Source of the DNA: Salipaludibacillus daqingensis
GTDB lineage: Bacteria > Bacillota > Bacilli > Bacillales > Salisediminibacteriaceae
Direction: 5' to 3'
Assembly: GCF_029891575.1 (NCBI RefSeq)
Contig: NZ_JARZHF010000012.1
Coordinates: 62,001 to 126,000, forward strand
DNA length: 64,000 bases
Positions within the stretch are counted from its first letter, which is position 1. Each line of letters starts with the position of its first letter. The notes under the pieces are model-generated. The model saw only the letters and a program-made list of their open reading frames with translations. It was not told where the DNA came from and made no database searches. The position numbers and the translations under genes are program-made. This document shows positions 1-64,000 of the stretch, piece after piece.

Positions 1-27
1 ATTAGAACGCTTATCTTTTTTCGCCAT
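1..27 (-). CDS. Start of a small gene running off the window, possibly tlp-like spore protein
   Basis: Only nine codons are visible (MAKKDKRSN), entering from the window edge. A good ribosome binding site (AAAGGAGG) lies 11 bases upstream of the ATG. The N-terminus loosely resembles Tlp family spore proteins, which begin MAKPDDRSxN, and tlp is a neighbour of sspN and yneP in Bacillus. Nine residues cannot establish this. Confidence 0.4.
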
Positions 28-96
28 GAGAGAAAACGCCTCCTTTAGGTATTATCTCTCTTAGTTTGTTCCTTAGCTAAAAAAACATTCGTACAT

Positions 97-525
97 CTAC
101 GCTTCAGGTTGTTTTTTGTACTTTTCATATGCTTCGTGCCATGCTGGGAAATGTTTTTTAATTTTCATCGGACGAAATGTTTTGGCATCCACACAAACAT
201 GTTCACTCGTTCCAGTTAAACATCGTTTCCCCTCATCATTCTTTATTTCATATCCATAGGTAATACGTATACCATTATAGTCTTCAATCCACGTATGAAT
301 CGTTACTGATTGTCCGTATTTAGCAGGAAAATGATAATTCATTTGTACATTAGTGACTGGCGATAATGTACCTGTTTTTTCCATATCCGCATAACTAAAT
401 CCAATTTCTTCAATCATTTTCGTTCGACCAATTTCGCACCAAACTAAATAATTAGCATGATAAACAACGCCCATTTGGTCCGTTTCTGCATACCTTACAT
501 CCACATTAGTTGTTGCAACTAGCAT
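97..525 (-). CDS. yneP: Acyl-CoA thioesterase, YneP/YbgC hotdog family
   Basis: A 142-residue single hotdog domain of the 4HBT family, the usual length. Near the N-terminus the motif YAETDQMGVVYHANY carries the Asp and following residues used by YbgC/YneP enzymes to hydrolyse acyl-CoA thioesters; the physiological substrate is unknown. A GAGGAGG ribosome site sits before the ATG. It directly follows the AAA+ ATPase gene with no gap, so the two are probably cotranscribed. yneP lies close to sspN and citB in B. subtilis too, so this is part of the conserved backbone. Confidence 0.88.
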   Translation of the reverse strand: MLVATTNVDVRYAETDQMGVVYHANYLVWCEIGRTKMIEEIGFSYADMEKTGTLSPVTNVQMNYHFPAKYGQSVTIHTWIEDYNGIRITYGYEIKNDEGKRCLTGTSEHVCVDAKTFRPMKIKKHFPAWHEAYEKYKKQPEA

Positions 526-2841
526 TTATCGTTCCTCCTCAAAAATCGAAAAGTCCTCTTTCGTTAAAATAGAAAGGTCGTCTTGGTTTTGTTCATATAC
601 TAATCGATATGCTTGCCTTTGAATCGCTTCTTCTACCATATCTTTCATGGAACGAGCATTTCCAGCTGGTGGATCGTTTGTAATCTTTTCAAACAAAGCG
701 TTCGTCACGTCTGATTCCATTTCGTAACCAAATTCATTCACGTAAAGGTTGATAATTTCCATGAGCTCAGAAACGGAATAATGCGGAAATACAATCGATT
801 TTTTAAACCTAGAAGATAACCCAGGATTACTTTCAAGCAACGAATTTATTAAGTCGGAGTATCCGGCTAAAATCACGACCAGATTCTCTTCATGTTTTGT
901 CATCTCTTCTACTAACGTATCAATTGCTTCACGGCCAAAATCTTGTTCTCCTTTACTTAACAAAGAATACGCTTCGTCAATAAACAAAACTCCACCTAAA
1001 GCTTCACGGATTTTCTGCTTTGTTTTGATCGCCGTTTGCCCTACATACCCTGCCACCAGGTCACTTCTCCCTGTAATAACAACGTGACCTCGTTTAAGTA
1101 AATCAAGTTCATATAAAATTTGACTATAAATGTGGGCGACCGTTGTTTTACCAGTCCCAGGTGGTCCTGAAAACACTGCATGAAGCTGAATTGGAATAGA
1201 AGGCAAACCATTCTTCTCTCGTTGTTTTTGAATTTTGACAAAGGAAGAGAGTTGTCTAACTTCTTCTTTTACGTTTTTAAGTCCAATTAAGTGATTAAGC
1301 TTTTCTTCGCCCGCTTGACTTTCGTCTTCACTTTTCTGATCATTCATCATAAATGCGTTTTCATCCAACACGGTTAAGCTATTTTTTGAGTAGTCTTTCT
1401 CTTGGGCGGCTTTCGCTCCTTTTTGAAAGATCGCTTCTAGAACGAGATTTTTTACTGTACGAGCATTTCCAAAACTTTCGTCGATCCTTTCTTTATGTAT
1501 TTTCTTTCTCAGTTGTTTTATGGCTTCATCCGTTAAAGAATAATCGTTATCTAACGCTACATGTTCAGCTATTTCCACTAGTTCATCCATCGAAAAATCA
1601 GGTAAATGAATATGGTTTGTCTCAGGGAACCGACTCCTTAGACCAGGATTACTCCATAAAAAAGTCCTCATTTCTTCTGTGTATCCAGCCAAAACAACAG
1701 AAAATTTTCCGGCATACTCTCCGCTTGTCATCGCAGATACTAATGTATCAATAGCTGTCTGCCCATAATCTGAACCACTCGCTCCTTCTCGTCTCAAGCT
1801 ATACGCTTCATCAATAAATAAAACTCCACCAACTGCTTCTTGAATAACATTCATTGTTTTTTCTTCTGTTTGTCCAACATACGCTCCAACAAGGTGAGAG
1901 CGATCTACTTCTACAACATTTTCTCGAGGTAGAGCCCCTAATTGATGGTATATTCTCGCAAGTAAGCGAACAATCGTTGTTTTTCCTGTTCCAGGGTTCC
2001 CAGTCAAAATCATATTTAAATTACGTTCACTTTCAAAGTGATAACCTTGACGTTGCCGTTCTCGTTGATACTGTAAATAATAAAAATACGTTTCGACTTT
2101 ATTTTTCACTTCATCTAGACCAACCATCGTGTTCAATTCATCAAGTGCGTCGCTTTCCGATTCAGTTCCGATTGTTTCTCTCCATATTTCCCATTTATCC
2201 AATTGATGCTGTAATTGCTTCGTCTTTTCTTCCATCAACTGCTTTTTATCTTTCGATGAGTAAATGCCACTAATCGTTTTCCGATAATGAGTTGCAGCCT
2301 CTACTAACTCATCTATTTCTTGACCGATGTCGTTTATTAAATCTAGACCTTTCGTTAAAAATCTTGCTTCATCATCCTCTCGTAGACCAATTGCCTCGTT
2401 GATTTGAATCTTTCTCGCTTGGAGCTCTTGTTGCCATCCTTTGCCTTTTTGTAGCATCATAAGCATCTGATCAATCTTTTTTTTCTTTCCTTGGCTATGA
2501 TCCGTTTCACGAATTTTAGGAAAGTCTTCTTGAAACCAAGACTCATTCATTGTTTCAAGAGCAATATAAACAACCACTTTTGAAATATAGTCAGATGATG
2601 AAACGTTCATCGCTCTCGTCAGCCAATCATCGATGCGACGATCCCACTCTTTTTTTCTGTGAAACCTTGCAACGGCTGCCATCGCTTGAAGTTCTCCAAA
2701 CTGGTCATTGTTCTTTTCGGATGAATCCAAAACATCCATCATTCGAACAATTTCTCCTTCTTTCAGTTGATCATAGCGAGTTTTTTTCCAACTCTTGATT
2801 TTATCTAATCGCTCATCTTCATTTAACTTTGACTCTTTCAT
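526..2841 (-). CDS. Tandem AAA+ ATPase, SpoVK/CbbX type
   Basis: About 771 residues. A helical N-terminal region (about 1-230) precedes two AAA+ modules. The first has Walker A GNPGTGKTT near residue 282 and Walker B VLFIDEAY near 340; the second has GPPGTGKTT near 560 and VLFIDEAY near 620. Both match the CbxX/CfqX-SpoVK subfamily. B. subtilis SpoVK has one module (about 320 residues), so this is the doubled form. The ATG preceded by GAGGTG at spacing 6 (2841) is preferred over a GTG nine bases earlier. Sits between eamA-like and yneP genes, probably one operon. A role in sporulation is inference only; EccA-type ATPases of type VII secretion are another relative. Confidence 0.8.
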   Translation of the reverse strand: MKESKLNEDERLDKIKSWKKTRYDQLKEGEIVRMMDVLDSSEKNNDQFGELQAMAAVARFHRKKEWDRRIDDWLTRAMNVSSSDYISKVVVYIALETMNESWFQEDFPKIRETDHSQGKKKKIDQMLMMLQKGKGWQQELQARKIQINEAIGLREDDEARFLTKGLDLINDIGQEIDELVEAATHYRKTISGIYSSKDKKQLMEEKTKQLQHQLDKWEIWRETIGTESESDALDELNTMVGLDEVKNKVETYFYYLQYQRERQRQGYHFESERNLNMILTGNPGTGKTTIVRLLARIYHQLGALPRENVVEVDRSHLVGAYVGQTEEKTMNVIQEAVGGVLFIDEAYSLRREGASGSDYGQTAIDTLVSAMTSGEYAGKFSVVLAGYTEEMRTFLWSNPGLRSRFPETNHIHLPDFSMDELVEIAEHVALDNDYSLTDEAIKQLRKKIHKERIDESFGNARTVKNLVLEAIFQKGAKAAQEKDYSKNSLTVLDENAFMMNDQKSEDESQAGEEKLNHLIGLKNVKEEVRQLSSFVKIQKQREKNGLPSIPIQLHAVFSGPPGTGKTTVAHIYSQILYELDLLKRGHVVITGRSDLVAGYVGQTAIKTKQKIREALGGVLFIDEAYSLLSKGEQDFGREAIDTLVEEMTKHEENLVVILAGYSDLINSLLESNPGLSSRFKKSIVFPHYSVSELMEIINLYVNEFGYEMESDVTNALFEKITNDPPAGNARSMKDMVEEAIQRQAYRLVYEQNQDDLSILTKEDFSIFEEER

Positions 2842-2846
2842 TTTGT

Positions 2847-3803
2847 TCACCTCATTTCTCGAAGAGACACATCACTAACCTTTTGATTTGGTTGCTCTTT
2901 TACTCGCGCTTTCCACGTGCCATACGTAACACCTGTCAAGACAAAAAATGCGCCTAAGATATGTACAAATAATAACTGCTCACCTAATAAGAGCGTTGCC
3001 AAAAGAACAGCTGACAATGGCATTAAATTTATGAATATCGACGCTTTAGCTGCACCTATCATTTTTATTCCTTGATAATACATAATGAAACTAACGACCG
3101 AGACGATAACACTCATGTGAAGAATCGATCCCCACGTTAACAAACTTGCCTGTTGAAGTTCTATGACACTTGTTTCGAAAAACACAAATGGCATAAGCAT
3201 AAGGGTTCCAATCACCACTGCGTATGTAGTTGTCGTAATTGAGCCGAATTTTTGCAAGGCAATTTTACCAACCACACTATACAACGCCCAGCAAATGACT
3301 GCAAGTAATAAGACAAGATCAATGGGTGCTAAACCTGATTCGAATAGTTGACGAAAGTTTCCTTCAGTTATAATAATTGTTGCTCCTGTTAAAGCTAATA
3401 TCAAACCAATAATATTTCGTTTCGTAATGACTTCTTTAAGAAATATACCCGATAAAACAACGATCAACACTGGATTTGATGCAATAAAAAGGGAGCTTTT
3501 CACAATTGGTGCGTCTCTTGTAGCAACAAAAAAAGCGATATTGTAAAGAGCAATACCCGTAAGTCCAAGAATGCTAACGAGAATCCACTCTTTTCCTTTT
3601 GGGCGCCTTCCACCTTTATCCATCACTAACATAATTGGAATTAATAAAATAGCCGCAAAAAAGAAACGGAAAAAGGCAACAGTAATTGGGCTTAAATCTT
3701 GTGTGGCAAAATTACCTGCTATAAATGCACTTCCCCAGCTACTTGTGGCTAAAGCAAGCATGACATAGATTAGCCACGGTTTTGTTGTTAGTAACTTTTT
3801 CAT
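2847..3803 (-). CDS. EamA (DMT superfamily) metabolite exporter
   Basis: A 318-residue integral membrane protein with about ten hydrophobic segments in two EamA repeats. The first repeat begins with the typical ALATSSWGSAFIAGNFA helix, and the second follows near residue 160 (LLLAVICWALYSVVGKIAL). Family members export amino acids, nucleosides or other small metabolites; the substrate cannot be read from sequence. Its stop lies five bases before the AAA+ ATPase start, so the two are probably cotranscribed. Confidence 0.85.
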   Translation of the reverse strand: MKKLLTTKPWLIYVMLALATSSWGSAFIAGNFATQDLSPITVAFFRFFFAAILLIPIMLVMDKGGRRPKGKEWILVSILGLTGIALYNIAFFVATRDAPIVKSSLFIASNPVLIVVLSGIFLKEVITKRNIIGLILALTGATIIITEGNFRQLFESGLAPIDLVLLLAVICWALYSVVGKIALQKFGSITTTTYAVVIGTLMLMPFVFFETSVIELQQASLLTWGSILHMSVIVSVVSFIMYYQGIKMIGAAKASIFINLMPLSAVLLATLLLGEQLLFVHILGAFFVLTGVTYGTWKARVKEQPNQKVSDVSLREMR

Positions 3804-3951
3804 AAATATAATCTCCTTTTTCTTCGTTACTCGAAATATACCTTACTTCAGCATTTTTTTCTACTTTTAGTACCATTCTCCTCAGCTGACAGAATGGCAT
3901 CACTTCCTGTATACTAATCCTATTGCCACGATATCAAAGGAGAAAAAATCT

Positions 3952-4608
3952 ATGTACCGCAAAGGTTTCGTTCTTTTAGGAAGTGTTCTTGTTGTTATAG
4001 GTCTTATATTTTATCATGAATCATTATTACATTGGGTTCAAAACAACGATCAAGATCAATGGTTTCTAGTGACGGTCATCGCAACACTCATGTCGCTTTT
4101 CCCTGTCATCCCTTACCCATTAGTCGGAAGTGTCATTGGTGCCGCTTATGGTCCCGCTTATGGTGCTGTTATCATTTGGACAGGATCCACAGTTGCATCA
4201 ATCATTTTTTTCTCCCTTATTCGTTATGGGGGATTCCATAAGTTAGGCACGAAAGTTCATTTAAAGTATGCCGCAACGAAAAAACTTACACTGCTTTTTG
4301 AACAAAACGCATTCATGTCTATTACGATTTTGAGAATGATTCCTGTTATCCCGTCTATTATTATCAATGCTTATGCTGCACTAAGTCGCGTTCGATTTAT
4401 GATTTATGCGCTTGGTTCAGGATTAGGAAAAATACCCGCGATGACGTTGTTTGCTTTTGTTGGTCATACCATTGTAACCGATCCGATTGAATTAATTTAT
4501 ATGATTGTCATTTATGCTGTTTTTCTTACGATTGTTTATAGCGGATACAAGCTTTGGTTAAAGAATATTGAACAAAAAACCATCGTTGCCAAAACACCCC
4601 GCTCATAA
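3952..4608 (+). CDS. TVP38/TMEM64 family (VTT domain) membrane protein
   Basis: A 218-residue protein with about six membrane helices and the VTT/SNARE-associated Golgi core. This includes the helix pair around FPVIPYPLVGSVIGAAYG and the motif LRMIPVIPSIIINAYAALS with the conserved R-x-x-P. Bacterial homologues (YtxB, YdjX/Z, DedA relatives) are membrane proteins with proposed transport or lipid-related roles. RBS AAAGGAG is well placed. Transcribed alone and divergently from the EamA gene, ending in a strong hairpin. Confidence 0.82.
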   Translation: MYRKGFVLLGSVLVVIGLIFYHESLLHWVQNNDQDQWFLVTVIATLMSLFPVIPYPLVGSVIGAAYGPAYGAVIIWTGSTVASIIFFSLIRYGGFHKLGTKVHLKYAATKKLTLLFEQNAFMSITILRMIPVIPSIIINAYAALSRVRFMIYALGSGLGKIPAMTLFAFVGHTIVTDPIELIYMIVIYAVFLTIVYSGYKLWLKNIEQKTIVAKTPRS

Positions 4609-4615
4609 GAGCATT

Positions 4616-4676
4616 AAAAAAGGGACTTTCAAGGATTCGGCTAGATACATGACAAGCCGAACTTGGAAGTCCCTTA
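4616..4676. terminator. Long hairpin terminator between convergent genes
   Basis: AAGGGACTT pairs with AAGTCCCTT through a long imperfect inner stem (CGGCT with AAGCCG). It has A-rich and T-rich flanks and can serve both the VTT gene and the opposing VanZ gene. Confidence 0.75.
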
Positions 4677-4703
4677 TTCTAACGTTTCACTAGTTTGATA
4701 AGA

Positions 4704-5192
4704 TTAAAAAGCTTTTAAAAACCTTAATATCCGATAAAGAATAGCTCCGATGAGGCCACCTGTTGTATTTAAAATAACATCATCAATATTCGCCACTCTA
4801 AATGTGTATAGATACTGATTCAGTTCTATAAATGAAGACAATAAGATCGACACAAACACGGTCAATATAATGCTCGTCGGTTTCACTTTTCGACGAAGAC
4901 GTTCTATTAATAGCGAAAATAATAGACCAAACGGAATAAATAACACGACATTGCCAACTAATATCCGAATAGGATCGACCAAGTCTTCACTGTAAACAGC
5001 GATTCGGTAAATGCTTAAAAAAGGATCTAAATTATAATTTCTTCCCCCTGGTCCAACCGGTCCAAATGATGAGCCATAGTTCCAAGCGAAAAAAGTAACG
5101 TAAAATAACACGCTCATATATAAAATGAACATAAAAATAACCAACGATGTTGGAAATTTAAAAACATTTTTTTTGCTTTTTTTATTCCCCAA
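4704..5192 (-). CDS. VanZ family membrane protein
   Basis: About 162 residues with four to five membrane helices and the VanZ-like pattern NLDPFLSIYRIAVY, NVVLFIPFGLLFSLL, SSFIELNQY and the acidic NIDDVILNTTGG motif. VanZ proteins are associated with low-level teicoplanin resistance in vanA clusters, but most chromosomal copies have no known role. The start is uncertain: a TTG at 5192 has the best spacing from AGGAG, while an upstream TTG would overlap the ribosome site. Confidence 0.82.
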   Translation of the reverse strand: MGNKKSKKNVFKFPTSLVIFMFILYMSVLFYVTFFAWNYGSSFGPVGPGGRNYNLDPFLSIYRIAVYSEDLVDPIRILVGNVVLFIPFGLLFSLLIERLRRKVKPTSIILTVFVSILLSSFIELNQYLYTFRVANIDDVILNTTGGLIGAILYRILRFLKAF

Positions 5193-5331
5193 TAGTTGCA
5201 CTCCTAACAATGGTTACTTCCTGCTCCCGTTGTTTCATTATCATACGCTCATGTGATTTTGACAAGCTTTAAATCCTCAAAAATTCTCTAAATCGATAAT
5301 AAATCTTTTTTTCTGGAGATCTATACCAACT

Positions 5332-5361
5332 AAAAAAGGAACAGAAATTTCTGCTCCTTGG
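5332..5361 (-). terminator. Terminator of sspN
   Basis: On the minus strand AAGGAGCAGAAA pairs with TTTCTGTTCCTT, followed by T residues, immediately after sspN. Confidence 0.75.
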
Positions 5362-5374
5362 TTAGAATAGGCTT

Positions 5375-5518
5375 TTATTTTCCTTTATCAGGAACATAAT
5401 CTGGTTTAGCAGAGCCCTTTGTATTCATTTTCTTCCCCTTGTTTGCATCGCTTGCCACAGGCTGTGTCCCTGGAAAATCAGGCCTGAATTGCTTATTGTA
5501 ATTTCGATTTCCTCCCAC
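5375..5518 (-). CDS. sspN: Small acid-soluble spore protein N
   Basis: A 47-residue basic, hydrophilic protein starting at GTG behind AAAGGGGGTG. The centre reads FPGTQPVASDANKGKKMNTK, matching the GTxPVxxxxNKGKKM core of Bacillus SspN. The last residues PDYVPDKGK also follow the family pattern. SspN is a minor spore-core protein made in the forespore under SigG control. It has its own terminator. In B. subtilis it also lies next to citB/yneN and tlp-yneP, which supports the call. Confidence 0.85.
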   Translation of the reverse strand: MGGNRNYNKQFRPDFPGTQPVASDANKGKKMNTKGSAKPDYVPDKGK

Positions 5519-5545
5519 TTTTTAACACCCCCTTTACTATCGTTA

Positions 5546-5680
5546 TCAACTACCTAATCGATCCATATGTTTTTTATCAATTCGTTGTTCGATTTTTTCA
5601 ATCTCTTTTTCATCCTTCATTAATGAAGTTATATTTTGCTTATATAGATCTTCGTATCTTTGTTTTAATTTTTTCCTCAT
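5546..5680 (-). CDS. FbpB-like small basic protein
   Basis: 44 residues starting MRKKLKQRYEDLYKQN, with the C-terminal KDEKEIEKIEQRIDKKH segment typical of the Fur-regulated basic protein B family (FbpB). In B. subtilis FbpB assists the small RNA FsrA in the iron-sparing response. The ATG at 5680 is chosen because AAAAGGAGG lies eight bases upstream; the longer reading has no ribosome site. A partial Fur-like half site (TGATAATGGTATAAG, minus strand) lies upstream but is imperfect, so iron regulation is only a guess. Confidence 0.7.
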   Translation of the reverse strand: MRKKLKQRYEDLYKQNITSLMKDEKEIEKIEQRIDKKHMDRLGS

Positions 5681-5773
5681 GGTATACCTCCTTTTTATTT
5701 GCTCTTTCATTGCACTACTTATACCATTATCATCCATATTGTAAATATTTTATACTTATTGAAGAAATGCATT

Positions 5774-6475
5774 CTATTTTTCACTAATGTAGACGCCACC
5801 TGAATTATCTAAGGTCATTAAAAATACATCATTCACATCTCTAATATTTTGTTTCCTAATTTGGCTATCTACCCAACTTCTTGTCGTGACTTTTTTAATA
5901 TTAGCATCAATGTAACGACCATCTTGTACGAGGACAGTAGGATAACCTTTATCTGATGCCACTTTATTCATATCACTAGGTGTTAATGAATCGAACTGCG
6001 ATTTTTTGATTACACTAATTTGTCCGTTAGCTTCCAACACCGCATAATCCACTTCATTTAAATCAATCGAGCTATTCAGTCGTAGGTCCATTAACAATGC
6101 TTCTACCGTTACTTTTGCTTTTGCCATTTCATTGTGAAGAATTTTCCCTTTTTCCATTAACACAAGAGGTTCATCTTCAATAACTCTCCTAAAACGAGGT
6201 AATTTTAGAGCAACATAAGATAAACCTAAATGAGTACCTCCAATCAGTGATGCAGCAGCTAATGGTCCTCCTAAAGGTGTCTCTCCATCAGCTAAAGGCT
6301 CTCCCACAACATCCCCTATAATTACGCCAAATAGAAAATCGATCGGGTTTACTGCTGTCATGGAACGTTGTCCTAATATTTTAATCAGTAAAAAAACATA
6401 GATGTAAACAATGGAAGCTCGAATGAGAAATCCATATATCGGTAAATCCTCTGCTCCTTGCCAAAAGTCGAACAC
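5774..6475 (-). CDS. YetF/YkjA-type DUF421 membrane protein
   Basis: A 233-residue protein. Three N-terminal membrane segments (to about residue 85, including LIKILGQRSMTAVNPIDFLFGVIIGD) are followed by a soluble YetF C-terminal domain. The GQRSM...NPIDFLFGVIIGDVVGEPL block is the family hallmark. B. subtilis has several paralogues (YetF, YrbG, YkjA, YdfS), some expressed in the forespore, such as the SpoVA-associated YetF. The molecular role is unclear. Transcribed alone on the minus strand, with the weak FbpB-like gene downstream. Confidence 0.82.
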   Translation of the reverse strand: MFDFWQGAEDLPIYGFLIRASIVYIYVFLLIKILGQRSMTAVNPIDFLFGVIIGDVVGEPLADGETPLGGPLAAASLIGGTHLGLSYVALKLPRFRRVIEDEPLVLMEKGKILHNEMAKAKVTVEALLMDLRLNSSIDLNEVDYAVLEANGQISVIKKSQFDSLTPSDMNKVASDKGYPTVLVQDGRYIDANIKKVTTRSWVDSQIRKQNIRDVNDVFLMTLDNSGGVYISEK

Positions 6476-6624
6476 GCCTATCCCTCACTTCATGCGGTTA
6501 TATCTAAATCATAGTATGTGATTTTCTGATAAATCTATACAAGAGTGCAAAGGCAAGGATAGTTGTTTTGTTTATATTTTTATAGCTTTTCGAGTTTGTG
6601 AATATAGGTTAAAAGAGAAAAGAG

Positions 6625-6716
6625 GAAATATACGCTTGTGACCGTCTTTCACCAAAATCAACTCGCAACGGTCACATGATGCCTTCTCTTGTGACAGATC
6701 CACAGTATATTTCTCC
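6625..6716. repeat. Nested inverted repeats downstream of aconitase
   Basis: GAAATATAC (6625-6633) pairs with GTATATTTC (6705-6713), and inside it TGTGACCGT (6637-6645) pairs with ACGGTCACA (6668-6676). A direct copy of CTTGTGAC recurs near 6687. No gene is visible between 6476 and 6851; this structure and the aconitase terminator are all I see. Confidence 0.6.
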
Positions 6717-6805
6717 AACTTGGGCACAAGCTCGCTAAACTTTCTCGAGAATAAACATACGGTTACAAAACACAGTCTCCTCCTTATCTATCACCATTAA
6801 TAAAA

Positions 6806-6844
6806 CAAAAACAGCACCTGCGAAAATCGCAAGTGCTGAAAAAT
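6806..6844 (-). terminator. Terminator of aconitase
   Basis: On the minus strand CAGCACTTGCGA pairs with TCGCAGGTGCTG and is followed by TTTTTGTTTT, directly after the acnA stop codon. Confidence 0.85.
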
Positions 6845-6851
6845 TATTTAT

Positions 6852-9575
6852 CTATTTTTTTGCTAACGTATTACGAAGAACCATTGGTAAGATACCGCCA
6901 TGTCGGTAATAGTCAATTTCAACTTCACTGTCAAAACGAGCTAACACTTCAAATTTAGTTTCTTTACCAGTTTCAGGATCCTTAGCAATCACTTCAACAT
7001 GATCACGAGGTTGAATGTCATTTGTCACTTTAACATCAAAGTGCTCTTTACCAGTCAATCCAAGAGTATCGGCATTTTCACCTTTTTTGAATTGAAGTGG
7101 TAGGACACCCATAAGCACTAAGTTACTACGGTGAATACGTTCGAAGCTTGCCGCAATAACTGTCTTAATTCCAAGTAACGTTGTTCCTTTTGCTGCCCAG
7201 TCACGAGAACTTCCCATTCCGTAATCGTCACCAGCAAGAACGACCAATCCTGTATCTGTTTCTTTGTATTTCATACATGCATCATAAATCGCCATGACTT
7301 CACCAGTTGGCCAGAACGTTGTATAACCGCCTTCTGTTCCAGGTGCAAGTTGATTTTTGATACGAATGTTTGCAAACGTACCGCGCATCATAACTTCGTG
7401 ATTTCCTCGGCGAGAACCGTACGAGTTAAATTCTGCAGGTTTTATACCTTTATCCATCAAGAATTTCCCTGCAGGACTATTTTTAGCAATAGAACCAGCC
7501 GGTGAAATATGGTCAGTTGTTACGGAATCACCGAATTTACCAACTGCACGTAATTCATTAAGTTCTTTTACATCCTCAGGCTCAGGAGAAAGGTTCTCAA
7601 AGAATGGTGGATTTTGAATATACGTAGACTCTGAATCAAATTGATACAGATCTCCATCAGATGTTTCCAATGCATTCCATTCCGCATTATCATCAAACAC
7701 ACGCTCATACTCTTTTTTGAATAGTTTTGGATCGACAGCGTGCTTCATGACAGCATCAATCTCTGCGTTTGAAGGCCAAATGTCTTTGAAAAAGACATCA
7801 TTACCATCTTGATCTTGACCAAGAGCTTCATTATATAGGTCAATATCTACTGTACCAGCTAACGCATATGCAACTACAAGTGGTGGCGATGCTAAATAGT
7901 TAGCTTTCACTAAAGGATGAATACGTCCTTCAAAGTTACGGTTACCACTTAAAACAGACGAAACAGTTAAGTCTTCATCAGCAATACCTTTTTCAATTTC
8001 TTCTGGAAGTGGTCCACTATTACCGATACAGGTTGTACAACCATATCCAACAAGGTTAAATCCTAGCTTGTCAAGATAAGACATTAAACCTGCATTCTGT
8101 AAATAACCAGTTACTACTTTCGAACCTGGTGCTAAACTTGTTTTTACATAAGCAGGAACATTCAAGCCTTTTTCAACAGCTTTCTTAGCGAGTAACCCAG
8201 CTCCAAGCATAACGTGAGGATTAGACGTATTTGTACAACTTGTAATCGCAGCAATGGCAACTGAACCTGTTTTTAGAGTAGACGTTTCCCCATTTGAATG
8301 CGTCACTTTTGCCTCTTTGCCAATTTCTTCTGGTGACAAACCGAATCCAGAACTTCCCACTGGAGCAGAAATTGCTTTCCCCCACTCTTTTTTCATTTCT
8401 GATAATGGAATTAAATCTTGCGGACGTTTAGGTCCAGACAAGTTCGGTTCAATGACTGTTAAGTCAATTTCTACAACATCTGTGAATTCTGGATCGTTTT
8501 CTCCAGGTGTATAGAACATTCCATTTGCTTTCGTGTACGTTTCAACTAATTTCACTAATTCTTCGCTTCGACCTGTGAAACGTAAATAGTTCAAAGTTTC
8601 ATCATCTACTGGGAAGAAACCAACTGTTGCCCCATATTCAGGTGCCATGTTAGAAATTGTTGCACGGTCGGCTAATGTCATATCAGCAAGTCCTGTTCCG
8701 AAGAACTCAACAAACTTCCCAACAACATTTTTCTTACGTAGTGCTTGTGTTACTTTCAACGCCAAGTCAGTTGCAGTTGCACCTTCTGGCATCGCACCTT
8801 TTAAATTAACACCAATGACTTCTGGGACAGGGAAATAAGATGGTTGCTTCAACATACCTGCTTCGGCTTCAATTCCACCTACACCCCAACCTAGGACACC
8901 AAGTCCGTTGATCATGGTTGTATGAGAATCTGTTCCTACTAGTGAATCAGGAAAAGCAACTTTTTCTCCTTGCTCATTTTCACCTTGTTGTACTACATTG
9001 GCCAAATACTCCAAGTTTACTTGGTGAACAATCCCCGTAGCTGGTGGTACTGCTCGGTAATTATCCAATGATTTTTGAGCCCAGCTTAAAAACTTGTAAC
9101 GCTCTTCATTTCGTTGGAATTCCAATTTCATATTATTCATAAGAGAATTTGCCCCACCAAATTCATCCACTTGGACCGAGTGATCGACAACAAGATCAAC
9201 TGGAATGGCTGGATTAATCTCTTTCGGGTCTCCACCGAGATCTGCCATCGCTTTTCGAAGCGAAGCTAAATCCACAACGGATGGAACTCCTGTGAAGTCT
9301 TGTAAAATGACGCGCGACGGCTTAAATGGAACATCAATATTTTTTACTTGATCTGTTCCCCACTTCGCTAAGTTTTCCACGTGCTCTTCTTTAATAACTC
9401 TTCCATCATGTTGACGTAACAATGATTCTAAAAGGACTCGAATTGAGTAAGGAAGGTTGGTAACGGTTCCAACTCCGGCCTCTTCAATCGCCTTCAGATC
9501 AAAATAGTGATAAGTTTCACCATTAACGTCAAAGGTTTTCTTTGAGTTATACAATGCTTTGTTTTCATTTGACAT
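6852..9575 (-). CDS. acnA: Aconitate hydratase (aconitase A)
   Basis: About 907 residues, the length of B. subtilis CitB. It interconverts citrate and isocitrate in the TCA cycle using a 4Fe-4S cluster. Cluster cysteines are visible in SCTNTSNP and [11 protein letters not shown], and the C-terminal swivel domain carries [16 protein letters not shown]. Gram-positive aconitases of this type can also bind iron-responsive RNA when the cluster is lost. The ATG at 9575 (MSNENKALY) is preferred because GAAGGAGGG precedes it at the right distance. A SigA-like promoter lies just upstream. Position between sspP and sspN matches B. subtilis. Confidence 0.97.
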
Positions 9576-9598
9576 ATGTATTCCCTCCTTCATGTTCT

Positions 9599-9627
9599 AT
9601 CATATAACAGATTTTCTTAATTGTCTA
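9599..9627 (-). promoter_or_regulatory. Probable SigA promoter of acnA
   Basis: On the minus strand TAGACA (9627-9622) and TATGAT (9604-9599) are separated by 17 bases and lie just upstream of the acnA ribosome site. The match to TTGACA/TATAAT is partial. A CcpC operator is expected from B. subtilis but I could not place one confidently. Confidence 0.5.
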
Positions 9628-9814
9628 AAACCTTTTTTCGAAAATTTGTCACATATTCGCTTTACTAGAATAACACTTCTATGATTGAATGACATATTTA
9701 CTGCTTGCGTATTACTAAATTCATTCCACTTTAACCGTTTCTCGTTTTCTGGAATAACAAACGTCATTTTGTACATTAATTCTATTTTTTTGAAAAAGGA
9801 CTTCTGTTACACTC

Positions 9815-9846
9815 AAAAAGACTCAGCATAACTTATGCCGAGTCCC
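9815..9846 (-). terminator. Terminator of the small helical protein gene
   Basis: On the minus strand GACTCGGCATAA pairs with TTATGCTGAGTC, followed by TTTTT, just after the stop at 9854. Confidence 0.85.
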
Positions 9847-9853
9847 GAATTTT

Positions 9854-10108
9854 CTAATCCATGATTTCCTGTTTTCGTTGAGCAATCTCCCTTGAAAATA
9901 ATTCTAATTGTTCTTTTTGGTGCTCTGAAGCTACTGTATACGCCTTGTTAATAATTTGATTCGCTTCATTTATTTCTTCTTCTGCCAACTTCACTTGATG
10001 ACCAAACTCCGGCGAGTATGGATCCATTTGATGAAACGCATCTTGCAATTGACTATAAGCTTGCTGCGCATTTTCAAACGCTTGACGTTTGTTTTTCTGA
10101 TAAGGCAT
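9854..10108 (-). CDS. Small soluble helical protein, unknown function
   Basis: 84 residues, glutamine- and glutamate-rich, almost certainly all helical (for example EEEINEANQIINKAYTVAS), with no membrane segment or cysteine. I do not recognise a family. The ATG at 10108 follows AAGGGGGAT at good spacing; an upstream GTG would overlap that site. The gene has its own strong terminator and lies between acnA and sspP, a place that holds no such gene in B. subtilis. Confidence 0.65.
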   Translation of the reverse strand: MPYQKNKRQAFENAQQAYSQLQDAFHQMDPYSPEFGHQVKLAEEEINEANQIINKAYTVASEHQKEQLELFSREIAQRKQEIMD

Positions 10109-10251
10109 CTCCACATCCCCCTTCTAAAACGATTATCGTAACCGGTACCCATTATGTGGATACGGATACTATAATGAACACTTCCTTAATAGTATGGTTT
10201 ATCGCTTCAAGAGTATGCTAACAATTGAAAACAGATTTTGAAAATGAGGGG

Positions 10252-10401
10252 GTGGAAGACATCGAAAAAAACACGTATAAAAGTCAACGACGTGCTAATC
10301 CAAAAGGAGGAAACGCGGATTCCGGTCAACCGAAACCGATGAAAGGGACACAACGAACGCGCAAACAACACCGAAAAGGACAAACGGATGGAGAAGGGTA
10401 A
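10252..10401 (+). CDS. sspP: Small acid-soluble spore protein P
   Basis: 49 residues, strongly basic. The core ANPKGGNADSGQPKPMKG followed by RTRKQH matches SspP (CotL) of Bacillus, a minor forespore protein. The start is odd: the GTG at 10252 abuts its own GAGGGG site, while the position with ideal spacing is an ATC codon four codons later. The C-terminal codons for DGEG-stop lie inside a perfect palindrome shared with the opposing selA gene, whose stop is two bases away. sspP also adjoins citB in B. subtilis. Confidence 0.75.
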   Translation: MEDIEKNTYKSQRRANPKGGNADSGQPKPMKGTQRTRKQHRKGQTDGEG

Positions 10402-10418
10402 ATTTACCCTTCTCCATC
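10387..10418. terminator. Perfect 32-bp palindrome joining sspP and selA 3' ends
   Basis: The two halves are exact reverse complements (half-site GATGGAGAAGGGTAAA), so RNA from either side folds into a 16-bp hairpin. It contains both stop codons and encodes DGEG-stop on both strands. There is no T-run on either side, so termination is plausible but not textbook. Confidence 0.75.
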
Positions 10419-11837
10419 ATGTTGATCTAATGATATCAATTGATCTTCTACATCTGTTAATTCGTCCGACGATACCGTCCGAAAATCAATAAATAAACGA
10501 TTCTCTTTAATTCTTGTGATCAATGGAATATTCCCTGTTCTGAGAAATGCTTCACAACGATTGACACTCAAATGTTCTTTTTCAACCGCTACTCCGTATG
10601 TCGGCAACTCTTCGATAGGCATCGTTCCACCGCCTACTTTTGAAACATCTTCTTCTTTACGAATGGATAACGTTTTAAACTGGACAGCCATTTTCTGTAT
10701 GAAATGATCCACTTCAAGAGAAATGTCATCTTTAGTTTTCAAAATATCTCGAACGGCAGGAATTTGCTTTACCTTTTCCGGTTCATAAACATAATCGTGT
10801 AACGTTGCCTCTAATGCTGCTAACGTCATTTTATCAACACGAAGCACCCGAGCTAACTGGTGTTTTTTAAGTTTAGAAATATATTCCTTTTTCCCAACGA
10901 TAATGCCTGCTTGAGGACCTCCTAATAATTTATCCCCACTAAACGAAATGATATCAGCACCATCAGCAATCGATTGTTTCACGACGGGTTCCTCGCCGAT
11001 TCCTTCATGAATGAACGGAAATAACGACCCACTTCCTAAGTCTTCGTAGACGATGACAGACGAATCATTTCTGTTGTCTCTAGCAATTTCTTTTAGTTGT
11101 TTCACCGACACATCAGACGTAAACCCAACGGCTTTGAAATTGCTCGTATGCACTTTCATAAACATTTTTGTTGCATCAGAAATGGCATTTTCATAATCGT
11201 ATGGATGCGTTTTATTTGTTGTTCCGACTTCCACAAGTGTCGCATCACTCTCTTCCATGATCGTAGATACACGGAAAGAACCACCGATTTCCACAAGTTC
11301 CCCTCTTGAAACTACAACTTCCGACCCTTTCGTTAATCCTCGCAAAACTAAGTACACAGCAGCTGCATTGTTGTTAACAACCATCGCAGCTTCCGCACCT
11401 GTTGCTTTAATCAAAAGATCCTCCAGCAAACTATGACGAGATCCTCGACTACCTGAATCAATGTCATATTCCAAATTAGAATAATATCTAGATGTTTGCA
11501 AAACCTGGTTCATCGCTTTTTCACTCAATCTTGCTCTTCCTAAGTTTGTGTGAAGAACGGTTCCTGTTCCATTAATGACTCTTCTTAAGTTAAATGGGTG
11601 ATAAGAACGAGTTCGGTTTTTGAGTTGATCAAATAGGTACTCGGTGAAATCTTCTCTTTCATAAGATTCAAATCCCGAAGCATCGATTTTAAGTTGTTCA
11701 CGGAGGTTATGTAGTTCTTCATTTATCCATTCTTTCCATTGTTTTAGAGGAATTTGACCTTGTTCGTGAATGGTCGTAAATTCCTCGGAGTCCATCATTT
11801 CATGAACAGGAGGCAATTTTCTAAAAAGGGTTTCCAT
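10404..11837 (-). CDS. selA: L-seryl-tRNA(Sec) selenium transferase
   Basis: About 477 residues, the family's usual size. A pyridoxal-phosphate enzyme that converts seryl-tRNA(Sec) to selenocysteyl-tRNA(Sec) with selenophosphate. The PLP lysine lies in SFSGDKLLGGPQAG. The N-terminal RRVINGTGTVLHTNLGRA block and the ATGAEAAMVVNNNAAAVYL block are diagnostic of SelA. Two ATG codons are adjacent; the second (11837) has the better spacing from AGGAGG. It partners selB, selD and selC within 7 kb. Transcribed toward sspP and ending in the shared palindrome. Confidence 0.97.
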   Translation of the reverse strand: METLFRKLPPVHEMMDSEEFTTIHEQGQIPLKQWKEWINEELHNLREQLKIDASGFESYEREDFTEYLFDQLKNRTRSYHPFNLRRVINGTGTVLHTNLGRARLSEKAMNQVLQTSRYYSNLEYDIDSGSRGSRHSLLEDLLIKATGAEAAMVVNNNAAAVYLVLRGLTKGSEVVVSRGELVEIGGSFRVSTIMEESDATLVEVGTTNKTHPYDYENAISDATKMFMKVHTSNFKAVGFTSDVSVKQLKEIARDNRNDSSVIVYEDLGSGSLFPFIHEGIGEEPVVKQSIADGADIISFSGDKLLGGPQAGIIVGKKEYISKLKKHQLARVLRVDKMTLAALEATLHDYVYEPEKVKQIPAVRDILKTKDDISLEVDHFIQKMAVQFKTLSIRKEEDVSKVGGGTMPIEELPTYGVAVEKEHLSVNRCEAFLRTGNIPLITRIKENRLFIDFRTVSSDELTDVEDQLISLDQHDGEG

Positions 11838-12141
11838 CATCTTCCTCCTTTCTGATAATTGGTATATTAACGCTCAGACACTTCTATTAATTTCCATTTA
11901 TAAAACTTGTATGCATTGGTCATTCTAATTAGTGAGGAAGGTCAATAACCTTCTTCAACGAGTGAATGATATTGTTTTTGTACAGGATTCGTTGATATAA
12001 CCTTGAGGGGTGGTACGCTTGGCCTACTAACGTAGCAAGAAAAGCAGAAACATCAGTAAAGGAAGTAAAAACGAAAGTAATGAGGTGTTAACAAAAGATA
12101 AACATCGACTTTACCCTAGAAGAAAGACACATTCACTCGAG
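11838..12141. other. Non-coding interval upstream of selA
   Basis: No gene with an acceptable start and family resemblance is visible. A plus-strand reading from about 11965 with an in-frame TGA was considered and rejected. The interval should hold the selA promoter, which I could not assign. Confidence 0.4.
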
Positions 12142-12172
12142 AAAAAGGTGGTCCTTGGAGACCACCTTTTTC
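12142..12172. terminator. Strong bidirectional hairpin
   Basis: AAAAAGGTGGTC pairs with GACCACCTTTTT around a short loop. It follows the 45-residue membrane peptide gene on the minus strand. Confidence 0.85.
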
Positions 12173-12182
12173 ATATGTACCT

Positions 12183-12320
12183 TTATTCACCTTTGCCAAA
12201 TGTTTCACGCTCTCGTGCAATCTCTTGTTGATCTTTGTAATCTTTTGCAAAACCAGCAGCATAAATAGCTAGTCCAATTCCTAAACCAATCCCCAAACCT
12301 TTAAAAAATTTCTTTAACAT
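12183..12320 (-). CDS. Small single-pass membrane protein, unknown
   Basis: 45 residues. After a basic start (MLKKFFK) comes a glycine-rich membrane helix (GLGIGLGIGLAIYAAGF), then a charged tail ending ERETFGKGE. GGGGGAGA precedes the ATG at suitable spacing and a strong terminator follows the stop, so this is a real transcription unit. Family not recognised. It lies inside the selenium locus between selA and the Rdx selenoprotein gene, but nothing in the sequence ties it to selenium. Confidence 0.65.
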   Translation of the reverse strand: MLKKFFKGLGIGLGIGLAIYAAGFAKDYKDQQEIARERETFGKGE

Positions 12321-12403
12321 TTCGGTCTCCCCCTTCGATACATAAATAAAAACGATTATCTCTTATTATTATACAAAAGTTGCAAGCAGATGAAAACACC
12401 AAA

Positions 12404-12448
12404 AGAGATGTCTCAAAAGTTTCAGCAATTTCTTTTAAGACATCCCAT
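12404..12448 (-). terminator. Terminator of the Rdx selenoprotein gene
   Basis: On the minus strand GATGTCTTAAAAG pairs with CTTTTGAGACATC with one mismatch, followed by TCTTTTGG. Confidence 0.6.
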
Positions 12449-12519
12449 CCCCATTTTCATGTTAAAAACGATTTGAATATAATCGATATTCCACTCGTCA
12501 ATCCCTATTATAAAGCTTT

Positions 12520-12768
12520 CTAACCATAATTTTTGATTGATTCGATTTCATTAATCAGTTCTTTATGATCAGGGAATCGATCTGTCTCCCATTTAGAGAA
12601 TATTTTCTTCCCATTTACAGAGACTTCGAAAACACCGCCTGAACTAGGAATTAATTTCATCTCTTCAATATCCGTTCTTAAATCTTCAAACACGTCTTCT
12701 GCGAAACTCGCAGCTTTAGGCGCATAATTTCACTGCATGCAAAATTCTACGGTGATGTTCAATTTCAT
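12520..12768 (-). CDS. Rdx (SelW/SelT/SelH) family selenoprotein, Sec at codon 13
   Basis: 82 residues when the in-frame TGA at 12730-12732 is read as selenocysteine. The protein starts MKLNITVEFCMQU, giving the C-x-x-U redox motif at residues 10-13 directly after a beta strand, as in SelW-like thioredoxin-fold proteins. The family's second block follows as GGVFEVSVNGKKIFSKWETD, then a terminal helix. AAAGGAG lies nine bases before the ATG. Downstream of the TGA a hairpin with a GUU loop forms the likely SECIS. Normal calling stops at codon 12 and misses the gene. It is divergent from selD. Exact redox partner unknown. Confidence 0.9.
12699..12713 (-). promoter_or_regulatory. SECIS hairpin of the Rdx gene
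   Basis: On the minus strand CTGCGA-GTT-TCGCAG forms a six-pair stem with a GUU loop, the loop starting 23 bases after the UGA. Bacterial SECIS elements sit in this window and carry G-U in the apical loop for SelB recognition. Confidence 0.75.
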
Positions 12769-12893
12769 TATAAAAAACTCCTTTGTGAAAGTTTTGTGAA
12801 TTTTTTGTACGTTGACTTACATTTTAAAAGATCATTTGTCGAAGGTCAATGAAAAGGTTTATAATGGATGATAGTAAAGGAGGTGCTTACAGT

Positions 12894-13958
12894 ATGGTAA
12901 AAAATATATTTTCTTCTAACAAACGTTTAACATCAATGACAAAAAAAGCCGGTTGAGGATGCAAAATTGGTCCTGATGACCTGGCGCAAGTTTTGCGTCA
13001 TTTACCTTCTAAAGATGAAGATGAGCGACTCCTTGTTGGATTAGATACATCAGATGATGGCGGCGTCTATCAATTAACAGACGACATTGCATTAGTGCAA
13101 ACGGTCGATTACTTTACACCTATCGTAGATGACCCATATATGTTTGGCCAAATTGCAGCGGCCAATGCGCTAAGTGATGTTTATGCCATGGGTGGAGAAC
13201 CGAAAACGGTTTTAAATATCGTTGGGTTTCCAATTAAAAAGCTTTCCCATGAAATTCTAGCTCAAATTTTAAAAGGGGCATCTGATAAAACGAAAGAAGC
13301 AGGTGCTGTTATTGCTGGAGGCCATTCCATTGATGATCAAGAGCCAAAATTTGGATTAAGTTGCACAGGAATTGTCCATCCAGACAGAATTTTTAAAAAT
13401 GTCGGTGCCAAACCAGGTGACAAATTAGTCTTAACGAAACCACTTGGTGTAGGCATTTTAACGACCGCTATTAAATTCGGAAAAGCTTCTGAACAAGAAG
13501 AAGAAGCTTCTACGAACACGATGGCAACACTAAATAAAGTGGCAGCGGAAGTTCTAAAAAGCTACCATCCTCATGCTGTGACAGACGTAACGGGCTTTGG
13601 TTTGCTTGGTCATGGTTACGAAATGGCAAGTGGCAGCGACGTTAGTTTTGACATTAGCTATGGCAGTGTTCCATTGATCGATGGAACATTAAAACATGCC
13701 AAAGGCGGTGTCATCCCTGGTGGCGCTAGAGATAACCATGCTTGGTTAAGCCCAAACATTACGTACGATTCATCTTTGAAAAAGCACGATCAGCTAATTC
13801 TTTGCGATTCGATTACGAGTGGCGGATTATTAATTAGTCTTCCAGCAGAAGAAGTCGATGGGTACATTAATGAAATGAACGAAAAAGCACCCTTTGCCGC
13901 TGTTGTCATAGGTGATGTTACAGAGAAAAAAGAGAAAGACATTTATGTTTCGAAATAG
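12894..13958 (+). CDS. selD: Selenophosphate synthase, itself a selenoprotein (Sec at codon 21)
   Basis: 354 residues with the TGA at 12954-12956 read as Sec. Makes selenophosphate, the selenium donor for SelA and MnmH, from selenide and ATP. The ATG at 12894 follows AAAGGAGGTG by eight bases. The glycine-rich start reads AGUGCKIGPDDL, with Sec in place of the catalytic Cys found in many SelD. Further SelD blocks include LVGLDTSDDGGVYQL, TVDYFTPIVDDPYMFGQIAAANALSDVYAMGG and TDVTGFGLLGHG. If the TGA is treated as a stop, callers start at an internal codon and lose the active site. A terminator separates it from the LysR gene. Confidence 0.96.
12982..13000 (+). promoter_or_regulatory. SECIS hairpin of selD
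   Basis: TGGCGCAA-GTT-TTGCGTCA forms an eight-pair stem (one G-U) with a GUU loop, the loop starting 26 bases from the stem-side context and about 34 bases after the UGA. Same apical triplet as in the Rdx SECIS. Confidence 0.8.
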
Positions 13959-13964
13959 AAAGAC

Positions 13965-13993
13965 AAAAGGTCGCACGTTTGCGACCTTTTTCT
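13965..13993 (+). terminator. Terminator after selD
   Basis: AAAAGGTCGCA pairs perfectly with TGCGACCTTTT and is followed by T residues, lying between selD and the LysR gene. Confidence 0.85.
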
Positions 13994-14026
13994 TTCGATT
14001 TTGGATGGACAGGAGGAGTCAATTCA

Positions 14027-14902
14027 ATGAACGTCAAACGGTTGGAAACGTTTATTACGTTAATAGAAACGAAAAGTTTTTCTAAAACAGCACAAAAACT
14101 AAACATGACACAACCTGCAGTAAGTCAACAACTGAAGTTATTCGAAAAAGAAATGGGTACGGCCTTGCTAGATCGCGAACGTTTCACGTTAACCAAAACC
14201 GGTGAAATTGTTCTTACAAAAGGCCGAGAAATCGTTCAGTCTATTGAAAATATGCAGACAGAAGTGAAATTAGCTGATCACCAAATTGCTGGATTATTGA
14301 AGTTGGGGGCTAGCACCGTAGCTAGTACGCATTTAATACCTCGTTTATTAGCATCGGTGACACAAAAACATCCGTCCCTTCGCTTTCATATTCAAGTAGC
14401 AGATACGATGCAAATGATTAAAAAAGTTTACGACGGCGATTGTGACTTAGCGATTGTAGGCACGGATAAAGTTGATCATTCATTCGTTTCACACCCCGTT
14501 TATACCGATCGTTTCGTCTTGATTGCTTCTCCTGAGTGGAATATAGAATCTGACATGGAATCTATCGTAAAAAAACCGTTTATTTCACGGGAAAAAACAA
14601 GCGGAACGCAACATGAAGTAGAGAAATTATTAAAAAGAGAAAAAATTTCAATAAATGAGATGAACAGCATCGCAACGGTACAAGATACGGAAGCGGTTAT
14701 TGCTTTTGTAGAAAACGGATTAGGCATATCAATCATTTCTCAATTATCTGGATCAAAGGCGATCGAAGAAAAAAGAGTACAGGTTGTTCATATGTTTGAC
14801 TCCACAAGAACCTTCTCTCTCATTTATCATCGGAACAATGAAAATGATCCAGTTATTCAAGCAGTAAAAACCATCTGTAACACAAACTGGGACGGAAATT
14901 AA
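14027..14902 (+). CDS. LysR-type regulator in the selenium locus
   Basis: 291 residues. An N-terminal winged helix (MNVKRLETFITLIETKSFSKTAQ..., recognition segment LNMTQPAVSQQLKLFE) is followed by a periplasmic-binding-type effector domain (LKLGASTVASTHLIPRLLASV). The ATG at 14027 follows AGGAGGAG. Resemblance is to the CysL/YwfK branch. A LysR subgroup is commonly found beside selD/selA genes in Firmicutes, and the position here suits that role, but the regulated genes and ligand are unknown. Its last codons lie in a perfect 34-bp palindrome. Confidence 0.88.
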   Translation: MNVKRLETFITLIETKSFSKTAQKLNMTQPAVSQQLKLFEKEMGTALLDRERFTLTKTGEIVLTKGREIVQSIENMQTEVKLADHQIAGLLKLGASTVASTHLIPRLLASVTQKHPSLRFHIQVADTMQMIKKVYDGDCDLAIVGTDKVDHSFVSHPVYTDRFVLIASPEWNIESDMESIVKKPFISREKTSGTQHEVEKLLKREKISINEMNSIATVQDTEAVIAFVENGLGISIISQLSGSKAIEEKRVQVVHMFDSTRTFSLIYHRNNENDPVIQAVKTICNTNWDGN

Positions 14903-14917
14903 TTTCCGTCCCAGTTT
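14884..14917. terminator. Perfect 34-bp palindrome at the 3' end of the LysR gene
   Basis: Half-site AAACTGGGACGGAAATT is followed by its exact reverse complement and contains the stop codon. Can form a 17-bp hairpin in RNA from either strand. T content after it is modest. Confidence 0.75.
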
Positions 14918-15004
14918 GGTTCTGCTAGTATTCTGTGTTGAATTTGAAAAGTCAAAATACTTTAACATAGCCTTTTATTTCAGTTTTCGTCAACTATTAT
15001 TCTC

Positions 15005-16903
15005 TTAATACTCCGGCTTCTTAAGCCACACCCGCTCATTATCTTCTCGTTTCGTAAAACCTGATTGATCAATTTTCTCCATCATCGGAACTAAATATTT
15101 CCGAGTTAGACCAAGGACCTGTTTCGCGTCTTGTAATGTGAATCGGTCTTCTGTTTGTTCATATAAATCATTCATTGCTTGCCTAAACGATGAAACAGAT
15201 AGTAAGTGTTTCTCATCCATTTCCATCACTCGTTTTTGTCGGATAAGAAAATGCTTTAACTCTTGTGCCCATTGTTCAGGAAGTCCGGCTCTTTCCACAA
15301 TCATTGCTATAGGTTCAACCTCTAATCCTTGTTTCATTAACGTCTCTTCCACTTGCTTCATTCGCTTTTCCCATTGCTTTGGATATCCAGGTTCAAATGT
15401 CACGGAAGCAACTGCAGAACCGCTTTTCTTAAATTGCTTATCACGGATGCCTTTATCGATGACAGAAGATGCCACTTCTTTTCCATAAGAGGCTAAGTCT
15501 TGCTTTAATTGTGCTAATTCCATTCCATCTCGAAGGGGATATTCCTTGTGATATGTGAGCAATTCTTCTTCGATGATTTCTAACATTTCTTCGTAAGTCA
15601 TCGCTAAAACATAGTTCTCGCCGAAACGTAATAATGTTTCCTCTTCTAAAAGAGGGGCAACAAACTCTGTAAACTCTTCATCGGATAACGACAACTCTGC
15701 ACACGCTTCTTTTTTCGATAATGATTTCTTTAATTTTAATAAGTCCATCAGTCTTTCCGTTGGAGATCCTTCTTTTTTTCGCTCCAATTTTTCAATCGTT
15801 TCTTCCCCGAATTTATAACGATCTCCTTGTGGATCAATGACAATTCCACCGCCTATCGTCTCCATTGGTGAAGGCCGGCGCAAAATAAATCGATCCCCAC
15901 GCTTTGTCACAACTGGATCATCAAGACGAAGCTGACAGAGAACGTTTTTATCATCTGTTAATTCATTTCGATCGAAAAAGACAATTTTCCCGTAAACTTC
16001 CGCAGTGCCAATATGTAATTTAATATAACCTCTTTGTTTCACCGGGTATTTCAATTGATCAACCGTGTCTAACGAAATATCGATTGTATTCGTTGTACTA
16101 TAATGTTGAGTTGACACAAGAACATCACCGCGACTTAGTTCATGTTTGGACACGCCACCTAAGTTGATAGCAACCCTTTGCCCTGCTCTCCCTGATTTTT
16201 GGGCTTCATGATGCACTTGAAGTTGCCTTGCACGGACTTTCTTTTTTTGCGGAAGAATTTCCAACGTATCTCCTTCATGCACTTCCCCTTCATAAACGGT
16301 TCCACGGACGACCGTCCCTTGGCCATGAACTGTAAATACTTGGTCAATGGGCAGACGAAACGCTCCTTTGGAATTTTTCATTGGGATCGTAGACAATCGG
16401 CGCTTGATCTCCTCGCGCAACTCTGGAATCCCTTTTTGTGAAAGGCTATCAACAAAAAGTAATTCAGATCCTTCAAAAAACGTCCCTTCCACTTGATCAG
16501 AAATATCCGCTTCTATCAGTTCAATCATATCCTCTTCCACTTGATCCATTTTTGTGACAACAATGAGCCCTTGGTGAATCCCTAACAAGTTTAAGATATC
16601 CAAGTGCTCCACTGTTTGTGGCATGACCCCTTCATCCGCTGCAACAACGAGAATCACTAGGTCAATTCCTGCTACTCCTGCAATCATTTGTCTAATAAAT
16701 TTCTCATGCCCAGGCACATCAATGACCGATACTTGCGAGTCATCGTCCAATTTCAATGGTGCGTACCCTAATTCAATGGATATCGATCGTTCCTTTTCTT
16801 CTTTTAAACGATCTGTATCTATGTTTGTTAATGCTTTTGTTAACGTTGTTTTGCCGTGGTCGATATGCCCCGCCATACCAATCGTATAAAATCGTTTCGA
16901 CAT
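15005..16903 (-). CDS. selB: Selenocysteine-specific elongation factor
   Basis: About 632 residues. Delivers Sec-tRNA(Sec) to UGA codons marked by a SECIS hairpin. G-domain motifs are AGHIDHGKTT (P-loop), DVPGHEKF and TKMD, followed by EF-Tu-like domains 2 and 3 to about residue 350. The C-terminal third is a run of winged-helix modules that bind the SECIS RNA. The second of two adjacent ATG codons (16903) fits the GGAGGGG site better. Faces the LysR gene; selC lies upstream on the other strand. Confidence 0.97.
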   Translation of the reverse strand: MSKRFYTIGMAGHIDHGKTTLTKALTNIDTDRLKEEKERSISIELGYAPLKLDDDSQVSVIDVPGHEKFIRQMIAGVAGIDLVILVVAADEGVMPQTVEHLDILNLLGIHQGLIVVTKMDQVEEDMIELIEADISDQVEGTFFEGSELLFVDSLSQKGIPELREEIKRRLSTIPMKNSKGAFRLPIDQVFTVHGQGTVVRGTVYEGEVHEGDTLEILPQKKKVRARQLQVHHEAQKSGRAGQRVAINLGGVSKHELSRGDVLVSTQHYSTTNTIDISLDTVDQLKYPVKQRGYIKLHIGTAEVYGKIVFFDRNELTDDKNVLCQLRLDDPVVTKRGDRFILRRPSPMETIGGGIVIDPQGDRYKFGEETIEKLERKKEGSPTERLMDLLKLKKSLSKKEACAELSLSDEEFTEFVAPLLEEETLLRFGENYVLAMTYEEMLEIIEEELLTYHKEYPLRDGMELAQLKQDLASYGKEVASSVIDKGIRDKQFKKSGSAVASVTFEPGYPKQWEKRMKQVEETLMKQGLEVEPIAMIVERAGLPEQWAQELKHFLIRQKRVMEMDEKHLLSVSSFRQAMNDLYEQTEDRFTLQDAKQVLGLTRKYLVPMMEKIDQSGFTKREDNERVWLKKPEY

Positions 16904-17092
16904 CATGACCCCTCCAATGATTTCCCTTTAAATTCAACGAATTCTTCATTTATTTTACCATACCAATGAAGTGAAATCTTTGCAGACACTTTTTCTGATC
17001 GTAAAAATATAATGAAGTCCTTTAAACCGAAGAACTATTAATCATGTTTTTAGCCATAAACGTTTAAGGGGGATTCATTTTAGTAAAAAAGG

Positions 17093-17121
17093 TTGCGAAG
17101 ATGTTATTTCACGATTATAAT
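17093..17121 (+). promoter_or_regulatory. Promoter of selC
   Basis: TTGCGA at 17093-17098 and TATAAT at 17116-17121 are separated by 17 bases and lie about 21 bases before the tRNA 5' end. Confidence 0.7.
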
Positions 17122-17142
17122 TAACTATGTTCTTAAAACTAA

Positions 17143-17239
17143 GGGGCCGGATGTGTAGCTGGTGCTTGCCGAGGTCTTCAAAACCTTCAGGGAGGCGCGT
17201 GCCGTCTCCGGTGGGTTCGATTCCCACACGGTCCCGCCA
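17143..17239 (+). tRNA. selC: tRNA-Sec (anticodon TCA)
   Basis: A 97-nt tRNA, long as expected for tRNA-Sec, with encoded CCA. The acceptor strand GGGGCCGG pairs with ACGGTCCC over seven pairs including G-U, plus an eighth G-A position, consistent with the extended Sec acceptor. The anticodon arm GAGGT-CTTCAAA-ACCTT carries TCA. A long variable arm (GGGAGGC/GCCGTCTCC) and T-arm GTGGG-TTCGATT-CCCAC follow. Discriminator base is G. Reads UGA as Sec with SelA/SelB encoded next door. Confidence 0.95.
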
Positions 17240-17267
17240 ATTTTAACTTTAAACGTGAAATTTTCTC

Positions 17268-17300
17268 AACCATCTATTCTAAACCATAGATGGTTTTTTT
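17268..17300 (+). terminator. Terminator of selC
   Basis: AACCATCTA pairs with TAGATGGTT, followed by a run of T. Confidence 0.85.
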
Positions 17301-17479
17301 ATGAATAAAAACAGTAATTAGTGCCATGAAAACTACGACTAGAGTAGTTAACTCAACTACAATTAAAAACATCGTGAAAGCCCCTTTTACTTCTACTATT
17401 TGTTCTCTCTCGTATAAAACCAAATTACTGTATGAAGAAATGTACTACTCATATAACACATATTTGTCTTATCACCTGT

Positions 17480-17956
17480 CTACAAATGGTTACTTGAAAA
17501 TCGCTTCAGAAGTTTAATAGTATTAAAGTGCAGACCCTCGTGGTAAAGGGAGAAGCTTAAAAATTCTCCGATCGTCATTAACGTTAATCCGCTACTTGTT
17601 GTATACGGTTCGTTTACTTTTTCATCTATGCGATTTCCTAATTCTTTTTGAATCCGATTTGGTTGCTCTGTAAGCATTTCAAGCAATTTATCAATACTTG
17701 GATGCTCCTCGTTCCAATCATTAGGTTTCGTACCTCTTGCAAATAACCGTTCAAAGTTTTCTGGTAGTTGCATCGCTTCGTTAGCAGCATGAAAAGCTAA
17801 CTTCTCTTGGATAACGTAAATATGCCCTAGGTTCCACCTCACATTGTTGTTAAAATTTTCTGGAACGTTATCCAATTCTTTTTCTGACAGTCCCTTTACA
17901 GCATTCGTCGTAAGCTGACGAACAAATGAAAGTTGCTTAATCACACTTGGATCCAT
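17480..17956 (-). CDS. DinB family protein
   Basis: 158 residues with a four-helix DinB/YfiT pattern. Histidines placed as metal ligands occur in RWNLGHIYVIQEK near residue 45 and in SLYHEGLHFNTIKLL near the C-terminus. DinB-fold proteins are metal-dependent, often bacillithiol-linked transferases in Bacilli; the substrate is unknown. Two ATG codons are adjacent and the second fits GGAGAG better. Stands alone between selC and a GNAT gene. Confidence 0.78.
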   Translation of the reverse strand: MDPSVIKQLSFVRQLTTNAVKGLSEKELDNVPENFNNNVRWNLGHIYVIQEKLAFHAANEAMQLPENFERLFARGTKPNDWNEEHPSIDKLLEMLTEQPNRIQKELGNRIDEKVNEPYTTSSGLTLMTIGEFLSFSLYHEGLHFNTIKLLKRFSSNHL

Positions 17957-18301
17957 CATATCTCTCCATTCTTTTATTTTCCCCTTTTAAAAAGTGTATA
18001 TAAGTCTTTTTAATAGGAATCATGAAATAGTATATTCAACCAACTCAAATAGTTTCCGCTCTTCCGATTTTCAACTAATATTTATGAAACATATGACATT
18101 TCTGAAAAGTGAATAGTTTATTGATCCATAAAATCAGTCTAGACTATAATTTTCTATCTTGTAGTGAACTACTATTTAGTAAAGTTCACCATATTTAAAA
18201 TTCTCTTTCTAATTGTCATTGTGTCGATTTTATAAATATACTTTTGGCTCATTTATTGATAAACTCAACACTATAAATCGATTGAGAGGAGAGGTTACAA
18301 T
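17957..18301. other. AT-rich interval without a gene
   Basis: I see no ORF with a ribosome site on either strand. It should contain divergent promoters for the DinB and GNAT genes; none could be placed with confidence. Confidence 0.4.
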
Positions 18302-18850
18302 TTGATTATTCGACAAGCAAAACTAGATGATTGGAAAGGTATTGCCCACGTCCATGTTGACTGTCTTCATTCAGCATACTCCGAGACTTTACCTTCTAAC
18401 ACTCTAGAAAAGTTTACTTATATAGACCGTGAAAAAAGATGGCAAAAAGATCTTCAAAAATCGATAAATGGCGGAACGATGACGTATGTAGCAGAAGATC
18501 AAAACAATGAAATCGTAGGATTTGCATTAGGTGGGACGATGAGAGATGCTCGGTTACGGATTAAATACACAGGGGAAATTTATGGGTTGTATGTCCACCC
18601 CGATTATCAAGGGCAAGGTCTTGGTAAAAAACTATTCGAAAGTGTAGCAGAGCACCTTGCATCCGTCCACTTTTCTTCTATGGCATTATGGACGTTTGGA
18701 AATCTTGACTCATGTTCATTTTTCAAACACCTTGCCGGACAACAAGTATATGAAAAGAAAACAACGGTAGGTGGGAAAGAATTAGTAGAATACGCCTATG
18801 GATGGGATGACATAAACTCTCTTACCGTGTTATCGGAAGATCTGAATTAA
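18302..18850 (+). CDS. GNAT family N-acetyltransferase
   Basis: 182 residues with a full GNAT core: IRQAKLDDWKGIAHVHV at the start, then IYGLYVHPDYQGQGLGKKLFESV carrying the acetyl-CoA-binding Q-x-x-G-x-G/A loop. The start is a TTG behind GAGAGGAGAGG. Substrate unknown. Transcribed alone. Confidence 0.82.
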   Translation: MIIRQAKLDDWKGIAHVHVDCLHSAYSETLPSNTLEKFTYIDREKRWQKDLQKSINGGTMTYVAEDQNNEIVGFALGGTMRDARLRIKYTGEIYGLYVHPDYQGQGLGKKLFESVAEHLASVHFSSMALWTFGNLDSCSFFKHLAGQQVYEKKTTVGGKELVEYAYGWDDINSLTVLSEDLN

Positions 18851-18980
18851 CAACAGAAAGGGTGGCTGACGTTTCACAGCTACTCTTTCTTTACTCGTTC
18901 TTTCTGATTTTTAGATAACAAAAACTAATTCGTATGACAATGAATTGTTGCATAGGAATTCTACCCTTCTCCATTCCATT

Positions 18981-19323
18981 TTAACAGCATAAGCTTATTG
19001 TTATTGCTAATGTCCCACATTGGTTTTCTTTTTCAGGTGAATAGATCTCATAAATGGTTTCCAACATCTCATCCATTGGTTTTCCTTCACAATTTAATTC
19101 TTGAAATGGAATGTCTTCATACATTTGCTTAAAATTTTTGTACTTTCTAAGGTTGATCACTTCAACAATAATCGTATCTTTTTGGGATGATAATTTTTGA
19201 AATTCAATCCTATCACCTACCTTAATTTTTCTTCTCTTTTCATCATTTAAACGGATCTCAACTGCTTTTTTTCCTTGTTTGACTGCATCAAAATATTCTT
19301 CATAACCTCATTTTATGTACCAT
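18981..19323 (-). pseudogene. Frameshifted ASCH-domain protein gene
   Basis: A ribosome site (AAAGGAG) and ATG at 19323 start the reading MVHKMRL, which stops at a TGA. In the next frame the protein continues EEYFDAVKQGKKAVEIRLND, then KVGDRIEF and a C-terminal block to a TAA at 18981. This is a typical ASCH/PUA-like RNA-binding domain. The simplest repair is restoring two bases in TTAT(AT)GAAGAA, as if a TA dinucleotide was lost. Length (343 bp) is off by one base from a whole reading frame. Either a recent pseudogene or an assembly error. Confidence 0.8.
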
Positions 19324-19508
19324 TCATTTCTCCTTTTTCTGAACATCTGACCAAGTAAAAGTAATATAACTGTAAGAATCCTTTTAACTTATTCAACATC
19401 TGAGAAAGGACCTCCTTTGTTTTTTACAATAATATAGGAATGATTATTGTATTTGATTAGAATAAATGAATAATGAACGATACCTAGACATATTTTTGGA
19501 GGGGAATA

Positions 19509-20261
19509 ATGACAAAGCCTATGATCGGAGTCTTACCATTGTACGATGCAGCTAAAGATAGTTATTGGATGTTACCTGGCTATATGAAAGGGTTGGAGGA
19601 GACGGGAGGAATACCAGTGATGCTTCCCCTAACGACTAATAAAGAAGATATTTTCGATATTGCCAAATCATTTGATGGTTTTCTATTTACGGGAGGTCAA
19701 GATGTTCATCCAGCAATGTATGGAGAAGAACGAGAAATATTTTGTGGAGAAACTTGTACTGAAAGAGATGAAATGGAGAAATTACTATTTAACCGACTAA
19801 TGGAATTGGACAAACCGGTCCTCGGTATTTGTCGCGCTATCCAATTATTTAATGTTCTCTTAGGAGGAACGCTTTATCAAGATATCCCATCTCAGCGTAA
19901 GTCGGATGAAGTGATTGCACACAAACAACATCCGCCATATGATAAACCCGTTCACGACATTTTTATAAAAAAAGAAAGTCTACTGCATTCCATCGTAAAA
20001 ACAGATGTGATGAAAGTTAATAGCTATCACCATCAAGGAATTAAAACGCTCTCTCCCCATTTAACTTCGATAGCAAAAGCACCTGATGACTTAATTGAAG
20101 CGGTTTCTATGCGAAATAAAAAATTTATCTTAGCTGTTCAATGGCATCCAGAGTTTAGCTATAAATCGGACGAGCACAATTTCAGCTTATTTAAAGGATT
20201 TGTAGAGCAGATTAAAAACATGATGAGTAGTGATACAAAACGAACATCTGCACAGGGTTAG
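19509..20261 (+). CDS. Class I glutamine amidotransferase-like hydrolase (peptidase C26)
   Basis: 250 residues of the gamma-glutamyl-GABA hydrolase (PuuD-like) family. The nucleophile Cys is in VLGICRAIQLFNVLLGGTL and the catalytic His in AVQWHPEFSY; FTGGQDVHPAMYGEE and YHHQGIK are other family blocks. Cleaves gamma-glutamyl amides; the natural substrate here is not evident. A GGAGGGG site precedes the ATG. Confidence 0.85.
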   Translation: MTKPMIGVLPLYDAAKDSYWMLPGYMKGLEETGGIPVMLPLTTNKEDIFDIAKSFDGFLFTGGQDVHPAMYGEEREIFCGETCTERDEMEKLLFNRLMELDKPVLGICRAIQLFNVLLGGTLYQDIPSQRKSDEVIAHKQHPPYDKPVHDIFIKKESLLHSIVKTDVMKVNSYHHQGIKTLSPHLTSIAKAPDDLIEAVSMRNKKFILAVQWHPEFSYKSDEHNFSLFKGFVEQIKNMMSSDTKRTSAQG

Positions 20262-20405
20262 TATTTGTTATTTGATGTTTTATATGCGAAGCGGCTTTTT
20301 GGGGAATCGATTGAAATCGGTCTTTTTATTCAGGGTATCTTTCCTTCCTTAGGGAAAGATAAAAGATGTATCACCTGTTGAAAACATTTCAAGGAGGCCT
20401 TCACA

Positions 20406-20906
20406 ATGAGCTTTTTCGATTGGTTTAACGAGAAAGAAGAACCGCAGAAAAATAAGCGAAAAGAAAAACGTGATGCATCTCAAGTAACAGATACAGAATT
20501 CGCTTCGGAGAATGCACACTTAGATCTTCGTGAAGAAGAACTGGATATTGACAAAGATCGCATGGAAACTGGAGAAGTTGCTGTTCATAAGGATATTACG
20601 GAAGAAGAGCAAACCGTTAACGTTCCCGTATCCCATGATCAAGTAGTCATTGAACAAAAATCTGTGGATCACGAACCAACAGATGAACCTATCACAGAGG
20701 AAGAAACGGTTCATATCCCAGTTACAGCAGAAGAAGTCGATGTCGATAAACACACGGTTATCACAGGGGAAATTTCTGCCGAGAAGCGGGATGTGGAAGA
20801 AACAGAACAAGTTCGAGATGTCATTCACAAAGAAGTTGCAGATGTAGACGTTAAGGGAGAAGCAGATGTTAAAACAAAAGGTGATACAACCTTAGATAGA
20901 GAATAA
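20406..20906 (+). CDS. YsnF/AvaK domain (DUF2382) protein, soluble
   Basis: 166 highly charged residues. From about residue 36 it carries the YsnF/AvaK repeat pattern: LREEELDIDKDRMETGEV, then VNVPVSHDQVVIEQ and VHIPVTAEEVDVDKHTVITG. Domains of this type are linked to general stress proteins in Bacillus; function is not established. AAGGAGG precedes the ATG and a strong terminator follows. A paralogue lies directly downstream. Confidence 0.82.
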   Translation: MSFFDWFNEKEEPQKNKRKEKRDASQVTDTEFASENAHLDLREEELDIDKDRMETGEVAVHKDITEEEQTVNVPVSHDQVVIEQKSVDHEPTDEPITEEETVHIPVTAEEVDVDKHTVITGEISAEKRDVEETEQVRDVIHKEVADVDVKGEADVKTKGDTTLDRE

Positions 20907-20928
20907 ATCTCGTTGGAATTTCCTTGGG

Positions 20929-20974
20929 GTGACTTTAAAGGTAACGATTACCTTTTCAGTCACTTCTTTTTTTT
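20929..20974 (+). terminator. Terminator after the first YsnF-type gene
   Basis: GTGACTTTAAAGGTAA pairs with TTACCTTTTCAGTCAC (one mismatch) and a long T-run follows. Confidence 0.85.
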
Positions 20975-21027
20975 CATATTAATAACATTATGGAACATAA
21001 TAATAAAAAACTTCAGGAGGAATATCA

Positions 21028-21534
21028 ATGGTTAAATATGTTGTTACAGGAGCCATCATAGGATATATTATTGCATGGATATTGAATGTGCCCGTCTCAG
21101 GAGGGCTAGTTCTTGGAGCTGCAGTAGGCGGCATGAGTTATACGTTTCAACTGAACAGAAAATCATCCAGAGAAGAAACATTAGAATCCGATGATGATAA
21201 AAAGATGCAACTTAAAGAAGAACAGTTACATGTTCGTAAAAATCGTGTCCAAACAAACGAAGTTGACATTCGCAAAGATGTGATTGAAGAACAGAAAACA
21301 TTCTCCATCCCTGTTAGACGAGAAGAAATGGTTATTGAATCTGGCGATGAAGAAGAATTCCGAATTCCTTTAAAAGAAGAACAGATTGAAATTAATAAGG
21401 AGCCAGTTAAAATAAATGACGTTTCTGTTTCTAAACGTCAAAAAAATGAAGTTGAACAAGTAACGGACACGTTAAAAAAAGAAAAAGCAGCTATAAAAAC
21501 GGACGGTAAAGTAGATATTCAAGAGCATAAATAA
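21028..21534 (+). CDS. YsnF/AvaK domain (DUF2382) protein with membrane anchor
   Basis: 168 residues. Residues 1-40 form a hydrophobic hairpin (VTGAIIGYIIAWIL and GGLVLGAAVGGMSY), followed by the YsnF/AvaK pattern LKEEQLHVRKNRVQTNEVDI, FSIPVRREEMVIE and RIPLKEEQIEINKEPV. It is a tandem paralogue of the upstream gene but has gained, or kept, a membrane anchor, so one form is cytosolic and one membrane-bound. AGGAGG precedes the ATG. Confidence 0.82.
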   Translation: MVKYVVTGAIIGYIIAWILNVPVSGGLVLGAAVGGMSYTFQLNRKSSREETLESDDDKKMQLKEEQLHVRKNRVQTNEVDIRKDVIEEQKTFSIPVRREEMVIESGDEEEFRIPLKEEQIEINKEPVKINDVSVSKRQKNEVEQVTDTLKKEKAAIKTDGKVDIQEHK

Positions 21535-21540
21535 ATAATA

Positions 21541-21566
21541 TCAAATGAGGGACGTCCCTCATTTGA
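21541..21566. terminator. Perfect 26-bp palindrome between convergent genes
   Basis: TCAAATGAGGGAC is followed by its exact reverse complement; it can terminate from both sides although the T-run is weak. Confidence 0.65.
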
Positions 21567-21606
21567 TCATTTACGTATTATCACATTAACTATTTTTTTC
21601 TTGAAA

Positions 21607-22029
21607 TTACGGTTCCCAACCTAATTCATCGCTTTCAATTAATTGATAAAGTTCATTGTCACTGACTATTTCATAACTGCCAGAGTAACCTAAATGTGCC
21701 CCATTTTCACCTAAACCTAAATCATAAACATTTTTATTATCCGTATGAATAACTATCATATAATCAATTTTGGGAATTTCGTTGGATTTTTTCATCTCCA
21801 TATTTAAAGGTTCTGACATTAGTTTTTCTATTCGTTCCTTATCTTCTGTCTTGAATTGACTATTTGCACGCATATTATCAATTTTAATTTTCTTTATTGT
21901 TTCCTCTTCACCTATCATCTCTGACATAACGTCTTCATATGTTGTATTTTTCATTTTATCGTATATAAAAACTCCGGTAACAATAAGAATAACGCTCAAA
22001 GCTAATTTAATCATACTGCTTTTTTTCAT
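21607..22029 (-). CDS. Membrane-anchored small protein, unknown
   Basis: 140 residues with one N-terminal membrane helix (MIKLALSVILIVTGVFIYD) and a predicted extracytoplasmic domain of about 115 residues ending in DNELYQLIESDELGWEP. No cysteine lipobox. I do not recognise the family with certainty; small Bacillus proteins with this layout are often annotated DUF5301 or hypothetical. GAGGAGAAGG precedes the ATG. Lies downstream of a GNAT gene on the same strand and may be cotranscribed. Confidence 0.6.
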   Translation of the reverse strand: MKKSSMIKLALSVILIVTGVFIYDKMKNTTYEDVMSEMIGEEETIKKIKIDNMRANSQFKTEDKERIEKLMSEPLNMEMKKSNEIPKIDYMIVIHTDNKNVYDLGLGENGAHLGYSGSYEIVSDNELYQLIESDELGWEP

Positions 22030-22062
22030 ATCTACCTTCTCCTCAAAACATCCATCGTAATT

Positions 22063-22626
22063 CTAATATGATTCTTTATTAAGCCACTCATCTTTTAACA
22101 ATCCATAAATAATTCTATTAAAGTACTTGCCGTTAAGTTTTTCGTAATCTCTAATTTCTCCTTCCTTCTTAAATCCTAACCGTTCTGGTAAAGCCTTACT
22201 TTTTAAGTTTTCCGTTGCAACGTTTATTTCTACTTTATTTAATTGTAAATTGTTAAATGCGTGTTCTATTAATAATTTACTTGCCTGAGTTGCTAAACCT
22301 ATTCCCTGATAATTCTCCCCTAACCAATATCCTATTTCTGTTTTGTTGTTCGATAAATCAATATACAAATATCCAATAGAACCAGCAAGTTTTCCTTTAT
22401 GCCAAATACCAGCCCAATACCCATTATTAGATGCAAATCTATTCAGAGATTTTTCAATAAATTCTCTCGTGTCTTGGATTTTAGTTGTTGCCGCAGGAAA
22501 ATGAAGCCATTCACCTAAACTTAAACGATTTTCATCTATTAAATGATATAATTCTTCAGCATGCCTTTCTTCTAATAAAGCTATGTATGTCTTTTTATCT
22601 ATCGTTACTTTAAACAAATGATTCAT
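22063..22626 (-). CDS. RimJ/RimL-type N-acetyltransferase
   Basis: 187 residues. Typical RimL layout: LSLGEWLHFP early, GYLYIDLSNNKTEIGYWLGENYQGIGLATQASKLL with the acetyl-CoA loop, and ATENLKSKALPERLGFKKEGEIRDYEKLNG near the end. B. subtilis YdaF is a relative that acetylates ribosomal protein targets in other species, but the target here is unknown. Confidence 0.85.
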   Translation of the reverse strand: MNHLFKVTIDKKTYIALLEERHAEELYHLIDENRLSLGEWLHFPAATTKIQDTREFIEKSLNRFASNNGYWAGIWHKGKLAGSIGYLYIDLSNNKTEIGYWLGENYQGIGLATQASKLLIEHAFNNLQLNKVEINVATENLKSKALPERLGFKKEGEIRDYEKLNGKYFNRIIYGLLKDEWLNKESY

Positions 22627-22767
22627 CCTTTCCTAAGTAAATTTATAGAAACGTTTTAAGCTAGTTTCAATTTTAGCATAATTACCCAAATGACATGCTA
22701 TTTATCCTCCTTTGATTTTTACTCCTATTCATTTCTTCAACCATTATCGAAAACTCATAACAATCAT

Positions 22768-22800
22768 TAAAAAACATGGAGATAAGAAAATCCCCATGTG
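22768..22800 (-). terminator. Hairpin downstream of a gene remnant
   Basis: On the minus strand ACATGGGGA pairs with TCTCCATGT and is followed by TTTTT. Confidence 0.7.
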
Positions 22801-22833
22801 TAGATTTGATACTTTTTATATTTTATACTGATT

Positions 22834-22968
22834 TTAAATCGACATTTTAAAAGCTTTAACGATAATCCCATCATTTGCAGAAATCGATAAATGATAATGC
22901 TGTTTAATCGCATCTAAGTCCGTTGTATCTCCAAATCCTGGCGTTTGATATAAACCTCCACCCCCTCG
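22834..22968 (-). pseudogene. C-terminal gene fragment, family not recognised
   Basis: An open stretch of 44 codons between a TAG and a TAA reads GGGGLYQTPGFGDTTDLD and ends ANDGIIVKAFKMSI. It looks protein-like and is followed by a proper terminator, but there is no usable start codon after the TAG. Probably the tail of a lost gene left beside the methyltransferase gene. The rest of 22627-22981 holds nothing recognisable. Confidence 0.4.
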
Positions 22969-22981
22969 CTAAGATGTAGAA

Positions 22982-23764
22982 TCACTTTGCTATTTTTTTG
23001 CAAATATAAATCATCTCATTACTAGCATTAGTTAATGGTGTCTCATTCCAATCTCCATAAACATGGACTATCTCAAATCCACTACTATTTAGTAAGCGTT
23101 CCATTTCTTTTGGAAAAACGTACCGTAAACTCAACTCTGTTTTGGATTCCTTGATTATATTCCCTTCATTGTTAATAAATCTTCTTGTCGTTTCATTATG
23201 CTGAAGCTGAGTAATGGAATCATACTCACTTTTTAAATAGACCTCTACTTTATATTTTGTTTCAGAATCTTCATAAGTTCTCCAATATTTGTTTTCGCTT
23301 GACTCCACTAATTCATCCTCCGAAGGAAACCTTGTTCCGAAGATGAATATTCCACCCATCACCAAATGTTTATTTACCGACTCTAAAAACTTGTCCTGGG
23401 CATGATTCGTTAAAAAGTGTTGGAACGAGTTTCCTATCGAATAAATGAAATGACTTTTTATATTTAAATGAAGTTGAGTGCAGTCTTGTTGAATAAAATC
23501 TATAGATAGATTTTGTTTCAAAGACTTTTTAATTGCTTCATCTAGCATCTTTTTTTCTAAATCAACACCTATAACGTTGTATCCTTTGTTTGCTAAAGGA
23601 ATGGTGGCTCTTCCAGTCCCACATGCTAAATCAATGATTGTGCCTTTTACCCTAGAAGCCCACTTCAATATTAATGCTATATCCTGTTGAAAAGGTTCAT
23701 TTTCCTTATCATATAAAACAGGATCATTGTATTCATCTAAATTATCATTTATATATTTTTTCAA
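22982..23764 (-). CDS. Class I SAM-dependent methyltransferase
   Basis: About 260 residues. Motif I is IDLACGTGRATIPLANKG with the following GVDLEKKML acidic strand; motif around FIYSIGNSFQHFL corresponds to the post-II region. The TTG at 23764 (LKKYINDN) fits the GGAGTG site best. Acceptor substrate unknown. Confidence 0.8.
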   Translation of the reverse strand: MKKYINDNLDEYNDPVLYDKENEPFQQDIALILKWASRVKGTIIDLACGTGRATIPLANKGYNVIGVDLEKKMLDEAIKKSLKQNLSIDFIQQDCTQLHLNIKSHFIYSIGNSFQHFLTNHAQDKFLESVNKHLVMGGIFIFGTRFPSEDELVESSENKYWRTYEDSETKYKVEVYLKSEYDSITQLQHNETTRRFINNEGNIIKESKTELSLRYVFPKEMERLLNSSGFEIVHVYGDWNETPLTNASNEMIYICKKIAK

Positions 23765-23840
23765 AAAAATCACTCCTAAAAACACTTTAACTTCCTATAT
23801 ATTCATTTACTTTAACATATTTCCAATGCAATAAGGGTTT

Positions 23841-23884
23841 GACTCGGCGAACTCGAGAATGCTACTCGAGTAAACTTCGAGTCG
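23841..23884. repeat. Clustered CTCGAG inverted repeats
   Basis: GACTCG (23841) pairs with CGAGTC (23878), enclosing two copies of ACTCGAG, itself near-palindromic. It lies in the interval upstream of the LD-carboxypeptidase gene. Confidence 0.5.
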
Positions 23885-24025
23885 TTATGAAAGGAATTAA
23901 TTAGAGGGAAAGAATCAAAAAATTTTTAAAAACACCTTATAAAAAATAGTTTTTTTCATATAGTTATAAATAAAACGGCACTGTATTTTACGGATTTATG
24001 ATGTGAATAAATGGGGAGGAATAGA

Positions 24026-24949
24026 ATGGGAAATAGACCACCACTGTTGCAAGCAGGAGATTCTATTGGATTAGTTACTCCAGGAAGTCCTATCGATGCT
24101 AATATGATTAATGCTAGAGCTCAAAACTTGAGTGAAATGGGTTTTAATATCGTATTTGGACAAAATGTTTACTCATTTGATGGTATTGTAGCTGCTCCGG
24201 CTGAACAAAGAGCTGAAGATATCATGAACATGTTCATAAATCCGGATGTTAAAATGATTATGACGACAAGAGGAGGAACAGGCGTTCAAACCCTTCTTCC
24301 ATATTTAGACTTTGATGTCATAAGGAATAACCCTAAAATAATCTCAGGTTACAGTGACATCACTGTACTACTTAATGCTTTGTATCAATTTAGTAATTTG
24401 ATTACCTTTCATAGCCTCATGCTGATTGATTTCAGATTAGATACACCTGCATATAATTATAATCAATTTTTCGAAGCTACTTCTACATTGATTTCTCCTA
24501 GATCCATCCAAAACCCACCCAACATGCCACTCACTAGTTTAGTACAAGGAAACGTAACGGCCCCTATCGTTGGTGGAAACATGACGTCTCTTGTCAACAC
24601 ACTAGGTACACCATATGAAATTGAAACCACTGGAAAAATACTATTTCTAGAAGAAATCAATGCTCCTACTAATATGATTTATCGATATTTCACTCAACTA
24701 TCTATGGCAGGTAAATTTCAAGATTGTATCGGGATTGTTATGGGGGAATGTACGAATTGTCTCGTATCTTATGGAACAACTTACACAGATTTAATAAATA
24801 ATTGGTTAGTCCTTCTAGGAAAACCGCTGATGGTCAACCTTGCTACTGGACACGGATTTTATAAAGCAGCCATTCCAATAGGTGCTACCGTTAATCTTGA
24901 TACAACAGAAAATACAATATCTGTGCTTGAGCCCTCTGTATCTAGTTAA
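24026..24949 (+). CDS. LD-carboxypeptidase family protein (S66)
   Basis: About 307 residues of the S66 family (LdcA/MccF). The nucleophile Ser is in IISGYSDITVLLNAL, and the dyad Glu and His are expected in KILFLEEINAP and LATGHGFYKAAIPIG. TTRGGTGVQTLLPYLDFD is another family block. Such enzymes trim peptidoglycan tetrapeptides or inactivate microcin C-like peptides; the choice cannot be made here. The ATG at 24026 is preferred because an earlier ATG overlaps the GGGGAGGA site. Confidence 0.85.
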   Translation: MGNRPPLLQAGDSIGLVTPGSPIDANMINARAQNLSEMGFNIVFGQNVYSFDGIVAAPAEQRAEDIMNMFINPDVKMIMTTRGGTGVQTLLPYLDFDVIRNNPKIISGYSDITVLLNALYQFSNLITFHSLMLIDFRLDTPAYNYNQFFEATSTLISPRSIQNPPNMPLTSLVQGNVTAPIVGGNMTSLVNTLGTPYEIETTGKILFLEEINAPTNMIYRYFTQLSMAGKFQDCIGIVMGECTNCLVSYGTTYTDLINNWLVLLGKPLMVNLATGHGFYKAAIPIGATVNLDTTENTISVLEPSVSS

Positions 24950-24994
24950 CATGAGGATTGTTTCATATAAAAGTAATGCTTATTTACAACAAAC

Positions 24995-25027
24995 GAAGAG
25001 GGAACTCCTAAGCGCGAGTTCCCTTCA
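24995..25027 (+). terminator. Terminator after the LD-carboxypeptidase gene
   Basis: GAAGAGGGAACTC pairs with GAGTTCCCTTC. Weak T-run. Confidence 0.65.
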
Positions 25028-25073
25028 TTATAAAAAGCCGCTTTTTATATATTTACAGTGAATTTGTTACAGC

Positions 25074-25544
25074 TTATTTATTATATTGAACATTCCACGA
25101 AACCATGTAAGTAACCACTTGTGTTAGTGGGAGTAAAAAAAAGATAATTATAGGGTAGTATGGAATCGTTTCAGATATAAACGGATAAAACAGAAGCAAA
25201 CTAGCAATGATAGGAGTCGCATACATCATGCTGACATATGCCCTCCTAGTAGCTCGGCTAGTAATTTCCTTTTCTCGTTCATCACTTTCTTCAAATTCAT
25301 CAGGTAATAGCAAAGATTTTGACCATAATTTATTTTTCTTCTTACTAAAACTTATGATGGAAACGATGCTTCCTACAAAAATAAGAATGATTAATGGTAA
25401 AATATTTAGTTCAAACATAACAGAGCGACTCGAATCATTAAAATATTTAGAAATATCAACTGATGCATAATAAAATGAAGTCAGTGCCCACCCAAACAAT
25501 ACTAGTAATAAAACGGAGATCAACACATTCCGATAAATGCTCAT
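25074..25544 (-). CDS. Four-helix membrane protein paired with an HTH regulator
   Basis: 156 residues with about four membrane helices and a cytosolic loop EFEESDEREKEITSRATRRAY, which resembles the DUF2178-type D-E-R-x-x-x-I motif. Proteins like this are usually encoded next to a short Cro/CI-type regulator, as here: its start codon overlaps the stop of the HTH gene by four bases (ATGA), so the two are translationally coupled. The function of these pairs is not known. Confidence 0.72.
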   Translation of the reverse strand: MSIYRNVLISVLLLVLFGWALTSFYYASVDISKYFNDSSRSVMFELNILPLIILIFVGSIVSIISFSKKKNKLWSKSLLLPDEFEESDEREKEITSRATRRAYVSMMYATPIIASLLLFYPFISETIPYYPIIIFFLLPLTQVVTYMVSWNVQYNK

Positions 25545-25750
25545 TGATTATCCTCCTCCAAAAAAAATATTTCTTCCATTTGCAAATCAAATATTCTTGC
25601 AATATTCATGGCCAGTAAAAGCGAAGGTGTATAACTTCCCTTTTCCAAAGCTACGATCGTTTGCCTCGTAACATTTACAGATTCTGCAAGAGAACCTTGC
25701 GTTAAATGATGCTTCGCTCTTAATTCTTTGACTCGGTTTTTTATTATCAT
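25541..25750 (-). CDS. Short Cro/CI-type HTH regulator
   Basis: 69 residues, essentially one HTH_3 domain: RVKELRAKHHLTQGSLAESV, then TRQTIVALEKGSYTPSLLLAMNIARIF. It belongs to the short YvaO/YozG-like group. The ATG at 25750 is preferred over a GTG that overlaps the AAGGGTGG site. Likely controls its own operon with the membrane protein. Confidence 0.85.
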   Translation of the reverse strand: MIIKNRVKELRAKHHLTQGSLAESVNVTRQTIVALEKGSYTPSLLLAMNIARIFDLQMEEIFFLEEDNQ

Positions 25751-25816
25751 AAAAACCACCCTTTTAACTAATCAACACCTCAATTGTAAATTAAACCATA
25801 CTTTTTGTAAAGTTAA

Positions 25817-25999
25817 CTATACATTTTTAAAAATATCACACCTGATTTTTTCGATTCCGTCTGTTTCAGGACACTCGTTTCCAAATTCCGTGACGACTGT
25901 CCCGACGTGAAACCCAAATCATTCGCATGTTTTGATATCCTGAAGAATAGTATATAAGTAGTCATTTTTTTGTTTACCACCATTCTTAAAAGATTTCAT
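25817..25999 (-). CDS. Candidate third selenoprotein or nonsense-disrupted small gene
   Basis: An ATG at 25999 opens a 60-codon frame ending in TAG, interrupted once by TGA at codon 27 (25919-25921). The protein reads MKSFKNGGKQKNDYLYTILQ, then DIKTCEU, then FGFHVGTVVTEFGNECPETD and a terminal GIEKIRCDIFKNV. Coding character continues unchanged across the TGA, giving C-x-U, with two further Cys. After the UGA an imperfect nine-pair hairpin with AGUC loop starts about 20 bases downstream, within SECIS range. GAGG precedes the ATG but is close to it. The family is not recognised; a TGG-to-TGA pseudogene is the main alternative. Confidence 0.4.
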
Positions 26000-26289
26000 A
26001 AACCTCACTTGTTGCTATAACAAGAAATTTATCCTCATTCCAATTTTAGAAAAAAACTTTTACTTACATATAAACTTCGCTTTATGCCATACCTCAATCT
26101 ACAACTTTTTAAATCAGCAATTCTGAGATTTTTAATATTATAAAAGTTCAATGAATCTATTCATAGAGAATAATCTTCTTGCAACTCAAGAATGTTCTTT
26201 AGAGCGATAAACCTCACTCATGAATTTACCGAAAGTTACATGGCTGATGATAGGACAGTAATAATAGATTAATGAAGGGAGGTTCTGTG

Positions 26290-27360
26290 ATGATCGATAA
26301 TAAAAGAAAACATAAGCTCATTGTTCTTTCTAAAGAATTAAATGATTTACTTAACGCTCTTCACGAATCATCAAAAAAAATTGATAAAGTAACACCTAAG
26401 TTAGTTTTGCATAATACTGCAGTATATCTGTGGAGAAACATACGTACAGTGAAGGGCCTCCTTACAGGGTTAGGTATCTCAGCCGGTTGGATAATCGCAT
26501 ACACGGCAGATGCATTTCATCACTTATTAAACCTACCTGCCAGTTCTATTCTTGTCCTATCGAGCATAATCATTCTACTGTCAGGCGCTCTTTTAAGAAA
26601 CCTGGTCTTAAACGAAATGAGTACCGTCAGTAGTGAGATGTTTCACCTCGGTGTTTATGAAAAACGGAATAGAAGAGAGTATTTATCATTAATTTCAATG
26701 GCGAAGGAGAAAGACTTTATTCTCACTTTAAGGGAACAATTAGAATCGGAGTTAAATGAAGATATAGACAAATTGAAGTCTGAACTAAAGAAAAATAAAG
26801 AAGTAATCGAACAGAAATATGATGCCATCAATCAAAAAGATGATGCACTGAACATACTAATAGAGGAATTAGATCGTTCAGAAGCAGCGGCAATTTTTTT
26901 CAAAGAAAAGTCTGATTTTATGATCGACATTCTATATCAATTAAAATCAAAGTTAAATCTACTCGTAAATGATCAATTTAACTTGGACAACATTGACTTC
27001 GGTTCAAATTACACATTGTACAAAGTGGAAGAAAAAGGCCTGTCTATTATCGGTGCTTACGGTATAAATAATGCAGAGCTCGACGTATTTATCCCAATAG
27101 AAAGAGAAAACAATCCCTACATTCGATCTTTGAAAAAAAATCAGTCTAATCCTTTTATTCTGACAGATTTCATATCATGGAAAAGGACACTGCAAGATGG
27201 TTCGGAGTGGATAATGTCATTGCATTTAGACGACTCCAATCGAGACAAATTAAACATGAAAATAGAAACTGGCAAGTTAAATGTAACCATTACTCAGGAA
27301 GTTCTTTGGATTTGTTGCGAATTATTAAATAAATTTGCAGATGAGAACGGTGGGAGTTAG
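26290..27360 (+). CDS. Membrane coiled-coil protein with C-terminal sensor-like domain, unknown
   Basis: 356 residues. Two membrane helices near residues 55-105 (GLLTGLGISAGWIIAYTADA and SSILVLSSIIILLSGALL) are followed by a long charged coiled coil (about 130-215) and a C-terminal alpha/beta region of about 130 residues that resembles a GAF-like fold in its spacing of strands. No catalytic motif is visible. The ATG at 26290 is chosen because GGGAGG sits seven bases upstream. A 50-residue basic protein is encoded immediately downstream, probably in the same transcript. Confidence 0.65.
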   Translation: MIDNKRKHKLIVLSKELNDLLNALHESSKKIDKVTPKLVLHNTAVYLWRNIRTVKGLLTGLGISAGWIIAYTADAFHHLLNLPASSILVLSSIIILLSGALLRNLVLNEMSTVSSEMFHLGVYEKRNRREYLSLISMAKEKDFILTLREQLESELNEDIDKLKSELKKNKEVIEQKYDAINQKDDALNILIEELDRSEAAAIFFKEKSDFMIDILYQLKSKLNLLVNDQFNLDNIDFGSNYTLYKVEEKGLSIIGAYGINNAELDVFIPIERENNPYIRSLKKNQSNPFILTDFISWKRTLQDGSEWIMSLHLDDSNRDKLNMKIETGKLNVTITQEVLWICCELLNKFADENGGS

Positions 27361-27379
27361 AAGAAAGGAGAGATTTTCA

Positions 27380-27532
27380 ATGGGGCAAGTAGATAAAGAT
27401 CGTCTATACTCTAAACAACTCTCCGATAACTATATTCTAAAGCATAAGCTTGATAACAAGCGTGCTCGAGAAAAAGCATTAAAAGCTTTAAATGACAAAC
27501 ATAATCTTTACGTAAAAAAAGCCGACAGTTAA
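27380..27532 (+). CDS. Small basic helical protein, unknown
   Basis: 50 residues (MGQVDKDRLYSKQLSDNYIL...), rich in Lys, Asp and Ala, ending VKKADS. AGAAAGGAGAG precedes the ATG. It follows the membrane coiled-coil gene by about 20 bases. Its helix REKALKALNDKH resembles the tail of the 34-residue gene facing it, which may be chance. Confidence 0.6.
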   Translation: MGQVDKDRLYSKQLSDNYILKHKLDNKRAREKALKALNDKHNLYVKKADS

Positions 27533-27543
27533 TCTGTCAGCTC
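27514..27543 (-). terminator. Terminator of the 34-residue peptide gene
   Basis: On the minus strand GCTGACAG-ATTAA-CTGTCGGC is followed by TTTTTTT. It overlaps the end of the convergent 50-residue gene. Confidence 0.75.
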
Positions 27544-27591
27544 ATATCATTCATTACGACGCTTTTATCTCTTCGAAGCTAATCGGTTCTC

Positions 27592-27696
27592 TTATTTATC
27601 CAAAGCTTTCTTCGCTTGCTCCCTTGCCTTATCATTTCTATCTTTCATGTCCTGTACCATTTTATCCGCTAATTTTGCTGATTCTGATTTTCTCAT
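27592..27696 (-). CDS. 34-residue basic helical peptide
   Basis: MRKSESAKLADKMVQDMKD followed by RNDKAREQAKKALDK. A clear GGAGG site lies eight bases before the ATG and a terminator follows about 50 bases after the stop, so expression is plausible. All-helical, amphipathic, no recognised family. Confidence 0.55.
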   Translation of the reverse strand: MRKSESAKLADKMVQDMKDRNDKAREQAKKALDK

Positions 27697-27784
27697 ATAA
27701 ATTCCTCCAGATAATTGCTTTCTTACAACATCATTTCCAGTTCTTTTTCATCTTATTCGAAAAATGTGAAAACGGGAAAATGTA

Positions 27785-27816
27785 CAAAAAAGCGACCATT
27801 CATAAACTGTCGCTTT
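27785..27816 (-). terminator. Terminator of the GNAT gene
   Basis: On the minus strand GCGACAGTTTATGAATGGTCGC forms a hairpin followed by TTTTTT. Confidence 0.8.
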
Positions 27817-27818
27817 CT

Positions 27819-28685
27819 TTATGCCTCATTCTTAATATCCATTCCATATAAAATCCAAGGAGAATCCACTTCAAATTTGTGATCATTAGGTAAAGTGATT
27901 ACTTCTTCTTTCGTTAAATCCATCCATATGTAAGTTTCACCATCTGTATTTTTAACTAACTTGTTATATTCATTCGTGATCGTTTCCCATAATCCACGTT
28001 GTGTCGATATATCACTCCAAGGATAGACAGCATGTAAGTAATGATCTTTTTTTTGATCGTACTTCGTAATAAGGACGCGAGATTTATCTTCACTTTCAAA
28101 AAAGGACCATTTCTGTATATCTTCCTCTTGAAATAAATCATCTGTTGTTGGAAAAGTGTAATAACATTCATACGGAAATACTGACGGTGACTTTAAATAT
28201 ACTTCTTTGATCCACTCTTTTTTTTGATCGAGAGAAAGAATTGGATTCCACAGCTTTCCTCCTGTTTCAAGATTGGAGACATCGTTTGTAATTGCTCCAT
28301 ATAATTTTACATAACAATTTAACTTCTGTTTTTCTAGAACACGACGGGCTGCAGTATTATACTCCTGCGTATTCGCTCCTACCCAATGAATCCCATTCAC
28401 TTGTGACGCTTCATTCATAATATGAGAAATCAATTCCGTAGCAAAATTGTTCCCCCTAAAACGACGGTCGCTTCTTAATCGACCTAACATTGCGTAGCGC
28501 CCCGCAAAAATCGAGTACCCTCCCATACTAACCATACGACTATCTATAAACATGCCGTACAAAGCGTGATTCCCTGAAGTCAATTTTTCAAATATTCGTC
28601 CGACGTAATCCTCTTCAAGTCCAGTATCCATTGCTTCAAAATATATATAATCTTTACTATGTAACTTTCTTATGCTTTTATCCAT
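27819..28685 (-). CDS. GNAT family N-acetyltransferase, long form
   Basis: 288 residues. The N-terminal half is a GNAT domain: MLGRLRSDRRFRGNNFATELISHI carries the acetyl-CoA loop and GIHWVGANTQEYNTAARRVLEK the C-terminal helix. The second half (about 150-288) is an extra domain with many aromatic residues that I do not recognise. Such two-domain GNATs are common in Bacilli and have no known substrate. Downstream of the kinase gene on the same strand. Confidence 0.75.
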   Translation of the reverse strand: MDKSIRKLHSKDYIYFEAMDTGLEEDYVGRIFEKLTSGNHALYGMFIDSRMVSMGGYSIFAGRYAMLGRLRSDRRFRGNNFATELISHIMNEASQVNGIHWVGANTQEYNTAARRVLEKQKLNCYVKLYGAITNDVSNLETGGKLWNPILSLDQKKEWIKEVYLKSPSVFPYECYYTFPTTDDLFQEEDIQKWSFFESEDKSRVLITKYDQKKDHYLHAVYPWSDISTQRGLWETITNEYNKLVKNTDGETYIWMDLTKEEVITLPNDHKFEVDSPWILYGMDIKNEA

Positions 28686-28726
28686 TGGTAAACCGCCTTT
28701 TTCGGCCTAAAATTATAAACTCAATA

Positions 28727-29776
28727 TTACGATGGTAGATTAGTAAAACGAATATTGAATGTTGTGCCTTTTGGACTTGATGTATAATCTATTTTTGCAT
28801 TATTTCTCTTCGCAATAGAAAAACAAATCGGAATTCCTAAACCTGTGCCCTCATCTTTAGATGTCACAAAAGGGGTTTCAATATTACCGATAATTTCTGC
28901 AGGGATTCCAGTACCCTCATCTATAATAGTTAATACTGTTTCACCTTTCTCCTCATATGTCTTAATTATAACTTTTTTCCCAACATGCATAGCATCTAAA
29001 GAATTATTCACCAAATTTAATAGTAGTTGTCTAATTTCGCTTTTATCAATTTGCAATTCAGAAATTTTACTCAAGTCTAAATCTACTAATTTCCCTTCTT
29101 TTGAAGCTCTCGTTTCAAGTAGTGGAAAAATTGTCGTTATTAATTCATTCAAACAACAAATTTCCACTTTCTCCGGTTTCACCTTTGCAATATCAAGGAA
29201 TTCTGTAATGATATCATTCACACGGTTTACCTCATCAATCATCAAATGAACAACGCTGCTCTGCTTTATAAGTTCTTGATTTTCAGCCATTAATTGCAGA
29301 AAACCTTTCACACTCGTCAGTGGATTTCTAATTTCATGAGCAACCCCCGCTGCCATTTCTCCAATGACATTCAATTTTTCATAATGCGCCTTTATCTTTT
29401 CGCTTTCTTTTCTATCTGTAATATCGCTAAAAATGATGAAAAGTCCACTTTTATTAGGAAACAACTTCATTTCAAACCAACGTTTAGAGTACTTAGATAT
29501 CATTTCAAATACGTGAGGTTTTTGTTCTTCAAACACCTTATGATAAAGATTATATACTTCCGTATCCGTGTAAATAGCTGATACATCCCATACGCTCTTT
29601 CCAATAAGTTCTTCTTTTGACTTGTTAAAAAATAGTTCTTCCACCTTTAAATAAGGTTCTGCTGCCCGATTAATAAATTCAAACTCCCAATTAGAATTTA
29701 AAAAATAACATGCTTCAGACATATTTTCTAATACATCGATCATATCTAATTTATTTTCAAATGACTTTGATGTCAT
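28727..29776 (-). CDS. PAS-domain sensor histidine kinase, sporulation-kinase type
   Basis: 349 residues, soluble. A PAS domain (about 10-125) is followed by a HisKA domain with the phospho-His in GVAHEIRNPLTSVKGFLQLM, and an ATPase domain with NLVNNSLDAM (N box), DEGTGIP (G1) and GTGLGIPICF (G2). The H-box is of the KinA-KinE type that feeds the Spo0 phosphorelay. No response regulator is adjacent, as usual for these kinases. Which signal the PAS domain reads is unknown. Confidence 0.9.
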   Translation of the reverse strand: MTSKSFENKLDMIDVLENMSEACYFLNSNWEFEFINRAAEPYLKVEELFFNKSKEELIGKSVWDVSAIYTDTEVYNLYHKVFEEQKPHVFEMISKYSKRWFEMKLFPNKSGLFIIFSDITDRKESEKIKAHYEKLNVIGEMAAGVAHEIRNPLTSVKGFLQLMAENQELIKQSSVVHLMIDEVNRVNDIITEFLDIAKVKPEKVEICCLNELITTIFPLLETRASKEGKLVDLDLSKISELQIDKSEIRQLLLNLVNNSLDAMHVGKKVIIKTYEEKGETVLTIIDEGTGIPAEIIGNIETPFVTSKDEGTGLGIPICFSIAKRNNAKIDYTSSPKGTTFNIRFTNLPS

Positions 29777-29932
29777 TTAACGAACACCTCATTTCTACCT
29801 TCTAAAAAAACCAATTTATTGGACATTCTAAATTCGTTGCTATAATTGACTTTCGACATAAAAAGCTATATTCCTTCTTTAACCTGCTACCTAACATGAC
29901 GAAAAATGAAACAATTTTACGATATCTAAAAA

Positions 29933-30814
29933 TTATTGTTCCTCTCCCATCGCCATCCAACTTTCAAGATGATGAACGGCGAATCCTTTGAAAGAAGGGT
30001 CATCTTTGTATTTTTGATTCACGAGTACTAATTGCTCATTCATTTCACTCTTATTTTTACCATAAAAGCTAGTGTGCGATTCCGGTAACTCTATCGTTTC
30101 CACAGCGATAACAATATTTTTATCAAAATCAGTCCCCCACTGAATTTCTTGTTCTACTAGTTTGATAATGCCATTTTCACCCTCTGCTTGATTGCGATAA
30201 GCCATAATGGTGATATCATCTACTTCTTGCATCAGCCATTTAGCTAATGTTCCACTCCCAAATGAATTATCAAAATCGATTTCATCAAACCAAAAAGGAA
30301 TATCGATACCAAAGGAAATACCTAAATTTGAGGCTTCTTGTGCCATGACATGTATGCTTGTTTGATAATCTAAAACGATCTCATCTCTTCTCTCATCCCA
30401 ATCTTCTCGAATGTACGGTTCCAAATCTAAATGGATCCCTGTAAATTTTTCTGTTTCGCCTGCTTGTTTTTGATAGTCATTGAACCAATCTAGAAAAGTT
30501 TGATGTTCCTCTTCTCCCCATATTGGTGCCCCATCTAAGGCATGTACTTCTATACCATACTCCGCTAATCCCTCGATAAATGACTGATAAGATTCATAAC
30601 CGACTGTCTCATTCGCTTGTAAATAGACAATTTTAATGTCATTAATGATTAAGTATTCTTTCATTTCTTCTCTGTTTTCTGAGGACTGAATCTTTTCTGT
30701 ATTCCAAATCCATGTACTCACCATAGGTATATCATCCTTTTGCATTCGATAAATAGAAAGTGCTATGATAAATACAGATAATGATGCAAGTCCAACTAAA
30801 AACCGATGTTTCAT
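29933..30814 (-). CDS. Secreted or membrane-anchored TIM-barrel, glycosidase-like protein
   Basis: About 293 residues with an N-terminal membrane helix or signal (FLVGLASLSVFIIALSIY). The rest resembles a TIM barrel of putative glycoside hydrolase type: VSTWIWNTEKI at the start, IHLDLEPYI with acidic residues at a strand end, ITIMAYRN and a final GFAVHHLESW. No specific family can be assigned with confidence. ATG at 30814 fits AAAGG best. Transcribed alone. Confidence 0.65.
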   Translation of the reverse strand: MKHRFLVGLASLSVFIIALSIYRMQKDDIPMVSTWIWNTEKIQSSENREEMKEYLIINDIKIVYLQANETVGYESYQSFIEGLAEYGIEVHALDGAPIWGEEEHQTFLDWFNDYQKQAGETEKFTGIHLDLEPYIREDWDERRDEIVLDYQTSIHVMAQEASNLGISFGIDIPFWFDEIDFDNSFGSGTLAKWLMQEVDDITIMAYRNQAEGENGIIKLVEQEIQWGTDFDKNIVIAVETIELPESHTSFYGKNKSEMNEQLVLVNQKYKDDPSFKGFAVHHLESWMAMGEEQ

Positions 30815-31049
30815 CTTCATCACCTTTCTTTATGTACACGATGTATCCATTATATAATCAAAAACTCGATGAAGGTTTAGTTGTTTTAGTATTTCAGCGT
30901 TATTCCGTTTTTCCGAAGGGAGTCTCGTGGATTTTCCGCATCAAGACTTGTATTTACCTTAGTTAATTTGTATGGATTGTCCTTTCATTCTTTTCAGAAC
31001 CGCTGAAGTATCGTAAAATGATAGATGGACAAGAAAGAGGTGTAAATCT

Positions 31050-31487
31050 GTGCCTGGTGATTTATTTATGTGGTTTATCGCATTATGGTCTTTAATGATC
31101 TTTATACTCGTCTCTATTGGCGGTTATTTCATGTTCCGAAAGTTTCTCAAAAAAATGCCAAAAGAAGATGGCAAATCGATCTTGGATTGGCAGGACTATT
31201 ATATAAATGAGACGCTTCATTTATGGACAGATGAACAAAAAAAATTTTTAAATGAATTGGTTGATCCTGTGCCCGAACTCTTCCGTGACATTGCAAAAAT
31301 GAAAATCGCTGGTAAAATCGGAGAATTAGCCATGGAAGAAAATGCATCTGAAATGCATGAGGCCCTTATTATTAGAGGGTATATTTTGGCAACACCAAAG
31401 CGAGATCACAAGTTTTTAAGAAAGAAATTAAAAGAAAAAGATATTGATGTGAAACCTTATGAGCCATACTTCCGTCAATCTTCTTAG
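31050..31487 (+). CDS. yneK: DUF2621 family membrane protein (YneK)
   Basis: 145 residues: one N-terminal membrane helix (MWFIALWSLMIFILVSIGGYF) and a cytosolic domain containing LDWQDYYINETLHLWTDEQK and RGYILATPKRDHKFLRKKL. Length and layout match B. subtilis YneK, encoded next to ccdC there as here, though the two are convergent in this genome. The start is GTG behind AAGAGGTG. Function unknown. Confidence 0.82.
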   Translation: MPGDLFMWFIALWSLMIFILVSIGGYFMFRKFLKKMPKEDGKSILDWQDYYINETLHLWTDEQKKFLNELVDPVPELFRDIAKMKIAGKIGELAMEENASEMHEALIIRGYILATPKRDHKFLRKKLKEKDIDVKPYEPYFRQSS

Positions 31488-31512
31488 CAAAATCGATACC
31501 TTAAAACCAGAG

Positions 31513-31563
31513 AAAAACCCAACACTTAGCGATGAATATTCCATCTAAGGTGTTGGGTTTTCT
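31513..31563. terminator. Shared terminator of yneK and ccdC
   Basis: AACCCAACACTTAG pairs with CTAAGGTGTTGGGTT, with T-rich sequence on both sides; it reaches into the last codons of ccdC. Confidence 0.75.
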
Positions 31564-32072
31564 GGTTCTACTTTCCAATCTCGTTCTGTTTCTGATTTAA
31601 ATAAATTCAGCTGTCTTTCTACCTCTTTGAACTTCACATACATCGCAATTCTCCATGGTAAAATCATCCCAAATGCTAGGATAAAAAACATTCCAGCCAG
31701 CACTTCATATTCGAAATAAATACCTAACGCTAACTTAAACACCAATCGGATTACAAGCAACCCAATTAATATGAATGGGAAAGCTTTCGAACGTTTCATA
31801 TAAATATCTTTCCCGCGAATTTCAAACGAGGATGTTTTAATAAGAATAATCGAAAATAATAGTCCAACTGCAAACGCTTCGATCACTTCTAGCGACGTAA
31901 TTTCACGTACAGGCGGATAGAGAAACATAAGAAATCCGGTGGACATAGCCAACGGTGGTATAAGGATTTTTTTTACATTTGCCGGTCGTTTCATCGCTTT
32001 CATTCGCACGAATAGTGCAAACATTGCCATAAACACAGCTAATATCATAAATATGATAGCATACAACGTCAT
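31545..32072 (-). CDS. ccdC: CcdC family protein
   Basis: About 175 residues, five or so membrane helices, matching B. subtilis CcdC (YneJ): RPANVKKILIPPLAMSTGFLMFLYPP, FAVGLLFSIILIKTSSFEIRGKDIYMKRSKAF and FGMILPWRIAMYVKFKEVE. In B. subtilis it lies in the ccdA-yneI-ccdC group, where CcdA is needed for cytochrome c maturation but CcdC is dispensable. ccdA and yneI are absent from this stretch. Confidence 0.88.
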   Translation of the reverse strand: MTLYAIIFMILAVFMAMFALFVRMKAMKRPANVKKILIPPLAMSTGFLMFLYPPVREITSLEVIEAFAVGLLFSIILIKTSSFEIRGKDIYMKRSKAFPFILIGLLVIRLVFKLALGIYFEYEVLAGMFFILAFGMILPWRIAMYVKFKEVERQLNLFKSETERDWKVEPENPTP

Positions 32073-32129
32073 CACTCCTACAAGTCAATCATCGTAAGTA
32101 TTATAACATATTCAACATATTCATTCCTT

Positions 32130-32744
32130 TTATGCTTGAAAAGGAGCGATGAGAAAATAAATCACACCTAGTGATATAACGAGGTAAATACTTCGACCAT
32201 AAATTGTATTTTTATTAAAAAAGATAGCTGCACCTGCTAACGCTATGCTATATAACCATACGTAATAAAAGTTGATCGGGTGAACGGTTTCTCCACCGAC
32301 ATCGAAGCCAATCATCCATGGCGATAAAGCACCTACTTCACGAACAAACAAAGAATGAAAGATTAATGCTGCAAAAACACCAACGAGCATACCTTCCCAC
32401 ATCTTGAATGGCCATTTATTTCGTATGTAAAAATACAAAAGGATCCCGAAAGATAATGCCGTTGCTGCTTCGACTGCCCAAGGTCCTCCAGAAAAGTAGA
32501 TGACATTTCTCATATCTGTCACCATTCCTGGCTCTAGAACAAACGGCCATAACTTAAACACAAGTATCCAACTAATAAAAGCTAAAGTAATTTTATCGAC
32601 AATTGCTTCTCTTTCTTCCACAGCCAGCCTTTTGAAGTAGATGGAAACAATCGTTAAACCGACTAGACCTGATAACATTAGAAAAAGAAGTTGCACGGAT
32701 ACTGTTAATGGTCCAAGAGACCACGTTGTTAAAGGATGTAACAC
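32130..32744 (-). CDS. Polytopic membrane protein next to a thioredoxin-like protein
   Basis: 204 residues with about six or seven membrane helices. The layout (LFLMLSGLVGLTIVSIYF, FSGGPWAVEAATALSFGILLYFYIRNKWP, VFAALIFHSLFVREVGA) is somewhat like prolipoprotein diacylglyceryl transferase, but the catalytic Lgt signature is missing, so it is not a standard Lgt. It begins two bases from the stop of the TlpA-like gene and the two are surely cotranscribed, suggesting a membrane partner in thiol redox chemistry. Confidence 0.6.
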   Translation of the reverse strand: MLHPLTTWSLGPLTVSVQLLFLMLSGLVGLTIVSIYFKRLAVEEREAIVDKITLAFISWILVFKLWPFVLEPGMVTDMRNVIYFSGGPWAVEAATALSFGILLYFYIRNKWPFKMWEGMLVGVFAALIFHSLFVREVGALSPWMIGFDVGGETVHPINFYYVWLYSIALAGAAIFFNKNTIYGRSIYLVISLGVIYFLIAPFQA

Positions 32745-32745
32745 G

Positions 32746-33291
32746 TTACGAATCCCCCTTCAATAGCGCTTGAATTTCGGTTGTTAACTCTGAAGAAGAG
32801 ATGGCTCCTGTTTTTCGGTACGTCATGATCCCTTGTTCATCTATAAACACTGTCGTAGGTACTGGCGGAACATAATAAGCGCTTGAAATAGCACCGTCTT
32901 CGTCCAACACATTTGTAAAATGAAGTTCATTTCTTTCAATAAACTGTTCTGCTTCTGACAAACGGTCATGCTGCCCTGCATTCACGCCGATAATGTTTAT
33001 GTCTTCTCCATAAGTCTGGTACGCTTCTTCCATCGCTTCGCTTGATGCTTGACAATATGGACACCATGAAGTCCAGAAGTAAAGTACTGTTCCATTTTTA
33101 CCGGCTCCGTTTAACTGAAATCGATCGTTTGTAAATGTTTCTGCATTAAAATCCGGAGCTTGATGTCCAGGCTGTGCATGTGCGATGGAACCCATCGTCC
33201 CTCGTTCGAAGTTTTGCTGTTCTTGAGCTAACCATAAAAAGCCACCTATAGAAATAACCATTAGAATAAACAACACTCTTTTTTGAATCAT
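32746..33291 (-). CDS. TlpA/ResA-like thiol-disulfide oxidoreductase
   Basis: 181 residues with an N-terminal membrane anchor (VLFILMVISIGGFLWLAQ) and an AhpC-TSA/Redoxin domain facing outside. The active site is WTSWCPYCQASSEAM and the cis-proline loop VPPVPTTVFIDEQG. Similar to B. subtilis YneN, StoA and ResA, which reduce or oxidise exported proteins, including cytochrome c and spore proteins. Cotranscribed with the membrane protein downstream and close to ccdC. Confidence 0.87.
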   Translation of the reverse strand: MIQKRVLFILMVISIGGFLWLAQEQQNFERGTMGSIAHAQPGHQAPDFNAETFTNDRFQLNGAGKNGTVLYFWTSWCPYCQASSEAMEEAYQTYGEDINIIGVNAGQHDRLSEAEQFIERNELHFTNVLDEDGAISSAYYVPPVPTTVFIDEQGIMTYRKTGAISSSELTTEIQALLKGDS

Positions 33292-33337
33292 CTTTCCACC
33301 TACTTTTTAAAATACACATATAGGTATTATCATAACA

Positions 33338-33378
33338 TAAAAAAAGAAGCAGAACCTATGATAAGGTACTACTTCCAA
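33338..33378 (-). terminator. Terminator of the copper operon
   Basis: On the minus strand AGTAGTACCT...AGGTTCTGCT forms a hairpin followed by TCTTTTTTT after copZ. Confidence 0.75.
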
Positions 33379-33386
33379 TTGTTTTA

Positions 33387-33593
33387 TTACTGTACGTCAT
33401 ACCCTTGTTCTTCAATTTCTTCTTTCAATGTTGCAACAGATACTTCGCTGTCATTAAATTCTACTGCTACGTTTTTCGCGTCTAAGTTCACTTCCGCTTT
33501 CTTTACGCCTTTGACGTTATTTAACGCACCTTCAACTGCTGATTTGCAGTGATTACATGTCATACCATCTACTTGAATTGTTTCTTTTTTCAT
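33387..33593 (-). CDS. copZ: Copper chaperone CopZ
   Basis: 68 residues, a single heavy-metal-associated domain with the copper motif GMTCNHC near residue 10 and a ferredoxin-like pattern to the end. Hands Cu(I) to CopA. Last gene of csoR-copA-copZ. Confidence 0.95.
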   Translation of the reverse strand: MKKETIQVDGMTCNHCKSAVEGALNNVKGVKKAEVNLDAKNVAVEFNDSEVSVATLKEEIEEQGYDVQ

Positions 33594-33616
33594 TTTAAAA
33601 TCTCTCCTTTTAATCT

Positions 33617-36013
33617 TTAATATTTATTTTCTAACTTTACCCTTTTTAAGCGTAAAGCATTAGAAACAACAGATACAGAGCTAAAGGCCATCGCCGCTCC
33701 AGCAATCCATGGCGCTAAAAATCCTAGTGCAGCAATTGGCAGACCAATAGAGTTATAAATGAACGCCCAGAACAGGTTCTGTTTTATGTTTCGCATCGTC
33801 AAATGACTTAAGCGAATCGCTTGTGGGATCGAGCGCAAGTCTCCTCGCATTAACGTGATGTCTGCCGCTTCCATGGCAACATCTGTTCCAGTTCCAATCG
33901 CCATGCCGATGTCAGCGGTCGCTAATGCTGGTGCATCATTAATCCCATCACCGACCATAATCACATGACGACCTTCATCTTGCAATTTTTTCACTTGATC
34001 TGCTTTTTGTTCAGGTAATACTTCAGATAAAACATCGTCGATACCAACTGACTGAGCAATAGCTTTGGCTGTTCGCTCGTTATCACCTGTGATCATCATG
34101 ACTCGATAACCCATTTTTTTTAATTCAGCAACTGCTGCTTGAGACGTCTCTTTTACTTGGTCTGCAACAGCGATCGAACCGATAAGTTGATCGTTTTGTG
34201 CCACTAACATAACGGTTTTGCCGTCACTTTCTAGTTTTGCCATGTCTCGTTCATACTCATCTATCGAAATATGATGTTTCGCCATTAATTTCCGAGTTCC
34301 GATGAGCACCGTAGACTTTTCATAGTTGCCTTGTAACCCGTGACCAGGTATTGCTTCAAAATTATTTATTTCAAATAATGATAATTTGTCTTCTTTTGCT
34401 TTGTTAACAATCGCCATGCCGAGTGGGTGCTCTGAATAATTTTCGATTGATGCAGCGATTTGTAAAAGTTGTTCCTTTGAAAGGGATCCGAGAGCAACGA
34501 TATTTGTTACTTCAGGCGTACCTTTCGTGATTGTTCCTGTTTTATCAAGAACCACGGTATCGGTATGGTGAGCACGTTCAAGATGCTCCCCACCTTTATA
34601 TAAAATACCATTCTCAGCACCTTTACCAGTTCCAACCATAATCGACGTTGGTGTTGCTAATCCTAGCGCACATGGACAAGCGATAACTAGGACAGCCGTA
34701 AAGTTGATAAGCGCATCTTGGAAAGATGCTCCAGCGAAGAAATACCAGCCAACAAATGATACAACCGCAATAAATACGGCGCCTGGTACGAAATAACCTG
34801 CAATAATATCGACCATACGCTGGATTGGCGCTTTTGATCCTTGTGCTTCTTCCACCACTTTAATGATTTGTGATAACGTCGTTTCTTTCCCAACTTTTGT
34901 TGCTTTTAAAATGATCGATCCGTGTTTATTGATCGTGGCACCGATCACTTCATCTCCTTCGTTTTTGTCGACGGGGAGACTTTCTCCAGTTAACATCGAT
35001 TCATCTACAGAGGAGTTACCTTTTGAAACGATACCATCCACAGGTATCTTTTCTCCTGGTTTCACTCGAACAAGATCATCAACGAGAACATCTGAAATTG
35101 GAATCAACATTTCTTCGCCTTGACGGATAACCATCGCTTTTTTGGCTTGAAGACCGATAAGCTTTTTGATCGCTTCGGACGTACTTCCTTTCGCTCTTGC
35201 TTCTAATAATTTACCTAATAAAATAAGCGTAATGATAACAGCACTTGTTTCGAAAAACAAATATACTTCCCCTGTTAATACGAGATAAACCGAATAGAAA
35301 TAAGCCGCCGATGTCCCCATTGCCACGAGGACATCCATGTTCGCACTACCGCCGCGAAGCGACTTATATGCCCCTCTATAAAACTGCCAACCAGCATAAA
35401 ATTGAACTGGTGTAGCCAATGCCCACTGCAAGTAACCGTTCATTAACCAATGCGGTAACAGCATCGATTCAGGATAAAAATGATCGATCATCGTAATGAA
35501 TAACGGAATGGAAAATGCGAGAGAAAAAAGAAATAAAAACTTTTGCTTACGAACCGCTTCATCTTTTTTGTTTGCTTTCTCTTCATCATCTGCTTGATGA
35601 GGTTTTGCTTTAAAACCTATCTTTTCAATTCGTTTAATAATTGTTTCTTCATCTACCACCCCGGGGGTGTAAGTAATATTTCCTCGTTCCATCGTTAGAT
35701 TTACCGATGCTTGATGGACACCGTCCAGTTTGGAAACGACTTTTTCAATCCTTGCAGAACACGCTGCACAAGTCATTCCCTCTATCGCTAAATCGAGTTT
35801 TTCTTCTTCTACTTTAAACCCTAGTTTTTCAATTTTATCGACTGCATCTTGCATTGTATATTTTTCATCATCATATTGTACTGTTGCTTTTTCCATCGTT
35901 AAGTTAACTGTCGCTTCGACGCCCTCTTGTTTGTTCAGTACTTTTTCAATTCTAGAGGAGCACGATGCACACGTCATCCCTTGGACAGGTAACTGTATTT
36001 TTTTTATCCCCAT
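33617..36013 (-). CDS. copA: Copper-exporting P-type ATPase
   Basis: 798 residues. Two N-terminal metal domains (GMTCASC near residue 13 and GMTCAAC near 81) precede a P1B-ATPase core with the copper CPC in [13 protein letters not shown], the phosphorylated DKTGT, HPLG and [11 protein letters not shown]. Length equals B. subtilis CopA. It exports Cu(I) across the membrane and is controlled by CsoR. Confidence 0.97.
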
Positions 36014-36029
36014 CTTGTTCCACCTCTAC

Positions 36030-36356
36030 TTACGACTTCGAGAATTGCTGAATGACTTTCATCAATTCATCAATCGTTTCTTCCCCATCTCCTGATTGAA
36101 CGGCATTCGTCACGCAGCCGCGAGTATGGTCTTCTAATAATTGATAGCCGACTTTTTTCAATGCCGCATTTATAGCAGATACTTGAACGAGAATATCGAC
36201 GCAATATCGTTCCTCGTCTATCATTTTTTGAATCCCTCTCACTTGTCCTTCGACACGTTTCAATCGTGAGATCAACTGTTTCTTTTCTTCTTCCGTTCTC
36301 ATCTTAACTGGTATTTTCTCTTGAGTAAGAGGAATTGTTAATTTTTCATCACTCAT
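36030..36356 (-). CDS. csoR: Copper-sensing repressor CsoR
   Basis: About 108 residues, all helical. The Cu(I) ligand set Cys-His-Cys is present in RYCVDILVQ and LEDHTRGC. The ATG at 36356 follows GAGGTG by six bases; a GTG overlapping that site is less likely. First gene of the copper operon and preceded by a G/C-tract operator. Confidence 0.95.
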   Translation of the reverse strand: MSDEKLTIPLTQEKIPVKMRTEEEKKQLISRLKRVEGQVRGIQKMIDEERYCVDILVQVSAINAALKKVGYQLLEDHTRGCVTNAVQSGDGEETIDELMKVIQQFSKS

Positions 36357-36396
36357 GATGGTCACCTCATCATTCCATTAAGTTTAAAAGTTATAT

Positions 36397-36419
36397 GTAT
36401 ACCATACCCCCGGTAAGTA
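36397..36419. promoter_or_regulatory. CsoR operator
   Basis: The pseudo-palindrome TATACCATACCCCCGGTAAG lies upstream of csoR and resembles the TACC-G/C tract-GGTA operators of CsoR, released when Cu(I) binds. Confidence 0.65.
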
Positions 36420-36450
36420 TTTATGTCAACCAAGTTCACTTCATTGTCAC

Positions 36451-36483
36451 AGGCGGGGAATGGGGACGGTTCTCATGCGGCAA
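36451..36483. repeat. REP-like GGGGACGGTTCTC sequence
   Basis: The motif GGGAATGGGGACGGTTCTC is of a kind that recurs as short dispersed repeats in Bacillaceae genomes. Only one copy is in this window, so the assignment rests on memory. Confidence 0.4.
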
Positions 36484-36536
36484 TTTGGAGATAAGTGACC
36501 GGATCGTGAGGCTGATTTAGTAATAATGATTTTAAT

Positions 36537-36692
36537 TTCTCCATAGAACAGTGTTTTTTCACCATAGAGGTCCGAATTTTATCCATAGAAACCTGTTCTC
36601 ACGCATAAGTTAGATTTTTCACGCACAAACTTCACTTTTCACGCATAAATCCATTTTTTTCACGCACAAAACCGGATTCTCACGCACAAATC
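36537..36692. repeat. Eight degenerate tandem units with 20-21 bp period
   Basis: Three units carry CCATAGA (36541, 36562, 36583) and five carry CACGCAYAA (36600, 36620, 36640, 36661, 36681), each preceded by TTTTC or similar pyrimidines. The spacing is 20-21 bases, about two helical turns. No gene lies in 36357-36756 apart from this array and the csoR operator. Confidence 0.8.
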
Positions 36693-36756
36693 CAAAAAAC
36701 GAACGAAGAGAGTCAGACAATTCTGGTCTCTACGTCCGTCCAAATATCCATATCCC

Positions 36757-37203
36757 TTATTCTTCGCTTTTCTCCAAATAATTCTTAATATATTTCAAAT
36801 GGTCCTGATCTTCCTTTTTTAGCATTCGAACAACTAACGGTTTCGTCAACCTCATCAGTAACTTCTCGGGGTGGACCGCTCCTTCAAACGAAATTTTCGT
36901 TTTCCTTTCATCCGTCTCTTGAAACGAATAAACATAGTCCACTGATAGTCCATTGGAGGAACTTTTGAATCCATATTTTTTATTATGATCACGTTGAATG
37001 ATTTCAATATCAGTTCCTACTCGTCTGTTTGATAACTGGCGATATTCTCGGTATTTTCCACCAACTTGTTTTTCTTTATCATCCAAGCTTTCCACTTCTG
37101 ACACGTTCACGAACATTTTTTCAGCATTTTTCGGATTTGCCACTGTCTCGAACACAACCTCGATCGGGCAATCGATCACAACTTTTTCAAATAAATCTGC
37201 CAT
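36757..37203 (-). CDS. SRPBCC (START-like) family protein
   Basis: 148 residues. The N-terminus VVIDCPIEVVFETVANPKN and the strand-rich remainder ending in a long C-terminal helix fit the SRPBCC/polyketide-cyclase fold, a hydrophobic ligand pocket. Ligand unknown. Sits directly downstream of the ABC exporter pair and is probably cotranscribed with it. Confidence 0.75.
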   Translation of the reverse strand: MADLFEKVVIDCPIEVVFETVANPKNAEKMFVNVSEVESLDDKEKQVGGKYREYRQLSNRRVGTDIEIIQRDHNKKYGFKSSSNGLSVDYVYSFQETDERKTKISFEGAVHPEKLLMRLTKPLVVRMLKKEDQDHLKYIKNYLEKSEE

Positions 37204-37226
37204 AGCACTCTTCCTTTCCTACAAAG

Positions 37227-39029
37227 TTACACTTCTTCTTCCACCATTCCGAGTTTTTCTGCACCTTTTTGGAGTAAGTACATTTTCTCATACAACCCTT
37301 TTTGTTTTAACAGCTCTTGGTGATTTCCTTGTTCAACGATTTCCCCTTGATGTAAAACGAGGATGTGGTCTGCGTTTTTAATCGTCGAAAGTCGGTGGGC
37401 AATCGCAATCGTTGTGCGGCCTTTTCTCATCTTCTCAAGTGCTGCTTGGATTTCCGTTTCTGTTTCTGTATCTACAGTAGCAGTTGCCTCATCTAAAACG
37501 AGAATCTTTGGTTCTTTTGCCATCGTTCTTGCAAACGATAAAAGTTGCCTTTGACCACTGGAAAACGTCGATCCGCGCTCTCCAACAGGATGATTATACC
37601 CTTTCGGTAGTTTGGAAATAAACGAGTCAGCGTGGACAAAAGCCGCTGCTTCGATCACATCTTCATCCGTAATGTTTTTATCGAATAGGCGAATGTTATG
37701 CTTCACATCCCCAACAAACAAAAACGGATCTTGCATGACGAGTCCGATATTTTTCCTAAGTTCGTCATTATCATAACTTTCGAGATTATTTCCATCGATC
37801 ACAATCTCTCCTTGTTTGATCGAATAAAATCTCATCAATAAATTGATAATCGAGCTTTTCCCACTGCCTGTGTGCCCGACAAGAGCTAACGTTTCTCCTT
37901 GCTTCACTTTAAAACTAATATTTTTCAATACATCTTGTTTGCCATCGTAAGAGAATGTGACATTTTTGAATTCAATTTCTCCACTAGTGATTAGCGGTTC
38001 GTCGTCTCCTTGTTTCTCAGGAGATAATTCGTCATGATCCATTAAACGAAACACTCTTCCTGCTGAAATCATCGCTTGTTGGAAAATCGAAAGCCTCTGC
38101 ATGATTTGATTAACAGGTTCAAAAAAACGATCCAAATAGTTTACAAAAGCATATAATACACCAATTTCCACAGGGTTATTTAACGATGTGACGCCAAAAA
38201 ACGTCAAAACAAGAACAAGTGCCATAATAGAAATAAAATCAACGGCTGGTCGTAATAATAACCCGTCTAGCTTCATGCTCTTATACCAAGCTTCGTGATG
38301 ACCTTCGTTGATTTCCTGGAATTCTCGGTTCATTCTCCGCTCTTGACGGAATAATTGAATCACTGTCATCCCTTGAATCGACTCGTTTAAACGAGCGTTT
38401 AACTCGCTTAGTTTTTCACTCATTTGTGCATAATATTTCGAACTGAATTTTCGGTACAACTGCATAATGGTGATAATCATCGGTAATAGGATTAAACAGA
38501 ACAACGCTAACTGTGGGTTCAAATAGAACATTGCCACAAATACACCGATGAGAAATACGATATTTTGGATAAAAGTAGCCATGACGCTCACGTAAAGTTC
38601 CTTTACTTGTTCGGTATCATTGGTGATCCGCGAGACTAATCCACCCGTTGGAAACTGGTCAAAAAACGATAAACCTAGTTTTTCGACTTTCTCAAAAATA
38701 TCGATTCTCAGTTTTTGAATAATTTTAAGGGCAATTTTTTGAAACAATAAAAGCTGCGTATAGTTCATTATTGCTGCTGAGATGTGGAGAAGAATATACC
38801 CTCCACCTAACAACAGAAGGGGTTGAAGATCAAACACACGCGGTGTTAAAAAATCATCAATGAATATTTTAATTAAAATAGGACCAATTAATTCAGCACC
38901 TGTCCCACCAATCAGCAAAAGCAGCGCGATCGTAAGCCACTTCCAATGAGGTTTTGCATAGGAGAAAAGTCTTTTAAACACTGGTCCTTGAGCCAAAGGG
39001 GTCAGTAAATGTTTGTGACGATCAATCAT
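37227..39029 (-). CDS. ABC exporter half-transporter, YheH/BmrD type
   Basis: 600 residues. A six-helix type IV exporter domain (about 30-320) is fused to an ABC ATPase with Walker A VGHTGSGKSS, signature FSSGQRQLLSFAR and Walker B ILVLDEATATVD. The start overlaps the previous ABC gene by four bases, so the two subunits are coupled and likely form a heterodimeric multidrug exporter like BmrCD/YheIH. This one keeps the canonical Walker B Glu. Confidence 0.9.
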   Translation of the reverse strand: MIDRHKHLLTPLAQGPVFKRLFSYAKPHWKWLTIALLLLIGGTGAELIGPILIKIFIDDFLTPRVFDLQPLLLLGGGYILLHISAAIMNYTQLLLFQKIALKIIQKLRIDIFEKVEKLGLSFFDQFPTGGLVSRITNDTEQVKELYVSVMATFIQNIVFLIGVFVAMFYLNPQLALFCLILLPMIITIMQLYRKFSSKYYAQMSEKLSELNARLNESIQGMTVIQLFRQERRMNREFQEINEGHHEAWYKSMKLDGLLLRPAVDFISIMALVLVLTFFGVTSLNNPVEIGVLYAFVNYLDRFFEPVNQIMQRLSIFQQAMISAGRVFRLMDHDELSPEKQGDDEPLITSGEIEFKNVTFSYDGKQDVLKNISFKVKQGETLALVGHTGSGKSSIINLLMRFYSIKQGEIVIDGNNLESYDNDELRKNIGLVMQDPFLFVGDVKHNIRLFDKNITDEDVIEAAAFVHADSFISKLPKGYNHPVGERGSTFSSGQRQLLSFARTMAKEPKILVLDEATATVDTETETEIQAALEKMRKGRTTIAIAHRLSTIKNADHILVLHQGEIVEQGNHQELLKQKGLYEKMYLLQKGAEKLGMVEEEV

Positions 39030-40783
39030 GAAGATTCGCCCCCTTTATGAACCAACGTCTCCAACTGTTGATGGTCATACATGCTTCGATACCAACCACT
39101 TCTACTCATGAGTTGTTCGTGTGTACCGTGCTCCATTACCGTCCCTTGTTCCATGACGATAATTTGATCTGCATGTTTAATCGCACTTAACCTATGTGCC
39201 GTAATAATTGTCGTTTTACCTCGGCGATTTTCTCTTAAATGATTCAAAATTTGTTCTTCTGTTTTTGCATCAACAGCGGATAGTGAATCATCTAATACGA
39301 GAATTTCTGGATCTGCCAACAGTGCTCTTGCAATAGAAATGCGCTGCTTTTGTCCCCCAGACAAGGTGACCCCTCTTTCACCAACCATCGTTTCGTAGCC
39401 TTCATCGAACTGAAGAATATCTTCGTGAATCGACGCTAATCTCGCTGCTTCGATGATTTCTGCATAGCTAGCGTTTGGTTTAGCAAAACTTATATTATCC
39501 GCAAGCGTTGCCGAAAACAAAAAATGGTCTTGTGGTACATATCCGACGGCGGTACGAATAGCATCCAATGTATAGCGAACTATCGGTCGCTCATCAAATA
39601 AAATCGTCCCATCTTGAATATCAAAATCTCGCATTAACGAGCGAACGAGTGTCGTTTTCCCACTTCCGGTTCGTCCAGCAATTCCGAGCGTTTCTCCGCG
39701 CTTAATATGTAAGTCAATCGCTTGAAGCGCCGAGTCTTCTTCTTCATCATAGGAAAATGCTTCGATTTGAAACGTTACATCTCCTTGTGGAGGTTTCGTC
39801 AACGCATCTGGTTCATCGATGATATCTTGCTCCACTGCTAGTAATCTTCTCACACGGTCGTAAGATGCTCGACCTCGTTCTACGATATTAAATAGCCAGC
39901 CAAATGCCAACATTGGCCAAATGAGCAAACCTAAATAAACCGTAAAACTCGTTAACTGTCCGATAGAAATGTCGCCTGCAACAACGTACCTTGCCCCAAA
40001 CACGATCGACAAAAAGAATGAAAACCCTACAATTAGAGAAATAGTCGGATCAAATAACGCATCTACTTTAGCCACTTCAATGTTTTTCTTCACAACATGA
40101 TCCGATTCTTCTCGGAATGACGCCGCATCTTCTTCTTCATAACCAAAGGTTTTCGTCACACGAATACCTGACATACTTTCTTGCACTTTATCATTTAACG
40201 ACGAAAAAGCTGCCTGAGCCTTGGAGAAGCGATGATGAAGCATCGACCCATATTTGCTTGTAGCAAGAGCCATAAAGGGCATCGGAATAAGCGCAATCAA
40301 TGTTAGTTCCCAACTGATCGTCACCGCCATCGTTAAGATGACAAATCCACCCATCGTTAACGAATCAACGAGAGTCAGGACACCCGCTCCAGCCGTTTGC
40401 TCAATTGCTCGAATATCATTTGTAGAATGAGCCATTAAGTCTCCCGTTCGTTGTTTTTGAAAAAACGAAGACGACATCCTCGAAAAATGATCGTATAGTT
40501 GATTTCGCAACAAACGAGCTAGGCGGATTGATGAGCCAAAGATTAAAATACGCCATATGTATCTTAAAATATACACAGTAACAGCTAAAGCAAACATAAT
40601 TAGCATCCACTGCCATATGATTTGCTCCGTTAACGTATTTAATGAAATATGGTCGACGATCACACCAACAATATACGGCGGTAATAAGGAGAGAATCGAA
40701 ACAACAATCAAAATTAATATTCCTCCACCATATTGCCACTTTTCCTGCTTGAAATACCACATTAAATCAATAAAAACTTTCAT
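39026..40783 (-). CDS. ABC exporter half-transporter, YheI/BmrC type
   Basis: 585 residues, exactly the size of B. subtilis YheI. It has six membrane helices, then Walker A AGRTGSGKTT, signature LSGGQKQRIS and ILVLDDSLSAVD. The Asp in place of the catalytic Glu after Walker B (LDDS) is the degenerate site expected in one half of a heterodimeric exporter. ATG at 40783 follows GAGGTG by eight bases. No bmrB-like leader peptide is visible upstream. Confidence 0.9.
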   Translation of the reverse strand: MKVFIDLMWYFKQEKWQYGGGILILIVVSILSLLPPYIVGVIVDHISLNTLTEQIIWQWMLIMFALAVTVYILRYIWRILIFGSSIRLARLLRNQLYDHFSRMSSSFFQKQRTGDLMAHSTNDIRAIEQTAGAGVLTLVDSLTMGGFVILTMAVTISWELTLIALIPMPFMALATSKYGSMLHHRFSKAQAAFSSLNDKVQESMSGIRVTKTFGYEEEDAASFREESDHVVKKNIEVAKVDALFDPTISLIVGFSFFLSIVFGARYVVAGDISIGQLTSFTVYLGLLIWPMLAFGWLFNIVERGRASYDRVRRLLAVEQDIIDEPDALTKPPQGDVTFQIEAFSYDEEEDSALQAIDLHIKRGETLGIAGRTGSGKTTLVRSLMRDFDIQDGTILFDERPIVRYTLDAIRTAVGYVPQDHFLFSATLADNISFAKPNASYAEIIEAARLASIHEDILQFDEGYETMVGERGVTLSGGQKQRISIARALLADPEILVLDDSLSAVDAKTEEQILNHLRENRRGKTTIITAHRLSAIKHADQIIVMEQGTVMEHGTHEQLMSRSGWYRSMYDHQQLETLVHKGGESS

Positions 40784-40911
40784 GTGTGGCACACCTCAAT
40801 TTCAATATTTTCAGTAACTGTAAAACAATACCATCGTTATTTTACCACAGGAATGTTGAAAATAGTGAAAAGGTTTTCAAAGCACGATAACACCGAAACT
40901 ATTCGATACTA

Positions 40912-41985
40912 TCAAACATCTTGTCCAATAAACGTATCCATTTTCTTTTGGATGACAGACGTAATTTCATCTTCGTCAAAGTCATTTAGCCTAATCGTTT
41001 TCTGCTCTTCACTCTGGTCATAATCTTGGTTTTTATGGTTATATCTTGGATCATAGTAATGTTGCAATAATAGTCCAAATAATTCTTCATACTGCTGATT
41101 TTCAAGTGTTTCTTCCACACGTTGCTTCACATCAGTTGGTAACCGTTTTTTTATTTTATCGACCCCTTCAGCGATCTCATCCGAAAACTGGAAGGGACGA
41201 TAATCTTCCATAATATGATTGACTCTTCGTTCTAATTTATCTTCAATATGTACAACACTTCCTTGTTCTTTCTGTTCCAAGATAAACGGTGGAAGAACAA
41301 TTCGCCCAATTCGTTGACTTTCCGCTTCAATAATCATTGTTTTTTGCTCAGCGTATTTTTCAAGTTCACGAACTAAATCAAATTCAAATTGCTTTTGACT
41401 CGTCTGAGGTAATCCAATATGTCCAAACACAGAACCACGGTGACTTGCCAACCCTTCGAGATCAATAACGGGGTAACCACGCTCTTTTAATTGCAACAGC
41501 CACTTCGTTTTCCCCGTACCTGTATGCCCACCTAATACGATCGTTTTCCAGTCCATACCAGCAAATTCGTCAAGTTTTTTCTGCACATTTTGCCGTACGG
41601 AACGAATCCCGCCATCTAATCGTAGCACTGGAAGTTTCATCGCAAGCATCATCGAAACAAAGGACCCACTTCTCATGCCACCTCTTGCACACGTCACAAC
41701 TGGGATCATTCCAGGATGATCTTGCTGCAATTGCATCCACTGCTCATAAAATTCCGGTAGTTTACGTGCGTATACATCGACCCCTACTTTTTTCGCCTTT
41801 TCTATACTTTTTTGCTTGTAAATCGTTCCCACTAGCTTTCGCTCAACGTCGGAAAACAACGGTATATTTATACTTCCTGGCAAATGAAATTCTGCAAACT
41901 CCGATGGCGATCTCACATCTATGACGTAGTGATTATTGTCGTTTACTTGCTCATAAGATATAGATGGAAAAGTATATTCTTGCAT
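40912..41985 (-). CDS. mnmH: tRNA 2-selenouridine synthase
   Basis: About 357 residues. An N-terminal rhodanese domain with active-site Cys in VTCARGGMRSGSF is fused to a P-loop domain (VLGGHTGTGKTKWL). This is the MnmH/SelU (YbbB) architecture, which geranylates 2-thiouridine and replaces the group with selenium from selenophosphate at the wobble position of tRNAs for Lys, Glu and Gln. It therefore draws on the SelD encoded 28 kb away. ATG at 41985 follows AGGTG. Confidence 0.95.
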   Translation of the reverse strand: MQEYTFPSISYEQVNDNNHYVIDVRSPSEFAEFHLPGSINIPLFSDVERKLVGTIYKQKSIEKAKKVGVDVYARKLPEFYEQWMQLQQDHPGMIPVVTCARGGMRSGSFVSMMLAMKLPVLRLDGGIRSVRQNVQKKLDEFAGMDWKTIVLGGHTGTGKTKWLLQLKERGYPVIDLEGLASHRGSVFGHIGLPQTSQKQFEFDLVRELEKYAEQKTMIIEAESQRIGRIVLPPFILEQKEQGSVVHIEDKLERRVNHIMEDYRPFQFSDEIAEGVDKIKKRLPTDVKQRVEETLENQQYEELFGLLLQHYYDPRYNHKNQDYDQSEEQKTIRLNDFDEDEITSVIQKKMDTFIGQDV

Positions 41986-42141
41986 ATATGTATTCACCTA
42001 TTTCATTTAGATTTTTAAAATCTTCAACCCTCTAGAAATATTATAGAATACCAGACCTCGAAAAGAAAACGGCCCGTTTTATAACGAATGATACTGCTTA
42101 ACCTTGGTATGAAAAAACACCCCTTGTCGGAGTGTTCGTTC

Positions 42142-42351
42142 TTATTTTTGGTTATTCATCGCTTTCATCATTTGGTTAATCTTCTTTTGCGATGGATTCT
42201 GACCCATTTGCATCATCATCACTCGAAGCATCTTCTCATTAATTGGTGGATTTTTCTTCATGTAATTCATCATGTACTGTCTAGCAATAAAGAATCCAAT
42301 CGCGATTCCTGCTAACAGAGCGATGACACCGATTAAAATATATACCCACAT
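42142..42351 (-). CDS. yneF: YneF family membrane protein (UPF0154)
   Basis: 69 residues: one N-terminal membrane helix ([20 protein letters not shown]) followed by the signature [22 protein letters not shown] and a short tail. Matches B. subtilis YneF in size and in being next to sirA. Function unknown. Confidence 0.93.
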
Positions 42352-42478
42352 CGGCGTTGACCCTCCTTCTTCTATCTACTACGTTGTCGGATAGTAAGTT
42401 ATTTTCTTGTGAACCCTATTCATTATACATGATTCAAACCCACTTTAAAAGAGCCTTGGAAGTTTTTTCTCTTATTCT

Positions 42479-42937
42479 CTACCTTTCATCCATAATGTTC
42501 ATCACTTGAATTGGACGTAACCATCCAAATTTATTTGTATCGTGATTAAGTGCTAGAAAAAACGGCTGGTAGTTTCGCAACACTTCAAAAAAACTTGTCT
42601 CCGCATCAATACTTCCTCTAGCAGTTAAAATCATCTTTCCAGGATATAGTGTCAGTTGTGCATAATTTTTGTTTTTCATCTCATTCAACGTATGAGTATT
42701 ATCCGAATAAGAATAATCCTTTTTATGAAAAAAGGAATGATAAATATATTCATTTAGTTCTTTTCTTTTATAGTCTTTTGTAATATATCGAATTTGATGA
42801 GTAGTTAGTGTTTTGAGAAACCCTTTTGAATAAACATTTTCCTGAAAAAGCTGATACAATTTCTTTTCCATTCCACTATACATATAAGCGACTTCTTCAT
42901 CGATCAATACAATCTCATACTTTCTCAACAAATTCAT
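42479..42937 (-). CDS. sirA: Sporulation inhibitor of replication SirA
   Basis: About 152 residues. Similar to B. subtilis SirA (YneE) in layout and end: EAxTxFFEVL and a GWLRPI-type tail. SirA binds DnaA domain I to block new rounds of replication at sporulation. The start is uncertain: AAGGGG is very near both ATG codons, and a TTG at 42928 has better spacing. Located between yneF and tkt as in B. subtilis. Confidence 0.85.
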   Translation of the reverse strand: MNLLRKYEIVLIDEEVAYMYSGMEKKLYQLFQENVYSKGFLKTLTTHQIRYITKDYKRKELNEYIYHSFFHKKDYSYSDNTHTLNEMKNKNYAQLTLYPGKMILTARGSIDAETSFFEVLRNYQPFFLALNHDTNKFGWLRPIQVMNIMDER

Positions 42938-43124
42938 CATCCCCTTTTCATTCTATACTATAGAACGCATGCGAACGTTGGACTTTCTTTATTACTTAAG
43001 TATAAAAGACAAGGCCTCATTCGTTTGTCACAATGTGTAAGGAGAGATTGACTAATTTTGTCTATCGATAGCTTCTTTTGGTAGATGCCCGTCGATTTCG
43101 AACATCTTATTCTCTAAAGACAAC

Positions 43125-43160
43125 AAAAAGCACCTGGTTCATAAAACAAACCAGGTGCTA
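43125..43160 (-). terminator. Terminator of transketolase
   Basis: On the minus strand GCACCTGGTT pairs with AACCAGGTGC and is followed by TTTTT. Confidence 0.9.
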
Positions 43161-43165
43161 CCTTT

Positions 43166-45163
43166 TTATTTTTCTAAAAGTTGTTTGAAACGATTTACAA
43201 CGTTCTCAGGTGTAAATCCGTATTCTTTCAAAATCACATCTCCAGGAGCGGAAGCACCGAACATATCGATACCTAAAACAGAACCTTCGCTACCAGTGTA
43301 ACGGTCCCAGCCTAATGTCGCACCCATTTCAATACCTAAACGATGCTTCACTTGTGATGGAATCACAGATTCTTTATACTCTGCAGATTGTTTTTCGAAA
43401 CGATCCCAACTTGGCATACTTACAACAGATACGTGAATACCTTCTTTTTCTAACGCATGTTGCCCTTCTACAGCTAAGGATACTTCAGATCCTGTAGCAA
43501 GAAGAATACCATCTAGGTCGCCATTCGCTTCTGATACTACGTAGGCACCTTTTTTCACACCTTCATATGCATTCTCTTTCGTAGCAGGAAGTGTTGGCAA
43601 CCCTTGACGAGTTAGTACGAGCGCATGAGGTTGGTCTGTGCTTTCAAGTGCCACTTTCCACGCTGCCGCCGCTTCATTTCCATCTGCTGGACGAACGATG
43701 GACAGGCCTGGAATAGCTCTTAAAGCTGCTAACTGCTCTACAGGTTCATGGGTTGGCCCATCTTCCCCTACAGCAATACTATCATGAGTAAACACGTACG
43801 TTGCTGGTATTTTCATGAGTGCAGATAGACGAAGCGCAGGACGTAAGTAATCAGAGAACACGAAGAATGTTGCTGCATATGGCTTCAATCCGCCGTGTAA
43901 CGTCATACCATTCACTGCTGCTGCCATCGCAAATTCACGAACACCAAACCAGATATTTCTTCCAGCGTAGTTATCACGAGAGAAATCTGATTCTCCTTTT
44001 AGCATTGTTTTATTGGAAGAGGCTAAGTCCGCAGAACCACCAAACATACTTGGAACGTTCTTCGCAAGCGCATTTAATACGTCTCCACCTGATGCACGAG
44101 TAGCAGCATTATCTCCTACTTCATAAACAGGAACATCTTTATCCCATCCTTCAGGAAGTTCTCCATTCATCGCTGTTTCTAACTGAGCTGCAAGTTCAGG
44201 GTGTGCTTTTTTGTAAGCAGCAAACGTGTCATTCCACGCTGCTTCTTTTTTAGCGCCTTCCTCAGCAAGAGCTTTGTAATGATCACGAACTTCATTAGGT
44301 ACGTGGAAATCTTGCTCAAATGTCCACTTGTACGCTTCTTTTGTCATTTTCACTTCGTCTTCACCAAGTGGTGCGCCGTGTGAAGCAGACTTACCGCTCT
44401 TGTTTGGAGAACCATATCCAATAACGGTTTTCACTTCGATCAATGTCGGGCGATCATCCGCTTTTGCTGATTCAATCGCTTTCGAAATAGCAGCTAGATC
44501 ATTTCCATCTTCTACACGAATCACTTGCCATCCGTATGCTTTATAGCGATCCTCTACACTTTCAGAAAATGATTGGTGAAGCTCTCCGTCTAGTGAAATG
44601 TCATTGGAATCATAAAATACAATTAATTTGCCAAGTTTAAGATGTCCTGCTAATGAGGAAGCTTCCGAAGATACGCCTTCCATTAAATCTCCATCTCCAC
44701 AAATGCTATATGTATAATGATCAACAACATTGAAGTTGTCTCGATTATAAGTGGAAGCTAAGTGCCTTTCTGCCATTGCAAATCCTACTGACATAGCAAT
44801 TCCTTGACCGAGCGGTCCAGTTGTTGCTTCGACACCAGGAGTATGACCAAATTCAGGATGTCCAGGTGTTCTACTTCCCCACTGTCTAAATCCTTTAAGG
44901 TCTTCCATCGTGACATCATATTCATGTAAGTGAAGCAAGCTATATAGTAACATTGAGCCATGGCCTGCAGATAAAATGAAGCGATCACGGTTAAACCAAT
45001 CTGGGTTTGATGGATTATGATCCATATACTTAGACCATAACGTGTAAGCCATTGGTGCAGCCCCCATCGGCATTCCTGGGTGACCAGAGTTTGCCTTCTC
45101 AATGCTATCAATCGACAATGTACGAATCGTATTAATGGACATATTGTCAATATTTGTTGACAT
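43166..45163 (-). CDS. tkt: Transketolase
   Basis: 665 residues, the usual length. Thiamine-diphosphate enzyme of the pentose phosphate pathway. Visible motifs include [13 protein letters not shown], the ThDP/Mg site [17 protein letters not shown], and in the second half [20 protein letters not shown]. Conserved position between sirA and ynzC. Own terminator. Confidence 0.97.
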
Positions 45164-45321
45164 AAAATATCAGCCTCTTTTCTTTTAATTTGCTCAAATC
45201 TACACTAATCATATACTTTCTCGAGACGTTAGACAACCGTTATTCGATGAGAATTTAAGATATTTCATGATAAAACATTTCTTGAAAACGGGAAAATAAT
45301 TGATCATTTATTTTTTATACA
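45164..45321. other. Upstream region of tkt
   Basis: AT-rich with no gene on either strand; should hold the tkt promoter. The remainder to 45586 contains only one palindrome (45322-45365). Confidence 0.4.
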
Positions 45322-45365
45322 AAAGAAATAACAAAAGCGTTTACATAGCTTTTGTTATTTCTTTC
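45322..45365. terminator. Perfect palindromic hairpin
   Basis: AAAGAAATAACAAAAGC pairs exactly with GCTTTTGTTATTTCTTT. It lies between ynzC and tkt and could stop ynzC transcripts on the minus strand. Confidence 0.65.
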
Positions 45366-45586
45366 CGAACGAAAAAGTCTATTATTCGTAAGGTTTAGAT
45401 ACCTCCAAATAAGTTATTATGGATAAAGGATCATCGTAAATTCCGCTACGCCACAAGCATTTCACTAGCTTTTACATTAAATGATAACAACGTGTGTATT
45501 GTTAGAACTAGTCGGTTACTGATCCGGTTTATACTAGAATAAACACGGGCAAGCCTTCTCCTATAATATTTCTAGTCAATGCTCAT

Positions 45587-45832
45587 TTAATGCAACGGAC
45601 CTTTATTTTTATTTTGTTCTTTTTCATGTTTTAATTTTTCTGGTGTTACGTCATTACCTTCTTCATCCACCACTTTTACAGACGTTAATTGATTTTTAAA
45701 AGATTGTCGAACGTTTTGTAAATATTCTTCTCGAAGCTTTTTTTGCTCTTTCTGTTCTTTTAAGGAAAGACCTTCTGCTTTCGCTTTTTTAGCCAATTCA
45801 TTAATTCGCTGAAGTTTATCGTTGCTTATCAC
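45587..45832 (-). CDS. ynzC: YnzC family protein (DUF896)
   Basis: 81 residues from a GTG at 45832 behind GGAGG. Helical hairpin LQRINELAKKAKAEGLSLKE, QKKLREEYLQNVRQSFKNQL, followed by the conserved EEGNDVTPEKLKHE. Matches B. subtilis YnzC (77 residues), part of the LexA-regulated yneA-yneB-ynzC operon there. Here an ECF sigma pair and about 2.7 kb separate it from yneB. Confidence 0.92.
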   Translation of the reverse strand: MISNDKLQRINELAKKAKAEGLSLKEQKEQKKLREEYLQNVRQSFKNQLTSVKVVDEEGNDVTPEKLKHEKEQNKNKGPLH

Positions 45833-46016
45833 TTGAATTCCTCCATTATTGTAAAATACTCGTTTCATCTTATTAAACAATAGGAATGATTTCAAGTAAT
45901 ATTGTTTTTCTCACATATTATATTTGCTGTGGCAGAACTCATCTGTTCTTTCTTTCATAAAAGTACAAATTGAACTTCCAAAGTTATTCTAACTAAAAAC
46001 TTCACATTTCAATCTA

Positions 46017-46050
46017 TAAAACACGAAAGAGGCTATCTCTCTCGTGTTTT
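46017..46050 (-). terminator. Terminator of the anti-sigma gene
   Basis: On the minus strand ACACGAGAGAG pairs with CTCTTTCGTGT and is followed by T residues. Confidence 0.8.
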
Positions 46051-46068
46051 TATAAATGAAAAGTTTAG

Positions 46069-47676
46069 TTAATCTTTTAACAAATCCACTTTGATCGATT
46101 CGTTAAGCTCTTCTAGAGATGAGTGACCTTGAATCATAAGCGTTCCGCTAAGCTGATCCAGAGCGTTCGCATCCTCTTCTTCTCGTTCAAGACGGAAATA
46201 ATGTTCGTGCGACATCACTCGAGGCTTGTCAAACTCATTGATAGCAAACGCCGCTTCCGGACCATAAATTGTCCCGCCCTCATCAATGACTTTCGGCATA
46301 ACTGAACTTCCTCGTGTTTGATAACCTTCCACTTTGACATTCGCATTCAACTGGTCATAAACTCGATCTTGATCAATGTCCTCTTCCACCTGTAAGATTA
46401 ATTCTCCATTTTGCTCTTCTGCTTTAATCAACGTGACTTCATTACCTAAATAAATGAACGATGTTGGTAATTCATTAATATGAAACGACACTTCTTTCAT
46501 CTCATCAAATGACCTCATTTCTTGCCCGAAATCAATTTCGAGTTGATCAAACGTTTCGAAGTAAATCGATTCAAAGGATACTGTTGCTGAAGAAAACTTG
46601 CTATTATCTGCACTACTATATACACCTGGTCCAAACATTTCTTCTTCATAAAGTGTTCCGTTCACGTTAATCCCCGCTAGTGAAACAAAGTCCGTAACAA
46701 ATTCTTGCTCTACTTCATTATTCAACTCAAATTCATAAACGAGTTGAGATGTCGTCGGACCAATAAGTAACTCTTGAAACTTAAACCGATGCCCATTCAC
46801 TTCATAGATCTCTCCATCCAAATCATATGTGCGAAGGGGATGCTTCGTAAGTGATACTTCAAACGACCACTCTCCTTCCACTTCTTCTGACTCATAAGAA
46901 TATGGATCAATACTGCTCTCTTCATTGGTTGTTCCTTCTTCCGGTAGAAACTCTAGCTTTGTTAGTAAAAGGTCCATACTAGCTTTTTCCGTTTCAATTG
47001 GTCCAAAAGTAATCTTCCCTTGATTAAATCCTTCTTCTTCTTCATATAAATTCACATGACTGCCAAGCGAATTGTCATATTCTTCTTGTGATGGCCAGAT
47101 CTCATCTTCATTTTTAATATGAATCCCCTCTGAAAACACCGGAGACAATTGCCGGTCTCCTTCCAAATCTTTCACTTCATAATATACAACCGTTTGAATC
47201 TCATCTGCAATCACATCAGTAATCGTCAAGCGAACGCCATTATGTTCAACAGACTCATTTAAGCGCTCACCGTAACCTGCTTCAATAACTCGGTCTCGAG
47301 CTTCCAGATCACTTTCAGTGACGTCCTGCCAAAAAGTAGAAAAATCGCGGAACCCATCTGTCGCAAAAGCTGTAGCTACAAGTAAAAAGCTAAATAGTGC
47401 AGCTACTACACCTGCCCACCAACGCTTCACTCGTCCAGTCGTTTTAAAACCAGCTCTTTCATTCACATTTTCTTCAAGCCGAGAGAGCCACCCTGTTGGC
47501 ACTTCTACTTCATCGTTCGTTCGTATGAGAATACCATGAACTTCTTTTAGCTCTTCCAATTCTTTTCGACAAAGAGGACACGTCTTAACGTGAGCTAAAA
47601 CTTGATTACGATTCGTTTCATCCAAAGTCTCATCGAGTACTTCCATCAGTTGCCACTGACACGTTTCACATTTCAT
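46069..47676 (-). CDS. Zinc-finger anti-sigma factor with DUF4179-type extracellular part
   Basis: 535 residues. An N-terminal zf-HC2 type module (CETCQ..., HVKTCPLCRKELEEL) is followed by a membrane helix near residue 95 (WWAGVVAALFSFLLVATAFA) and a large extracytoplasmic region of the DUF4179/DUF5643 kind. ATG at 47676 is chosen because AAAGGAGG lies just upstream. It overlaps the end of the ECF sigma gene by 11 bases and should bind that sigma factor. Confidence 0.85.
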   Translation of the reverse strand: MKCETCQWQLMEVLDETLDETNRNQVLAHVKTCPLCRKELEELKEVHGILIRTNDEVEVPTGWLSRLEENVNERAGFKTTGRVKRWWAGVVAALFSFLLVATAFATDGFRDFSTFWQDVTESDLEARDRVIEAGYGERLNESVEHNGVRLTITDVIADEIQTVVYYEVKDLEGDRQLSPVFSEGIHIKNEDEIWPSQEEYDNSLGSHVNLYEEEEGFNQGKITFGPIETEKASMDLLLTKLEFLPEEGTTNEESSIDPYSYESEEVEGEWSFEVSLTKHPLRTYDLDGEIYEVNGHRFKFQELLIGPTTSQLVYEFELNNEVEQEFVTDFVSLAGINVNGTLYEEEMFGPGVYSSADNSKFSSATVSFESIYFETFDQLEIDFGQEMRSFDEMKEVSFHINELPTSFIYLGNEVTLIKAEEQNGELILQVEEDIDQDRVYDQLNANVKVEGYQTRGSSVMPKVIDEGGTIYGPEAAFAINEFDKPRVMSHEHYFRLEREEEDANALDQLSGTLMIQGHSSLEELNESIKVDLLKD

Positions 47677-48199
47677 GTGATGACCTCCTTTCTTCTCTTG
47701 CACGTACCTGCTTTAAACTCCGGTGCACTCTTGTTTTGACAGTGCTTTCTTTCTCTTCAAACACTTCTGAAATTTCACGATAGGAAAAGCCAGCCATGTA
47801 TTTCATGACTATATACGTCCGATCTGGCTCGTCTATAGGACTCAACAGATCATCTATTTCTACTCTCCTCATTCCATGAGAGTCTTCAGCAGCTTCTTTA
47901 TAACCACTAAGAGGAACTGTTTTTTGATTTATACGGATCATTTGTTTGCATTCGTTTATAAAAATTCTGATAAGCCAAGTCTCAAAATAAACTGGCTCCT
48001 TTAACTTGCTAATGTTATCGAATACCCTTAGAACAGTGTTTTGCAATGCATCTTCCACATCTTCTCCTCTTTTTAAATAGGTGTATCCTATACGGAAAAG
48101 CTTCTGTTCTCGTTGACTTAGCCATTCGAGCAGCAACTGCATCTTTTGCTTTTTTAACGCTTTTACAACTTTTCTTGTATCTATTTTATCTGCCTTCAT
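47666..48199 (-). CDS. ECF-family sigma factor
   Basis: 177 residues. Region 2 is LFRIGYTYLKRGEDVEDALQ and following NTVLRVFDNI; region 4 is MKYMAGFSYREISEVFEEKE with STVKTRVHRSLK. Start at 48199 behind AAGGGGGGAG; an upstream reading has no ribosome site. Cotranscribed with its anti-sigma factor. Target promoters unknown. Inserted between yneB and ynzC, breaking the usual SOS operon. Confidence 0.88.
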   Translation of the reverse strand: MKADKIDTRKVVKALKKQKMQLLLEWLSQREQKLFRIGYTYLKRGEDVEDALQNTVLRVFDNISKLKEPVYFETWLIRIFINECKQMIRINQKTVPLSGYKEAAEDSHGMRRVEIDDLLSPIDEPDRTYIVMKYMAGFSYREISEVFEEKESTVKTRVHRSLKQVRAREERRSSHEM

Positions 48200-48501
48200 T
48201 TTTCTCCCCCCTTTTTCTCTAACTGTTAGATATTTTACAATTGCACTTCGTTTCAATTATTTTTGATTAATATTTTTCACTTGTTTATGGATGATTATCT
48301 TTTATAAAAAACTAGTTTCATTGCCTCATCGATTTTTCGTCCAATTTGATAAAGCAGTCCTATTCGAAAGTCCCGAAAAGTTTTGAAAAGCTTACGATAT
48401 ACTTACATTTCGGTCTACTTTTTATTAACATAATTCATTTGAACTATCAATATTTGTTACAATTTTACCATATTTAACCTCTTATGTTTTTCATTTAACA
48501 A
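48200..48501. other. AT-rich interval without a gene
   Basis: No convincing ORF on either strand; expected to hold the promoter of the ECF sigma operon. Confidence 0.4.
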
Positions 48502-48542
48502 CAAAAAAACGCAAAGGTTTTTGTAAAAACCAATGCGTCATT
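48502..48542 (-). terminator. Terminator of yneA-yneB
   Basis: On the minus strand ACGCATTGGTTTTT pairs with AAAAACCTTTGCGT with one mismatch, followed by TTTTTT. Confidence 0.8.
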
Positions 48543-48609
48543 TCAAGCTTCATATTATTTTGTCTCCCATAATACTAGAGGTTAACATCGTTTCGTAGCT
48601 CCACTAATT

Positions 48610-49574
<965 letters not shown>

Positions 49575-49596
49575 ATTCCTTTCATCTCCTCAAATA

Positions 49597-49610
49597 AGAA
49601 TGTTTGTTCC
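49597..49610. promoter_or_regulatory. LexA (SOS) box 1, yneA side
   Basis: GAAT-GTTT-GTTC, one mismatch from the Bacillus consensus CGAAC-N4-GTTCG, just upstream of yneA. Confidence 0.7.
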
Positions 49611-49623
49611 CTTTACTATACTT

Positions 49624-49637
49624 AGAACGAGTGTTCG
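49624..49637. promoter_or_regulatory. LexA (SOS) box 2
   Basis: GAAC-GAGT-GTTCG, a full match to the half-sites, between yneA and lexA. Confidence 0.85.
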
Positions 49638-49652
49638 TGTCAAGTGTTAAAT

Positions 49653-49667
49653 AGAACGTTCGTTTGC
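49653..49667. promoter_or_regulatory. LexA (SOS) box 3, lexA side
   Basis: GAAC-GTTC-GTTTG, near consensus. Three boxes in this interval mirror the arrangement in B. subtilis. Confidence 0.7.
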
Positions 49668-49793
49668 GCAACTCGTGTTCTCATGGTATAATGTTCCTGT
49701 AAATAAATAAGAATCTAAATCATGTCTATGTTGGACAAGCGTCTAATAGAACATTGAAGAGTATAAAAATAATGTGAAAAAGAGGTGTATCAT

Positions 49794-50417
49794 ATGACAA
49801 AAATATCTTCTCGTCAGCAATCCATTCTTGATTTTATTAAAGCGGAGGTGAAAGCAAAAGGATACCCACCTTCAGTAAGAGAAATCGGAGAAGCGGTTGG
49901 TCTTGCATCTAGCTCCACGGTTCACGGTCATCTTTCAAGACTAGAAAAAAAGGGATATATTCGCCGTGATCCAACAAAACCTCGTGCTATCGAAGTAATT
50001 GGATTAGAAAACGGATCAAACGAAGTATCCGAAACACCTTATCTTCACATCCCAGTCATTGGTAAAGTAACGGCTGGTCAACCGATCACAGCGATCGAAA
50101 ATGTAGAAGAATACTTACCACTACCTGCTAGTTTTGTGCAAGATGAGAATTCTTTCATTCTAGAAATCTCTGGAGACTCCATGATTGAAGCTGGGATCTT
50201 TGATGGAGACTATGTCGTGGTCAAACAACAAAGTTCTGCAAACAATGGAGATATCGTCGTCGCCATGACAGAAGACGATGAAGCGACTGTGAAGCGATTC
50301 TTTAAAGAAGAAGACCATATTCGACTGCAACCAGAAAACTCTACACTCGATCCTATTATTTTGACAAATGTGCATATTTTAGGAAGAGTCATTGGTGTAT
50401 TTCGCACTGTTCACTAA
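49794..50417 (+). CDS. lexA: LexA repressor
   Basis: 207 residues. N-terminal winged helix ([16 protein letters not shown]), self-cleavage site Ala-Gly in [11 protein letters not shown], catalytic Ser in SGDSMIEAG and Lys in ATVKRFF. Represses SOS genes, including its own, yneA and the adjacent polymerase operon. ATG at 49794 follows AAGAGGTG. Confidence 0.97.
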
Positions 50418-50425
50418 AATTTTTA

Positions 50426-50457
50426 AAGCGGGCAAATGCCCGTTTTTCTTTTTTTAT
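50426..50457 (+). terminator. Terminator of lexA
   Basis: GCGGGCA-AA-TGCCCGT hairpin followed by TTTTCTTTTTTT. Confidence 0.88.
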
Positions 50458-50463
50458 AAAAAT

Positions 50464-50478
50464 AGAACAAACGTTCTT
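50464..50478. promoter_or_regulatory. LexA (SOS) box of the UvrX-type operon
   Basis: GAAC-AAAC-GTTC lies about 60 bases before the Y-family polymerase gene. Confidence 0.85.
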
Positions 50479-50529
50479 GTTATTTGCTTCTTTTTTCGTT
50501 ATTCTTAAGAGAAGAAGGAGTGAGACATC

Positions 50530-51762
50530 ATGAAAAAAGTCATTTTCTTAGTTGATATGCAGTCTTTTTATGCATCCGTGGAGAAGGCAAAACATCATCA
50601 AGATACCGATCGACCACTTGTTGTGTCGGGGGATCCAACACGGCGTTCCGGTGTCATCCTTGCTGCCTGCCCCCTTGCAAAACAGTATGGCATTCAAAAT
50701 GGTGAACGTCTTTGGGAGGCCGAGCAAAAGTGCCCTAATCTCATCATGGTCCCGCCTCATATGCAAGAATACATTGATAATTCCCTTGTCATTACCGACA
50801 TTCTAGAAAGTGTGACCGATCTCGTAGAACCTTATAGCATCGATGAGCAGTTCATGGATGTGACGCACTCGCAAAAGCTTTTTGGTGATCCTTATGATAT
50901 TGCCAAACACATTCAACACGAAATTTACTCGAAGTTAAAAGTCGTCGCCCGCGTTGGCATAGGAGAAAACAAAGTACTTGCTAAAATGGCATGTGATAAC
51001 TTTGCAAAAAAAAAGAAGGATGGGATTTTCCACTTAAAAAAAGAAGAGCTAGAAGAAACACTTTGGCCCTTGCCCATTGAAAAGCTGTTTCGAGCAGGCG
51101 GGAAAATGTCACGGCACTTGCGGAAACGAGCGATACGAACGATTGGCGAACTGGCACAAACGGACGTGAACAAAATCAAGCGAGTTTGGGGCATTCACGG
51201 TCAGGTCCTTTGGATGAATGCCCACGGCGTCGATTACTCTCCGATCTCTCTGTCATCAACAAACGGACAGAAGGGGATCGGTAACGGGATGACCCTCCCC
51301 CGTGACTATAGTGAAAAAGCAGAAATCAAAGTCGTGTTGTTGGAACTTTGTGAAGAAGTTTGCCGAAGAGCGAGAATGGCTAGTGTCATGGGGGAAACCG
51401 TAACTTTAGGTATTTCCGGAGCTAGTTATGACATTCGAACAGGCTTTCACCGGCAGCAAAAAATGTCAGATCCGACAAATATGACGATGGAAGTGTTTCA
51501 TTACGCTTGTCAACTCTTGGATAAATTTTGGGATGAAGAGCCAATTCGACGACTGCACATCTCTTTAAGTAGCTTAATGAGCGACCAAACGGTTCAACTG
51601 AATTTATTTCAACAAGATCGCGCCCAGTCAATAAACTTAGGCTACACAACCGATGAAATCACAAACAAATACGGCAAAACTGCCGTTATGCGTGCAGCGT
51701 CATTGTTACCTGCAAGCCAAGTGAAAGAACGTTCTGCTAAAATTGGAGGGCACTACAAATGA
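50530..51762 (+). CDS. Y-family DNA polymerase, UvrX/YqjW type
   Basis: 410 residues. Catalytic acids sit in FLVDMQSFYASVEKA and PYSIDEQFMDVTH; the helix-hairpin-helix and little-finger regions follow (GIGENKVLAKMACDNFAK, GNGMTLPRDYSEKAEI). The variant active-site sequence YSIDEQF, rather than YSIDEAF, is typical of the UvrX/YqjW branch found on SPbeta and in chromosomes. Performs error-prone synthesis past lesions. Preceded by a LexA box and overlapping a YolD gene by four bases. Confidence 0.92.
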   Translation: MKKVIFLVDMQSFYASVEKAKHHQDTDRPLVVSGDPTRRSGVILAACPLAKQYGIQNGERLWEAEQKCPNLIMVPPHMQEYIDNSLVITDILESVTDLVEPYSIDEQFMDVTHSQKLFGDPYDIAKHIQHEIYSKLKVVARVGIGENKVLAKMACDNFAKKKKDGIFHLKKEELEETLWPLPIEKLFRAGGKMSRHLRKRAIRTIGELAQTDVNKIKRVWGIHGQVLWMNAHGVDYSPISLSSTNGQKGIGNGMTLPRDYSEKAEIKVVLLELCEEVCRRARMASVMGETVTLGISGASYDIRTGFHRQQKMSDPTNMTMEVFHYACQLLDKFWDEEPIRRLHISLSSLMSDQTVQLNLFQQDRAQSINLGYTTDEITNKYGKTAVMRAASLLPASQVKERSAKIGGHYK

Positions 51763-52085
51763 GCGATTATTTAAAGCGTGGAAACCTCATGTGGGAAGGG
51801 AGTCGAATGATGCTTCCTGAACATATTCAAGCATTACGTCAACGGAGAAAACGAGCAGAGCAAGATGCTCCCCCTTCGCTCACAGAAGATGATTTAACCG
51901 AACTTGGAATCGTTGCAATGGACTCCCTTCATTACGCGCTAGAAGTTAAAATTGTTTATTGGCAAGATGGTGCTAACATAGAAATCATTGGAATTATCGA
52001 TTACATGGACCACCAGCTAAAACGATTAAAGATCAATGGCGAGTGGATAAGTGTCAACGCATTAAAACAAATCGAAAAAATTTAA
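51759..52085 (+). CDS. YolD-like family protein
   Basis: 108 residues of the YolD/YqjX family, usually encoded directly behind UvrX-type polymerases and thought to be a functional partner similar in role to UmuD. LPEHIQALRQRRKRAEQ and the final INGEWISVNALKQIE match the family pattern. Start overlaps the polymerase stop (ATGA). Confidence 0.9.
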   Translation: MSDYLKRGNLMWEGSRMMLPEHIQALRQRRKRAEQDAPPSLTEDDLTELGIVAMDSLHYALEVKIVYWQDGANIEIIGIIDYMDHQLKRLKINGEWISVNALKQIEKI

Positions 52086-52104
52086 AAGTTATTGAGATTA
52101 AGCC

Positions 52105-52141
52105 AAAAAAGACCGCTAGTGTTTTAAACACTAACGGTCCA
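52105..52141 (-). terminator. Terminator of lipoprotein copy 1
   Basis: On the minus strand GACCGTTAGTGTTT pairs with AAACACTAGCGGTC, followed by TTTTTT. A diverged copy serves the second lipoprotein gene at 56.4 kb. Confidence 0.88.
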
Positions 52142-52231
52142 TATTTTGATTTCTATTATTAAGGGGGAAATAGAAGAATCAAAGAAAAGTTAAATCTATT
52201 TAAAAGCTTAAAAATTTAAGCTGTGTAACAA

Positions 52232-52528
52232 TTACATATTTTCGTCGTTATCATTAAACTCGTCATTGTCCATTTCATCATCATAATCATTGTTATCGTC
52301 AAGATCATTGTTCATGCCATCATTCTCATCTTCAAAATCGTTATTCATGCCATCATTATTATCGAAATTATTTTCTTCATTGAAATCTGTTTCGTTATTT
52401 TCGATATTATTTCCGCCATTTAAGCCATTGTTTTCTTCAAAGCCGTCATTTTCATTATCTCCACATGCTGCAAGAATACCTAGTGATAACACTGCAGATG
52501 CTGCTGTTAATAGTGCTTTCTTTTTCAT
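52232..52528 (-). CDS. Asn/Asp-rich lipoprotein, copy 1
   Basis: 98 residues. Signal peptide with lipobox LAACG near residue 22 (MKKKALLTAASAVLSLGILA), then about 75 residues made almost only of Asn, Asp, Glu, Gly, Met and Phe with loose NNDxMNNDFED-type repeats. Low-complexity and acidic, so probably unstructured on the outer face of the membrane. A diverged, truncated copy lies 4 kb away on the same strand. Function unknown. Confidence 0.8.
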   Translation of the reverse strand: MKKKALLTAASAVLSLGILAACGDNENDGFEENNGLNGGNNIENNETDFNEENNFDNNDGMNNDFEDENDGMNNDLDDNNDYDDEMDNDEFNDNDENM

Positions 52529-52929
52529 GTTACATTCCTCCTGTGATTTTAAAAAATTAAGCTAAACAATCAATTTAGCAATCTTACTACTGCATCTATT
52601 TCACTTCCGTAGTCTTTCAAAACATAATAGAGCCACTTTAGAGAATTCTCCATATTCGAAGAGATTATTTAACAATGATTACGTTATTATTTCATGGTTC
52701 ATCACTTTAAGTGCCAATGGTTTCCATTTTAATCCACTTATATGTGGAAATAGATTAGCTTTAGAGTATAGAGAAAAATTGAGGAAGAGCGTATGAACAT
52801 TTTTTGTGTTCTAGCGATATATATTGTATTATATAAGATGAAGAAAAAGGACGCTAATTAGTGATTTTTCAGTTTTAAGCATACAGAAGAGAGCTATTGA
52901 AAACGCTCAATAGCCCAAAACTTCCTTAA
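52529..52929. other. Upstream region of lipoprotein copy 1
   Basis: Bases to about 52655 are similar to the region upstream of lipoprotein copy 2, including a shared CTTTAGAGAATTCTCCA block, and probably carry the promoter. Nothing else recognised before the pseudogene. Confidence 0.5.
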
Positions 52930-53489
52930 TTAAGAAGAAACTTTTCTCTTTTGAAAAAATTCATCAACTAGCCACTACTTAATAAAAACAGCTTTTAAAA
53001 TATATATTGGAAAAGAATAAATGTACTCCCAATTATCTAATTTTTATATTCCAATCCAAACCGTTAAAGGTTCGAAAACAAATGTAAAAATAGCGGACAT
53101 AATCATATTAGCAATGATAAATTTTTTCCATGTCACAAAATATTGATACAAAAACATATGAGCCACGATAATAATACCTAAATCAATCAGAAGCAATTTA
53201 GGTAAAATATGAACTAGGTGATACTGATACGACCAAAGTTGTACCTCTATTCCAATATCATCTAAAAAACAACGAGAATGGATAATAGTGCTCCGAAAAG
53301 CAATATTTGGACTATTCTATTTTTATCAACAAATCGCCACCAAATAAACCAAGGAAAGATAAGCACTGCTAAAAGTAAAAACCATTGAAAAGTGAATAAT
53401 TCATGATTCAACCATTTATCCAATCTCATTTCAAAAAGTTTTTCGTAAAGTTGTTGTATTTCCTCATGGGTAGGGTAAGTTTGAGACAT
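52930..53489 (-). pseudogene. Decayed CBO0543-family membrane protein gene
   Basis: From the ATG at 53489 the reading gives MSQTYPTHEEIQQLYEKLFE and the family block FTFQWFLLLAVLIFPWFIWW, then stops at TAG after SILVVF. In a shifted frame it resumes DDIGIEVQLWSYQYHLVHIL, continues VAHMFLYQYFVTWKKFIIAN and EPLTVWIGI, then meets TAA and TAG where TAT or similar would be expected. The shift coincides with a run of six T. The parts together match CBO0543 proteins (about 180 residues). One frameshift and two stops make real decay likely. Confidence 0.82.
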
Positions 53490-53616
53490 TATCACATATC
53501 CTTTTACAATTATCATCTGCTATTTCCACGCATTTTTTAAAGTTTTATTTATGGTGCCCCAAAAGACCATTTCCATTCCTATTACCTATAGGGTGTTTTC
53601 ACAATAAAAACCAAAA

Positions 53617-53658
53617 CAAAGCCAGAACCTTTTAGATTAATAAGTTCTGGCTTTATTT
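53617..53658 (-). terminator. Terminator after the Hsp20 gene
   Basis: On the minus strand AAAGCCAGAAC pairs with GTTCTGGCTTT, followed by GTTTTGG. Confidence 0.8.
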
Positions 53659-53678
53659 TATGAAAATATTAAATTTGG

Positions 53679-54107
53679 TTAATCTTCATCTCGGACCGTA
53701 ACACCATGAGTGCTTTTATTATCAGGAATGAGTCGATATAAATGGACCGTCAGGATGCCACGTTGATAAGAGGCATCCTTTTTATCCTGCCGTACCCTAA
53801 ATGGTAATTCCATCACACGTTTAAATTCCCCTTGATAAATTTCTTCATGATTCAATCGAAATCCGTTATAGTCAAGATTTAAGTTTCCTCTCACTTCTAA
53901 TGTTCTATCATTTATCGTGAGATGAATATCCTCTACTTTTTTGATTCCTGGCAAAAAAACAGCACATATGATTTCATTTTCTGATTCATATACATTAGCT
54001 CTTGGCTGTTGAACCATGCCATTAAAAAAGCTATTAAAATTCCCTAAAAAGTCATCTTCAAAAAATTTTTTTAACGGAGAATTCCATTCATGTGAGTAAT
54101 AATCCAT
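53679..54107 (-). CDS. Hsp20/alpha-crystallin family protein, CotM/CotP-like
   Basis: About 142 residues. An alpha-crystallin domain (ANVYESENEIICAVFLPGIK, DRTLEVRGNL, MELPFRVRQD, GILTVHLYR) with a diverged N-terminus. In Bacillus such proteins include the spore coat proteins CotM and CotP. Its place directly downstream of gerPE suggests a coat role, but this is inference. Ribosome site is weak (GTGGTGAT). Confidence 0.75.
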   Translation of the reverse strand: MDYYSHEWNSPLKKFFEDDFLGNFNSFFNGMVQQPRANVYESENEIICAVFLPGIKKVEDIHLTINDRTLEVRGNLNLDYNGFRLNHEEIYQGEFKRVMELPFRVRQDKKDASYQRGILTVHLYRLIPDNKSTHGVTVRDED

Positions 54108-54154
54108 CTTTATCACCACTTTTGATTTATATTTATCGAACGTCTATTTACCTA

Positions 54155-54583
54155 TTAAAGAGATTCTTTATTATTATTGACATTTGTTAATGGAAAATTA
54201 GTTAGGTTATTAGCCATCCTCCCTTCTAACTGTCTAATATGTTTTATTCTAGATTCAGCATCAATTGTTTTCGTAGAACCGATATGAGAAATTCCAGATC
54301 CAGAGAGGGTTGTTATGTCTATATTATTAACTTTGATAGCAGATGTTTGATTGTACTTAACAACATGGACAGATTCATCAACCACTGGTTTTGGAATGGG
54401 GTCTGTAAATATAGGATAATACTTGAAGTTTCCTTCATCTCCATAAAATAATTCGTATTCACGTTGCACCGCTAACACTTTTGTGCGAGGTTTCATAAAC
54501 CGAGAGTCACCAATTTCAAAAACAGAATTATTAGATACATTAATAACATCGATATTTTTTACGACAGATGTTCTTTTATACAT
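54155..54583 (-). CDS. gerPE: Spore germination protein GerPE
   Basis: 142 residues. KRTSVVKNIDVINVSNNSVF followed by EIGDSRFMKPRTKVLAVQRE is the GerPE pattern; the tail is Asn-rich. The gerP products make the spore coat permeable to germinants. Fifth gene of the gerPA-PE run. Confidence 0.88.
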   Translation of the reverse strand: MYKRTSVVKNIDVINVSNNSVFEIGDSRFMKPRTKVLAVQREYELFYGDEGNFKYYPIFTDPIPKPVVDESVHVVKYNQTSAIKVNNIDITTLSGSGISHIGSTKTIDAESRIKHIRQLEGRMANNLTNFPLTNVNNNKESL

Positions 54584-54597
54584 ATTGTCACTACTCC

Positions 54598-54774
54598 TTA
54601 AGAGCGAGCTAGTGGAACAAAAGGTCCGATAATTAACGATTCTGGTGGTGTATCAAATACGGAAGATAAAGAAATCGAGTCCGCATCACCAACTAAAAAT
54701 ATAGATGAACTCGATACACCCAAAATACGAATATTGTCCACGCATACTTGTTTATTAACAACAGTAAAATTCAT
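54598..54774 (-). CDS. gerPD: Spore germination protein GerPD
   Basis: 58 residues from the ATG at 54774 behind AGGAG. NFTVVNKQVCVDNIRILGVS and DTPPESLIIGPFVPLA are close to B. subtilis GerPD. Begins two bases after gerPC ends. Confidence 0.92.
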   Translation of the reverse strand: MNFTVVNKQVCVDNIRILGVSSSSIFLVGDADSISLSSVFDTPPESLIIGPFVPLARS

Positions 54775-54775
54775 G

Positions 54776-55399
54776 TTAAGATTCGTTCTCCTTTCTCGGT
54801 AGCTGTTTAAGAAATTCTTCATACGTTTTGTGCACATCTTCTTTTATTTTCCTTATCGCCATTTCTTTCATTTTTACTAATTCTTCTTGTTTGAGATTAT
54901 TTAAGTCCAGTTGACTTAAATAGTAACGGACTCGATTATCAACTTGTTTTCTTATATCCTCCATAATATATTGACGATAATGGTTATCTATTTGGTAATT
55001 ATTTTGATTCTCAATGAAACGGATATCTCGATAACATTCTTCATTCAAGTATTCATGGATCTGTTCTTGAATTTCTTCAAAAAACGCAGATTCTTGCTGC
55101 TGATTTCGAGGAATATTTAAATCATGCTGATTAACGGAGAAATCTTCTACGGAACTCTCCCCCCCATTATTCGGCGTGATCCCGATATTTAATGTTCCCT
55201 CTAGCTTCTCTACTTTTAATTGGTCAAATTTATACTCGATTTTCTCGATATTTGACGTTTGTTTTTCTTTTAAACGGTTAATTTCGTTTTGGAGTTGGTG
55301 AATTGTTTCTTCTAGTTGAGACACTCTTTCGTGTTGTGTATTTAAGTGTCCATAGATTTGGTGAAAGTGTTGCATCATATTAGAATGGTTATAATTCAT
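54776..55399 (-). CDS. gerPC: Spore germination protein GerPC
   Basis: 207 residues. An N-terminal coiled coil (VSQLEETIHQLQNEINRLKE) and a C-terminal helical part (YRQYIMEDIRKQVDNRVRYY) match GerPC in size and layout. GerPC structures are reported to be trimeric stalks needed for coat permeability. Confidence 0.9.
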   Translation of the reverse strand: MNYNHSNMMQHFHQIYGHLNTQHERVSQLEETIHQLQNEINRLKEKQTSNIEKIEYKFDQLKVEKLEGTLNIGITPNNGGESSVEDFSVNQHDLNIPRNQQQESAFFEEIQEQIHEYLNEECYRDIRFIENQNNYQIDNHYRQYIMEDIRKQVDNRVRYYLSQLDLNNLKQEELVKMKEMAIRKIKEDVHKTYEEFLKQLPRKENES

Positions 55400-55434
55400 T
55401 CAACCTCCTCCTAGAAGACATCATTTTTTCTTTA

Positions 55435-55647
55435 TTACGTAAATCCTGTCGGTGGGATTAGCGGAACATACGGTTCTGCTTGTGCTTCTCCCACTTCCGG
55501 AGCGGCTTCCATAAACCCTCCCGTATTGTAAAGATTAGATAATGGATTTATACTGCCTGCACTCCCTATCTGTAATACAGAAGAATTCGTTATTCCATTA
55601 ACTTTCAAGTTGTATATCGTTATATTTTGATTGATATGGAAGTTCAT
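55435..55647 (-). CDS. gerPB: Spore germination protein GerPB
   Basis: 70 residues. MNFHINQNITIYNLKVNGIT followed by NSSVLQIGSAGSINPLSNLYNTG is the GerPB pattern; the tail ends YVPLIPPTGFT. Between gerPA and gerPC. Confidence 0.92.
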   Translation of the reverse strand: MNFHINQNITIYNLKVNGITNSSVLQIGSAGSINPLSNLYNTGGFMEAAPEVGEAQAEPYVPLIPPTGFT

Positions 55648-55658
55648 AAAGACCTCCT

Positions 55659-55880
55659 TTAGATAATTGCATTTATATTTGAATCTGCAAAATCTTTATC
55701 ATACGTGTTGGTTGAACTGTAATTATTTCTTACTTTTAAGTAGTCTCCAGTATTAAAAGAACCGGCCCCCGCAAATGTCTTTGCTGTACTCGACGGTGAA
55801 ATATTTAACACGTCACCAATATTAAACACACCACTATTTCCCACACTAATCACTTTAACGGCACCTACGATTGCTGGCAT
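55659..55880 (-). CDS. gerPA: Spore germination protein GerPA
   Basis: 73 residues. MPAIVGAVKVISVGNSGVFN with IGDVLNISPSSTAKTFAGAG and SFNTGDYLKV matches GerPA. First gene of the cluster, preceded by a SigK-type promoter. Confidence 0.93.
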   Translation of the reverse strand: MPAIVGAVKVISVGNSGVFNIGDVLNISPSSTAKTFAGAGSFNTGDYLKVRNNYSSTNTYDKDFADSNINAII

Positions 55881-55918
55881 GAATCATCCACCCTTTTTAC
55901 CATACAGTCACTATATAA

Positions 55919-55945
55919 TAGCCTATGTATTTTTTTCTTACATGT
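55919..55945 (-). promoter_or_regulatory. SigK promoter of the gerP operon
   Basis: On the minus strand AC, 16 bases, then CATAGGCTA fits the mother-cell SigK consensus (AC, CATAnnnTA), and gerP is known to be transcribed late in the mother cell. Confidence 0.75.
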
Positions 55946-56061
55946 TCATAATAGATGAGAATTTTTTCGTTCCTTATAAAAATAAGATATACAATTGGTC
56001 CACCGCATAATCTCCACGATTCATTATGATTAAATTTAACTAACACCATTCTTACTTGATG

Positions 56062-56070
56062 CATATATTA
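56062..56070 (+). promoter_or_regulatory. Probable SigK -10 element of gerPF
   Basis: CATATATTA matches CATAnnnTA; AC dinucleotides lie 15-17 bases upstream. About 75 bases before the gerPF start. Confidence 0.55.
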
Positions 56071-56146
56071 AATGACAATGACTTACCTAGACCTGTATAT
56101 TACCGAATGTAATTAAAGATTAACTAATGAGGAGGAGGGGGTAACT

Positions 56147-56365
56147 ATGCCTTCCATCGTATATGGACCATTCAAAATTAATTCAAATGATGGTGTTTTG
56201 AATTTTGGAGACACATTGAATATTTCACCGAAAGGAACTTCTAAATCGGTTAGTGGATCAGGTGGATCAAACACCGGGGATTTTATCATTACGAATAATG
56301 GAATAAATTTAAATAATACATTAGATCCGGACCTTACTGATCAAAATATAGCTGGCACGTTATAA
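56147..56365 (+). CDS. gerPF: GerPF-like spore germination protein, divergent copy
   Basis: 72 residues. MPSIVYGPFKINSNDGVLNF with GDTLNISPKGTSKSVSGSGG and SNTGDFIITNNG is closer to GerPF than to GerPA. In B. subtilis gerPF is the last gene of the operon; here it stands alone upstream and divergent, with its own ribosome site (GGAGGAGGGGG) and SigK-type element. Confidence 0.85.
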   Translation: MPSIVYGPFKINSNDGVLNFGDTLNISPKGTSKSVSGSGGSNTGDFIITNNGINLNNTLDPDLTDQNIAGTL

Positions 56366-56414
56366 AAATCACTGTAAAAGCTAATTTCGCCCATTAATTT
56401 TCATTAATAAGATT

Positions 56415-56453
56415 AAAAAGAGGCCGCCAGCGTTTGAAACACTGACGGCCCGT
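56415..56453 (-). terminator. Terminator of lipoprotein copy 2
   Basis: On the minus strand GGGCCGTCAGTGTTT pairs with AAACGCTGGCGGCC with a few G-U or mismatched positions, followed by TCTTTTT; diverged copy of the hairpin at 52.1 kb. Confidence 0.82.
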
Positions 56454-56544
56454 TATATTTGATTCCAATTCATAAGGGGGAAATATAAGCGGAATCAAAA
56501 CATTTATAATCTATTTAAAAGCTTAAAAGTTCTAAGCTGTATAG

Positions 56545-56605
56545 CTAATACATGCCATTGTCTTCGTTCGCTTCAAATTCTTCATTGTCGATTTCAACAA
56601 TGTAA
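56545..56605 (-). pseudogene. Out-of-frame C-terminus of lipoprotein copy 2
   Basis: After the stop of copy 2, a shift of one base gives NYIVEIDNEEFEANEDNGMY and a TAG, which lines up with the end of copy 1 (NDYDDEMDNDEFNDNDENM). The two parts were one reading frame. Confidence 0.7.
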
Positions 56606-56800
56606 TTATTCATTACCAAAATCATTATTCGAATCATTATTATTAAATTTATTACCGCTATCAATATTAATTTCGTTATTATTCCCTTCGTTTATACCGT
56701 TACCCTCATTCAGTCCATCTAACCGATCATCTCCACATCCTGCTAGAATTCCTAACGATAGAACTACGGATACTGTTGGTAATAATGCTTTCTTTTTCAT
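56606..56800 (-). CDS. Asn/Asp-rich lipoprotein, copy 2, truncated by frameshift
   Basis: 64 residues from the ATG at 56800 behind GGAGG. Signal peptide and lipobox LAGCG match copy 1 at 52.2 kb, then an Asn-rich tail stops at GNE. The remaining tail is present in another frame just downstream. The region before the gene and the terminator after it are also shared with copy 1, so a segment of about 500 bp was duplicated around the gerP cluster. May still be exported in short form. Confidence 0.75.
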   Translation of the reverse strand: MKKKALLPTVSVVLSLGILAGCGDDRLDGLNEGNGINEGNNNEINIDSGNKFNNNDSNNDFGNE

Positions 56801-57029
56801 GTCAAATTCCTCCAACTGATGTCTTATGAAATGATTAGCTAGAAATATTATAGCAATCTTTCTAATACATCTATTTCACATCCCCACTTCTTCAAAACAT
56901 AATATAGCTACTTTAGAGAATTCTCCACATTTGAACATTATAATGAACAAAACATCCGTTATTTTTTCATCATTTGGTAATGATTTTTTGTGCTCTATCG
57001 ATATATTTTTTAATATACTTAATAATGAA

Positions 57030-57068
57030 AATAAAAAAGGGAAGAGTTCTAAATAACCCTTCCCGTTC
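57030..57068 (-). terminator. Terminator of the sigma/anti-sigma operon
   Basis: On the minus strand GGGAAGGGTTATTTAGAACT with TCTTCCC forms a hairpin followed by TTTTTTATTTT. Confidence 0.8.
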
Positions 57069-57084
57069 CAAATATACGAATGTC

Positions 57085-58524
57085 TTATTCCCATTCAATT
57101 AGTTCTTTGAACATATATGACCATTTATTGTAAATGATCCCGTTATTATCTTCTCTTTCTGAATGATGATGTGTGTAATACCAATTGTCGGAAACCTCAA
57201 AGAGTTGAATATAGCCCTCGATATCATAATCCCCGCTACCATCATAATACCCATAACCATATCCATCGCCTCCACCTAAATCTTCATGATGTGCTTGGTC
57301 AATATTAAACGCATGAAACATGATTTCTCTCCCATTCTCTAATGGAAAACCTTCTTTTAATTTCCCAAATGAATAAAAACTATTTCTAGAAAAATCCTCA
57401 TCAGTAAAACGAAATTCGATAAAGTGCTCGTGCTCGATCCTTTCCTCTTCTACGTTAACTGGAATGTAGCTTGTTATTCCAAATTCATCTATTTCATAAA
57501 GTTCAATATCAGTTTCTCGGAATGAGGCCGCTCCTTCATTCAGTATGACAGATTTCTCCAATGGTCGATCGAACTGAGGGTGATCTTCACTTTCAGTTCC
57601 TTGAATAGTATAAGGGGTTTCAGTCACGAACATCTGGGAAAAAAACGTCCAAGACAAAGCCCAGCTCTCTTTGTCTTCAAGAGGAACATCCATCATATAA
57701 ATCATCGACTGGCCAAATAATTCCGATATATATAGCTCTGTGAAGCGACCAGATTCCTCATCAATAAAGGCGTACATTTCTGTCATTTCATTATCAAAAG
57801 GAAACATAGTGTCAAACGTCGTACGAATTTGATTATTCATTACAAATTCATCATTATAGATGTTCGGCGACACCGTTGTCTCTTCTGTAGACGTAACCTT
57901 CGTTAGAGTTTCTTCAATTTCGTCTGCTATTTGTTCTTGATTGACATCTCTGTCAAACAGAAAAAACTCCATTCGTTCCGAGTCAGGTCCAGTCATGTGA
58001 GTCGAATAAACATAATCCTCTTCTTCTTCTTCAATAGACCATTCATCTGGAAGGTAGATAGAAAATGTCTCGTTTTGAATCTGATGCATTGGCATCGTGT
58101 TTAATACATTAACATCAATAATTGGTCGATCAAGGATTCTTTCAACTAAGGCTTCGTTTTCTTCCACATCTTCTAAAATAATATCTTCTTTCTTTTCATT
58201 TTCATCTTCCACCATTTCATTGAACGTTTCTTCCCCGTCATGCTCATCTTCACCAGAATCAAGGAGTCCACCGTCTTGAACGAAATCATAATTTATAAAT
58301 ATAAGGCTTGCAATCCCTGCTGCGGCAACAGAACCAACTGTAACAAAAAAACGTTGGCGAAGTTTTTGGCGATTCTGCTTCTTTTTTTGCTTCGGAATAA
58401 CATCCTTTAAACCATCTTGAAAAGTGAGTAGACTTTTTTCTCGAGCTTTTGTGGAAGCTTTCATCGTTTTCTTTTGTCTCATTATGTATTGAAATTCTTC
58501 ATCTTCATATCTATGATTATTCAT
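57085..58524 (-). CDS. Membrane protein, probable regulator of the adjacent ECF sigma factor
   Basis: 479 residues. A basic cytosolic N-terminus of about 50 residues is followed by one membrane helix (FFVTVGSVAAAGIASLIFIN) and a large acidic extracytoplasmic domain. The first 40 residues (EDEEFQYIMRQKKTMKASTK) could bind sigma. No zinc-finger Cys motif. Its start overlaps the sigma gene stop by four bases, the usual sigma/anti-sigma arrangement. The outer domain is not recognised. Confidence 0.75.
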   Translation of the reverse strand: MNNHRYEDEEFQYIMRQKKTMKASTKAREKSLLTFQDGLKDVIPKQKKKQNRQKLRQRFFVTVGSVAAAGIASLIFINYDFVQDGGLLDSGEDEHDGEETFNEMVEDENEKKEDIILEDVEENEALVERILDRPIIDVNVLNTMPMHQIQNETFSIYLPDEWSIEEEEEDYVYSTHMTGPDSERMEFFLFDRDVNQEQIADEIEETLTKVTSTEETTVSPNIYNDEFVMNNQIRTTFDTMFPFDNEMTEMYAFIDEESGRFTELYISELFGQSMIYMMDVPLEDKESWALSWTFFSQMFVTETPYTIQGTESEDHPQFDRPLEKSVILNEGAASFRETDIELYEIDEFGITSYIPVNVEEERIEHEHFIEFRFTDEDFSRNSFYSFGKLKEGFPLENGREIMFHAFNIDQAHHEDLGGGDGYGYGYYDGSGDYDIEGYIQLFEVSDNWYYTHHHSEREDNNGIIYNKWSYMFKELIEWE

Positions 58525-59075
58525 TGACTACTCACCTCCAAATTCATTTGCTCAAAAAGGGTCAACCTTGCACGTCGTTGCATTGATTTCACCGACAGAA
58601 TTGACTTTCCCATGATGTCAGATGTTTCTTGGATAGAAAATTCCTCAATAAACCTTAAGTGAAGCACCGTTCGATAATGACTTGGAAGCCTATCGATTAG
58701 TTGAAGTACTTCATCTATATGGAAATTTCTAAGAACGGTCGTTTCTGCCGACTCGTCTTCTCCAGCAATATCTTCTAGATAATCTTTTTCTACCGCTATC
58801 GAATGACGCTCCTTGTTTTGCTTTCGATAATAATCAATGACAACGTTGCGAGCGATTTTAAATATCCACGTTTTAAAAGATGCTTTTCCTTCAAATTGAT
58901 CTAGTTTTCTAGCTACTTTGAAGAAAACATCTTGCAACATTTCCTCTGTGTCGTGATAACTGTTCGTTTGTGTATATATGTAATGAAAAATGCGATCAAC
59001 ATATCGTTCGTGTAACTTCTGAATTGCTTGTTGATCTCCTGTAAGGATCTCTCGAATCAGATCATGATCGTCCAT
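58521..59075 (-). CDS. ECF-family sigma factor
   Basis: 184 residues. Region 2 is YTQTNSYHDTEEMLQDVFFK with VARKLDQFEGKASFKTWIFK; region 4 is YRTVLHLRFIEEFSIQETSD with SVKSMQRRARLTL. Similar to the SigW/SigX/SigV group that responds to envelope stress. AGGAGG precedes the ATG. Second such module in the window. Confidence 0.88.
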   Translation of the reverse strand: MDDHDLIREILTGDQQAIQKLHERYVDRIFHYIYTQTNSYHDTEEMLQDVFFKVARKLDQFEGKASFKTWIFKIARNVVIDYYRKQNKERHSIAVEKDYLEDIAGEDESAETTVLRNFHIDEVLQLIDRLPSHYRTVLHLRFIEEFSIQETSDIMGKSILSVKSMQRRARLTLFEQMNLEVSSQ

Positions 59076-59256
59076 ATCGTCAACCTCCTATTTTTCTGTC
59101 ATAAGTATAGACGCTTAGGAAGGGGAAAAGATGCTCAGAATAGAATCATTGTCTTACTTAGTTGAATCAATGACACGAGCAAATTTTCTTTACCTAATGG
59201 TCTTAGATAATTCCGGAAACATAAATTTTCTATTATTCTACGTTTGAGCTCGTCTA

Positions 59257-59298
59257 TTTTTTCTACCTCGAACATAGATTGTTCCGAGGTGGAAAAAA
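59257..59298 (+). promoter_or_regulatory. Hairpin enclosing the ribosome site of the MFS gene
   Basis: TTTTTTCTACCTCG (59257-59270) pairs with CGAGGTGGAAAAAA (59285-59298), one G-U, and four more pairs form inside around a TAGAT loop. The stem contains the GAGGTGG ribosome site and the A of the start codon. It could be an RNA switch or a DNA operator. Confidence 0.7.
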
Positions 59299-60455
59299 TG
59301 AAACAAACAACCTTAGATAAATGTAACATTTTTCTCGTTATGTTTTTTATTAGCTTAATCGTTAGGATTCAAGTTCCGGTTTTCACTCCATTTGCAGCAT
59401 CGTTTGGCGCATCAAGCATGATCATTGGGATAATTTTAAGTGTGACGTCACTATCTAATTTAACAGGGAACATCATTGCCGGACCATTAGTGGATCGTTT
59501 TGGCAAAAAGGTGTTCATCACGTTTCCCTTATTTATTTCAGGTGGACTCTTCATCGCCCACGGTCTTGCAACGAGTACCACCGACCTATTAATCCTCCAT
59601 GGATTAAACGGATTTGCCTTAGCATTTATGATTCCAGCGGCATTTACGCTCCTCTCCGGATACGCAAAAAATAGTCGCCAACAAGGAAAAAACATCGCCA
59701 TAAATGGAATGTTATCGACAATTGCTAGTATTATTGCCCCTTTGACAGGTGGGAAAATGGTTGTCTTATTTGGCTATGTGAATACTTATTTCTTTATTGG
59801 AGCTGCGATGATACTGACCGCTACGTATTCCTTCCATTTTTTGAAAGATAGACAAGTTGTTTCCGTTAAAAAACAAAAACAAACACATGTCACAATCGGT
59901 AGTGTTCTGAAGGCTCCAAACCTTTTTCTTGTTTATTTGATCGGTTTTGCTGTTATGTACATTCATGGGGTTCTACTATTTGAAATTCCCTATCTAACTG
60001 TGGAACAAGGGCTTTCTACTTTTCAAACGGGTCAACTATTTAGCTTCATGAGCATCGGTACGTTTCTTACACTATCGTTATTTTTCATTAATTTGTTTGA
60101 TCCATTTAAGCGGCTTATGGTTGGTTTATGTGGCATGTCCATCGGTATATTTGGCCTATTAACTTCAGCATTTTCGTTACCTATTTTATTATTTTTGATT
60201 GGTATTTTCTTTGGTCTTGTCATGCCTGCGATGGCAACCTCCATTACAGAAAATGCAGCTAAAGAAGTTCATGGCAGAGCATTTGGATACATGTCAGCGG
60301 TTTTCTCTTTAGGCATCATTGCTAGTTCTTCCGTTACCGGAGCCATTCGTGATATTGTGTCGCCTTATTTTATTGCTGTTATCATTGCTATAATCGTTTT
60401 AACCATCGCTGGTTATAGCAAATTAAACTCACCACAAATGGCTCACTTCAAATAG
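59298..60455 (+). CDS. MFS transporter
   Basis: 385 residues with about 12 membrane helices. The loop 2-3 motif is AGPLVDRFGKKVFITFPLF, typical of MFS drug or metabolite exporters of the YfkF/YdeR kind. ATG at 59298 follows GAGGTGG. The ribosome site is buried in a strong hairpin, so expression is probably regulated. Substrate unknown; transcribed divergently from the ECF sigma operon. Confidence 0.88.
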   Translation: MKQTTLDKCNIFLVMFFISLIVRIQVPVFTPFAASFGASSMIIGIILSVTSLSNLTGNIIAGPLVDRFGKKVFITFPLFISGGLFIAHGLATSTTDLLILHGLNGFALAFMIPAAFTLLSGYAKNSRQQGKNIAINGMLSTIASIIAPLTGGKMVVLFGYVNTYFFIGAAMILTATYSFHFLKDRQVVSVKKQKQTHVTIGSVLKAPNLFLVYLIGFAVMYIHGVLLFEIPYLTVEQGLSTFQTGQLFSFMSIGTFLTLSLFFINLFDPFKRLMVGLCGMSIGIFGLLTSAFSLPILLFLIGIFFGLVMPAMATSITENAAKEVHGRAFGYMSAVFSLGIIASSSVTGAIRDIVSPYFIAVIIAIIVLTIAGYSKLNSPQMAHFK

Positions 60456-60521
60456 AATAGCTTTTCAGATTAAGTCATAGCAATATTCTAAAAAACTGTT
60501 CTAATTCTTTAAATATAATAA

Positions 60522-60644
60522 TTATTCTTTCTTTGTTTGATTTTCTTTAAAGTCACAATAATAACATCGAGGCAATCCATAATAGATCCAATACTCTTTC
60601 AGTAAGGAAACACCAACAAATGAAACCATTGGCCAATCTATCAA
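60522..60644 (-). CDS. Possible 40-residue protein, unknown
   Basis: Reads IDWPMVSFVGVSLLKEYWIY, then YGLPRCYYCDFKENQTKKE. It has two Cys in CYYC and a hydrophobic N-terminus. AGGAGGG is present but 15 bases before the TTG; the frame also has ATT codons nearer to it. Coding is possible, not proven. Confidence 0.35.
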   Translation of the reverse strand: MIDWPMVSFVGVSLLKEYWIYYGLPRCYYCDFKENQTKKE

Positions 60645-60809
60645 TTTAAAAATAATTAGCCCTCCTTTATAACAACTCGTGTCTTAAATGGTATGTTTTT
60701 CAATATTTGTCCAATTTTTAATAAATGAATAGATCCTTTATTATTAAGAGTATGGTAATTATAGGGAGACAAATGCAACGAACTTCCAAACAGAGCTATT
60801 CGTAAACAC

Positions 60810-60843
60810 AAAAAACGTACTCAACAAATGAGTACGTTTTTAT
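60810..60843 (-). terminator. Terminator of the sugar ABC operon
   Basis: On the minus strand AACGTACTC-ATTTGTT-GAGTACGTT is followed by TTTTGTG. Confidence 0.88.
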
Positions 60844-60865
60844 ATAAATCATTTTACACTTACGT

Positions 60866-61699
60866 TTATTTTTCACCTGCTCCAAAAGACAGTCCCTTCA
60901 TAAAATATTGATTGAAAAAAATGTAGAGTAAGAGCACTGGTAAGGTAAATACCATCGAAGCAGCCATAATGTAATTCCAATAGGTTGCATAATCAGATTG
61001 GAAAGCATTCAAACCGACTGGTAAAGTGTACATCGATGCGTCAGTCATGATAATTAATGGAGCCATGAAGTTGTTCCAAAATCCCATGAACACGAAGATC
61101 GCCATCGCACCTATCGCGGGTTTTGCCATCGGCATGACAATCCTAAAGAACGTTCCAATCCGGCTCAGACCATCTATCGCCGCCGCTTCCTCCACCTCTT
61201 TCGGGAAATTAACGAAGAATTGTCGCATCATGAATATAAATGTTGCATTGACCATTCCAGGAACGATTAAACCTTGATAACTATTTAACCAACCTAATTC
61301 TTTTAAAATTAAGAAGTTAGGCACCATTGTAACTTGTGCCGGGATCATTAATACTGCAAGTACGATAATAAACCAAGCCGTTCGTCCTGGAAAGCTAACC
61401 CTTGCTAACGCGTAACCAGCCATCGAATTAAATACAATATTTAATGCCGTACCAATAACTGCAACGATTACACTGTTTAACAGCCATCTTGGGAACAATG
61501 CCTGTTCTGTAAATATCGTGACATAGTTATCAAACGTAAATGTTTCAGGAAAAATGTTTAATCCTGCCGATAATATTTCATTCAATGGTTTAAAGGAAGC
61601 AGACAGTGCCCATAAAAATGGAAGCAAGGTGACCACCGCGTAGCTCGTCAAAAAGATATATAAAAACGCTTTTAATATATTTGGTTTCTTATTCTTCAT
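60866..61699 (-). CDS. Carbohydrate ABC transporter permease (MalG type)
   Basis: 277 residues with six membrane helices and the EAA loop VEEAAAIDGLSRIGTFFRIVMP that contacts the ATPase. ATG at 61699 follows GGAGGAG. Third gene of the operon. The ATPase gene is not in the window; such systems often share the MsmX-type ATPase encoded elsewhere. Confidence 0.93.
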   Translation of the reverse strand: MKNKKPNILKAFLYIFLTSYAVVTLLPFLWALSASFKPLNEILSAGLNIFPETFTFDNYVTIFTEQALFPRWLLNSVIVAVIGTALNIVFNSMAGYALARVSFPGRTAWFIIVLAVLMIPAQVTMVPNFLILKELGWLNSYQGLIVPGMVNATFIFMMRQFFVNFPKEVEEAAAIDGLSRIGTFFRIVMPMAKPAIGAMAIFVFMGFWNNFMAPLIIMTDASMYTLPVGLNAFQSDYATYWNYIMAASMVFTLPVLLLYIFFNQYFMKGLSFGAGEK

Positions 61700-61723
61700 T
61701 ACATTCTCCTCCTTCCGCCACAA

Positions 61724-62620
61724 TTAGTGTGTTTCTTCTTTTTGAAGTTTCCGTTGAATAAATGTTGCGACGAGTATAATCAACGCTAGAGATACAGCTA
61801 GTGCAGCTGCATAACCCATTTGATTATTAGAGAATGCATACTGATAAATAAGGAGTACAACGGTTAATGTAGAATTGTTCGGTCCACCAGAGCCGCCAGA
61901 GAACATATAAGATTGATCGAATAGCTGGAACGTTCCAATGACGCCAATGATTACAACAAATGCCGTCACGGGCCGTAACATCGGTACTGTGACATACCAA
62001 AACTTCTGTATGGCACTTGCGCCATCAAGTTCTGATGCTTCATATAAAGAATCAGAAATACCTTGAAGGGCTGCCAAATAAATAACCATAAACATTGGTG
62101 CTGTTGCCCAAATATTCATTATCATAATTGAAATCAGCGCCACACTTGGATCATTCATCCAGTTATAAGTTGGTAGGCCAACCGAACTTAAAATTGTATT
62201 AATTAGGCCATCTGGACGATACATCCACATGAAAATCATCACTAAAACTGCAGACGAAGTTAATGTTGGTATAAAGTAGATGACTCTAAACCATTTCTCT
62301 CCCTTCATTCCTGCATTCAAGGACGCAGCAAGAACCAAGGCAAGGATCGTCTGAGTCGGTACCACAATCACAACATAGAAAGCAGTATTTTGTAAGGCAA
62401 TCAATGCCCTTTCATCAGAAGCCATTCTCGTAAAATTATCAAACCAAACAAATTCAAAGCTCGTTTGTCCTAGTAGATTGACATTGTTAAAAGCAAGAAA
62501 TAATGCAAACAAAATTGGACCAATTAAAAACACTAAGATTGTAAAAATCGTAGGGGACATAAATAAGTATCCTTGCCCTGCATCTCTCAACTGGCTCTTC
62601 GATAATTTCCATTTAGCCAT
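61724..62620 (-). CDS. Carbohydrate ABC transporter permease (MalF type)
   Basis: 298 residues, six membrane helices, EAA loop LYEASELDGASAIQKFWYVT. AAAGGGG precedes the ATG. Pairs with the MalG-type permease downstream. Confidence 0.93.
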   Translation of the reverse strand: MAKWKLSKSQLRDAGQGYLFMSPTIFTILVFLIGPILFALFLAFNNVNLLGQTSFEFVWFDNFTRMASDERALIALQNTAFYVVIVVPTQTILALVLAASLNAGMKGEKWFRVIYFIPTLTSSAVLVMIFMWMYRPDGLINTILSSVGLPTYNWMNDPSVALISIMIMNIWATAPMFMVIYLAALQGISDSLYEASELDGASAIQKFWYVTVPMLRPVTAFVVIIGVIGTFQLFDQSYMFSGGSGGPNNSTLTVVLLIYQYAFSNNQMGYAAALAVSLALIILVATFIQRKLQKEETH

Positions 62621-62666
62621 GGTGTTTAACCCCTTTCCTATCTGGAAAACTAACTAGTTAAAGGAG

Positions 62667-62696
62667 CTTAAAAAGGAGATCGATCTCCTTTTTAAG
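62667..62696 (-). terminator. Intra-operon perfect palindrome
   Basis: CTTAAAAAGGAGATC is followed by its exact reverse complement. It lies between the binding-protein gene and the permeases and probably lowers permease expression or protects the upstream mRNA, a common layout in such operons. Confidence 0.82.
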
Positions 62697-62716
62697 ACAC
62701 CCTTCTTCGTTAATGA

Positions 62717-64000
62717 TTAGTCTTGAATCTCGTTATTCGCAACACGTTCTGCTTCTTCCATTGCTTCCTCAAGTGTTTGGTCACCTAAAAACGCACTAGA
62801 AAATTGGTTCTCAAAGTTAGAATTTATAATAGGCAAATTAGTGTCGTCCGCCCATACCGTTGCATAGCTAGCCCCTTCAATGAATGGCTCGTAAATCGCA
62901 TCATCTGCATAATCCATCATCTCTGCTACAGATTGTCGGGAAGGAAGAGCTAATCCACTCGCTGTCCAAATCTCCATGCCTTCTTTTCCTGTAAGAAATT
63001 CAATTAACTGCCAAGCTTCTTCTTTTACTTCCGATTCACCATTCATCGAGTAAGAAACGGTATAAGCCATCGTTTGTTTTTCTTCCTCAATAGTTGGAAT
63101 TTCTACAACTCCATAATTAACATCAGGAAATGCATCCTCCATAAATTCGATCATCCAGTTACCTTCAATGATCATCGAAGCTCTTTCCGTTCCGAACATG
63201 TCTCCGCCCCATTCAGCTCCAACGTCTGCAGGAGAAGCACCAATTTCTTTCTCATTTCTCATATCAATAATAGGTTGTAAAGCATCGATGACAGCAGGGT
63301 CTGTAAAGTTGGCACGGTTATCCACTACCATTTCTCCCCCACGTGATTCACCAATAGAGTAGAGTCTTGCCATGTCTGTAACAATCCCAAAACCATAACG
63401 GTTATCTACTGTTAACGTCTCTGCTATCTCTTCCATCTCTTCCCATGTTTCCGGCGGTGCTTCTATTCCAGCTTCTTCAAAGTGATCTTTGTTATAGAAT
63501 AATGCCAATGTTGATGTATCTTTCGGTAAACCCCATAATTGATCGTCTCTTCTAAATGCATCGATAAGCGGTTCTTCAAAATCATCTACGTCAAATTCAT
63601 CAGTAATATATCCATCAAGCGATTCAAGAACTCCAGCTTCAATTAATCCTGGTGCTTCAAAAGCGTCCAAGAAGAAGACATCTGCCGCTTCTCCACCGAT
63701 CAATCTCGTCCGTAACACGTCCATGTACTGATCTGCAATCGTATCAACCTCAACGTTAATGTGTGGATATTTCTCTTCAAATGCATCAATTGTCTCTTCG
63801 AAATAGCGTTGTTCTGTCGGTGAAGACTGCCATCCGGTTAGACGAACCGTTACTTCTTCTTGATCTTCATTTTGAGCTCCATCGTTGTCTGTTTCATTTC
63901 CTTCTGTGTTATTTTCATTTGCCGCACCATTTGTATCGTTATTACCGTCGTCTCCACATGCTGTCAACATCGTTCCAGCCAAAACAACTGACATAAAGCC
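62717..64000 (-). CDS. Sugar ABC transporter substrate-binding lipoprotein (5' end outside window)
   Basis: At least 427 residues. The window starts inside the signal peptide: GFMSVVLAGTMLTACGDDG gives the lipobox LTAC. A Gly/Asn/Asp/Glu-rich linker of about 35 residues leads to a family 1 extracellular solute-binding fold (VTVRLTGWQSSPTEQRYFEE, DVFFLDAFEAPGLIEAGVLE, LWGLPKDTSTLALFYNKDHF). Captures a sugar, probably an oligosaccharide, for the two permeases. The true start codon lies past 64000. Confidence 0.92.
   Translation of the reverse strand, partial: GFMSVVLAGTMLTACGDDGNNDTNGAANENNTEGNETDNDGAQNEDQEEVTVRLTGWQSSPTEQRYFEETIDAFEEKYPHINVEVDTIADQYMDVLRTRLIGGEAADVFFLDAFEAPGLIEAGVLESLDGYITDEFDVDDFEEPLIDAFRRDDQLWGLPKDTSTLALFYNKDHFEEAGIEAPPETWEEMEEIAETLTVDNRYGFGIVTDMARLYSIGESRGGEMVVDNRANFTDPAVIDALQPIIDMRNEKEIGASPADVGAEWGGDMFGTERASMIIEGNWMIEFMEDAFPDVNYGVVEIPTIEEEKQTMAYTVSYSMNGESEVKEEAWQLIEFLTGKEGMEIWTASGLALPSRQSVAEMMDYADDAIYEPFIEGASYATVWADDTNLPIINSNFENQFSSAFLGDQTLEEAMEEAERVANNEIQD

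Follow-up and report, generated by a model that had tools for sequence, protein, structure and literature searches.

A SelW-like (Rdx) selenoprotein gene with a predicted selenocysteine codon in the sel gene cluster of Salipaludibacillus daqingensis

In the window, a stretch of 64,000 nucleotides from a Salipaludibacillus daqingensis contig, positions 12520 to 12768 are overlapped by no table-11 open reading frame of 60 or more amino acids, and the question is whether a gene is nevertheless present there. A sequence-only reading had described this segment as empty in standard gene calling, which the ORF list of the window bears out, and had assigned it to a selenoprotein of the Rdx (SelW-like) family. 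Its coordinates proved correct, but the strand needed correction: the gene, here named rdx, sits on the minus strand, and the plus-strand frame is broken by further stops. Read from 12768 to 12520 with TGA taken as selenocysteine (Sec), the frame is open over 82 residues (MKLNITVEFCMQU...IKNYG*). The ATG is preceded by a ribosome-binding site, identified by eye, and the TGA occupies codon 13, both as previously claimed, so that CMQU forms residues 10-13 of the product. Taken together, the data described below make it highly probable that 12520-12768 is a functional gene encoding a SelW-like selenoprotein whose UGA is read as Sec. The features of the locus are compiled in Table 1.

Table 1 Positions of rdx, its predicted decoding signals and the surrounding sel genes in the window
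Feature	Position	Strand	Evidence
selA, selenocysteine synthase	10404..11840	-	PF03841, 454.7 bits
rdx, putative SelW-like selenoprotein gene	12520..12768	-	82 aa, CMQU; profile, fold and homologues
Bacterial SECIS-type hairpin CUGCGA-GUU-UCGCAG (candidate)	12699..12713	-	Covariation, synonymous diversity, window scan
In-frame TGA, codon 13, predicted Sec	12730..12732	-	Column TGA in 73/74 loci (redundant)
Ribosome-binding site AAAGGAG	12778..12784	-	9 bases 5' of ATG, by eye
selD, selenophosphate synthetase, own TGA at 12954-12956	12894..13958	+	TIGR00476, 406.3 bits, 1 TGA
GUU-loop hairpin behind selD TGA	12982..13000	+	Listed as terminator-like site in scan
LysR-type regulator, directly 3' of selD, within sel cluster	13979-14902	+	
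selB, Sec-specific elongation factor	15005..16906	-	TIGR00475, 364.4 bits, above cut-off; SelB domains
selC, tRNA-Sec, anticodon TCA	17143..17239	+	ARAGORN; Rfam RF01852, 61.2 bits at 17143-17235

The read-through product matched the Pfam family Rdx (PF10262) with 77.1 bits (cut-off 22.6; E 1.2e-21) over residues 4-76, corresponding to model positions 1-73 of 74. This match spans both sides of the TGA, and the two halves therefore belong to one protein. The product also scored above the cut-off of the NCBIfam model TIGR02174 (70.4 bits versus 34.2); with the narrower model NF041051, named '(seleno)protein', it reached 80.3 and remained under the cut-off of 88. Since such curated models exist for the Rdx family, the label 'unannotatable' given to the gene earlier was overstated.

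A structure model of the product was built from five sequences with Cys in place of Sec and attained a mean pLDDT of 84.5 and a pTM of 0.73. The predicted topology, strand-helix-strand-strand-strand-helix, is that of the thioredoxin-like fold of the Rdx/SelW family, and the first strand (residues 3-10) leads directly into the CMQU motif, matching the C-x-x-U expected behind this strand. The top fold match in the PDB was the SelW-related entry 2fa8 (E 3.5e-9, TM-score 0.88 normalized to the query length), which together with the PF10262 score substantiates the Rdx (SelW-like) identity. All 23 PDB chains found at E ≤0.001 were of Rdx/SelW type, as judged by title or sequence search, with thioredoxins appearing from E 2e-3. 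Because of the predicted family fold and the motif, we infer a selenol redox role; the product is most likely a small thioredoxin-fold selenol oxidoreductase.

The entry 2fa8 represents Atu0228, a Cys-containing Rdx protein which resembles the rdx product in sequence as well (E 4e-13 over residues 3-76) but has CTQC where the latter has CMQU. The same CTQC is present at this site in two other Cys relatives, 2ojl and 3dex. Mouse selenoprotein W (2npb) is similar to the model in fold (E 1.6e-4, TM-score 0.73) and is a weak sequence match (E 0.071). The nearest named homologous loci originate from Salipaludibacillus, with 84% identity to S. keqinensis. In the alignment column of the predicted Sec, 73 of 74 loci have TGA, the set being redundant and comprising 68 distinct sequences, 67 of them with TGA. 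The single TGC was found in a gammaproteobacterium (locus L070), whose protein shows CNQC opposite CMQU at 39% identity over 67 residues. The homologues found thus continue beyond codon 13, and this column is occupied in the relatives either by TGA or by Cys, so that neither of the two outcomes which the sequence-only reading had named as refuting it was observed.

In bacteria, SelB and Sec-tRNA decode UGA as Sec with the help of a hairpin that is part of the reading frame, while the SECIS element of eukaryotes is located in the 3' UTR. The rdx hairpin lies in the coding sequence just past the UGA and differs in this respect from the mouse and other eukaryotic elements. It starts at base 17 past the UGA and its loop G is the 23rd base, in agreement with the distance given in the sequence-only reading for a GUU-loop hairpin. 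Of the 2678 TGA trinucleotides in the window, both strands counted, 2 are followed at a distance of 16-28 bases by a perfect 6-bp stem whose triloop begins with G, and the rdx hairpin is one of the two. In an alignment of 67 Sec sequences, of which 66 were distinct and from which the TGC locus was excluded, the six pairs were formed in 99.2% of 396 cells, compared with at most 58.6% for slid pairing partners. Four of the six pairs exhibited changes on both sides, a number of pairs that was reached in 43 of 500 shuffles. The 56 compensatory cells stood against a shuffled mean of 15.6, and the covariation score of 0.434 against 0.178, with 0 of 500 shuffles attaining the observed score; the shuffling ignores kinship. 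Relative synonymous diversity amounted to 0.31 in codons 5-10 after the UGA and to 0.86 in 26 other codons, calculated for the 53 distinct sequences of loci L001-L059 with the comparison limited to codons showing residue conservation above 80%. As judged from these alignments, the hairpin is under selection at the RNA level. The case for it is built on covariation and codon conservation and not on fold energy, which is unremarkable for the rdx stretch by itself (z -0.62).

The codons of the hairpin encode a conserved KAASFA, and its conservation could thus be attributed to protein and codon constraints only, with no SECIS element involved. We consider this very improbable in view of the narrow synonymous choice, exemplified by one position at which Ser is encoded by AGT in 52 of 52 cases, and of the second pair of the stem, which links two Ala codons at their third positions: of the 53 rows from L001-L059, 33 have T-A there and 20 have C-G, with no mixed combination.

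The presence of selA, selB and selC around the gene, on which the proposed read-through of UGA had been founded, was established for all three genes, and selD with its own TGA lies in the same cluster. In all 29 cases considered (L032-L059, n=28, plus the window), rdx is followed on its own strand by a gene of the selA cluster, and in 28 of the 29 a gene of the selD cluster is located upstream on the opposite strand, with L048 as the exception and selD further off in L055; the neighbour gene clusters were defined by BLASTP. Among 60 genomes, selD was found above the cut-off in 44, in 41 of them with one TGA and in three without (G028, G041, G055). The tested sequence requirements for bacterial Sec decoding are thus present in rdx, and the machinery in place supports a predicted Sec insertion. 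Ribosomes would start at the ATG at 12768, and SelB, bound to the hairpin just 3' of the UGA, would bring the Sec-tRNA encoded by selC to codon 13, giving a product of 82 residues with the redox motif CMQU. Without selenium, translation would yield a 12-residue peptide only.

The space between rdx and selA holds a 45-aa ORF (MLKKFFKGLG..., 12183-12320, minus strand) with perhaps one membrane helix and no Pfam match. A terminator-like hairpin (12147-12166), absent from the list of terminator-like sites in the scan, follows it. The ORF was found in 18 of 60 genomes, including the own genome, and a part in the Sec system was not borne out, because it is kept in three congeners that lack both selB and Rdx.

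Among the same 60 genomes, the own one included, an Rdx match was present in 41, in 40 of them with one TGA inside; the Rdx match of G030 contains a TAG in addition to the TGA. In a larger sample of 397 genomes of the order, again including the own genome, 165 had an Rdx match, and each of the 165 matches (listings of 150, 5 and 10) has one TGA inside, a statement that for most of them derives from a count of internal stops, the TGA column having been read in the fetched loci. A Cys form of Rdx was not seen in the order sample. selB was detected in 179 of these 397 genomes (E ≤1e-80, all above the cut-off). When the lists were compared by hand, 164 genomes contained both Rdx and selB, 15 selB only, one Rdx only and 217 neither (Fisher p 1.3e-92, kinship ignored). 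In the single Rdx-only genome (G232) the match lies 269 bases from the contig start. The congeners G001, G005 and G006 are without selB and without Rdx; G042 and G033 (80% complete) have selB and gave no Rdx match. In 398 genomes of the phylum, Rdx matches occurred in 31, of which 28 rows show one TGA and three show none, one of these three (G590) being partial.

Genome G028 deserves separate mention. The front part of its Rdx (locus L085) is gone; the match comprises residues 45-79 only, a C-terminal remnant beside two copies of a repeat, and this looks like a loss in progress. In the SelD of the same genome TGT (Cys) replaces the TGA, and selB is retained. A hairpin-like stretch persists behind this TGT.

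Some bacteria read UGA otherwise, and the codon could accordingly specify another amino acid, e.g. Trp or Cys inserted by a near-cognate tRNA. Our analysis yielded no support for such a decoding, and it is hard to reconcile with an Rdx presence that tracks selB, with a covarying hairpin and with the Cys found in this column in the UGA-less homologue; we assign it a very small probability. Least probable of all is a pseudogene, or an ordinary short ORF ending at the UGA with a decaying remnant downstream: a table-11 stop does break the frame and G028 is an example of such decay, but one TGA lies inside all 165 Rdx matches of the order, the TGA column is the same in 73 of 74 loci, and the frame beyond it is intact and conserved as protein.

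Rdx is accompanied by further selenoprotein candidates. In the own genome, at least two genes for formate dehydrogenase contain a single TGA within the match, located in CNRTUHAPS, and five genes of the AhpC-TSA family likewise contain one each, in contexts that look like redox motifs (FTFVUPTE, FTPGUIKE, WASWURC, GVDUSIC and HLGUPIC). These genes (loci L117-L123) lie outside the window, and their hairpins were folded singly. Including Rdx and SelD, at least nine candidate selenoproteins are predicted from the genome sequence, which would make the strain a selenoprotein-rich bacillus; the definition in PMC5029168 sets this at six, a number that the candidates exceed.

A system with Rdx and SelD as sole selenoproteins and without formate dehydrogenase was considered for other genomes. 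A formate dehydrogenase match was absent among the matches listed for G013, G035 and G044, but the proposal does not hold for G013 and G035, given their TGA-bearing AhpC-TSA and Fe-S_biosyn matches, the Fe-S_biosyn (HesB-type) match of G013 falling below the cut-off. In G044, no TGA-bearing match to these two families was found. The Fe-S_biosyn (HesB-type) proteins at loci L124 and L125 display the motifs AGUGGPQ in G035 and IGUGGPQ in G042.

Within the window, a mechanical rule yielded 23 candidate genes with an internal TGA, including rdx and selD as well as a frame whose TGA precedes the start of selA. Another is an ASCH-domain frame (18981-19346, minus strand; Pfam 60.6 bits) that has an in-frame TGA close to its beginning. 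It was not counted as a selenoprotein, the TGA being away from a redox motif, and may be a gene that starts later or a broken one. Of the remaining window candidates, this frame alone was scanned against Pfam, the others being judged by eye.

A further possibility is that, in this order, the SelW-like protein does more than serve as one of the clients of the Sec machinery and takes part in selenium supply. It could pass reduced selenium to SelD, or keep the Sec of SelD reduced. Bearing on this are the head-to-head orientation of rdx and selD, with selA lying downstream of rdx, the lack of a Cys form in the order sample, the presence and absence of Rdx together with selB, and G028, where the front of Rdx is lost and SelD also carries Cys. 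The head-to-head arrangement allows a role in selenium supply; on the whole we regard this as unlikely.

SelW-like proteins are well documented in surveys of bacterial selenoproteins. PMC1794560 (2006) places them among 25 bacterial selenoprotein families, states that Cys forms are absent or very rare in organisms that use Sec, and attributes three selenoproteins to all Bacillales. PMC2398784 (2008) gives SelW-like as CxxU in the first row of a table, with 427 selenoproteins, and Table 3 of PMC5029168 (2016) records SelW-like in 35 organisms across all bacteria. As the family was already included in these surveys, the gene described here belongs to a known kind. It shares with the bacterial SelW-like selenoproteins (PF10262; TIGR02174) the CxxU motif, the size, the family profile and Sec at the second redox position, and we see no difference in kind, the host here being of Bacillaceae type. 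The rdx product is a further member of a well-known bacterial selenoprotein family, and the find is largely ordinary. In the literature on Sec or SelW in Bacillus, Bacillales or Salipaludibacillus, we found no mention of this particular rdx gene.

The less familiar aspect is one of scale: Rdx was present in 164 of the 179 selB genomes sampled, and no fewer than nine candidate selenoproteins are predicted from the own genome. In nearly the whole of the sampled order Rdx goes together with selB, to be compared with the 35 organisms in the table of PMC5029168 cited above. The analysis also provides a firm selenoprotein call at a site that is blank in a table-11 ORF listing. The role of this common small SelW-like selenoprotein in bacteria is a question accessible at the bench.
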